A DNA stretch of 33,091 bases from Nitrospira sp. GTDB taxonomy: Bacteria > Nitrospirota > Nitrospiria > Nitrospirales > Nitrospiraceae. A program made the position numbers and the translations under genes. Shown piece after piece: positions 1 to 33,091 of this stretch. The notes under the pieces were generated by a model. The model saw nothing but the letters and a program-made list of their open reading frames with translations. It had not been told where the DNA came from and ran no database searches. Every line of letters starts with the position of its first letter. The first letter of the stretch is position 1. Where the stretch lies: positions 1-33,091 of the forward strand of contig JABFSU010000099.1 in NCBI GenBank assembly GCA_013140455.1, read 5' to 3'.

Positions 1-46
1 AAACGGCCACTGCCACTGCCATGACTGCCATCAACATGCTCTTCAT
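1..46 (-). CDS. 5' end of an exported protein (partial)
   Basis: Only the first 15 codons are inside the window. Reading leftward from ATG at 46, the peptide begins MKSMLMAVMAVAVAV, a lysine followed by a hydrophobic run as in a signal peptide. A strong ribosome binding site, GGAGGG at 59-54, lies 7 bases before the ATG, which makes this a credible gene start rather than a chance frame. The mature protein lies outside the window, so no function can be given. Confidence 0.6.
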   Translation of the reverse strand, partial: MKSMLMAVMAVAVAV

Positions 47-268
47 AGTAAATCCCTCCAGAAAGGTTGTTGAGATCCGTGCCGCTAATCGGGCACTGCC
101 CAGGTATTGAGCAAGCCGCATGCCGAAAGTTCAGCGTCCACTGTTTATCCATGAATTCGAGCAGTTGCGGGTTTACTCTAATCTAGAAATGAAGGTGAAT
201 TCCTTCTTATTCCTGTGGCAGATTGGCTGAGTCCCCACTAAACTGCCTCAATCAAGATCGGGGGTAAC
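47..268. other. Intergenic region between divergent genes
   Basis: These 222 bases separate the partial leftward gene from mug and should carry promoters for both. I see no convincing -35/-10 pair. There is a small hairpin-capable repeat, GAAGG at 191-195 and CCTTC at 202-206, and a short GGGC/GCCC pair near 93-103. Neither is followed by a T tract. Confidence 0.4.
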
Positions 269-817
269 ATGGGCAGAGGCGCAAGGCTGTCTGACCGTAT
301 TCGACCAGGCGTGAGAATCCTCTTCGTCGGGATCAATCCTGGTCTGCGGTCTGCTCAGATGGGACATCATTTCGCCGGGCCTTCCAATCGCTTTTGGAAG
401 CTGCTCTATGAGTCTCGGCTGGTGACCGAACCAATGACGTACCAGGAAGATGCACGATTACCTGAATGGGGACTTGGACTGACCAATATTGTCAGCCGCC
501 CAAGCCGCGGGATCGACAGTCTTTCGCCTCAGGAATATCGTGGGGGTATGGCGGCCCTGACCAGAAAAGTACGGCGGTATCGGCCACGCACTGTGGCGCT
601 ACTAGGCATCACGATCTACCGCATCATGTACGGGGCAGAGCTATCCTTACCGCCGCAGATTCCTTTGGGCCTCACCAGCAGCAATATTGCCGGAGTTCCA
701 ATCTTTCTCTTGCCGAACCCCAGCGGCCGCAATGCCCACTACGGTTATGCGAGCATGCTCGCCGCATTTCGAGCGCTTCACACGTTTGCCGGCCAATCAA
801 CGATTCCTGACACGTGA
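269..817 (+). CDS. mug: G/U mismatch-specific uracil/thymine DNA glycosylase (Mug/TDG family)
   Basis: The 182-residue protein matches the Mug/TDG branch of the uracil-DNA glycosylase superfamily along its length. Motif 1, GINPG, is at residues 21-25, with Asn23 at the position of the catalytic Asn of E. coli Mug. The FAGPSNRFWK block follows at 35-44. The second active-site loop, NPSGRN, is at 150-155. Members remove uracil, ethenocytosine or thymine from mismatches with guanine and start base excision repair. The ATG is preceded by a run of five G at 260-264. The length is near that of E. coli Mug (168 aa). The gene looks monocistronic: the next gene starts about 50 bases downstream in a different functional class. 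The exact lesion preference within the family cannot be read from sequence. Confidence 0.93.
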   Translation: MGRGARLSDRIRPGVRILFVGINPGLRSAQMGHHFAGPSNRFWKLLYESRLVTEPMTYQEDARLPEWGLGLTNIVSRPSRGIDSLSPQEYRGGMAALTRKVRRYRPRTVALLGITIYRIMYGAELSLPPQIPLGLTSSNIAGVPIFLLPNPSGRNAHYGYASMLAAFRALHTFAGQSTIPDT

Positions 818-868
818 CGTTTTATCGATTTCTTTGTCAGAGACATCAATCTCGACTACAGTCGTGGC

Positions 869-1675
869 ATGAGCCTACCGCAGTCATCTCTGAAGCCCGA
901 TGCCAGGGTCACTTGTCCGAAGTGCGGGGCCGATCAGCAGGGGGACCTTGAATGTCTCCGGTGCGGAATTGTTTTTGCGAAATACAAGATCCCAACGCCA
1001 CCAGTGACGGCTTCCCAGGAGACCAGGGATCCATCCGAGATCCTCTTGCCCCAACGCACTAGGATAGGTCGGCTGTTCCGTGTACTTCCGTGGATCTCCC
1101 TGGCGATGACCCTCGGGATGCTGCTCGCGATTCTCCGGCAATCCCCGGCCTTGCCGATACAATCGGATCCCCAGGCTGCCGATCGAGTCGCCGAGAAGAT
1201 GGCCATGCTTCAACAGTCGATCCAGGCGAATCGCGCGGCCAACATTGCGCTGAGTGAAGCCGAGCTCAATCAATGGATGCGCGACAATCTTGCTATTGCG
1301 TCAGTCCATCAAACGCAGCAGGCCGGGCTTTCGATTCCCGCCGGAGGCCCGGCGACAGTTGAAGAGGTGCAGTCGGCACTGAAAGACGTTCGGATGAATC
1401 TGGTCGGCAATCAACTCAAAGCCTACGCCCTGTTTCATATCTACGGGAAAGATATTTCGCTCCAGCTTGATGGGACATTGGAGACCCGCGATGGATATGT
1501 GCGTCTGACCCCCACGGCCGGGAAGCTCGGGGCCTTGCCGATTCCACACACCACGCTTGGCCATGTGGTCGCGCAACTGTTTGAGTCGCCGCAGAACCGT
1601 GAGAAATTCCAACTCCCTCCACAGATCCAATCGGTCCGCGTTGAGAACAGCACCCTCGTCGTCACGTCGCGATAG
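869..1675 (+). CDS. Zinc-ribbon, single-pass membrane protein of unknown function
   Basis: The 268-residue protein is of unknown function. At the N terminus is a four-cysteine zinc ribbon (Cys16, Cys19, Cys29, Cys32), in the form CPKCG then CLRCG. A polar linker follows, then one hydrophobic segment at about residues 71-88. The remaining 180 residues are polar and should sit across the membrane from the zinc ribbon. They contain a helical segment (about 105-145) and a strand-rich C-terminal domain. Topology therefore suggests a cytoplasmic metal-binding head and an extracytoplasmic domain. The ATG at 869 has only a weak upstream purine patch (GTGG), so the start is supported mainly by the complete zinc ribbon. 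I do not recognise a named family for the C-terminal domain. Confidence 0.75.
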   Translation: MSLPQSSLKPDARVTCPKCGADQQGDLECLRCGIVFAKYKIPTPPVTASQETRDPSEILLPQRTRIGRLFRVLPWISLAMTLGMLLAILRQSPALPIQSDPQAADRVAEKMAMLQQSIQANRAANIALSEAELNQWMRDNLAIASVHQTQQAGLSIPAGGPATVEEVQSALKDVRMNLVGNQLKAYALFHIYGKDISLQLDGTLETRDGYVRLTPTAGKLGALPIPHTTLGHVVAQLFESPQNREKFQLPPQIQSVRVENSTLVVTSR

Positions 1676-1796
1676 CGTTTGTCTCACTTTTGATTGTTGC
1701 ATTTTCACCGCAGCCTGTTTTCTTCCTGCCACAGGACGTCTGGAGTTAGACGGAGCCGGATGGTAAAATGAAAGAAATTCAGATGCTTTTTCGCGC

Positions 1797-1826
1797 TTGT
1801 CCCTGGCACCGGCCTTGCTGTATAAA
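1797..1826 (+). promoter_or_regulatory. Sigma-70-type promoter for the TPR gene
   Basis: A -35-like TTGTCC at 1797-1802 and a -10 TATAAA at 1821-1826 are separated by 18 bases. Transcription would start near 1833. That leaves a leader of about 29 bases before the ATG at 1862, which carries a strong ribosome binding site. Confidence 0.5.
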
Positions 1827-1861
1827 AACCGACGATGGTGCTTCCCGCTCTAGGAGGAGTC

Positions 1862-2509
1862 ATGCAGCGAGTCGGTCTTGTCATCTTCGCATCAATCGCA
1901 TTATGGATTGGGAGCACGACTTCCGGTGGGGCTCAGCCGATCACCCAGGACCTCATTGCCGGAGCCTTGCAAGCCTGCCACGACGGGAGAATTGCCCCTG
2001 ACCGAGCCACTCGATTGGCACTCTACGAGAAGGGACAATCCTTGGGGGAGCAAGCCGTTGCGGCTGACGAGCAGTCTGCCGATGCCCACTTTGCCTTGTT
2101 CTGCAATCTCGGGGAATTGATGCGCATCGATGGCGAGATGAGCCTCTCTTCCGTGTTTGGATTTCGACGCATGATGAAGGAGCTCAATCGGGCCCTTGAA
2201 CTCAAGCCCGATCATCTCGATGCCCTCTCTGCCAGGGGAACGCTACTGGTACGACTTCCTTCCATGCTGGGCGGCGATCCGGAGAAAGGCGAACAGGTGC
2301 TTCGGCATGTCATTCATGAGGTGCCGGAAGCCGTCAACGCGCGGATCAGCCTGGCAAAGAGCTATTGTAAGCGAGGCCGCCATCAGGATGCCGTGACGCT
2401 CGCGACGGAGGCCTTGACACTGGCGAAGACGCAACAGCTCGACGACTTTATCCCCGAGGCCTCCAAAGTGGTTGCGCAGCTCCATGCCGTCGGAAACAAA
2501 GGAAACTAA
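1862..2509 (+). CDS. Exported TPR-repeat protein, TatT-like
   Basis: This 215-residue protein starts with a signal peptide (MQRVGLVIFASIALW, then a likely cleavage after GGAQ). The rest is helical with TPR-like repeats. One repeat contains ALELKPDHLDALSARG, and a second lies around the QDAVTLATEALTLAK segment. The ALSARGTLLVRLPSMLGGDPEKG stretch resembles the TatT component associated with TRAP transporters, but no TRAP transporter genes are nearby, so a transport role is unproven. I chose ATG 1862 over the in-frame ATG at 1835. AGGAGGAG at 1852-1859 precedes 1862, and the predicted transcript would begin almost at 1835. The protein probably acts in the periplasm as a scaffold or binding protein. 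Confidence 0.8.
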   Translation: MQRVGLVIFASIALWIGSTTSGGAQPITQDLIAGALQACHDGRIAPDRATRLALYEKGQSLGEQAVAADEQSADAHFALFCNLGELMRIDGEMSLSSVFGFRRMMKELNRALELKPDHLDALSARGTLLVRLPSMLGGDPEKGEQVLRHVIHEVPEAVNARISLAKSYCKRGRHQDAVTLATEALTLAKTQQLDDFIPEASKVVAQLHAVGNKGN

Positions 2510-2553
2510 TCCGTCCGCTCTCCGCCCTCCCTTCTAGAACCGCTCCGCAAATC

Positions 2554-2627
2554 GTGCTATCTTCAGCCTTCGTTTGCCCGGCTTCGGCAATCGTCACACA
2601 TCAATCGTGATCAGTGGTGATGTGACG
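2554..2627 (+). promoter_or_regulatory. fabI leader: possible extended -10 promoter and hairpin
   Basis: TGCTATCTT at 2555-2563 fits an extended -10 element (TGn followed by TATCTT), with only a weak -35 upstream. In the resulting leader, CGTCACA(ca)TCA at 2592-2603 can pair with TGATGTGACG at 2618-2627, giving a 10-bp stem with a 2-base bulge and a 14-base loop. The hairpin lies about 60 bases before the fabI ATG. Its role is unknown, and a protein operator is equally possible. Confidence 0.35.
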
Positions 2628-2687
2628 AGGTTCAGGCGTGCTACGCAGCGGTCGTTTTTTCGTCAAGAGCAAGGAGTACCCACAATT

Positions 2688-3467
2688 ATGTTATTGAGTG
2701 GCAAAAAAGGGCTCATCATCGGCGTCGCCAACAAGCACAGCATTGCCTGGGCCATCGCCCAGTCTGCCGCCAGCCAAGGCGCCACACTCATGTTCAATTA
2801 CCAGAACGAGCGGCTGCGGGAGAATGTTGAGGGACTCGTCGCGACGATGCCTGGTGCGAAGGCGTTTCCCTGTGACGCCGGCGATGATGCGCAGATTGCG
2901 ACCATGATGCAGAACGTGGGCAAAGAAGTCGGCACGCTCGATTTTCTTGTCCACTCCATTGCCTTTGCCCCGCGCGAGGAACTCACGGGACAATTTGTGA
3001 ACACCACACGTCAGGGTTTCGCGACGGCCTTGGACGTCAGCGCCTATTCACTCGTTGCCGTCACCCGCGCCGCGCTGCCACTTATGACCAATGGCGGGTC
3101 CGTTGTTACATTGACCTATCTCGGCGCAGAACGTGTCGTGCCGCACTACAATGTCATGGGCGTGGCCAAGGCTGCGCTGGAAGCCACCGTCCGCTATTTG
3201 GCGAACGACCTTGGTCCTAAGAACATTCGCGTGAATGCGATTTCTGCCGGGCCGATCAAGACATTGGCTGCCCGCGGAGTATCCGGCATCAGCAAAATGG
3301 TCGATCACCACAAAGAGTTCGCCCCGCTCCGCCGCGCCACCGAGCAAGGCGAAGTCGGCGACACCGCGTTATTTCTCGTCAGTTCATTGGGGCGAGGCAT
3401 TACCGGTGAGGTGATCTATGTGGATGGTGGGTATAACATTCTAGGGTCACTCGCCTCAGTCGAGTAA
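2688..3467 (+). CDS. fabI: Enoyl-[acyl-carrier-protein] reductase (NADH)
   Basis: FabI catalyses the last reductive step of each fatty-acid elongation cycle, reducing trans-2-enoyl-ACP with NAD(P)H in the cytoplasm. The 259-residue short-chain dehydrogenase has the FabI-specific nucleotide-binding start GVANKHSIAW (12-21). Its catalytic pair is Tyr154 and Lys161 in the Y-x6-K arrangement, with the companion Tyr144 in TYLGAE. SAGPIKTLAARG follows, the substrate-loop segment typical of FabI. An upstream in-frame extension to 2574 exists, but ATG 2688 is preferred: it gives the normal family length, and AAGGAG lies at 2671-2676, 11 bases before it. This class is the target of triclosan in other bacteria. 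The gene converges on arfB, and no clear terminator is seen in the 74 bases between them. Confidence 0.96.
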   Translation: MLLSGKKGLIIGVANKHSIAWAIAQSAASQGATLMFNYQNERLRENVEGLVATMPGAKAFPCDAGDDAQIATMMQNVGKEVGTLDFLVHSIAFAPREELTGQFVNTTRQGFATALDVSAYSLVAVTRAALPLMTNGGSVVTLTYLGAERVVPHYNVMGVAKAALEATVRYLANDLGPKNIRVNAISAGPIKTLAARGVSGISKMVDHHKEFAPLRRATEQGEVGDTALFLVSSLGRGITGEVIYVDGGYNILGSLASVE

Positions 3468-3541
3468 TCTGTCAATCGACGGTCGTCATTCGTCAACTGT
3501 AGGGGAATGATGCAGCTTGCCCTATAGCCAGCGAATGATGG

Positions 3542-3952
3542 CTACTCGATCGTCCCTCTGAGCGCCTTCAGCCGCCCCTGCTTCTTTTTACTTTCGATCC
3601 GCCTGGTCTGAGACCCCTTCGTCGGTTTCGTGGCGCGTCGTTTCTTGCGCGGGATGGCCACACTCTGAATCAAGAGACAGAGTCGCTCCAGCGCATCCTC
3701 CCGATTCCGCTCTTGCGTGCGGTGCTGCTGCGCTTTGATCGTGATGACTCCATCCTGCGACACACGGTGGTCTTTGAGCTTCAGCAGCTCCTGTTTGTAG
3801 AACGGAGGCAAGGACGACGCGTTGATGTCGAACTGGAGATGGATGGCGGTCGAGACCTTATTGACGTTCTGTCCGCCGGCTCCTTGCGAACGCATGGCAT
3901 GAAGGTCGATTTCAGAGTCGGGGATGATGATGTGTGACGAGATGTGGAGCAT
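3542..3952 (-). CDS. arfB: Alternative ribosome-rescue factor, peptidyl-tRNA hydrolase
   Basis: ArfB (YaeJ) enters the empty A site of ribosomes stalled without a stop codon and hydrolyses the peptidyl-tRNA, as a backup to tmRNA. The 136-residue protein has the release-factor catalytic GGQ at 26-28, inside RSQGAGGQNVNKVSTAIHL. It also has the strongly basic C-terminal tail (KKRRATKPTKGSQTRR and KKKQGR) that enters the mRNA channel. It lacks the codon-recognition domains of RF1/RF2, as expected. Length agrees with E. coli ArfB (140 aa), and the N-terminal strand aligns from the first residue, so ATG 3952 is the right start. Oddly, no Shine-Dalgarno sequence precedes it, and a perfect 13-bp inverted repeat lies 14 bases upstream. 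Confidence 0.93.
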   Translation of the reverse strand: MLHISSHIIIPDSEIDLHAMRSQGAGGQNVNKVSTAIHLQFDINASSLPPFYKQELLKLKDHRVSQDGVITIKAQQHRTQERNREDALERLCLLIQSVAIPRKKRRATKPTKGSQTRRIESKKKQGRLKALRGTIE

Positions 3953-3965
3953 AAAGATTACGAAA

Positions 3966-3993
3966 GATAATGAAGCTGAACAGCTTCATTATC
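3966..3993 (-). repeat. Perfect 13-bp inverted repeat upstream of arfB
   Basis: GATAATGAAGCTG at 3966-3978 and CAGCTTCATTATC at 3981-3993 are exact inverted copies separated by AA. On the minus strand the structure lies between the nuclease-like gene and arfB and is followed by TTTCGTAATCTTT before the arfB ATG. It could be a weak terminator for upstream transcription, an RNA hairpin controlling arfB translation, or an operator. A second palindrome, GCAAGGCCTTGC, is at 4047-4058. Confidence 0.7.
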
Positions 3994-4134
3994 GCATCGA
4001 CCAGCCTATATGGAACCCCAGAGACTGTGTCCCAGTCCTTTACCCGGCAAGGCCTTGCTAAATGACATTCTTAAATATCCTAATATCTATCTCGCTCGAC
4101 GACTCTGTCCGGTGCTCTATTTATCAGCCGGCTC

Positions 4135-4863
4135 TCAGTAAATACGCTTCCATCTCTTAAAGACCCGAACATCTTCAACTGAAAGCGCGAACCACTCTCC
4201 GTTCTTGCGTTTCTCTGCAAACCTGCGATGCCAATAACTTTCTACACCTCCCGGATCATCAGTCTTGATTTGGTGGACCGGCTCTAGTTGCTCGGGGAGC
4301 TCAATGCCGATTTCGCCTTCCCGTCGTATTGGGTTGTTCGTTCGACCGATCTTGTACTCTCGACGTGTTCCATGTCTAACAAGATAAACATACCCTGGGG
4401 CCCGACCTTCGCTTGATTCCTCGTCAGCATCTAGTGGTCTGACGATGACAGCCTGGGCGCAGAATGGAATGATATCTTCATATCCCTCATGTGTCCGACA
4501 ATATTCAAGTACCTTTGCTGCACGTTGAGACTTAGACCCCAATCGTTTGAAAGCCGCCCGATCCGGGAAAGTCTTGTCTCCCTTACGTTTGACCATGAGC
4601 TGACCTTCAATTGGAAAACTTTGAAGCTCACGAATCAGATCAATGTATTTTCGAATCAGGACCTCAGGGTCATATGAAGTGCTGAATAAATTCGACTCAC
4701 ATCCGGCCTCGCGGATGGCATCGCCCCAACGAAGCCAGTACTTGGGATACCAGGCATTCTTTTTAATACCTGTCTCAGATTCGAATCGCTGACTTCCTGG
4801 CGACTTTCCATTGTCTGCTTTGGCCATACGGCGAATGATATCGAGGATCTGATTTCTATCCAT
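4135..4863 (-). CDS. GIY-YIG nuclease-family protein with homing-endonuclease-associated repeats
   Basis: The 242-residue protein has two parts. The N-terminal half resembles the repeat found next to homing endonucleases, a helical DNA-binding unit. One copy, with GKSPGSQRFESETG and ending in WGDAIREAGC, spans about 6-55, and a second looser copy spans about 69-125. The C-terminal half is a T5orf172/MUG113-type GIY-YIG domain. It has GYVYLV at 157-162, YKIGRT at 170-175, a conserved Glu208 and His212, and the closing GEWFAL at 222-227. Members of this fold nick or cleave DNA. GTG 4866 directly precedes ATG 4863; the ATG is preferred because TGAGG at 4873-4869 is 5 bases before it. The gene is more AT-rich than its neighbours and is flanked by sparse sequence, which suggests acquisition by transfer. 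Activity and target are unknown. Confidence 0.8.
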   Translation of the reverse strand: MDRNQILDIIRRMAKADNGKSPGSQRFESETGIKKNAWYPKYWLRWGDAIREAGCESNLFSTSYDPEVLIRKYIDLIRELQSFPIEGQLMVKRKGDKTFPDRAAFKRLGSKSQRAAKVLEYCRTHEGYEDIIPFCAQAVIVRPLDADEESSEGRAPGYVYLVRHGTRREYKIGRTNNPIRREGEIGIELPEQLEPVHQIKTDDPGGVESYWHRRFAEKRKNGEWFALSVEDVRVFKRWKRIY

Positions 4864-4866
4864 CAC

Positions 4867-5195
4867 AACCTCAGGCGCTTACTAACTAGTGGCTCTGTTC
4901 CTTCAGCCGCTGTAGATTGGCGAGGCAGCCATTAGTAATTCGTTGACGAGGAAGTGTACTGCAAAGCCTGATGTGTATCCAGTTTCACAATTGTCTGGTA
5001 GTTGGGGGGCTGGCAGCCGTCCCCGCTGGCGCAATGGGAACCTGCCGAGTATCTGTTTGGAAGGAAGATAAAAACTAACCAATTTCGAGAGAGAATTCAC
5101 AAAGGATATCGTCTGGCCGGATCGTTCCGGAATGCGGAAGTCCGACAACATTCCCGTCGCACTCAGTAATGTTTTCTAAACAACGGCGGAGGTGC
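4867..5195. other. 329 bp without a supportable gene
   Basis: An 82-codon frame on the minus strand (5151-4903) has no ribosome binding site, no recognisable motif and no hydrophobic or domain pattern, so I do not call it. No tRNA, insertion sequence end or direct repeat was seen. The segment shares the lower GC of the nuclease-like gene next to it and may be decayed material from the same insertion. Confidence 0.45.
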
Positions 5196-5420
5196 TTACT
5201 GCAACTCCGGCACACGGTCGATGATGCGAAGTCTGACGTCATCACCGAGTTGAATTTGAACCATTTTAGTGGAAAGGTTTTCGCGGACTTGATTCACATC
5301 GTTCACGGTGAAGCGGATCTGACCACCGCAGCGCTCGACGAGGTGATAGAGCAACAGCGTGGTGAGGTAGCTGACTTCTTCGTCGTTGGCATGCTCGCTG
5401 AAGTTCAATATTTGAGGCAT
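5196..5420 (-). CDS. Small cytoplasmic protein of unknown function
   Basis: The 74-residue protein begins MPQILNFSEHANDEEV and ends with RLRIIDRVPELQ. It is acidic, has no signal peptide or membrane segment, and shows an amphipathic helix in the LTTLLLYHLVERCGG stretch followed by strand-like segments. This regular pattern argues for a real fold. The start at 5420 is the only ATG that gives a clean protein. GGGGAGA lies at 5440-5434, 13 bases upstream and further than usual, so initiation may be weak. The frame stays open farther upstream to 5525 but without a better start. I do not recognise the family, and the neighbours give no functional clue. Confidence 0.55.
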   Translation of the reverse strand: MPQILNFSEHANDEEVSYLTTLLLYHLVERCGGQIRFTVNDVNQVRENLSTKMVQIQLGDDVRLRIIDRVPELQ

Positions 5421-5608
5421 GATGTTTTCAACGTCTCCCCGTGGTGAAGAACCTTTATCGCCGAAGCGAGGTCGATCGCACAATGCCCCAAAAGAAGGGG
5501 AGCGGCAAGCGACAGTTTTGTACAATCGAAGGGGCGCCCGGTGGAAGGCAGTTGGTCCAGATGTCCGGGAGCGGCAGATCCGTTAGGTCGTTCGCGGTGA
5601 GGGCTTCC

Positions 5609-6181
5609 TTACGGAGACGGTGAGCTGTCTTTGCTCGGGATAAATCGTACCTCATCAGCCAGTTCGTCGAGGAGAGAGCGGCTTGGCCGTGGTTCTTGCT
5701 GCGGCCTACCGTGAAGAAAAAGAATTCCCTGCAAATCTGGTCCTATGATCGCCATGCCTCGACCAGTTAATGAGCCTGCCACGTAGGTTGCGGTCAGTTT
5801 CTTTCCATGACGCGTCACATTGCCGGTTGGTTCAAACACCAGCGTGTCGGTAATGGGCTGCGGTTCTCCGAGTAAGGTAAGAAGCTCCTCTTCTGTCTGG
5901 TTGAGAATCGCGAAAGCGAGGACAAAACCCGCTTCTTTTTCTGAGACCAGAAGCACGGCGGCCAGGTTGTCCAGTTGTTCGCCACGCCATCCTGTTGGAA
6001 TGAGAAAAGAGGCGACGCCGTTTGGCACGCGGACGCGGGTGCCGGCGCGATAGCTCTGCCCGGCTTGCATGTCGATGGTGGTTGTGCGGGGTGGCGGGGA
6101 TTGCGCCCAACTGCCTGGTCCCCCCAGTATGAGACAACACAAGGCAGCCAGGGCTGTGCGAGCGGAGATCGTGACGATCAT
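5609..6181 (-). CDS. Exported protein of unknown function
   Basis: The protein has about 190 residues. It starts with a signal peptide (MIVTISARTALAALCCLILG then a likely cut after SWAQ), so it is probably periplasmic. The mature part contains strand-rich segments around GVASFLIPTGWRGE and LAAVLLVSEKEAGFVLAFAIL, and a glycine-rich stretch near AGSLTGRGMAIIGPDLQG. No catalytic motif is evident. An in-frame GTG at 6196 would add five residues. Neither start has a good ribosome binding site, and the ATG gives the more usual signal peptide. The gene begins about 30 bases after the gcvP stop on the same strand, so the two may be cotranscribed, though nothing else links it to glycine metabolism. 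Confidence 0.7.
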   Translation of the reverse strand: MIVTISARTALAALCCLILGGPGSWAQSPPPRTTTIDMQAGQSYRAGTRVRVPNGVASFLIPTGWRGEQLDNLAAVLLVSEKEAGFVLAFAILNQTEEELLTLLGEPQPITDTLVFEPTGNVTRHGKKLTATYVAGSLTGRGMAIIGPDLQGILFLHGRPQQEPRPSRSLLDELADEVRFIPSKDSSPSP

Positions 6182-6213
6182 TCCATTTATGGGCACAGAG
6201 CCAACGATATGGA

Positions 6214-9102
6214 TCAGGGTTGATAGCTATCCATCGGAGGACAGGTGCAGATCAAATGGCGATCTCCGTAGGCTTCATCGATGCGGCTAACTGCCGGCCA
6301 GAACTTGTTGGCTCTGACAGATGGAGTCGGGAATGCCGCCTGTTCCCTCGTATAGGGACGATTCCAGTCCGTGGCCGTGACGGTAGTTGCTGTGTGCGGC
6401 GCATTCTTGAGCACATTATTGGTACGGGGTTGACGCCCGTCGGCGATCTCTTGAATCTCTGCGCGAATGGCGATCATCGCCTCACAGAACCGGTCTAATT
6501 CAGCTTTCCCTTCACTCTCTGTCGGTTCAATCATCAAGGTGCCGGCGACCGGAAACGACACGGTCGGTGCATGGAAGCCGTAATCCATGAGGCGCTTGGC
6601 GACATCCATGGCTTCCACGCCGGATGATTCTTTAAAAGGCCGCAGATCGAGAATGAACTCGTGCGCGACATGTCCTGTGGCGCCGGTGTAGACGATAGAG
6701 TAGTGCTTCTCCAGCCGTTTGGCCATGTAGTTGGCGTTGAGGATGGCGACTTGTGTGGCCTTCTTGAGGCCGTCACGGCCCATGAGGGCGATATACACCC
6801 AGGAGATAGGCAGAATGCTCGCGCTGCCGTGCGGGGCTGCGGATACGGGACCGATCGACTCGCGGGTTCCCAGCCCTGTCACAGGATGCCCCGGGAGATA
6901 GGGCGCGAGATGTCTGGCGACGCCGATGGGCCCCATGCCAGGGCCGCCTCCGCCGTGTGGGATGCAAAACGTCTTGTGCAAATTCAGATGGCAGACGTCG
7001 GCGCCGATGTCGCCTGGCCGGCAAAGCCCGACCTGTGCATTCATGTTGGCTCCGTCCATGTAGACTTGGCCGCCATGGGTGTGGACGATCTGGCAGATCC
7101 GGCGTACGTCCGCTTCGAAGACCCCATGCGTTGAGGGGTAGGTCAGCATTAAGGCCGACAGCCGGTCGCGGTACTGCACGGCTTTCGCTTCCAGGTCGGT
7201 CAGATCCACATTCCCCTGCTTGTCACAGGCTACGACGACCACCGTCATCCCCGCCATCGCCGCACTCGCGGGGTTGGTGCCATGGGCCGACACAGGGATC
7301 AGGCACACATCCCGATGAGGCGCACCCTGCCCACGGTGGTACGCGCGAATCACCATCAGCCCCGCATATTCACCCTGGGAGCCGGCGTTGGGCTGGAGCG
7401 AGATGGCGGCAAATCCCGTAATCTCCGCCAACCAGGATTCCAGCTGCCGGAACAATTTCTGGTAGCCTTGTGTCTGCTCGGCCGGGGCGAAAGGATGAAG
7501 ATGGGCAAATTCCGGCCAGGTGACCGGGAGCATTTCCGCTGTCGCATTCAACTTCATGGTGCAGGAGCCCAGCGGAATCATCGAATGTGTGAGCGATAAA
7601 TCCTTTCCCTGGAGCCGATGCAGATAGCGCAACATCTCATGCTCGGAATGATACCGATTGAACATCTCATGCGTGAGATAGGAACTCGTCCGTGCCAACG
7701 GATTGGGATAGCCGGGCTCGATAGAGCCGGCGAGGTCGATGACTTGGAACGGCAGGCGGTCATGGCCGACGAAGAGTTCCAAGAGCGTCCCGACTTCGTG
7801 TTCGGTGCTGGCTTCATCCAGTGAGAGACCGAGGGACCCGTCTTCATGGGTCCGGAGATTGATTCGCCGTTCGTTCGCTCTGACGCGGATCAGATCGACC
7901 TGGTTCTTGGGCGCGCGGACTCGCAACGTATCGAAGAACAATTCCGGGCCCACGTCAAAGCCAAGCCGGCGCAAACCCTCGGCAAGCATCAGTGTCAATC
8001 CGTGCACGCGCTGCGCGATGCGGCGGAGCCCGTCGGGCCCGTGATACACCGCATACATGCCGGCCATCACGGCCAAGAGCACCTGGGCCGTACAAATGTT
8101 GCTCGTCGCTTTTTCCCGCCGGATATGTTGCTCACGCGTCTGGAGGGATAACCGGTAAGCCGTATTGCCGGCCGCATCTTTCGACACCCCGACGATACGG
8201 CCGGGCATCTGGCGCTTGAATTCTTCCTTGGTGGTTAAGAACGCGGCATGCGGGCCGCCGAATCCCATAGGGACCCCGAACCGTTGGCTGGAGCCCACGG
8301 CAATGTCGGCGCCGAACTCTCCAGGAGAGCGCAACAGCGTCAATGCCAGCAGGTCTGTGGCGACCACCACGAGTATTCCCGCCTCATGAGCGCGAGCGAC
8401 CAGGCCGCTGACGTCCCCGACATAGCCGTCGCTCGTCGGGTATTGGAGCAACAATCCGCACAAGGTCTTATCCGAGAACTTGATCGAGGCGTTGGGGCCT
8501 GAGCGAATGGTGATACCCAAGGGTTCAGCGCGTGTTTGGAGAATCGCGAGGGTCTGCGGATGGCAGTCCTGCGAGACAAAGAATTCTTTCCGCTCCTCAC
8601 CCTGTGATCGAGATATGGTCAAGCACATGGCCATGGCTTCTGCGGCGGCGGTCCCCTCGTCCAGCAATGACGCATTGGCCAGGGGCAATCCGGTCAGATC
8701 CCCGACCATCGTTTGAAAGTTCACCAGCGCTTCAAGGCGGCCTTGGGCGATTTCGGCCTGATAGGGCGTGTATTGGGTGTACCAGCCGGGGTTTTCCAGA
8801 ATGTTCCGCTGAATCACGCCGGGGGTGATGCAATGGTGGTAGCCCATGCCGATGAGCGAACGGTAGACACGGTTCTGAGCCGCGATCTGCTTCAGTTCGT
8901 CCAGCACAGCCTGCTCCCCTCGCTGCGGCGGCAAGTCCAGCGGCTTTCGCAGCTGGATATCCTGGGGAACCGTGACATTACAGAGATGTTCCAGTGAGGG
9001 CATGCCGGCTACGGCCAGCATGTCGCGGATGTCGTCGTCCGAAGGACCGATATGGCGCTGTGGAAAGAGATCGGTCGCTTGCAGAAAATCAGGTTGAGGC
9101 AT
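6214..9102 (-). CDS. gcvP: Glycine dehydrogenase (decarboxylating), P-protein
   Basis: GcvP decarboxylates glycine with pyridoxal phosphate and passes the aminomethyl group to the lipoyl arm of GcvH, the first step of the glycine cleavage system. The protein has about 962 residues, the full single-chain form (E. coli 957 aa) rather than the split GcvPA/GcvPB type. The N-terminal half begins [14 protein letters not shown]. The C-terminal half carries [19 protein letters not shown], whose Lys (residue 710 from this ATG, codon at 6975-6973) is the pyridoxal phosphate attachment site. [13 protein letters not shown] marks the start of the second half. GTG 9117 lies in frame five codons upstream; neither start has a strong ribosome site. 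gcvT and gcvH are not adjacent. No glycine riboswitch was recognised upstream. Confidence 0.96.
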
Positions 9103-9283
9103 GTTCGTTCGATCCACTCGCTATCAGATGGTTCGTGAATGACGCATGAGCCCGAGGAGAGTACCATGGCGCTGCTCCATTTCCAATATCCCGCGGCCTG
9201 GCGTCACCACCGCTTGCCATGGAGATGGATAGTTCTGTAAGTACAGGGGTTAGAGGGGATTTCTCCCATTTCCACGGGGTGTG

Positions 9284-10954
9284 ATGACAACTCAACGAAC
9301 ACATCTGCATGACATTCTCATCGTCGGAGCTGGTCTGGCAGGCATGCGCGCGGCTCTTGCCGCGCCGGGGAATCTGGACGTGGCGCTGATCTCAAAAGTC
9401 CATCCGGTTCGCAGTCACTCGGTGGCGGCGCAAGGCGGGATCAACGCCGCGCTCGGCGAGAATGATTCATGGGAAGCCCATGCCTTCGATACGACAAAGG
9501 GAGGGCTCTACCTGGGCGATCAGGATGCGATTGAGGCGATGTGCCGGGAGGCCCCGGGAGACATCCTTGAGCTGGAGCGAATGGGCGTGATCTTCAGTCG
9601 TGATGCCCATGGCCGCATCGCCCAGCGACCGTTCGGGGGAGCCGGGTTCCCGCGCACGTGCTATGCGGCCGATCGCACCGGACACGCGCTGCTGCACGCG
9701 CTCTATGAGCAAATTCTCAAACGGCGCACCACCGTCTATGAAGAGTGGTACGTCACCGCGCTCGTGGTCGAAGCCGGCGTCTGTCGGGGAGTCATCGCAT
9801 GGGATATGGTGCAAGGCGGCTTACGCGTGATTCAGGCGAAGGCCGTCATCCTTGCGACAGGCGGCAGTGGCCGCGTGTTTTTGACCAGCACGAACGCAGT
9901 GATCAATACCGGCGACGGAATGGCGTTGGCCTATCGCGCCGGGGCGTCACTCATGGATATGGAATTCGTCCAGTTCCATCCGACCACATTGAAAGACACG
10001 GGCATTCTGATTACTGAAGGGGCGAGGGGTGAGGGCGGCTATCTACTCAATACCCTGGGAGAGCGGTTCTTGAAGCGGTATGCGCCGGAGCAAATGGAAT
10101 TGGCGACCCGCTCGACGGTCTCCCTCGCGATCGGGCAGGAAATACTTGAAGGGCGAGGCGTAGATGGGTGCGTGTTACTGGATCTCCGGCATCTCGGGCG
10201 AGACAAGATTATGGAACGACTCCCGCAAATCCGGCAGATTGCGATGGAGTTTGCCGGGCTCGATCCGGTTGAAACGCCGATTCCCATCAGGCCAGGCGCG
10301 CACTATCAAATGGGTGGAGTCAGAGCTAACCAATGGGGTGAGACGGCCATCCCCGGCCTCTTCGCGGCAGGAGAATGCGCCTGTGTTAGCGTGCATGGGG
10401 CCAATCGCCTGGGCGGCAATTCACTGTTGGAAACTATTGTATTCGGTCGACGAGCTGGGACGAAGGCCGGCGAGTACGCTGGAACCGTGGGGCACGAGAC
10501 TCCGGCGCCGCAGCATCTCGTTGAAGAGCAAGCCAGAGTTGAGCGGTTGCTTTCTCAGAGTGGAGGAGAACGTGCCTGGCAGGTGCGGCAGGAGCTGGGG
10601 GTCACGTTGAGTACGAACCTCGGGATCTTCCGGACAAAAGAATCGATGACGGCGGCCGGAAGCAAGGTGCGGGAGCTCCAGCACCGCGCGGCGGCGGTCA
10701 CGGTGCAGGACAAGGGGCGAGTCTTCAACACCGACTTGATCCAGGCGCTGGAGCTCCAATGTTTGGTTGAACTCGCGGAAACCATTGTCGCAGGGGCGCT
10801 CGCGCGCGAGGAGAGCCGCGGCGCGCATTACCGTTCCGATTTCTCCACCCGCAACGACGCCGCCTGGCTGCGGCATACGGTGGCTCAACGGACGCCTGAT
10901 GGTGTGAGTTTGTCCTATGCCCCGGTCACGGTCACCCGGTTCCAGCCTAAGTAG
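9284..10954 (+). CDS. sdhA: Succinate dehydrogenase / fumarate reductase flavoprotein subunit
   Basis: This is the 556-residue FAD subunit of complex II. The nucleotide-binding GAGLAG follows ILIV at the N terminus. The segment [12 protein letters not shown] carries His45 (His46 counting from the GTG at 9281), the residue that binds FAD covalently in SdhA/FrdA and is absent from L-aspartate oxidase. Other family blocks are [39 protein letters not shown] and [13 protein letters not shown]. The C terminus ends with the [10 protein letters not shown] and [10 protein letters not shown] pattern of SdhA. NadB is therefore unlikely, although the families are related. GGGG at 9276-9279 precedes the start. 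A weak promoter, TTGCCA at 9214-9219 and TGTAAG at 9236-9241, may drive it. Iron-sulfur and membrane subunits are not adjacent. The direction of the reaction cannot be told from sequence. Confidence 0.87.
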
Positions 10955-10957
10955 CAA

Positions 10958-10971
10958 GACGCTGCAGCGTC
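10958..10971. repeat. 14-bp perfect palindrome after sdhA
   Basis: GACGCTGCAGCGTC lies 4 bases after the sdhA stop. It could form a short 5-bp stem with a TGCA loop, but no T tract follows, so it is at most a weak terminator. An operator for the downstream regulator is also possible. Confidence 0.4.
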
Positions 10972-11034
10972 CTGGGCCTTTGGTCGGGACTCCGCTCGTT
11001 CACCACATCTATCCGAGAACATCCTCCGTATGTT

Positions 11035-11043
11035 TGGTATAAT
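11035..11043 (+). promoter_or_regulatory. Extended -10 promoter of the two-component operon
   Basis: TGGTATAAT at 11035-11043 is a perfect -10 hexamer with the TGn extension. The -35 region is weak, as is usual for extended -10 promoters. Transcription would begin near 11050, only about 15 bases before the response regulator ATG at 11065, leaving just room for the ribosome site GGAG at 11056-11059. Confidence 0.6.
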
Positions 11044-11064
11044 CGACCCGCGAGAGGAGTCCGT

Positions 11065-11736
11065 ATGCGTGTGCTCGTTGTCGAAGACGAAACGAAGGTC
11101 GGCTGTTTCATCAAGCGCGCGCTTGAGGAAGAAAGCTATGCCGTCGATCTCTGTGAAGACGGGGCCAAGGGCCTCGAGATGGCGCTGGCGACCAATTACG
11201 ATTTGATCGTCGTGGATCTCATGTTGCCGTCGATGTCGGGGATGGACATTCTCAAAGCTGTGCGGCGTGAACGGATTCAAACGCCGGTGATGATTCTGAC
11301 GGCGCAGTCCCAGGTGGATCAACGGGTGAAGGGCCTCGATGCCGGCGCCGACGATTATCTCACCAAGCCGTTTGCCATCGATGAACTGCTGGCCCGTGTC
11401 CGGGCGCTGTTGCGCCGGGGGGCGACCGAGAGTCCCGGCATTCTGCAGATCGACGATCTGGTGCTGAATCCCGCGACGCGTGAAGTCGCGCGGGGCGGGC
11501 AGCGCATTGAGCTCACCCTGAAAGAATATGCGCTGTTGGAATATCTCATGCGGCATACCGGACGGGTGCTGACGAGGCCGATGATTTCGGAACACGTCTG
11601 GAACCAGGATTTCGACACCTTCACCAATGTCATCGACGTCTACGTCAATTATCTCCGCAACAAGATCGACCGGGGCCGGTCGAAGAAACTCATCCATACG
11701 ATCCGCGGCAGCGGATACATGCTGAAAGTCGACTGA
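11065..11736 (+). CDS. OmpR/PhoB-family response regulator
   Basis: The 223-residue protein is a two-domain transcription regulator. The receiver domain spans about 1-115, with acidic residues Glu7 and Asp8, phosphoacceptor Asp51 (VVDLMLP), Thr79 and Lys101 (TKPF). The winged-helix DNA-binding domain of the OmpR type spans about 128-223, with LTLKEYALLEYL, the recognition-helix region TNVIDVYVNYLRNKID and the closing RGSGYML hairpin. It is closest in style to the CusR/CopR/MprA-like group. GGAG at 11056-11059 lies 5 bases before the ATG. Its stop overlaps the kinase ATG by one base, so the two are translationally coupled. Probable targets include degP, because three 11-bp direct repeats of the form bound by this family lie just before that gene. 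Confidence 0.93.
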   Translation: MRVLVVEDETKVGCFIKRALEEESYAVDLCEDGAKGLEMALATNYDLIVVDLMLPSMSGMDILKAVRRERIQTPVMILTAQSQVDQRVKGLDAGADDYLTKPFAIDELLARVRALLRRGATESPGILQIDDLVLNPATREVARGGQRIELTLKEYALLEYLMRHTGRVLTRPMISEHVWNQDFDTFTNVIDVYVNYLRNKIDRGRSKKLIHTIRGSGYMLKVD

Positions 11737-13139
11737 TGCCACTGCGACTTCGGTTGACGCTCTGGTACGGGAGTACGCTGGCTCTGGTGCTCATCGTATT
11801 CTCCGTGGTCTTGTACAATGTGACCGCGCGGAGTCTGCGCGATGCGGTGGATCAATCGTTAGAAGAGACCGCCAACACAGCCGTCCGGTCGCTGGAAGAG
11901 CGGGGATTCCTTCCGCTCATCGACGAAGAGGAATTACTCTCGCAATTTCCCGAACTCGCCCGGATCGACAAGTTCTTCCAGATCTTCAGCCCGTCCGGGA
12001 CGATCACGCTCCGTTCTCCCAATATCAAGCAGCATGAAGTCCCGCTCAGCCGCACGGCGCTCGAAACGACGTTCAGCGGGAAATCCATTTTTGAATCGGC
12101 GAAGTATCCGAAGGAGCCGCCGCTCCGGCTCGTGTCCGTGCCGATCATGTATCGCGGAACCCTGCTCTACATTGTACAAGTCGGGACGTCGATGGAATCG
12201 ATCGAAGACACGTTGCGCCGGCTGCTGCTGGTGTTGCTGGTGACGATGCCGATTGCGCTGGCGGTGTCACTGGCCAGCGGATGGTTTCTGGCTGGCCGCG
12301 CCCTACGTCCGGTTGACGCGATCACGCTGGCGGCCCAGCGCATCGCCGCCGGCGATCTCAGTCAGCGGTTGACGGTCTCGACCTCTCCCGACGAGATCGG
12401 GCGCCTGGCCAGTATGTTCAACGACATGATCGGCCGGCTCGATGCGTCCTTCCGGCAGATTCGTCAATTTACCAGCGACGCGTCCCACGAACTCCGGACT
12501 CCGTTGACTGTCATGAAGGGAGAGACGGAGTTGGTCCTCCGGCGCCCTCGCCCGTTAGGTGACTACCAATCCGTGCTCGAAAGCAATTTAGAAGAAATCG
12601 ATCGCATGACGCGCATCGTCGATGAGTTGCTGTTCCTCTCCCGCGCCGACATGGGAGAGGTCAGGATGGAGACGCTGCCGGTCGGCCTGGAATCGCTCGT
12701 CGAAGACATCCACCGGCAGGCGACGCTGCTCGGACAGGATCGCAACATCGCCGTCACGCTTGGCACGGTGCAGCCGGCTGTTGTCCAGGGTGACGAACTC
12801 CGGCTGCGAGAGTTGCTGCTGAATTTGGTGGAGAATGCGATCAAGTACTCTCATCCCAACGGGAAGGTTGAGATCTCGCTCGTTACGGAAGGATCGCGCG
12901 CGCGCTTGTCGGTCAGGGATCAAGGGATCGGCATTGCGCCCGATGATCTATCCCGCATCTTCCATCGTTTCTTCAGGACCGATGGTGCCCGGGCCCATAC
13001 GAAGAAGGGTACAGGCCTTGGACTCGCGATTTGTACCTGGATTGCCGAGTCCCACAAGGGCCGTATTGACGTGACGAGTGAGCCCGGTGCCGGTTCGACG
13101 TTTACGGTCACACTCCCCCTGGCAGCCCCTTCCGCTTAA
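11736..13139 (+). CDS. Membrane sensor histidine kinase
   Basis: The 467-residue kinase is the partner of the regulator with which it overlaps by one base. Order of parts: first membrane helix about 9-30; periplasmic sensor domain about 31-162; second helix about 163-188; HAMP linker about 189-240; dimerisation domain with phosphoacceptor His251 in DASHELRTPL; and the ATPase domain. The ATPase domain has the N box (LLNLVENAIKYSH), G1 (DQGIGI), F box (HRFFR) and G2 (GTGLGL). All catalytic boxes are intact. The periplasmic domain is moderate in size and contains no histidine- or cysteine-rich metal-binding stretch that I can see, so the signal is unknown. The gene is followed closely by degP, which suggests an envelope-stress input. 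Confidence 0.93.
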   Translation: MPLRLRLTLWYGSTLALVLIVFSVVLYNVTARSLRDAVDQSLEETANTAVRSLEERGFLPLIDEEELLSQFPELARIDKFFQIFSPSGTITLRSPNIKQHEVPLSRTALETTFSGKSIFESAKYPKEPPLRLVSVPIMYRGTLLYIVQVGTSMESIEDTLRRLLLVLLVTMPIALAVSLASGWFLAGRALRPVDAITLAAQRIAAGDLSQRLTVSTSPDEIGRLASMFNDMIGRLDASFRQIRQFTSDASHELRTPLTVMKGETELVLRRPRPLGDYQSVLESNLEEIDRMTRIVDELLFLSRADMGEVRMETLPVGLESLVEDIHRQATLLGQDRNIAVTLGTVQPAVVQGDELRLRELLLNLVENAIKYSHPNGKVEISLVTEGSRARLSVRDQGIGIAPDDLSRIFHRFFRTDGARAHTKKGTGLGLAICTWIAESHKGRIDVTSEPGAGSTFTVTLPLAAPSA

Positions 13140-13142
13140 CGA

Positions 13143-13175
13143 CTTCTAATTCGCTCTTAATCCCCTTCTCATCAC
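13143..13175 (+). promoter_or_regulatory. Three tandem 11-bp direct repeats, likely response-regulator operator
   Basis: Starting 3 bases after the kinase stop, three 11-base units follow without gaps: CTTCTAATTCG (13143-13153), CTCTTAATCCC (13154-13164) and CTTCTCATCAC (13165-13175). C1, T2, T5, A7 and T8 are identical in all three. OmpR/PhoB-family regulators bind head-to-tail 11-bp repeats, and the PhoB box consists of CTGTCAT units with this period. The array ends 74 bases before the degP ATG. If TATATC at 13195-13200 is the -10, the third repeat lies over the -35 position. Confidence 0.6.
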
Positions 13176-13190
13176 CGGCTGTTACGGTCA

Positions 13191-13208
13191 CTCGTATATC
13201 AATACGAG
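13191..13208. repeat. 7-bp inverted repeat in the degP leader/promoter
   Basis: CTCGTAT (13191-13197) and ATACGAG (13202-13208) are exact inverted copies around a 4-base centre. The repeat overlaps the candidate -10 TATATC (13195-13200) and lies about 42 bases before the degP ATG. It could be a second operator or an mRNA hairpin near the 5' end. Confidence 0.5.
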
Positions 13209-13249
13209 ACAGATTTGTTCCCTGGAATCATTGTCACGAGGAGGAAGCC

Positions 13250-14749
13250 ATGAAGAAGTCGGTTCAAAAGGCGGTCGTCGCGAGTCTTGCCATCGCCGCG
13301 GTGGGAGCGGTGCTTATCTGGGGCGGTCAATCGTTGCCCTCTTCCCATGCTTCCAGCGGTATCCAGCCTGCGGCAACCACCGTGGCGCTGCCGATCGCCC
13401 CGGCGGCGAATGGGTTTACGGATGTGGCCAAGGCGGTGACACCGGCCGTGGTCAACATTACGACGGTCACGGGAGAGAAAGTCTCCGATGGGCGGAAGAT
13501 CCCTGATGAATTACGCGATCGGATGGAAGAATTTTTTGGCGGGCCTGGCAGCCCTCGTGGATTCCGCGGGCCACAAGGTCCCGGTGAGCCTCGTGGCCAC
13601 CGTGGTGGCGGCCAGGGTTCCGGAGTGATTGTCTCTCAGGACGGCTATGTGTTGACCAATAACCATGTGATCGAAGGCGCGCAGGAAGTCACGGTCACAT
13701 TGCCCGACAAACGTGAATTCAAGGGCACAATTGTCGGAACCGATCCCAAGACGGATTTGGCGGTGGTGAAGATCGATGGACAGAATCTTCCGACGGTCGT
13801 CTGGGGTGATGCCGGCAAGCTGCAAGTCGGTGAGTATGTGTTGGCGGTCGGGAATCCCTTCGGATTAAATTCGACGGTGACGCTTGGCATCGTGAGCGCG
13901 CTGGGTCGCGGCCGGATGGGTATCACGCAGTACGAAGACTTCATTCAGACGGATGCGGCCATCAATCCTGGAAATTCAGGCGGCGCTTTGGTGAATACGC
14001 GCGGAGAATTAGTCGGGATCAATACGGCCATCTTCTCGCAGACCGGCGGATATCAGGGCGTGGGGTTTGCCGTACCGACCAGCATGGGCAAGCCGATCTA
14101 TGAAAGCCTGATCAAGACCGGGAAGGTCGTGCGTGGATACCTGGGTGTCGGGATTCAGGATCTCAGCCAGGATCTCGCCAAATCATTCGGGATTAAGCAT
14201 GCAAAGGGTGCCTTGGTCAGTGACGTGAAGGAAGAGGGACCGGCCGATCAGGCTGGTCTGAAGCAGGGCGATGTGATTATCGCGTATCAAGGCGCACCCG
14301 TTGAGGATGCGGTGGCTCTCCAGCGCCTGGTGACCAGAACAGGGGTTGGGATGAAGGTGCCGGTCAAGGTGATCCGTGACGGCCATGAGAAGGACCTCAC
14401 GGTGACGATCGGGGAACAGTTGGATACGACGAAGGTCGCGAAAGCCGAAGCCGGTGAAGCGGACTACGCCTTTGCCGGAGTGGCTGTCCAGGACCTGGAT
14501 CGGGAGACTGCGAAGGAATTGGGCATCAAGGGCAAGGCGCAGGGAGTTATCGTGACGGGCGTCGAGCCGGAGAGCGGCGCTGAGAAGGCCGGCTTGATGA
14601 CGGGTGATGTCATTCGAGAGATCAACCGCCAGTCGGTCAAGTCGGTCAAGGAGTTCGAGAAGGCCTCATCCGCCATCAGGAAGGGTGACCACGTCCTGAT
14701 CTTGATCAATCGCCATGGCAATGCGTTATTTCTGACCGCGAAAGTCTAG
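13250..14749 (+). CDS. degP: Periplasmic serine protease/chaperone DegP (HtrA family)
   Basis: The 499-residue protein degrades or refolds damaged envelope proteins. It has an N-terminal hydrophobic signal or anchor (about 7-25). A trypsin-like domain follows, with the complete triad His139 (TNNHVI), Asp169 (KTDLAV) and Ser243 (GNSGGAL). Two PDZ domains lie at about 295-385 and 410-495, which is the DegP/DegQ/MucD arrangement rather than the single-PDZ DegS form. A Gly/Pro/Arg-rich insert at about 97-123 precedes the catalytic core, at the place of the regulatory LA loop. AGGAGGA at 13240-13246 gives a strong ribosome site. The gene directly follows the two-component pair and carries a candidate regulator-binding array in its promoter, so it is probably induced by that system. 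Confidence 0.94.
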   Translation: MKKSVQKAVVASLAIAAVGAVLIWGGQSLPSSHASSGIQPAATTVALPIAPAANGFTDVAKAVTPAVVNITTVTGEKVSDGRKIPDELRDRMEEFFGGPGSPRGFRGPQGPGEPRGHRGGGQGSGVIVSQDGYVLTNNHVIEGAQEVTVTLPDKREFKGTIVGTDPKTDLAVVKIDGQNLPTVVWGDAGKLQVGEYVLAVGNPFGLNSTVTLGIVSALGRGRMGITQYEDFIQTDAAINPGNSGGALVNTRGELVGINTAIFSQTGGYQGVGFAVPTSMGKPIYESLIKTGKVVRGYLGVGIQDLSQDLAKSFGIKHAKGALVSDVKEEGPADQAGLKQGDVIIAYQGAPVEDAVALQRLVTRTGVGMKVPVKVIRDGHEKDLTVTIGEQLDTTKVAKAEAGEADYAFAGVAVQDLDRETAKELGIKGKAQGVIVTGVEPESGAEKAGLMTGDVIREINRQSVKSVKEFEKASSAIRKGDHVLILINRHGNALFLTAKV

Positions 14750-14760
14750 GTGAGAGATCG

Positions 14761-14787
14761 GGGGGATGGGGCGCCGCCTCATCCCCC
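14761..14787. terminator. GC-rich hairpin between convergent degP and purU
   Basis: GGGGGATG at 14761-14768 pairs with CATCCCCC at 14780-14787. Continued pairing inside (one G-U pair, then GGC with GCC) gives about 12 bp around a 3-base loop. It starts 11 bases after the degP stop and lies 27 bases beyond the purU stop, so it may serve both directions. There is no clean T tract on either side, so factor-independent termination is uncertain. Confidence 0.5.
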
Positions 14788-14813
14788 GCTAGCGGACTCT
14801 TTCAGTATCCTGA

Positions 14814-15680
14814 CTAATCGAAGACGACAGTCTTTTTCCCATACACCAACACACGATGTTCGATATGCCGCCGTACGGCGCGGGCTAGGACAATTTCTTC
14901 GAGGTCGCGCCCCTTCCTCACCAGATCATCGACCGTATCCCGGTGCCCGACGCGGATGACATCCTGCTCGATAATCGGTCCTTCGTCGAGATCTTGCGTC
15001 GCATAGTGGGCCGTCGCGCCGATGATTTTCACGCCCCGCTCGTAGGCCTGCCGATAGGGATTCGCACCGATGAACGCCGGGAGAAACGAGTGGTGAATGT
15101 TGATCACCGGGCAGCCGATTTGAGCGAGGAAGTCAGCGCTCAAAATCTGCATGTAGCGGGCCATGACCACCAGTTCAACACGATGGGATTTCAACGCCGA
15201 GATGACTTGTTGTTCTTGCTGAGGCTTCGTTTCTTTGGTCACCGGTAAGACTACGAAGGGAACCTTGAACAGGTGAGCCCACTCGGCACAGGTCTCATGA
15301 TTGGAAATAATGACCGGTATATCGATGTGTAACTCGTCCCGACGGTGGCGCTGAAGGAGGTCGGCCAAACAGTGATCTTGTTTTGAGACCAGCATGCCGA
15401 CGCGTGTGCGATGGCTGGAGTGGTGAGCCTCATAGCGCATCTCGAATACTTTGGCGATGGGGGCGAACGCAGCAGAGATTTCGTCGGGAGGAATCTGCAA
15501 TCCCTCCGTGGCGAACTCCATCCGCATCAGGAAGTCGTTCGTTTCTTCATCGGTATGGTGATCCGAGTCGAGAATGTTGCCGCCGAAGTCGTGAATGAAC
15601 CCGGACACGCGGGCGACAATGCCCTTCCGGTCTTTGCAGTGAATCAGGATCACAACGGAGTCTTTGCGAGTAGCTGCCAT
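14814..15680 (-). CDS. purU: Formyltetrahydrofolate deformylase
   Basis: PurU hydrolyses 10-formyltetrahydrofolate to formate and tetrahydrofolate and balances the one-carbon pool. The 288-residue protein has an N-terminal ACT regulatory domain (about 8-85, starting VILIHCKDRKGIVARVSGF). A formyltransferase-fold catalytic domain (about 92-288) carries Asn194 and His196 in NIHHSFLPAF and Asp230 in the TQDLDEGPI segment, matching the Asn/His/Asp set of the family. The reading frame stays open upstream to 16169, inside rimO, but ATG 15680 gives the family length (E. coli 280 aa). AAGGGG lies about 10 bases before it. The gene follows rimO on the same strand after about 67 bases. Formate made here could feed a formate dehydrogenase encoded elsewhere (inference). 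Confidence 0.94.
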   Translation of the reverse strand: MAATRKDSVVILIHCKDRKGIVARVSGFIHDFGGNILDSDHHTDEETNDFLMRMEFATEGLQIPPDEISAAFAPIAKVFEMRYEAHHSSHRTRVGMLVSKQDHCLADLLQRHRRDELHIDIPVIISNHETCAEWAHLFKVPFVVLPVTKETKPQQEQQVISALKSHRVELVVMARYMQILSADFLAQIGCPVINIHHSFLPAFIGANPYRQAYERGVKIIGATAHYATQDLDEGPIIEQDVIRVGHRDTVDDLVRKGRDLEEIVLARAVRRHIEHRVLVYGKKTVVFD

Positions 15681-15747
15681 GGCGGATGCGCCCCTTTCGT
15701 CAATTTCCGGAGAGTGTAGCAGATCGCGAACGGGTGTGGGTGAGCGG

Positions 15748-17166
15748 CTAAGAGACGATGTGGCCGACGAGATCGTAGGTGGCTGCATCCGTGATCTCGA
15801 CTTTGACGAGATCTCCCGAATTGGCCTCGCCATCGTTGATATAGACGACGCCGTCGATTTCGGGCGCGAGTCCTTCGTGGCGGCTTTCCAGCAGCAACGG
15901 AGTTTCTTCCGACGGCCCCTCGACAAGTACTTCCACGACTGAACCGATGCGGTCCTGTCCGCGTCCTGCGGCAATGCCTTCCTGGATGGCGAGCAGTTCG
16001 TTCCGTCGCTCCTCCATAACGCTTCGTTCAATCTTATCGTCCAGCGCGACCGCTGTCGTATCTTCCTCATCCGAATAGAGAAACGCCGCCACGCGGTCGA
16101 AGCCGGATTTTGCCACGTAGGATTTGAGTTCCTGGTACGCCTGTTCCGTTTCACCGGGAAATCCAACAATGAAGGCGGTTCGAAACGTCACCCCGGGAAT
16201 GCGGGTGCGAATGCGATCCACGAGTTTCTCGATGGCGGCGCGGTTGCCCAGACGGTGCATCCGTTTCAGCATCCGGTCGTTGATGTGCTGGAGCGGCATG
16301 TCTATGTACTTGGTAATCTTTTCCTCGCCCGCATAGAGATCGAGCAACTCATCGGTGACTTGTTGGGGATAGAGGTAGAATGGTCTGATCCATCGAATGT
16401 CAGGAACCTTCACCAGCGCGCGAAGCAGCGAGGTGAGCCCGCCGCGAATACCCAGGTCCACACCGTAATTGATCGTATCCTGAGAAATGAGGTTGAGCTC
16501 CTTCACGCCTTCGCCGGCGAGGCGTTCCGCTTCGGCCACAATGGATTCGATGGATCGGCTCCGTTGTTTCCCGCGCATGATGGGAATGGCGCAGAAGGCG
16601 CAATTCCGGTTACACCCTTCGGCGATCTTCACATAGGCACTGTGTGGCTTGCCGAGTCGCAGGCGCGGAGAGTCCGCATCGTAGAGGTACGGCGGTTCGC
16701 TGATCCACAGTCGTTGCTGGCGTTTGGTGGGAGTGAGGAGGTTGCGACAGATTTCCGCAATCTTTCCGAACTCGCCGGTCCCCACCACACCGTCCAATTC
16801 CGGCAGCTCTTTGAGTAGATCGCCTTGATAGCGCTGGGCCAGACAGCCTGCGGCGATGAGGACCCGGCAGGCGCCTTTTTTCTTCAGCTTGCCATGTTCG
16901 AGAATCGTATTGATCGACTCCTGCTTGGCTTCTTCGATAAAGCCGCAGGTATTGATGATGACGACTTCAGCTTTCTTCGGGTTGTTGGTCAGTTGGAAGC
17001 CGTCGTGAACGAGTGTGCCCAGCATGAGCTCGGAGTCCACCTGATTTTTCGAGCAGCCCAGATTGACAAAGCCGACGGTAGTTTTGCCGGCGGCAACAGC
17101 CGCCTTTGCATGGGCGGTCTTCTTGGCTGTCTTTTTACGGTCGAGCTGGATCAGAGGTGTAGACAT
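15748..17166 (-). CDS. rimO: Ribosomal protein S12 methylthiotransferase
   Basis: RimO adds a methylthio group to the conserved Asp of ribosomal protein S12, using S-adenosylmethionine and two iron-sulfur clusters. The 472-residue protein has the N-terminal UPF0004 domain with cluster ligands Cys38 (NLGCSKNQ), Cys74 (NTCGFI) and Cys108 (GCLAQ). The radical SAM motif is Cys185, Cys189 and Cys192 (CNRNCAFC), and a C-terminal TRAM domain covers about 400-470. NLGCSKNQVDSE and the CAIPIMRGK context favour RimO over the related tRNA enzyme MiaB. About 28 lysine- and alanine-rich residues precede the conserved core, a modest extension that may be disordered. The start has no strong ribosome site. 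The gene diverges from the gamma-carbonic-anhydrase-like gene. Confidence 0.95.
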   Translation of the reverse strand: MSTPLIQLDRKKTAKKTAHAKAAVAAGKTTVGFVNLGCSKNQVDSELMLGTLVHDGFQLTNNPKKAEVVIINTCGFIEEAKQESINTILEHGKLKKKGACRVLIAAGCLAQRYQGDLLKELPELDGVVGTGEFGKIAEICRNLLTPTKRQQRLWISEPPYLYDADSPRLRLGKPHSAYVKIAEGCNRNCAFCAIPIMRGKQRSRSIESIVAEAERLAGEGVKELNLISQDTINYGVDLGIRGGLTSLLRALVKVPDIRWIRPFYLYPQQVTDELLDLYAGEEKITKYIDMPLQHINDRMLKRMHRLGNRAAIEKLVDRIRTRIPGVTFRTAFIVGFPGETEQAYQELKSYVAKSGFDRVAAFLYSDEEDTTAVALDDKIERSVMEERRNELLAIQEGIAAGRGQDRIGSVVEVLVEGPSEETPLLLESRHEGLAPEIDGVVYINDGEANSGDLVKVEITDAATYDLVGHIVS

Positions 17167-17252
17167 GGCTGGCAGTCTACGGGAGGGTTGAAAAGGCTGT
17201 CAACGCGTCTCGGTCTTGAAATCCAGGACATTCTTCACCTACAGTGCGTTCC

Positions 17253-17792
17253 GTGATCCGAACATTTCAAGGCATCAAGCCCACCATTCCAGACTTCTGC
17301 TTCATCGAAGACACCGCTGTCATCATCGGCGATGTGGTGATGGGTGAGGAGTGCAGCGTCTGGTTCAATGCCGTGATCCGGGGCGACGTCAATCATATCC
17401 GCATCGGAAACCGGACCAATGTGCAGGATCTCTGTATGTTGCACGTGACGCACGATACCCACCCGCTGATCATCGGGAACGAGGTGACTATCGGCCACAG
17501 TGTGGTGTTGCACGGCTGTACGATCAAAGATCGGGTGCTGGTGGGGATGGGCGCGATCATCATGGATGGCGCCGTGATCGGGGAAGACTCGGTCGTAGGG
17601 GCCGGCGCGTTGGTGGTGGAGGAGACGATGGTTCCGCCGAAGAGTGTCATCCTCGGCTCGCCCGGTCGGGTGCGGCGTGGGGTCTCGGATGCCGAACTCG
17701 CCTGGATCAAAGAGTCGGCCGCCAACTACGTGAAGTACGCCCGCCAGTATATGGACGATTCGTCGAAGCCGCCCACCGGATTTAAGATCTAG
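17253..17792 (+). CDS. Gamma-carbonic-anhydrase-like hexapeptide-repeat protein
   Basis: The protein has about 179 residues and is a left-handed beta-helix built of hexapeptide repeats such as IGDVVMGEE and IGEDSVVGAG. It ends with a C-terminal helix. Metal-binding histidines of the Cam/YrdA/PaaY group are present: one in LHVTH, and two in TIGHSVVLHG. These correspond to His67, His85 and His90 when counted from the alternative GTG at 17244. Such proteins are trimers binding zinc or iron at subunit interfaces; many have no proven carbonic anhydrase activity, so the reaction stays open. GTG 17253 gives the usual family start IRTFQGIKP, and neither start has a good ribosome site. The last 11 bases overlap the end of the convergent gene. 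Confidence 0.88.
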   Translation: MIRTFQGIKPTIPDFCFIEDTAVIIGDVVMGEECSVWFNAVIRGDVNHIRIGNRTNVQDLCMLHVTHDTHPLIIGNEVTIGHSVVLHGCTIKDRVLVGMGAIIMDGAVIGEDSVVGAGALVVEETMVPPKSVILGSPGRVRRGVSDAELAWIKESAANYVKYARQYMDDSSKPPTGFKI

Positions 17793-18516
17793 CCCGTTGT
17801 GGCTTTCGAGTTCTCGCTGCCACCGCTCCAATTTTCATAAAACAGACCGGATCGCCTACCAGAGCGGTCGGAAATTGCTCTCGTTCAACGAGGTACGGGA
17901 TATTCTTGCGATGGCACCAGTCGGCGATCCACACCACTTCTTCCGTTGAGGTGGTCACCAATCCAGGCAGGCTCAGTTTCGGCATGACGCGATCGACGAT
18001 CGAACGTACGATGCGGCGCTGCTGTTCAAATTGGCGCGGGTCGAATGTCACCGGATCGGCGGTTCCGTAGGACAGCGGAGCGAGGTGCGGGAATCGTTCC
18101 GGATCATTGAGCACGCTTACCATCCAGAGATGATCGAAGCGGCCCGTGGCCTTCGCCGCGTCAAGACGATGAAATCGAACCGGCAGGGATCGACTGGCTC
18201 GATTGATGGCGGTGACCTCGGTTCGGCGAAGATTATACGGCTCGACTTCCCGTTGGAGGTCAAGTGCTTCCATGATGAGCGGCGGGAGCTCCGCGACGCC
18301 GGCTCCTACATAGAGGCTCCGTCCATGCGGGTCGAGGCGATCGTACAGCGCACGGGCGATCCGGTTCCCCAGTCGTTCACAGGGTCCCCGCTTGGCTTGC
18401 CAGAACTCATCGCCGCCTTCGTAACAATACACCGGGGCGAGTGTCTTATAGTCCAAACGGGCAAAGAGCTGGGAGATGGCGGTTCGTGTCGATCGGCTGA
18501 GTGGTTTGGGCATCAT
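17782..18516 (-). CDS. Orphan protein with a methyltransferase-like nucleotide-binding segment
   Basis: The 244-residue protein is of unknown function. SLYVGAGVAELPPL at about residue 68 resembles motif I of class I S-adenosylmethionine methyltransferases. VEPYNLRRTE, a few residues on, sits where the acidic motif II would be, and FDHLWMVSVLND could be the motif IV strand. The similarity is weak, so it may be a degenerate or divergent member. No signal peptide or membrane helix is present. The start ATG overlaps the stop of the M28 peptidase gene by 4 bases, a sign of translational coupling. An adjacent second ATG at 18513 is possible. The 3' end overlaps the convergent carbonic-anhydrase-like gene by 11 bases. 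Confidence 0.65.
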   Translation of the reverse strand: MMPKPLSRSTRTAISQLFARLDYKTLAPVYCYEGGDEFWQAKRGPCERLGNRIARALYDRLDPHGRSLYVGAGVAELPPLIMEALDLQREVEPYNLRRTEVTAINRASRSLPVRFHRLDAAKATGRFDHLWMVSVLNDPERFPHLAPLSYGTADPVTFDPRQFEQQRRIVRSIVDRVMPKLSLPGLVTTSTEEVVWIADWCHRKNIPYLVEREQFPTALVGDPVCFMKIGAVAARTRKPQRARS

Positions 18517-19364
18517 GGTCTTTCCGGCATGGCGGTGAGCGCCAGCACCGCATTCGTGACGGCATCAGTCACGGATGCGAGGAATTTCAGGTTGAGTGTG
18601 TCGACCGTATCGGTTGATCGATGGTAGTGCGGATTTCGGAAGTTGGCGGTATCGGTCACCATGACGGCAGCGAAGCCCTGTTCCCAAAAGGCCGTATGGT
18701 CGCTCCGTCTAGTGTCAGGGAGCTGCTCCCCGTTGCCCGGCACGATCAGAGGAACAATCGGGATTAGGGACGCCATGGCTTGCGACAACGCGGTCGTGAG
18801 CGAAGCCGACGCCTGGTTGCCGATCAGGGCGAGAAAGTTTCCGACAGAGGGTACGGCCACGGGAATGCCGGGGGGCGTTCGTTGCGAGCCTTCCTGGTCG
18901 CTGGCATACCCGACGCATTCAAGGACGATCGCTCCATAGACGGACCGGCCGGCCTTGGTGAGATGGGCCACATACGCGCGGCTGCCCAGCAGGTCTTCTT
19001 CTTCGAGGCAGAAGGCCACGAATTGCACCGGTCGCGTCAGCGCGCGCTGCTTGAGTCGTCTGGCGACCTCGATCAGCACTGTCAGCGCGCTGGCATTGTC
19101 GTCGGCGCCGGGCGATCCTTTGACGGTATCGTAGTGGGCGGCAAGAATCAGAGGAGCGGCAGCGGGATTCGCAGCAGGCTTGGTTCCGATCACGTTGTCG
19201 TAGGTCTGTTCCCATGCTTCGAATGGGTGGGTGGAAACTTCAAGGCCCAAGCGGATGAACTGCTGTGATAGGTAGACCGCTGTCTCCCGCAATGCGACCG
19301 GCGATGTGCCGGGGTGGCGCTCGCGGGCGAGTGCAGCGAGATGGGTAGTGAATTCGTGGGTCAC
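18513..19364 (-). CDS. M28-family zinc aminopeptidase
   Basis: The 283-residue protein is a di-zinc peptidase of the M28 family. Expected metal and catalytic residues are visible: His77 and Asp79 in AAHYDTV, the bridging Asp88 in GADDN, catalytic Glu121 followed by Glu122 in CLEEEDLLGS, Glu149 in VLECVGY and His248 in NPHYHRSTDT. There is no signal peptide, so it is probably cytoplasmic, unlike many secreted M28 aminopeptidases. A relative acting on glutaminyl or other modified peptides cannot be excluded. The start is GTG 19364, with GAGAG about 10 bases upstream. It lies 27 bases after argB and overlaps the next gene by 4 bases. argB, this gene and the orphan after it may form one transcript. 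Confidence 0.85.
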   Translation of the reverse strand: MTHEFTTHLAALARERHPGTSPVALRETAVYLSQQFIRLGLEVSTHPFEAWEQTYDNVIGTKPAANPAAAPLILAAHYDTVKGSPGADDNASALTVLIEVARRLKQRALTRPVQFVAFCLEEEDLLGSRAYVAHLTKAGRSVYGAIVLECVGYASDQEGSQRTPPGIPVAVPSVGNFLALIGNQASASLTTALSQAMASLIPIVPLIVPGNGEQLPDTRRSDHTAFWEQGFAAVMVTDTANFRNPHYHRSTDTVDTLNLKFLASVTDAVTNAVLALTAMPERP

Positions 19365-19391
19365 GTGGCTGGCTCTCGTGCCCGGAAAGGG

Positions 19392-20285
19392 TTACGACAC
19401 AATCTCGGTGCCGATGCCCTTGCGGGTGAAGATTTCCAGCAAGAGAGCATGGGGGATGCGGCCGTCGATAATGTGAGCTTTCCCGGCCCCTCCGGCCAGC
19501 GCGTCGAGGCAGGCATGGACTTTCGGCAGCATGCCTTCGCCGATCACGCCCTTCTTCACCATCCGCTGCACATCTTTCCGTGAGACTGTGGAGAGGTGGC
19601 GGCTGTTGGCGTCACGGATTCCCTTGATGTCGGTCATCATCACGAGCTTTTCTGCATGGAGCGAAGCGGCAATGGCACCGGCCACAAGGTCGGCGTTGAT
19701 GTTGTAGGTGTTGCCTTCCTTGTCTGTTCCGATCGGTGCAATGACCGGAATGTAGTGGTCTTGTTGGAGCTTCAGCACGAGACTGGGGTCGACGGACTGC
19801 ACTTCGCCGACCAGTCCAAAGTCCCCCTGGTCGTCGCCTTCCAGATCCTTGCCCAAGCTTTTTGCCCAGGATTTCGCCGTGAGCGGCTGTGCCATAAGCA
19901 GCCCGCCGTCTTTTCCGCTCAGGCCCACGGACCGTCCTCCATGGCGGTTCAGGAGTTCCACGATTTCCATATTGATCTTGCCGGCCAGGACCATCTCCAC
20001 GATCTCCATGGTGGCTTCGTCGGTGATCCGGACGCCGTGGCGGAATTTGGCTTCGATGCCGAGTCTGGTCAACATCTTGTCGATCTGCGGGCCACCGCCA
20101 TGCACGATGACCGGATTGAGCCCGACGTATTTGAGCAGGACAATGTCTTCCGCGAACCGCTCCTTCAGTGCCGTCTCGGTCATAGCGTGACCGCCGTACT
20201 TAATGACCACCGTTTTGCCCCGGAAGGTGCGGATGTAGGGCAGCGCCTCGATCAGGATATTGGCTTTCTTAATCAGTCGATTCAT
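19392..20285 (-). CDS. argB: Acetylglutamate kinase
   Basis: ArgB phosphorylates N-acetyl-L-glutamate with ATP, the second step of arginine synthesis. The 297-residue amino-acid-kinase protein has the glycine-rich loops VVIKYGGHAM and VIVHGGGPQI, the substrate region around KFRHGVRITD, and the ATP-site segment MMTDIKGIRD. Lysine-rich IGEGMLPKV and the C-terminal GTEIV ending are typical. A mobile N-terminal helix (MNRLIKKANILIEALPYIR) is the element that makes arginine-sensitive enzymes hexameric, so feedback inhibition by arginine is likely. ATG 20285 is preceded by TAGGAG, 7 bases away. No other arginine gene is adjacent. Confidence 0.96.
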   Translation of the reverse strand: MNRLIKKANILIEALPYIRTFRGKTVVIKYGGHAMTETALKERFAEDIVLLKYVGLNPVIVHGGGPQIDKMLTRLGIEAKFRHGVRITDEATMEIVEMVLAGKINMEIVELLNRHGGRSVGLSGKDGGLLMAQPLTAKSWAKSLGKDLEGDDQGDFGLVGEVQSVDPSLVLKLQQDHYIPVIAPIGTDKEGNTYNINADLVAGAIAASLHAEKLVMMTDIKGIRDANSRHLSTVSRKDVQRMVKKGVIGEGMLPKVHACLDALAGGAGKAHIIDGRIPHALLLEIFTRKGIGTEIVS

Positions 20286-20318
20286 GGGCTGCTCCTAGCT
20301 CTCAGAAGATGTCCCGGA

Positions 20319-20441
20319 TTACATTCCGAACATGGATCGTGCCGCATACGGCTTGCGGTCCGTGAATATATCAACTTCATCCAGAAACACAATCCCGTTG
20401 TTCTCGAAGTGAGATGGATTTCCGCGCCATTGGGTCGCCAC
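20319..20441 (-). CDS. Possible small ORF between xerC and argB, Walker-B-like segment
   Basis: After the xerC TGA (20477-20475) the same frame stays open for 51 codons to TAA at 20321-20319. Translation of its second half contains ENNGIVFLDEVDIF and ends RSMFGM. ENNGIVFLDEVD resembles the Walker B region of AAA+ ATPases such as HslU, but what follows does not. An independent small protein of 40 residues could start at GTG 20441, though without a ribosome site. A readthrough tail of XerC or a gene remnant are alternatives. Codon choice looks coding-like. Confidence 0.35.
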   Translation of the reverse strand: MATQWRGNPSHFENNGIVFLDEVDIFTDRKPYAARSMFGM

Positions 20442-20474
20442 ATCAGGCGGAATTGGCGGCGATTGAGTGGGTGC

Positions 20475-21425
20475 TCATGTCGCGGGACGGTCTTTTCTGA
20501 TCGGAGGAGTTTCCCCCACCTTGGCTCGGGGATGAGCGCGGTCATAGACGGCCAGCAGTTGATCGGTGGCTAGGTGTGTATATTTCTGTGTGGTGCTGAG
20601 CGAGGCATGCCCTAACATTTCTTGAATGGAGCGAAGGTCCGCGCCTTCGTCGAGAAGATGGGTCGCATAGGAGTGGCGAAGCGCATGGGGGCTGACTGCG
20701 CCGCCTGCCAGGCGGCTGGAGTAGCGGGAAACGAGGCGGGCGACGCTGCGCGCGGTCAATCGGCCACCGCGATGATTGAGAAACAGGGGCGTTGCAGGTC
20801 GATCGTCGGCGGTCGAACGCCTTAGCGAGGCTCGATAGATTTGGATCGCCTGGAGCGCGACGTCGCCGATCGGGACAATCCGTTCCTTCCGGCCTTTTCC
20901 GCGAAGATGGACGAGTCCGTCGGATTGGTTGAGGTCACCGAGATTCAGTCCGACGGCTTCGCTGACGCGTGCGCCGGTGGAATAGAGCGTTTCCAGTATG
21001 GCCCGGTCTCGCAGCGGCAACGCGGTATCCCCTTCAGGAAACTCCATCAAGACATTCGCGTCATCCTTCGTCAGGACCCGTGGCAGCGTCTTGGGGAGCT
21101 TCGGGCTTCTAATGCCCTCGGCCGGATTCTTTGTGACCGTCCCTTCGCGGACATGGAATCGGTAGAAGCTTCTCAGGCAGGCGAGCTTGCGTGCGAGCGA
21201 GGAAGCCTTTTCCCCCTTACGGTCAAGCCAGTGTAAATAGGCGCGCAAGGAATCCGTTGTTACGTCGCCGATGGGGAGCGAGCGCGGTATTTGTGGGGTC
21301 GGCTGGGATTGAGTGAGAAAGGTCGTCAGCTGTCGGAGGTCTGAGCGGTAATTGCGGATGGTTTCCGGCGATGCCTGACGCTCGACGGTGAGAAAGGTCA
21401 TGAAAGCGCGGATTGCGTCATCCAT
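20475..21425 (-). CDS. xerC: Tyrosine recombinase XerC/XerD type
   Basis: Xer recombinases resolve chromosome dimers at dif during division. The 316-residue protein has the N-terminal SAM-like core-binding domain (about 1-90) and the catalytic domain. All six active-site residues are present: Arg153 (STGARVSEA), Lys177, His247 and Arg250 (HALRHSYATHLL), His273 (LGHASLSTTQ) and nucleophile Tyr282 (KYTH). Whether it is XerC, XerD or a single XerH-like enzyme cannot be settled without knowing the second copy; the sequence reads most like XerC. The gene starts inside the end of trmFO (28-bp overlap), an arrangement that suggests coupled expression. The tail after DRAHPRA is about 14 residues longer than usual. 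Confidence 0.9.
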   Translation of the reverse strand: MDDAIRAFMTFLTVERQASPETIRNYRSDLRQLTTFLTQSQPTPQIPRSLPIGDVTTDSLRAYLHWLDRKGEKASSLARKLACLRSFYRFHVREGTVTKNPAEGIRSPKLPKTLPRVLTKDDANVLMEFPEGDTALPLRDRAILETLYSTGARVSEAVGLNLGDLNQSDGLVHLRGKGRKERIVPIGDVALQAIQIYRASLRRSTADDRPATPLFLNHRGGRLTARSVARLVSRYSSRLAGGAVSPHALRHSYATHLLDEGADLRSIQEMLGHASLSTTQKYTHLATDQLLAVYDRAHPRAKVGETPPIRKDRPAT

Positions 21426-22720
21426 CTCTCGAAATCCTCACGGGCCCGCTGGGCAATGAGTTGCCGTTTTTTCTCTTTGTCCCTGGTCGGTTGGGCGAGA
21501 GGCGGGAAGAGACCGTAATTCGTATTCATCGGCTGGAAATGTTTCGGGTCGGATGAAGCCACATGGCCGACCAGACACCCGTGAGCCGTGGTGGCAGGCG
21601 GCGTGACCAGGGGAAGTCCCGCGAGGGCGCGTGCCGCATTGATGCCTGCAAACCCTCCCATGGCGGCGGATTCGGTATAGCCTTCCACGCCGACCAGCTG
21701 GCCGGCAAAGAATAAGGTGCCGCGCGATTTGAACTGCAACGTATTCAAGAGCAACTGGGGAGAATTGATAAAGGTGTTTCGATGCAGGCTGCCGTACCGG
21801 AGGAACTCCGCCTGCTCCAGGCCGGGAATCATGCGAAACACGCGTTTCTGCTCCGGGTAGGTGAGCTTCGTCTGAAAGCCGACCATGTTGTAGCAGGTCC
21901 GATGCACGTTTTCGGTCCGGAGCTGGATGACGGCGGTTGGTCTCTTACCGATTCGAGGATCTTCCAATCCGACCGGTTTCAGCGGGCCGAAGAGCATGGT
22001 TTGCCGGCCTCGTTCCGCCATGACTTCAATGGGGATGCAGGCCTCAAAATAGGGCGTTTTCTCGAACTCCTTCGGCTGCACCTTTTCGGCCGCCATGAGT
22101 GCGTCGTAAAACGTGTTGTACTGGGCCTCGTCCATCGGACAGTTCAGGTAGTCGGCTCCCCCTTTATCGTAACGCGAGGCGGCGAAGACGATGTCCATAT
22201 TGATCGACTCCGCGTCGATGATCGGCGAGATGGCATCGAAGAAATACAGATGGTGGGATTGCGTGACGGCGCGGATCGCCGCCGACAGTTTATCGGACGT
22301 CAGAGGGCCTGTGGCGATGATGCAGAGGCAGTCCGTTGGGATCTCGGTGATTTCCTCATGCAGGATGCGGACGTTCGGGTGACTTTCCAGCGCTTGAGTG
22401 ATTTTGAGCGAAAATTGATCGCGATCGACGGCGAGTGCCGAGCCAGCCGGCACCCTGGCCTGTTCGGCTGAGGTAATGATCAACGAACCCAGCCGTCGCA
22501 TTTCCTCCTTGAGGATGCCGGGGGCGTTCAACGGATCGGCTGACCCGAGGGAATTGGAGCAGACCAGCTCCGCCAAGCCGCCGGTCTTATGTGCTTTCGT
22601 CATCTCCTTGGGGCGCATCTCATAGAGCGTCACCTTTGCGCCGCGGTTCGCAGCCTGCCAGGCTGCCTCGGAGCCGGCCAGACCACCCCCTATGATGACG
22701 ATGTCATCTCTCATGCCCAC
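21398..22720 (-). CDS. trmFO: Folate-dependent tRNA uracil-5-methyltransferase
   Basis: TrmFO methylates U54 in the T loop of tRNA using methylenetetrahydrofolate as carbon donor and FAD as reductant, replacing the SAM-dependent TrmA. The 440-residue flavoprotein opens with the dinucleotide fold IVIIGGGLAGSEAA. The active-site cysteines match the known pair: Cys54 (ELVCSNSLG) and Cys228 (FEACIPIEVMAERG). The NTNYGLFPPL segment near the C terminus is typical of TrmFO and separates it from the related GidA/MnmG. AGGAG at 22730-22726 lies 5 bases before GTG 22720 and 11 before ATG 22714, so either may be used. It overlaps xerC by 28 bases downstream. Confidence 0.95.
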   Translation of the reverse strand: MGMRDDIVIIGGGLAGSEAAWQAANRGAKVTLYEMRPKEMTKAHKTGGLAELVCSNSLGSADPLNAPGILKEEMRRLGSLIITSAEQARVPAGSALAVDRDQFSLKITQALESHPNVRILHEEITEIPTDCLCIIATGPLTSDKLSAAIRAVTQSHHLYFFDAISPIIDAESINMDIVFAASRYDKGGADYLNCPMDEAQYNTFYDALMAAEKVQPKEFEKTPYFEACIPIEVMAERGRQTMLFGPLKPVGLEDPRIGKRPTAVIQLRTENVHRTCYNMVGFQTKLTYPEQKRVFRMIPGLEQAEFLRYGSLHRNTFINSPQLLLNTLQFKSRGTLFFAGQLVGVEGYTESAAMGGFAGINAARALAGLPLVTPPATTAHGCLVGHVASSDPKHFQPMNTNYGLFPPLAQPTRDKEKKRQLIAQRAREDFERWMTQSALS

Positions 22721-22835
22721 AGATACTCCTCTCAGGGAAAATGGGAAGGACGCATTCTAGAAACCGAGTTTCGGGGAAGTCAAGGCGGCAGCTGCCGGCC
22801 ATAGGCCAACGGCTCGCATCATTCCACTCTTGCAA

Positions 22836-22865
22836 TTGAACCGGTGAATTGCTCCGTGCTAGACT
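22836..22865 (+). promoter_or_regulatory. Promoter of the tRNA-Val gene
   Basis: TTGAAC at 22836-22841 and TAGACT at 22860-22865 are separated by 18 bases. The -10 ends 10 bases before the mature 5' end of the tRNA, leaving a very short leader. Confidence 0.45.
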
Positions 22866-22875
22866 TGGCCCGCAT

Positions 22876-22950
22876 GGGCGATTGGCTCAGTGGTAGAGCG
22901 CTTCCTTCACACGGAAGAGGCCACAGGTTCGATCCCTGTATCGCCCACCA
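22876..22950 (+). tRNA. tRNA-Val (anticodon CAC)
   Basis: The cloverleaf is complete. The acceptor stem is GGGCGAT/ATCGCCC. The D arm is GCTC-AGTGGTA-GAGC, and the anticodon stem is CTTCC/GGAAG with loop TTCACAC. The T arm is ACAGG-TTCGATC-CCTGT. The loop places C34-A35-C36 as anticodon, reading GUG valine codons. The discriminator is A at 22947, and the CCA end is encoded at 22948-22950. Confidence 0.96.
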
Positions 22951-23108
22951 TGCTGTTCCTGCTTCAGAACCCCATCGCTGCTCGGCCTGTTCGTTCGATA
23001 ATTACCTCGTTCCTAGACAGAATCAGGGATGTCGGCTACACTTCACACTGTATTTCGGGGAGCGTTTAGGCCACTGTCGAGATGGGATCGAACAAAGTGA
23101 GGTTACGT

Positions 23109-23447
23109 ATGCGACCAACATTTTGGGCAATTGGTGCGGTGCTGACGGCAGTGCTTGCAACAGGATGTGCGGCGACGAATCAAGCAGGCACGGCGTCAGA
23201 GAAGGAGTACAACCCTCCGACAAGTATTTACAACGTGCTGGATAGCACGGCCTTGGTGTATTCAGATCCTACGGCAGGCAGCCCGATTAACGACAATCCG
23301 ATCCGCTGGTTGGGCTTCTTGTTCCACCCGCTCGGCCACGCGGTCGATTATGCAGTGAATCGGCCAATCTATACCTTGGCGGGCGCCTTCCCGTATGTGT
23401 TCGGCTACACCGCTGAAGACAATATGCAGGATAGCCAGCGCCGGTAA
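23109..23447 (+). CDS. Small lipoprotein of unknown function
   Basis: The 112-residue protein begins MRPTFWAIGAVLTAVLATGC, a lipoprotein signal with lipobox LATGC and the lipidated residue Cys20. The mature part is short, with NDNPIRWLGFLFHPLGHAVDY and RPIYTLAGAFPYVFGYT, aromatic and moderately hydrophobic stretches that could associate with a membrane. GAGG at 23099-23102 is 6 bases before ATG 23109. An in-frame upstream ATG at 23082 would spoil the signal peptide and is not preferred. A strong terminator follows 25 bases after the stop, so it is a complete transcription unit. I do not recognise the family. Confidence 0.82.
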   Translation: MRPTFWAIGAVLTAVLATGCAATNQAGTASEKEYNPPTSIYNVLDSTALVYSDPTAGSPINDNPIRWLGFLFHPLGHAVDYAVNRPIYTLAGAFPYVFGYTAEDNMQDSQRR

Positions 23448-23472
23448 GACGGCGCTCGCCGCCCTTACTACG

Positions 23473-23507
23473 AAAGCCCGCTTCCTCACCCGGAGCGGGC
23501 TTTTTCT
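23473..23507 (+). terminator. Rho-independent terminator after the small lipoprotein
   Basis: GCCCGCT at 23476-23482 pairs with AGCGGGC at 23494-23500, flanked by AAA before and TTTTTCTT after. The stem is GC-rich, the loop is about 11 bases and a T tract starts at 23501. This is the clearest intrinsic terminator in the window. Confidence 0.9.
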
Positions 23508-23582
23508 TGTCTATTCGCAAAGCCTCCAGAATTCGTGTAAGTTTCATTGGTCTCAGACTCTGGACTATTGACCGGAGACCGT

Positions 23583-24740
23583 ATGCCATTGCACCGCCAA
23601 CTTGCTACTCCTGCCGTCATCGGTATTGTATTCAGTCTCCTTGCCGGATGTAGCAGTCCGCCTCCCCCGATTCGACCTAATCTTCCCCCATCCGAGAGCG
23701 ATCTCGTCCTGCTCAAGACGACGGCCGCGCTGTGTGATCGTAAACCCGAGGTCCTGAAAAAAGTCCCGCCCCAAACATTCACGGCGAGACCCTGGGGAAG
23801 CGGCCAGGAGTTACTGTATCCCGCTGCGCACAGTCCCTCACATGCAGATGAATCCTATTTCTTCGATGAGGACGGAATGCTCGTGGGAGCGATTTTCATG
23901 TTCCCGAGTGGGTTGGATCTCGAACCTTATCCAGTCTTGAGAAAAACGTTGCTCGCGTTGAAGCCACAATTGGAGTTTTATCTGAACGTCTCGCAGTTGG
24001 CGACGAAGGCCAATATGGACTCCAGCGCCATCTTCGATACCGGCGATGAGAAAACGACGGTCGAGTATCTTGTGACAGGAAACCGGGAGCATATGATTCT
24101 CCTCACGGCTTCATTCACGATTGATCCTTACGTCCGACTCTTTTCGCCGTACCGGCGGGAATTCCTTGACCGGCTCAGAGAGCCGGCTGGCGGTAAGTCG
24201 GGAATGAAGATTGAGAGCCAGGGAAGCGAAGACAAAGAATCATTTGCCTCGTTGCAACAGTTCGCCCGCGGTCAGACGGCGCAATTGGCCTATTGCAAGG
24301 ACAAGCATTACGATATTGCGGCCGATGCCTACCAGAAGTCGATCACGAGCGGCTTCGCCAACAAAGTATGGATGGCAGAAGCTCACCATCGTTTGGGCGT
24401 CTCGTTAGATGCGAAAGGACAATTTGAAAAGGCCAAGGCTGAAATGCTTCAGTCGCTCGCCATCCGGCCGAATGTTCCAGAGGTGATGAACAATCTAGGG
24501 GCTGTCCACAATAAACTCGGGGAAAAATCCGCGGCCATGAGCCTATTTGAAAAAGCGGTGATCCTGCGTCCGAACTATGCCATGGCCCGGTACAATCTCG
24601 CAGAGGCCTACGAACCGACGAATCCGAAACGGGCACTTGCCGAATATGAAACATTTCTGGCGTTAGTCGAAGGAATTCCAGAGGAGGAGGGGAGGATTGC
24701 CCGGGTCAAGGAGCGATTGAAAGTCCTGAAAAAACCGTGA
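23583..24740 (+). CDS. TPR-repeat lipoprotein
   Basis: The 385-residue protein is a predicted lipoprotein: MPLHRQLATPAVIGIVFSLLAGC has lipobox LLAGC and Cys23. A proline-rich linker follows, then a domain of about 170 residues with no recognised motif. A C-terminal set of three to four TPR units covers about 230-370; one unit reads MNNLGAVHNKLGEKSAAMSLFEKA. TPR arrays bind peptides or partner proteins, so it may be a scaffold at the outer or inner membrane. GGAG at 23574-23577 lies 5 bases before ATG 23583. The frame is open up to 23547, but that start would bury the signal. It converges on the DksA-like gene with 21 bases between stops. Confidence 0.82.
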   Translation: MPLHRQLATPAVIGIVFSLLAGCSSPPPPIRPNLPPSESDLVLLKTTAALCDRKPEVLKKVPPQTFTARPWGSGQELLYPAAHSPSHADESYFFDEDGMLVGAIFMFPSGLDLEPYPVLRKTLLALKPQLEFYLNVSQLATKANMDSSAIFDTGDEKTTVEYLVTGNREHMILLTASFTIDPYVRLFSPYRREFLDRLREPAGGKSGMKIESQGSEDKESFASLQQFARGQTAQLAYCKDKHYDIAADAYQKSITSGFANKVWMAEAHHRLGVSLDAKGQFEKAKAEMLQSLAIRPNVPEVMNNLGAVHNKLGEKSAAMSLFEKAVILRPNYAMARYNLAEAYEPTNPKRALAEYETFLALVEGIPEEEGRIARVKERLKVLKKP

Positions 24741-24761
24741 AGGAGAGATGGGGAGCCCGGA

Positions 24762-25247
24762 TTACCGGCGGGCCCGTTCTTTCTGTTCCTGAAGGGTTTT
24801 GCACTCGATACAGAACGTCGTGACAGGGCGGGCTTTGAGCCGCTTGTAGGGAATATCTTCACCGCATTGCTCGCAGATGCCGTAGGTCTGCTTCTTCATC
24901 CGATCCAAGGCTTCATTGACCTTCTTGAGCAGCTTCTGCTCGCGTTCCATGATCCGCATGGAAAAGCGCTGATCTTCTTCTGCCGACGCCTGATCGCTCA
25001 CATCCGGTAACGCTTCCGGGGTTTTGTGTTGTGTAAGCACATCGCCCACCTCTTCAAGCAGGTCAGCGCGCTGCCGTTCTAGGGCTCGTTGAATGTCAGG
25101 ATACTTCGAACGAACTTTTGAAGAAGCCGATTTCTTGGGAGAAGCCGGTTTCTTGGCCTTGGAGGATACGGTGCGGGCGGCAGTCTTCGTGCGTGAAGAA
25201 TTGGTACGTGAAGCGGATGTCTTTTTCTGGGGAGTACGTGCCTTCAT
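24762..25247 (-). CDS. DksA/TraR-family zinc-finger protein
   Basis: The 161-residue protein belongs to the family that enters the RNA polymerase secondary channel, in E. coli together with ppGpp. It has a coiled coil (about 50-120) with the DxxDxA tip motif (Asp82, Asp85, Ala87) that is required for function in E. coli DksA. The C4 zinc finger uses Cys125, Cys128, Cys146 and Cys149 (CEQCG and CIECK). The first 48 residues are a Lys/Ser/Ala/Thr-rich tail with no fold, not seen in E. coli DksA, and may bind nucleic acid non-specifically. GGAG lies about 10 bases before the ATG. Other C4 family members act as general transcription regulators; whether this one is the main DksA of the cell is unknown. 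Confidence 0.88.
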   Translation of the reverse strand: MKARTPQKKTSASRTNSSRTKTAARTVSSKAKKPASPKKSASSKVRSKYPDIQRALERQRADLLEEVGDVLTQHKTPEALPDVSDQASAEEDQRFSMRIMEREQKLLKKVNEALDRMKKQTYGICEQCGEDIPYKRLKARPVTTFCIECKTLQEQKERARR

Positions 25248-25338
25248 GGATGCGGGCTCCGATCATCCCGAACGAGCGGGGACTATAGCAGCCGTCCAAA
25301 GAATGGGTCAACGGGAATGATGCTGAGGGGTGCGAAGC

Positions 25339-25941
25339 CTACAAGTCCCGGCGGCCCTCGATCGACTTGAGTAACGTGACTTCATCGGCATATTCGATGT
25401 CCATGCCGACGGGGATGCCATAGGCGATACGGGACACACGGCTGACAAAGGGCTTGAGCAACCTGGTGAGATAGATCGCGGTCGCTTCCCCTTCAATCGT
25501 CGGACTGGTGGCGAGAATGACTTCGTCCACGCCGCCGAGCTTCACCCGTTCAACCAGTTCCTCTACCCGAATGTCTCCCGGGCCGATGCCGTCGAGGGGA
25601 GAGAGGGTGCCCAGCAGAACGTGGTAGAGACCACGATAGCCGGCGGCCCGTTCAATCGCGTAGGTCGTGCTGGGTTCTTCCACGACGAGGATTTTAGTGC
25701 GGTCCCGTTTGGGGTCGAGGCAGAATTCGCATAAATCGCCTTCGGCAATATTGCGGCATTGCCGGCAGAATGCCAGCCCGTCCTTGACCGCGCGGATAGC
25801 CTCAGCCAACCGGAGCGCGTCTTCACGTTCTGACTTGAGCAAGTGAAAGGCCAGCCGTTGTGCGCTCTTCTGTCCCACGCCGGGAAGGCGAACCAATTCT
25901 TTCACGAGCCGGGCGAGTAACCCACGTTGATCGATTGACAT
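25339..25941 (-). CDS. recR: Recombination mediator protein RecR
   Basis: RecR works with RecO (and RecF) to load RecA on SSB-covered single-stranded DNA. The 200-residue protein has the N-terminal helix-hairpin-helix (LVRLPGVGQKSAQRLAFHLL). A C4 zinc finger follows, with Cys59, Cys62, Cys71 and Cys74. The Toprim domain starts at ILVVEEP, and a C-terminal Walker-B-like segment completes the family pattern (GIPVGMDIEYADEVTL). The length is the family standard. It is the last gene of the dnaX, ebfC, recR block, 50 bases after ebfC, and its start lacks a strong ribosome site, consistent with reliance on upstream translation. Confidence 0.96.
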   Translation of the reverse strand: MSIDQRGLLARLVKELVRLPGVGQKSAQRLAFHLLKSEREDALRLAEAIRAVKDGLAFCRQCRNIAEGDLCEFCLDPKRDRTKILVVEEPSTTYAIERAAGYRGLYHVLLGTLSPLDGIGPGDIRVEELVERVKLGGVDEVILATSPTIEGEATAIYLTRLLKPFVSRVSRIAYGIPVGMDIEYADEVTLLKSIEGRRDL

Positions 25942-25991
25942 AGTTGAATCGGTGGTCTTCCGTTGAGACGATATCGAGCGTAATCCGCGCG

Positions 25992-26315
25992 TTAAAACAG
26001 CCCCGGCATCTTCATCCCGCCCGTCAGGGCCTTCATATCCTGTTCCATCAAGTCCTTCGCCTTCCGGAGCGCGTCGTTAGACGCGGCCAGCACGAGGTCC
26101 TGGAGCATCTCCACGTCGCCGCTTTTACCGACTTCGGGATCGATGACGACACTCACAATTTGCATGGCGCCATTGGCCGTTACGGTGACACTGCCGCCGC
26201 CGGCCGTGCCGCTGGCGATTTTGGTGGCCGCCTGTTCCTGGATTTTGGCCATCTGATCCTGCATGGCTTTCGCTTGCTTCAAAATGTTCGACATATCGCC
26301 AAAGGGATTTTTCAT
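25992..26315 (-). CDS. ebfC: Nucleoid-associated protein, YbaB/EbfC family
   Basis: The 107-residue protein is a small dimeric DNA-binding protein of the YbaB/EbfC family. The N-terminal helix carries MSNILKQAKAMQDQMAKIQ. The central strands include the family signature VTVTANGAMQIVSVVIDPEV, and LVLAASNDALRKAKDLMEQDM forms the C-terminal helix. Its ATG overlaps the dnaX stop by 4 bases (ATGA), and AAGGAG lies 8 bases upstream inside dnaX. The dnaX, ybaB, recR order is widely conserved, but the reason for the linkage is not established. Confidence 0.95.
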   Translation of the reverse strand: MKNPFGDMSNILKQAKAMQDQMAKIQEQAATKIASGTAGGGSVTVTANGAMQIVSVVIDPEVGKSGDVEMLQDLVLAASNDALRKAKDLMEQDMKALTGGMKMPGLF

Positions 26316-28198
26316 TCGCCGGTCTCCTTCTGTGCCACGGTGCGTACTGTCGCAAGATCTGCACCGAAAATGTCCAGGGCTTGTTTTGCGACCGGAGTCG
26401 CTCGCGCTCGCTCAAACAATACCATGCGCTGTTCCTGTTCCTTGGCCGCCCGCACCTGGGCCATTGTGAGCCCCGGTGGATCGGATGCGGAGAGCTCGAT
26501 CACACGGATGCGAACCGGCTGCCCGACCTGTCGCTCGCAGAGCGCGGCCAAGGCCTGTAGATTATCTTCCTTTTCCATCCTAGAACGGGCTAGTGACGCC
26601 TGCTTGGTAAAGCCAATGGTGATCTGTCCTCCGTCGAGCGAGACAAACCGGCCGGCTTCCAAATATGCCGCAAAGTTCGGAAACGAGGCCGCGACTTCTT
26701 CCTGAACCAGTTCCCAATTGAGCGTGGACTGCTCCGGTGAATTTGTGGGGACGGAGGCATCGGCTACCGGCGGTGCTGGCGTCTCACTTGACGGGGGTTG
26801 TGGCGGAGGAGACACGGTCTTGTCCGGCATAGAGGCTCGAGGTGTTGAGGCTTGTACCGGCTGAGTTGTTCCAACCGGTTTCGATGTGGCCGGTGATGCG
26901 GAACGTGGAGCGACAGATGCCGTGCCGGTTCGCAAGGGCTGTGGCGCTGTCCCAGCCGGAGGCGCTGGACGAGACGTGGCGACAGTCGTGCCGGATGCAG
27001 GTTTTGTCGTTGGTGGGATGGCTGGCGATGCGGTGCTCGGTTTCTGTGTCAACGGCGATGTTGCCGTCTGGGATGGAGTTTCCGTGCGCTTTTCTTGTTG
27101 CCGGACAAGCCTGGTGGCGCGTACCGCCGCTGTTTCCAGCACGAAGCGTGGATGGGCGCTGTAGCGCAAGGAATCTTCAGCCTGCGAGAAGATCGTCAGG
27201 AGTTCTTGAAGTTGTTCCGGCGTCAATTTCTTGGCTTCAACGGCCAATTGGTGAATGTCTTCTTCCGTGGCTTCGATCAAGCCGCGTAACTCTGGGCCGG
27301 CAGGGACAACCGAGGCGACCAGGAGGTTGCGGAGCAGTTCCACCACGTCGGAGCAAAACGCCTTCAGGTCATGGCCCTGATCCAGCAGATTGGCGAGGAC
27401 CGCCAGCGCAGCCGGGCTGTCTTGTGCGAGGATTGCTGCGCTCATGCCCTGCACCAGTTCTTGCGGCACGGCGCCGAGCAGCACTTCCAGGTCGGCATGG
27501 GCAATCGTTTTCCCGCCGAACGCGACGGCCTGATCGAGCAGGCTCAGCCCGTCTCGCATACTGCCTTCGCTCGCCCGCGCGAGCGCGGTGAAACTGCGAT
27601 CCTCGATGGTCATGCCGTCTTGCGTGGCGACGTGGCGGAGCCGGTCGATAATCTCCTGGCGCGCAATCCGCCGGAAATTGTAATGCTGGCAACGGGACAG
27701 GATCGTGGCCGGAATCTTATGAATTTCCGTCGTCGCGAAAATGAACACGACATGGGAGGGCGGCTCCTCAAGCGTCTTCAGAAGCGCGTTGAAGGCCGAA
27801 TTCGAGAGCATGTGCACTTCGTCGATGATGTAGACGCGGTAGTGTCCGCGAAAGGGCGAGAATTTTACATTCTCGCGTATCTCCCGCACGTCGTCGACGC
27901 TGGTATTGGACGCGCCGTCGATCTCCATCACATCGACGGAGGTGCCTTGAGTGATCTCGACGCAGTTGACGCAGGTGTTGCAGGGATGGCCGGTCGGTCC
28001 CTGCTCGCAGTTCAACGCTTTGGCCAGAATGCGGGCGACCGTCGTCTTGCCGACTCCGCGGGTACCGGAAAAGAGATAGGCGTGCGCGATGCGTTTGGTG
28101 TCGACCGCATTCATCAGCGTCTGAACGACATGCGACTGTCCCACGACATCGTCAAACGTGCCGGGCCGGTATTTGCGGGCGGAGACTTGATAGTCCAT
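26312..28198 (-). CDS. dnaX: DNA polymerase III subunit gamma/tau
   Basis: DnaX is the clamp-loader ATPase and, in its tau form, the organiser of the replisome. The 628-residue protein has Walker A GTRGVGKT (45-52), a C4 zinc module (Cys64, Cys73, Cys76, Cys79), Walker B DEVH (126-129) and the SRC motif (LSRCQHYNF). Domain III ends near residue 360. A Pro/Ser/Thr/Ala-rich linker of about 130 residues follows, then a C-terminal domain of the tau type that contacts the polymerase. I found no A-rich slippery heptamer, so the E. coli style frameshift that makes gamma is not evident. The ATG lies only 27 bases after the SRP RNA sequence, so cotranscription with that RNA is likely. The ribosome site is weak. 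Confidence 0.96.
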   Translation of the reverse strand: MDYQVSARKYRPGTFDDVVGQSHVVQTLMNAVDTKRIAHAYLFSGTRGVGKTTVARILAKALNCEQGPTGHPCNTCVNCVEITQGTSVDVMEIDGASNTSVDDVREIRENVKFSPFRGHYRVYIIDEVHMLSNSAFNALLKTLEEPPSHVVFIFATTEIHKIPATILSRCQHYNFRRIARQEIIDRLRHVATQDGMTIEDRSFTALARASEGSMRDGLSLLDQAVAFGGKTIAHADLEVLLGAVPQELVQGMSAAILAQDSPAALAVLANLLDQGHDLKAFCSDVVELLRNLLVASVVPAGPELRGLIEATEEDIHQLAVEAKKLTPEQLQELLTIFSQAEDSLRYSAHPRFVLETAAVRATRLVRQQEKRTETPSQTATSPLTQKPSTASPAIPPTTKPASGTTVATSRPAPPAGTAPQPLRTGTASVAPRSASPATSKPVGTTQPVQASTPRASMPDKTVSPPPQPPSSETPAPPVADASVPTNSPEQSTLNWELVQEEVAASFPNFAAYLEAGRFVSLDGGQITIGFTKQASLARSRMEKEDNLQALAALCERQVGQPVRIRVIELSASDPPGLTMAQVRAAKEQEQRMVLFERARATPVAKQALDIFGADLATVRTVAQKETGE

Positions 28199-28225
28199 TA
28201 CGAGCGGCTCACGTGCAAACTAAGC

Positions 28226-28326
28226 GGGGCCAGGTGATCCTGCGGCACACAAAACTGACCGCTTACCGTTGCTTCCTTCCGGACCTGGCGGGGTTCACAG
28301 GGTCTTGTTGCACAGGGCCCGGCCCC
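28226..28326 (-). ncRNA. ffs: Signal recognition particle RNA (small bacterial type, 4.5S)
   Basis: On the minus strand the sequence contains the universal SRP domain IV, GCCAGGTCCGGAAGGAAGCA followed by ACGGTAA, with the GGAAG tetraloop region and the asymmetric internal loop that bind Ffh. The ends pair: GGGGCCGGG at the 5' end with CCTGGCCCC at the 3' end. This gives a single long hairpin of about 101 nucleotides without an Alu domain. The exact ends are inferred from this pairing. It stands 27 bases before dnaX. Confidence 0.95.
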
Positions 28327-28330
28327 TATT

Positions 28331-28454
28331 CAGGCTGCTGAAAATGTCCTCCGGCATCGTTCTCAGTCGCTCATCCCCCTCAACGTACCATCCTGAGTAC
28401 GCCTCGGGGCCTGAACTCCTTGCGGCCTTGCCGGAGACCATTTTGAGCAGCCTG
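28331..28454. repeat. MITE-like element with 26-bp imperfect terminal inverted repeats
   Basis: Bases 28331-28356 and 28429-28454 are inverted copies matching at 23 of 26 positions. The outermost part is CAGGCTGCT...AGCAGCCTG. The interior of about 72 bp contains another small inverted repeat, CGTAC (28384-28388) with GTACG (28397-28401). There is no coding capacity and no clear target-site duplication. The element ends 4 bases from the 5' end of the SRP RNA gene and separates it from tRNA-Ser. It has the form of a REP/MITE-type dispersed repeat, but only one copy is in this window. Confidence 0.65.
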
Positions 28455-28512
28455 GTACGATTGTGCTTCGACCGAGCAAGTCTGCAAAGGATCAGGTCGA
28501 GCTAGCTCTGTA

Positions 28513-28602
<90 letters not shown>

Positions 28603-28681
28603 GCGCCCATACGAGAGGCGGGATTGTAGCACTGCGATCTAGCATGCGGCAAGGCGAGAACGAGCGGAGGCGGTACAGTAT

Positions 28682-28710
28682 TTGACCCTCTAGGGGGTGT
28701 TTCCTATACT
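28682..28710 (+). promoter_or_regulatory. Sigma-70 promoter of the AsmA/MscS operon
   Basis: TTGACC at 28682-28687 and TATACT at 28705-28710 are separated by the ideal 17 bases. Transcription would start near 28717, 18 bases before the ATG of the AsmA-like gene, with the ribosome site GGAGG at 28724-28728 in the leader. Confidence 0.8.
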
Positions 28711-28734
28711 GCAGTTTGGAATTGGAGGTGCAGG

Positions 28735-30384
28735 ATGAAAATCATGATCGGTATCGGTGTGTCGATCGCGGTGCTGGTCGGGGTGGCGCTGCTCCTCCCG
28801 TTCATCGTCGATCTGAACAAATATCAGGATCAGTATCGTCCGCTGATTGAGGACGCGTTGAATCGCAAGGTGACGCTGCAGGATATTCGTTTGACCATCT
28901 GGCCCCGGCTGGGCGCGCGGGTGGCGGGATTCACGGTCATCGAGGATCCGGCCTTCGGGACCGGTCCGTTTGCCTCCCTGTCTTCGGTCGATGTCGGAGT
29001 CAAGCTGATGCCCTTGCTGAGCGGCAAGGTCGAGGTCGAGGAGATCACGCTGCGCGAGCCCGCGATCACCGTCATCAAGAACAAGAACGGGGTGCTGAAT
29101 GCGGCAACGTTGGGGCGCAAGGGAGTGGCGGCACCGGAGACACCGTCGCGCGCGCCGGTGCCGTCGCCGGATGGGCCGCTGAAGATTCTGGCGCTTCTGG
29201 CGGTGGACCGGGTCTCTCTCGCCGGTGGAAAGGTCACCTATCGGGACTTCTCTCAGGCAAAACCCGTCGAATATGTGCTTCAAGACATGGAGGTTCTGTT
29301 GCAATCCGTTCATCTAGGCGACAGTCCGAGTCTCCATCTGGCGCTGACCGTTCAGCCGATGAATCTCCCGATCATGCTCGATGGCACATTCGGTCCGCTC
29401 AAGGAGACGGCGGATCTGGACGCCGTCAACCTCCAATTGGCGCTGGGGAAAACGAATTTCGCAATTACCGGAAAGACGGCGGGACAGCATATGGCACTGA
29501 CGGTGACGGCGCCGGCCATCAATACCGCCAACTTGCCGATGACGTTGCCGCTCAAGAAGTCGGTCGAGGTGAAAGACTTCAAGATCGCGGCGGAGATGAA
29601 GGGGCAGGATATGCGTCTGTCCGATCTCTCTTTTCAGGTTTTTGAGGGGAAAGTCGTTGCGCAGGGCGGGCTCACGTCAGGGGCTGCGGCACCTCCATTC
29701 AACGGGAAGCTGACGCTCAATGGACTGCAGCTGGGCCCCGCGATTGATGCAGTCGCCGAGACGCCGGTTTCGATCAGTGGAACAGCCGGGGCGGATCTTT
29801 CAGTGAAGGGGCAGGGTTTTGCCATGCCGGACATGACAAGGGCGCTGGAGGGCGCCGGCCATGTTGCGGTGAAAGACGGCAAGATCGATGGAGTGAATCT
29901 TCTCCAGGAGGCCGTGTCGATTTTGAAGGTCGCCGGCGTTTCTGTTGGGGACGCCAAAGCCACGGCGTTCTCGACAATCGAGACGGACCTCGCGATCAAA
30001 CAGGGCGTCGTGATGTTGCAGAACATGCTGATGGACAGTCACGACTTTCAGGCGACCGGCGGCGGGACGATCGGATTTGATCATGTGCTCAATATGACGG
30101 TAAATCTGCGCCTCTCGGAATCGTTGAGCCAGCAAGTGGCCGGATCCTCTCCGGTCGCGCGACTGGCGGTGAAGGAAGGCCGGTTGACGTTGCCGCTCCT
30201 GATCGGCGGCACGCTCGAAGCGCCCTCCTATGGGCTCGACATGAAGGGATTGACGGGAAAAGTGCAGGAACAAATTAAACAGAAAGCGGAAGAAGCGATC
30301 GGCGGATTGCTCAAAGGCACGACCAAGCCGAAAGATCTGGAGCACGAAGGGAAACAGCTGCTCAAGGGATTATTCAGCCGTTAA
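28735..30384 (+). CDS. AsmA-family membrane-anchored protein
   Basis: The 549-residue protein has an N-terminal membrane helix (about 5-24) and a long extracytoplasmic part rich in beta strands. The start, FIVDLNKYQDQYRPLIEDAL followed by LTIWPRLGARVAGFTV, is the classical AsmA N-terminal pattern (a helix, then the strand set about 40-110). The C-terminal region has the AsmA-like repeat of amphipathic strands, ending with a lysine-rich helical tail. AsmA-like proteins are thought to bridge the envelope and move phospholipids towards the outer membrane; the specific member here cannot be assigned. GGAGG is 6 bases before the ATG. A strong promoter lies just upstream, and mscS follows after 13 bases. 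Confidence 0.88.
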   Translation: MKIMIGIGVSIAVLVGVALLLPFIVDLNKYQDQYRPLIEDALNRKVTLQDIRLTIWPRLGARVAGFTVIEDPAFGTGPFASLSSVDVGVKLMPLLSGKVEVEEITLREPAITVIKNKNGVLNAATLGRKGVAAPETPSRAPVPSPDGPLKILALLAVDRVSLAGGKVTYRDFSQAKPVEYVLQDMEVLLQSVHLGDSPSLHLALTVQPMNLPIMLDGTFGPLKETADLDAVNLQLALGKTNFAITGKTAGQHMALTVTAPAINTANLPMTLPLKKSVEVKDFKIAAEMKGQDMRLSDLSFQVFEGKVVAQGGLTSGAAAPPFNGKLTLNGLQLGPAIDAVAETPVSISGTAGADLSVKGQGFAMPDMTRALEGAGHVAVKDGKIDGVNLLQEAVSILKVAGVSVGDAKATAFSTIETDLAIKQGVVMLQNMLMDSHDFQATGGGTIGFDHVLNMTVNLRLSESLSQQVAGSSPVARLAVKEGRLTLPLLIGGTLEAPSYGLDMKGLTGKVQEQIKQKAEEAIGGLLKGTTKPKDLEHEGKQLLKGLFSR

Positions 30385-30397
30385 GGAGATAGGACAT

Positions 30398-31189
30398 ATG
30401 CTCGCAATGGATACCGTCACGCAATACGCGGTGAAGTATGGTCTGCAGGCGCTCGTGGCGATCGGCATCTTCGTCGCCGGAACGTTGGTTGCGCGTTGGG
30501 CGGGCAACCTGATGCAGCAGGCGCTGGAGCGGCAGACGTTGGAGCCGCCGGTGCGGATGCTGCTCGTTCGCATCGTCAAAATCGTCGTCCTCCTGTTTAC
30601 CGCTGTCATTGCATTGGAAGCGCTTGGTGTGCCGATTGCGCCGCTGGTCGCGGGGATCGGCGTGGCCGGTGTCGGGATTGGTCTGGCGTTGCAAGGCGTC
30701 TTGAGCAATGTGATGGCGGGTCTCTCGATCATCTTTACAAAGCCGTACAAAGTCGGAGAGCACATCTCGTTGTTGGGAGTGCATGGCGATGTCGTGATGA
30801 TCGATATTTTTTCCACCACGCTCATGCATCCCGACCATTCGCGGGTCGTCATTCCGAACCGCAAGGTCGTCGGAGAAATTCTGCACAATTTCGGCACGAT
30901 CCGGCAGCTGCACTTCACGGTGGACGTGTCCTATAAGACCGATTTGAATCAGGCGCTGGCGATTGTGCGGGAGATTGTGGAGAGCCACTCACATGTGCTC
31001 AAAGATCCGCAGGCGGCGATCGGTGTGAGCCGGTTGGGACAGCCGGCCATTACGATTGCTGTCGAGCCATGGACCAAAGTGGTGCACTGCGGATCGTTGC
31101 AGGGCGAACTCAGCAAGGCGATTGTCGAACAGTTTCGTACCGCGCAGATCGAGTTCCCTTCGCCGTCGCAGACTGTGTCCGCCAGGTGA
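30398..31189 (+). CDS. mscS: Small-conductance mechanosensitive channel (MscS family)
   Basis: The 263-residue protein releases osmolytes when membrane tension rises during osmotic downshock. It has three membrane helices at about 13-33, 57-77 and 84-112. The third is the glycine/alanine-rich pore helix, with GIGVAGVGIGLALQGVLSNVMAG. The beta domain follows with PYKVGEHI, then PNRKVVGEILHNFG, and a C-terminal alpha/beta cage. The length is close to E. coli MscS (286 aa). AAGGAG at 30384-30389 gives a good ribosome site, and a second in-frame ATG at 30407 is possible. It shares a transcript with the AsmA-like gene. Confidence 0.92.
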   Translation: MLAMDTVTQYAVKYGLQALVAIGIFVAGTLVARWAGNLMQQALERQTLEPPVRMLLVRIVKIVVLLFTAVIALEALGVPIAPLVAGIGVAGVGIGLALQGVLSNVMAGLSIIFTKPYKVGEHISLLGVHGDVVMIDIFSTTLMHPDHSRVVIPNRKVVGEILHNFGTIRQLHFTVDVSYKTDLNQALAIVREIVESHSHVLKDPQAAIGVSRLGQPAITIAVEPWTKVVHCGSLQGELSKAIVEQFRTAQIEFPSPSQTVSAR

Positions 31190-31215
31190 AATTCCCTGAG
31201 AGGCCTCCTGAAGAG

Positions 31216-31245
31216 TTGACAGTTCCTCGTAAGCAATGGTAGCTT
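31216..31245 (+). promoter_or_regulatory. Promoter of the atpHA operon
   Basis: A perfect -35 TTGACA at 31216-31221 is followed after 18 bases by TAGCTT at 31240-31245, which is preceded by TGG as in extended -10 elements. The -10 matches poorly (3 of 6), but the consensus -35 and TG extension support it. The start would be near 31252, giving a leader of about 67 bases before atpH. Confidence 0.55.
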
Positions 31246-31318
31246 GGCGCGCTTATTTTAGTGCGGACAGCACGACAATTATCCGTGTGCCCATTGTGGA
31301 AGTGAGTGGACAAGGACC

Positions 31319-31858
31319 GTGATTAAGACAGCAGTTGCGCGACGTTACGCCAAAGCCCTTTTCGAGCTTCTCGATTCCTCCACCATCGAAGCGACGCGGG
31401 GTACTCTCAATGGCCTGGGTCAGGCCATGCAGGACTCTGTCTCCCTCCGTCACGTGGTGGCGTCTCCGGTATTCGGCATGGAAGAAAAAATTACGGCGTT
31501 GACGGATATCGGCGCCCGCTTCGGGTGTCCTCCGGCCGGCAAAGCGTTTCTCGGCCAGCTCGTGAAGAAAAATCGGGTCGGGTTTCTCCCGGAAATCGCC
31601 GACGCCTTCGGGAAACTCGTCGATCAATCCAAGGGAACCCAGCAAGTCACCGTCTCGAGCGCCACGGCGCTCCCGCCGGCAGAACAAGACCGCATCAAAA
31701 CACGTCTCCGCGATACGTTGAAACGGGACGTGGATATCACCTTTCAGACCGACGCCAGTCACCTCGCAGGCCTGCAGATTTCTATCGGCAGCACGGTCGT
31801 GGATAGTACCGTACGAGGTCGCTTGCGCGCCATGCAGAGCCTGTTGACGAAGGAGTAG
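31319..31858 (+). CDS. atpH: ATP synthase F1 subunit delta
   Basis: The delta subunit joins the F1 head to the peripheral stalk of the ATP synthase. The 179-residue protein opens with [12 protein letters not shown], the standard delta signature. [19 protein letters not shown] marks the central family block, and the C-terminal part reads [22 protein letters not shown], the conserved closing pattern. The start is GTG 31319, with AAGGA at 31312-31316, only 2 bases away, so translation may be moderate. No ATG is available near the conserved start. It is the first gene after a promoter: subunits a, c and b are not directly upstream, so the Fo genes must lie elsewhere. Confidence 0.95.
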
Positions 31859-31860
31859 CC

Positions 31861-33091
<1,231 letters not shown>

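Follow-up and report, generated by a model that had tools for sequence, protein, structure and literature searches.

A free-standing GIY-YIG nuclease gene inserted beside arfB in Nitrospira and its possible spread by homing

The nuclease gene and its predicted product

The window, by which we mean the entire 33,091-nucleotide stretch of Nitrospira sp. that was analysed (contig JABFSU010000099.1, assembly GCA_013140455.1), carries a GIY-YIG nuclease gene on its minus strand at 4135..4863. No stop codon interrupts the open reading frame between 4135 and 4866, and its 243 codons predict a protein of 243 aa. The probable start is the ATG at 4863, which fits the start of the relatives better than the GTG at 4866 that is also possible. 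The C-terminal part of the protein, residues 158-239 (4150..4395, minus strand), is a T5orf172/MUG113 GIY-YIG domain. In Pfam the MUG113 model matches residues 171-236 at E 2.3e-15 (57.4 bits against a curated cut-off of 22.3) and the T5orf172 model matches residues 158-239 at E 1.3e-8 (35.7 bits against a curated cut-off of 20), and both models are matched by all 14 aligned family members when these are scanned singly.

The N-terminal part contains two helical repeats. The first (4696..4857, minus strand; residues 4-57, helices 4-17, 25-32 and 47-53) is HNH_repeat-like, and the second (4492..4668, minus strand; residues 67-125, helices 67-81, 87-96, 103-109 and 112-125) resembles it as judged by eye. 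In the window protein HNH_repeat scores 14.8 bits (E 0.036), under the 26-bit Pfam cut-off. We regard the repeats as real though weak in this copy, because 13 of the 14 aligned members, the window protein included, match HNH_repeat at E<=0.1 when scanned singly, the best of them at 1.4e-13. The initial annotation had described a GIY-YIG protein with homing-associated repeats, and these searches confirm it. In the AlphaFold model, made with nine aligned sequences (mean pLDDT 81.2, pTM 0.38), three to four helices form a bundle at residues 4-53 and again at 67-125, and the model also has a loose linker (residues 142-154) and a mixed alpha-beta domain. Since the pTM is low, the domains are not fixed relative to each other.

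Thirty-seven columns are invariant among the 14 aligned family sequences, and the residues conserved in every one include G158, Y161, K172-I173-G174, R182, E209, E224 and F226. An Arg and a Glu of the GIY-YIG fold are described as catalytic in a study of a phage nuclease (PMC8263062), and R182 and E209 are predicted to be their counterparts in the window protein. Values of dN/dS between three family copies at three loci (L065, L066 and L067) are 0.14-0.27, which indicates purifying selection on the nuclease family.

An insert in the spacer upstream of arfB

The gene lies within a stretch, 3954..5190, that replaces a 76-104 bp spacer of 11 relatives and whose ends are good to some tens of bases. 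Two genes flank it and lie outside it: arfB, for a ribosome rescue hydrolase (3542..3952, minus strand, match 2.1e-57), and a small conserved gene (5196..5420, minus strand) whose start, MPQILNF..., was judged from relatives. DNA of the region is matched in 76 of the 79 genomes of the genus. In all 11 of the close members inspected (G067, G002, G014, G050, G068, G038, G070, G069, G041, G011 and G071) the spacer from arfB to the small gene is about 76-104 bp long and lacks the nuclease gene, against about 1,237 bp in the window; these lengths are approximate, being gaps measured between match ends. Among 12 more distant members, the gap at this spot is short in two, and ten have 1.0-2.6 kb of other genes, seven of these ten with what appears by eye to be the same exported-looking protein of about 250 aa. 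A single-protein search found no nuclease match in any of the 12. The spot by arfB therefore tolerates insertions.

The composition of the insert is foreign to its surroundings: its GC content is 0.485, and the window as a whole averages 0.580 (z -3.75). When 1,237-bp windows were moved in steps of 10, the lowest GC was found in the one starting at 3951, that is, at the insert. The 'AT-rich patch' first noted here is the lowest-GC 1.24 kb of the window, although the term is a little strong for DNA of 48.5% GC. To say that orphans surround the gene is loose wording. The start of arfB is 182 bp from the nuclease gene, and for the open reading frame at 4903-5151 neither Pfam nor NCBIfam gives a match at E<=1, while PHROG gives a single one at E 0.018. 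We also looked for the gene at the same place in all relatives, with normal composition and no empty site, and did not find that pattern.

About 500 bp of the insert falls outside the nuclease gene and has no clear match to the native spacer. In local alignments of the insert with six of the eleven native spacers, that of G050 beat shuffled sequences (p 0.007) and the other five failed, and end-anchored tests for pieces of native spacer at the insert ends gave nothing. Comparison with gene-less relatives, which the initial annotation had suggested for finding the insertion ends, gave eleven empty spacers but not the exact ends, the native spacer having diverged in the kin. We found no target site, target duplication or precise end at the insert, and no repeats at its ends; one 14-nt direct pair inside it, at 4493 and 5140, is chance-like. 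There is no integrase among five open reading frames scanned around the gene, no Rfam match, and the closest tRNA starts at 22876. Downstream of the nuclease gene is a perfect 13-bp inverted repeat with 2 nt between its arms (3966..3993, minus strand; fold z -4.55), which was not listed by the terminator scan but is a possible terminator candidate. No second copy of it was found in this genome. Ends of IS or integron type were rejected, as the hairpin is single-copy in the genome and the insert ends are without repeats.

A footprint of co-conversion was sought in arfB. Over the 53 bp adjoining the insert, identity between the window and its kin averages 77%, against 85% among the kin, and three changes are private to the window, against none or one in each of five relatives. 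We do not find this convincing.

Distribution and phylogeny of the family

Within the genus a single-protein search matched the nuclease in 10 of 79 genomes, this one included. Seven have it at full length (G006 with an internal stop), and in the rest it is split, partial or broken. With a 14-row profile, the family was found in 16 of 398 genomes of the order of the Marinicaulis locus L022, which we take to be alphaproteobacterial, and in 16 of 397 genomes of the class of the planctomycete locus L014, the query genome being included in both counts. The count for the class takes in five genomes with partial matches only, G676, G686, G835 and G843 among them; the nearly full-length copy of G763, which has a stop, is treated as full. 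One copy per genome is the usual state (8 of 8 genomes; 16 of 16 in the order of L022; 13 of 16 in the class of L014, the other three having 2-3 copies). Broken or partial copies make up about ten of the family matches. Ten loci in Planctomycetota, Acidobacteria, Proteobacteria and Verrucomicrobia came from a peptide-pattern search of GTDB genomes; of these, L023 is a C-terminal piece only. Among 50,697 phage records four matched, and among 72,556 plasmid records five, none covering 80% of the protein; these matches are to the nuclease domain, with no full-length relative. A scan of IMG/VR, which reaches close relatives only, confirmed no relative.

A tree of 39 sequences, made by a quick method without bootstrap, places the window copy as sister to planctomycete L014 (SH-aLRT 99), while L062, from the same genus as the window, pairs with another planctomycete (83, not starred). 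The seven rows of the genus need four label changes on this tree, two of them forced by starred branches. This tree, which crosses phyla, and the patchy occurrence of the family point to horizontal spread. The GC content of the gene is below that of its flanks in 36 of 42 family rows, or in 35 of 40 without two rows that repeat a genome; because the rows are related, these counts are no clean sign test. With its empty sites, odd composition and patchy, horizontally spread family, the stand-alone mobile nuclease gene supposed by the initial annotation is well supported. Among the papers listed in our literature searches, none deals with this nuclease family in its title or abstract.

Neighbouring genes

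Neighbours were typed for most, not all, loci, and we therefore claim no neighbour enrichment. Of the 39 tree loci, two adjoin arfB (the window and L022) and three adjoin trmD (L154, L158 and L159); a MoxR-type AAA gene is near L016 and L170; and other loci adjoin ahcY, typA, uvrB, gmk, dcd, thiolase, 6PGD, NDH2 and polyprenyl synthetase genes. Some neighbours are toxin-antitoxin or defence-like, namely PIN (L014 and L066), HicB (L019), TIR (L021), HipA_C (L066), SocA (L067), SUKH (L020) and Uma2 (L149). When the 1.5 kb flanks of the 39 loci were compared in translation (E<=1e-6), the shared items were the arfB, trmD and MoxR-type AAA pairs or sets, the sister pairs L151/L152 and L155/L156, and the repeat of L066/L067. 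Beyond those few there is no recurring partner gene within 1.5 kb. By a rough hand estimate, some 36 independent loci would yield about one shared neighbour by chance, and we therefore see no clear excess.

The arfB gene was considered as a fixed homing target because of L022 and was rejected: the same spacer is a general insertion spot in 10 of the 12 distant members, and the window and L022 nucleases are not close, being only 38% identical. Rejected likewise was trmD, since two of its three loci are sisters and the rimM-trmD gap is variable. Since the arfB spacer accepts diverse DNA, as does the rimM-trmD gap, two loci can have a neighbour in common without having a target in common. The rimM-trmD gap (L158:1495-2215, L210-L229) ranges in the family of G328 from <0.1 to >4 kb and often holds small exported-looking proteins. 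Two genomes share, next after their nuclease gene (L155:1110-1469 and the same place in L156), a 119-aa gene that belongs to no Pfam family, and their outer flanks have nothing in common; nuclease gene and 119-aa gene are possibly a two-gene unit.

Signs of movement

In their coding DNA the copies L065, L066 and L067 are 88-90% identical, but they occupy three unrelated loci, each in a different genome of the genus. The L065 copy sits after the ahcY terminator, where six relatives, the window's genome included, have a gap of about 117-131 bp. The DNA common to the three begins about 60-70 bp before the start codon. In L065 it stops at the stop codon, giving a unit of about 790 bp that is hardly larger than the open reading frame, and in L066 and L067 it extends through a 125-bp repeat. 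The L067 copy now carries a stop.

A Schlesneria pair, L014 and L015, also shows signs of movement. The dS of the nuclease gene is 0.05 (NG86) or 0.036 (YN00), and that of six flanking genes is 0.475-0.889 (NG86) or 0.333-0.685 (YN00). The neighbouring PIN gene (L014:5357-5785; L015:5684-5956; NG86 dS 0.375) is excluded from the flank range because an indel misaligns it. In L015 this gene lacks about 320 bp, its end included. A tract of 94-100% identity spans the nuclease gene and part of the PIN gene, and the L015 nuclease copy contains a stop codon. Judged from dS, the pair apparently exchanged the nuclease gene recently at one locus, and the tract is of the pattern that homing would give. 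The sisters L158 and L159 share the rimM-trmD site, but their nuclease genes, with a dS of 1.59/1.03, differ more than the flanks, with 0.17-0.73, and this speaks against a simple story of spread. Close kin of L158 (G160, G199 and G179) have other DNA in the gap.

Islands, integrases and repeats in relatives

At L064, in G059, the nuclease gene lies within an island of about 5.7 kb (5567-11291) together with a tyrosine integrase (Pfam 8.4e-44). Its boundaries are tRNA-Val and a perfect 45-bp repeat of the end of this tRNA (5567-5611 and 11217-11261). No such island adjoins the syntenic tRNA-Val of the window (22876-22950), which is for that reason the empty counterpart of the G059 attachment site. 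The L020 copy adjoins another integrase and tRNA-Leu, with no tRNA repeat found within 8.5 kb, and one further family member is near a resolvase.

Two repeats were seen in passing. Many genus genomes carry a palindromic repeat of about 125 bp (L066:2241-2365, L067:3336-3460, L103:1501-1625 and further loci). When 26 copies from 22 loci were aligned, most ended at a core like TTTGTAAACCGCAGGTCG, which by eye often continues as the 3' half of a tRNA, and in four loci same-strand copies lie 1.2-3.6 kb apart. This repeat is likely the end of a tRNA-targeting element family. Since it has no match in the window, it was set aside as an explanation. An interspersed repeat of about 118 bp containing GCATCCTGC occurs at 28338-28454 of the window, where it adjoins tRNA-Ser, and at L065:5869-5985, and many genus genomes match it.

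Comparison with known nucleases

The closest parallels are the free-standing T5orf172 homing endonuclease genes of ICP1-like and T5-like phages, as described in PMC10448857. These share with the present family the nuclease domain, a mostly stand-alone state, variable presence between isolates, often broken copies and a position often near essential genes (293 of 468 neighbourhoods in that study). Homing of the ICP1 genes is itself not tested there. The phage proteins regularly carry DNA-binding domains of Zn-finger type, CapR and DUF723 (PMC10448857), whereas the family described here is in bacterial chromosomes and has helical HNH_repeat-like repeats. HNH_repeat (PF18780, homing endonuclease associated repeat) is joined here to a GIY-YIG domain. 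Odn (ICP1 Gp88) similarly has a C-terminal T5orf172 GIY-YIG domain behind a DNA-binding N-terminus; it differs in that this N-terminus is RepA-like and in being a phage's nuclease against its PLE satellite (PMC8263062).

A fold search of the PDB with the whole model gave no match at E<=0.001. The GIY-YIG structures of Slx1, 6seh and 7cq2, are weak fold matches (Foldseek probability 0.72-0.75, E-values 0.63 and 1.3, 80 alignment columns, 18-21% identity), and the best PDB match by sequence profile is Hpy188I at E 0.54. The viral fold library gave 111 matches at E<=0.001; among the best 50 of these, those with rmsd <4 align 83-99 columns, which is the size of the nuclease domain. The window protein has no PADLOC match at E<=1, and the two relatives scanned, L014 (PDC-S57 5.5e-4, PD-Lambda-1 0.04) and L065 (PDC-S57 1.8e-4), have weak ones over the nuclease domain.

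How the gene may have spread

Our preferred explanation, which we put forward tentatively, is that this is a stand-alone, horizontally spreading GIY-YIG nuclease gene behaving like a free-standing homing endonuclease gene. In this reading the two helical repeats would recognise a DNA target, in which the C-terminal domain would make a nick or a cut. When an empty locus is broken in this way and mended from a copy that bears the gene, it would receive the gene together with some of the DNA around it; in this genome the gene would have landed in the tolerant spacer upstream of arfB. The nuclease activity, the recognition of a target by the repeats and a spread driven by the protein's own cut are what we infer, and a site-specific nick or cut is predicted because the domain plan joins DNA-binding repeats to a GIY-YIG domain. 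Self-copying of this kind would explain why the gene stands alone, why copies are broken and why the family resembles the T5orf172 genes of phages, as well as the Schlesneria exchange. By itself it does not explain why L065-L067 are at unrelated loci, which is unlike classical same-site homing, and this counts against homing, as do the members in an integrase island, beside an integrase and near a resolvase. The interpretation given in the initial annotation is partly supported, its site-specific action and homing being putative: the insert ends could not be fixed, close copies are at unrelated sites, no convincing co-conversion footprint was seen in the window's arfB, and one relative is cargo of an integrase island. 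Because the family can travel as cargo, as in the L064 island and at L020, we hold homing no more firmly than this. The broader proposal, of a cross-phylum, chromosomal family of free-standing homing endonuclease genes in which tandem HNH_repeat-type repeats are joined to a T5orf172 cutter, beside housekeeping genes, outside introns, inteins and phages, and self-copying between species, is possible but more doubtful.

The initial annotation had left a choice between a homing-type element and defence cargo, and both readings stay, with the unrelated sites of L065-L067 and the island of L064 bearing on the choice. A nuclease that cuts foreign DNA, probably of phages or plasmids, could be kept for its benefit and moved by integrase islands or by recombination at tolerant gaps. 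Transport by other elements would account both for the island and for the diversity of sites; the G059 copy in its tRNA-Val island opposite the unoccupied tRNA-Val of the window, the copy by an integrase and tRNA-Leu, the toxin-antitoxin or defence-like neighbours, the usual single copy per genome and the purifying selection all fit it, and a T5orf172 nuclease, Odn, is reported to guard its phage against the PLE satellite (PMC8263062). The absent or weak PADLOC matches, the lack of a recurring partner gene within 1.5 kb across 39 loci, a few pairs apart, the many housekeeping genes among typed neighbours and the ten or so broken or partial copies weigh the other way, and we consider cargo the main rival, though somewhat improbable. 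It is unlikely that ordinary recombination passively shuffled between tolerant gaps a gene with a cell function such as repair or recombination, its own nuclease having no part in the spread: the diverse genes that kin hold in the arfB spacer and rimM-trmD gap, and insert ends without a signature, are as this would have it, but a gene that the cell needs should be neither scattered over 10 of 79 genomes nor found in broken copies. Least probable, and by a good way improbable, is a remnant of a larger integrated element, reduced to the nuclease gene and about 500 bp of non-coding debris. The DNA outside the gene without a clear native-spacer match and the related copy in the L064 island would suit such a remnant, but no integrase is among the scanned open reading frames, the insert ends have no repeat, and the unit shared by L065 hardly exceeds the open reading frame.

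Free-standing homing endonucleases are best known from phages. If the homing explanation is true, a family moving between the chromosomes of different phyla would offer a direct test of homing in cells, and the apparent recent exchange in a sibling pair together with known empty sites would make such a test possible. If the gene is instead defence cargo, it would be a candidate single-gene nuclease system outside the PADLOC models used.

Follow-up and report, generated by a model that had tools for sequence, protein, structure and literature searches.

Response regulators of the OmpR family bind as dimers to half-sites arranged head-to-tail, and in E. coli the envelope-stress two-component system CpxAR controls degP, the CpxR box being made up of GTAAA repeats. 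Knowledge of gene regulation in Nitrospira, a genus of important nitrite oxidisers, seems to be limited. In the CiaRH-htrA system of Streptococcus pneumoniae, the CiaR repeat is NTTAAG-N5-TTTAAG with the -10 at distance ten (PMC3091779), and the PmrA/BasR box has been described as CTTAAT-N5-CCTAAG or CTTAAG-N5-NTTAAT (PMC3973317). Two-component systems that directly control an HtrA-type protease are also found in Actinobacteria (MprAB-pepD/htrA; PMC12113857) and in Streptomyces (CutRS/CssRS-htrA; PMC12802291).

The window analysed here, that is, the whole stretch of 33,091 nucleotides from Nitrospira sp., carries a regulator gene, a kinase gene and degP on the same strand, with a block of 11-bp units ahead of the protease gene (Table 1). 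This block is probably, with an estimated probability of about 0.82, an operator devoted to envelope proteostasis, at which the adjacent CusR/CopR-like regulator would act as a class-II activator. The literature searched contained no account of such a circuit in Nitrospira.

Table 1. Features of the regulator-kinase-degP locus, numbered from the first base of the window.
Feature	Position	Strand	Sequence	Basis or remark
Extended -10 promoter of the regulator-kinase operon	11035..11043	+	TGGTATAAT	Conserved in nearly all aligned genus loci
Response regulator gene	11065..11736	+		Receiver and winged-helix domains, OmpR/PhoB family; PF00072 and PF00486 above gathering score
Histidine kinase gene	11736..13139	+		Pfam HAMP, HisKA and HATPase_c; TIGR01386 at 293.7 bits against a cutoff of 292.55 (marginal)
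Fourth (upstream) 11-bp unit	13132..13142	+	CCGCTTAACGA	Core T and A fixed, also without an adjacent kinase gene
Unit 1	13143..13153	+	CTTCTAATTCG	Half-site TCTAAT, 13145-13150
Unit 2	13154..13164	+	CTCTTAATCCC	Half-site CTTAAT, 13156-13161
Unit 3	13165..13175	+	CTTCTCATCAC	Half-site TCTCAT, 13167-13172
Extended -10 element of degP	13180..13188	+	TGTTACGGT	Hexamer TACGGT, 13183-13188; TGnTAnnnT kept across the genus, other genera and other targets
Ribosome-binding site of degP	13238..13245	+	GAGGAGGA	Sequence; AGGAGG-like in leaders of relatives
degP/htrA, Do-family serine protease with two PDZ domains	13250..14749	+		TIGR02037 at 495.7 bits against a cutoff of 416; Pfam trypsin-like and PDZ domains

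The NCBIfam model nearest to the regulator was cztR_silR_copR (TIGR01387), with a score of 263.2 bits that falls below the cutoff of 279.2, and the named relatives of this protein at 92-94% identity were Nitrospira MAGs, which assigns the window to Nitrospira or a close relative within Nitrospirales. Its recognition helix, VIDVYVNYLRNKI, was identical in the 70 readable orthologues of the genus (70/70). The promoter of the regulator-kinase operon shows a conserved TTTGGTATAATC of the form TGnTATAAT and lacks the 11-bp box; autoregulation through the box was considered and rejected, as none of the genus loci has an array ahead of the regulator, where the conserved extended -10 was found instead. 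In 67 genus orthologues of the kinase, the sensor region (residues 31-150) was at least as conserved as the catalytic domain, with a mean conservation of 0.95 for residues 61-90 versus 0.77 for residues 353-467. Cysteine is absent from this region, in which a single histidine (His100) is nearly invariant. Sensors are not usually so well conserved, which points to a partner that is fixed, either a protein or a lipid.

A triple 11-bp repeat at 13143-13175 had been reported in the first-pass annotation and was confirmed, C1, T2, T5, A7 and T8 being identical in all three units. The array lies three bases past the kinase stop codon and about 75 bases ahead of the degP ATG, and the grammar of the window can be written as TCTAAT-N5-CTTAAT-N5-TCTCAT-N10-TACGGT. 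Triple repeats of this kind arise by chance in a sequence the size of the window: 10 start positions with five invariant columns in three 11-mers were counted over its whole length, with about 17 expected under a first-order Markov model, and five of these 10 were registers of the 13143-13175 site itself. Inside the 110-bp kinase-degP gap, the chance of such a triple repeat was about 0.006, and 11 was the sole period among 6 to 20 giving at least four invariant columns. Judged from the window sequence alone, the repeat would be weak evidence; comparison with other genomes makes the array compelling.

This comparison included 71 informative loci of the same genus, the window among them, 55 with degP and 16 without it. 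The box was located upstream of degP in all 55 loci with degP near the kinase gene, and it was absent from 15 of the 16 loci without degP, the sixteenth (L082) having a decayed box in which the two TTAAT of the others read TTGAT and TGAAT. The corresponding Fisher p value, 2e-14, is descriptive because related genomes are not independent. Alignment of the 55 distinct genus sequences revealed a fixed or near-fixed core at 11-bp steps, (T/C)TAAT, (T/C)TAATC and T.TCAT, in which TAAT, TAATC and TCAT were invariant or nearly so while the remainder of the leader drifts. Nine loci carry an insertion (110-1637 bp) between kinase stop codon and box, with the box still close to degP, and in all 55 loci the box starts 82-168 bp ahead of the first start codon in the DegP frame, which argues that the operator belongs to degP and not to the kinase transcript. 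The reading of the array as a chance repeat, or as a constraint of the 3' end of the kinase mRNA with no role for degP, was refuted by these comparative data (the conservation, the displacement by insertions and the presence of the box at unlinked genes) and is given practically no weight. Of the insertions themselves (L078, L107, L108, L110 and L127-L131), some open with sequence resembling TAGCAGGCTGTT, which would suit a mobile or REP-like element with a preference for the spot between kinase and box.

The repeats had been expected to persist in relatives keeping the gene order, and they did so in every same-genus case, as well as in other genera and families. This conservation supports the initial proposal of a direct-repeat operator of the OmpR/PhoB type that would join the adjacent regulator to degP. 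As regards the extent of the element, the three units described at first are all present, but the element is larger, with a fourth half-site and an extended -10 promoter as well. In the fourth half-site a T.A is placed exactly 11 bp ahead of the first TAA; it reads TTAA at 13136-13139, and the kinase stop codon TAA (13137-13139) falls within it. These positions formed no part of any search pattern, and the T and the A were fixed in 8/8 distinct displaced (insertion-bearing) sequences, in 5/5 sequences of family f3 without an adjacent kinase gene, and in 8/8 sequences of a CxxC-protein set described below (which includes the unassigned locus L293). At these sites no stop codon explains the T and the A. 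At the sites ahead of PDZ-protein genes they were kept in only 3-4 of 6 sequences.

The -10 hexamer of degP, TAnnnT, begins exactly 10 nt past TCTCAT and is preceded by TGn, as in the extended -10 form. Column counts over the 55 genus sequences were T 52, G 53, T 55, A 54 and last T 42, and the final T was kept in none of the five family-f3 sequences. A scan for consensus promoters gave no sigma-70-type site between 10900 and 14900 because it demands a -35 hexamer. A perfect 7-bp hairpin (CTCGTAT-ATCA-ATACGAG, 13191-13208) is present near the transcript start expected around 13195, in close relatives only; it was rejected as a functional element, the folding of the leader being ordinary (z -0.8) and the hairpin arms not being kept in more distant relatives.

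It is proposed that the phosphorylated regulator would bind head-to-tail to the tandem 11-bp half-sites that precede degP. The promoter-nearest half-site would occupy the -35 position, ending 10 nt before the extended -10 TGnTAnnnT, so that a promoter weak on its own would gain the housekeeping RNA polymerase through recruitment by the regulator, and the DegP level would rise in response to an envelope signal sensed by the kinase. Class II activation by the adjacent regulator is proposed because of the CiaR/PmrA-like grammar and the similar recognition helix. The two conserved blocks TCTCAT and TGnTA could instead represent a promoter for an alternative sigma factor of the ECF type, and envelope-protease genes in other bacteria are often ECF sigma targets; however, the locus has three to four elements at a strict 11-bp period with only 10 nt from the last one to TAnnnT, and the promoter of the regulator operon shares the TGnTATAAT form without the box, which makes this reading very improbable. 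Repression of degP by the adjacent regulator, which would cover the promoter until the kinase signal relieves it, would suit an array that abuts the degP promoter, and CutR, for its part, represses htrB by way of a site that lies 17 bp ahead of the htrB start (PMC12802291). Nevertheless, the -10 hexamer TACGGT is weak and has no -35, and the distance of 10 nt from the end of the last half-site to the -10 is that of CiaR-activated promoters, so repression is considered unlikely and activation is preferred.

The distribution of the box was determined across the order and the phylum, with counts that are not independent because the genomes are related. The box plus TnnTA pattern was found in 127 of 196 genomes and in 25 of 35 genera of Nitrospirales; the reversed-pattern control gave one match in the 196 genomes, and about 195 genomes of the phylum outside Nitrospirales yielded three weak matches only. 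The order kinase-box-DegP was kept outside the genus, both within its family and in family f2, with kinase identities of 62-84%. In family f3 the DegP genes that follow the box are 52-58% identical, and in several cases the regulator lies elsewhere: box-degP and regulator are 0.5 Mb apart on one contig in G093 (3.61 Mb versus 3.10 Mb), and the regulator gene is on other contigs than box-degP in G087 and G158.

Box and regulator were observed to co-occur, the box being present in 122 of 173 genomes with the regulator versus 5 of 23 without it; these five are drafts in 50-410 contigs. In 51 genomes of the order (genera g22 and g30) the regulator is kept but no box was detected. Within the genus, fifteen members (L063-L068, L070-L075, L076, L077 and L079) have lost degP behind the kinase and have no box there; they keep the regulator at more than 90% identity, and two of them, G032 and G040, keep the box at a PDZ gene. 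From the 51 genomes of the order and the fifteen genus members it follows that the regulator must have other or drifted targets. These fifteen members and the five genomes with a box and no detected regulator also fit a real OmpR-family operator that is bound by another response regulator, such as a paralogue of about 50% identity, which does exist (G000 contig 30). On the other hand, the regulator is linked to the box across genera, the invariant recognition helix goes with the invariant half-site, and both regulator and box are missing from G006, G026 and G048 although G026 and G048 retain the paralogue. Binding by another regulator is judged improbable, if slightly less so than repression, and the adjacent regulator remains the preferred candidate.

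In its own genome the box had a single site, both at up to three mismatches and with a looser pattern, which led to rejection of a large regulon there; degP alone carries it, and it is the single boxed gene among seven DegP-type homologues. When the pattern was used without its promoter part, second sites were found in several genomes. In eight loci the gene behind the box encodes a small exported protein with a PDZ domain, and the spacing to the TA is again 10 nt; the PDZ homologue in the genome of the window (61% identical) has no box. In another eight loci, from other genera (L286-L289, L291, L292, L297 and L302, in two families of the order), it lies about 100-150 bp ahead of the gene for a small double-CxxC protein with the motif CxKCxGxMVxEW...WRCxNCG, whose best Pfam match, DUF7563, was below cutoff. 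No reading frame for the CxxC protein was found beside the box of L293 (G179). The PDZ and CxxC genes are non-homologous, yet they have the same box and the same 10-nt spacing. A two-mismatch box is also present in L142 (G046 contig 70, 9378-9407), with TATAGT 10 nt on, before a reading frame of about 120 amino acids that is a possible further target. It is rather probable that these sites form part of an order-wide envelope-proteostasis regulon of Nitrospirales, so far undescribed, in which one two-component system would act through a four-half-site operator on one dedicated DegP of seven and, in various lineages, on PDZ and CxxC proteins, with the kinase stop codon as part of the operator wherever the two are adjacent.

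Among the known systems, CpxR-degP had been suggested as the model, with a different repeat. The proposed regulator-protease link is supported and the difference in repeat holds, but the closest analogue is CiaR-htrA, or the PmrA box (hexamer-N5-hexamer). A CpxR site was rejected, with no GTAAA on either strand in 13140-13249 and a score of the regulator against the CpxR model NF008199 of 153 bits versus a cutoff of 341. The locus and CiaRH-htrA share an OmpR-family regulator, a hexamer-N5-hexamer direct repeat, a -10 hexamer 10 nt on and an HtrA target; the CiaR recognition helix VVEVYVSKVRKKL is similar to VIDVYVNYLRNKI of the Nitrospira regulator, and the operon-type spacing of CiaR is found here as CTTAAT-N5-TCTCAT-N10-TACGGT. 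However, the CiaR half-site TTTAAG has an invariant final G and the Nitrospira half-sites end in T, so this is not a CiaR site; moreover, Nitrospira has three to four half-sites instead of two, an extended -10 TG, a regulator gene normally beside degP and a sensor of another family, in a different phylum. The PmrA box has a near-identical half-site (CTTAAT, that of unit 2) and a 5-bp spacer, and BasR is among the closest solved relatives of the regulator, but PmrA drives lipid-A modification genes, the Nitrospira element has extra half-sites, and its regulator scores far below the PmrA model (202 bits against a cutoff of 330). MprAB and CutRS/CssRS differ by their motifs (TKTTAAGAAM and TAWATAAA, respectively), and MprA regulates its own promoter, whereas the Nitrospira box was not seen upstream of the regulator. 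CusRS/CzcRS/CopRS are the nearest sequence families of the regulator and the kinase, but the regulator falls below the family cutoff, there is no metal-efflux gene next door and the sensor lacks cysteine; the site of CusR is a palindrome and those of Nitrospira are direct repeats, and the targets identified seem to point to envelope proteostasis. From sequence alone, the analysis offers a candidate operator with its promoter and a small regulon, all specific and testable, for the quality control of envelope proteins throughout the order. The Nitrospira box probably represents one more case of a stress circuit whose type is known, and would join the recurrent theme of two-component systems wired directly to HtrA-type proteases, as in CiaRH, CssRS/CutRS, MprAB and CpxAR.
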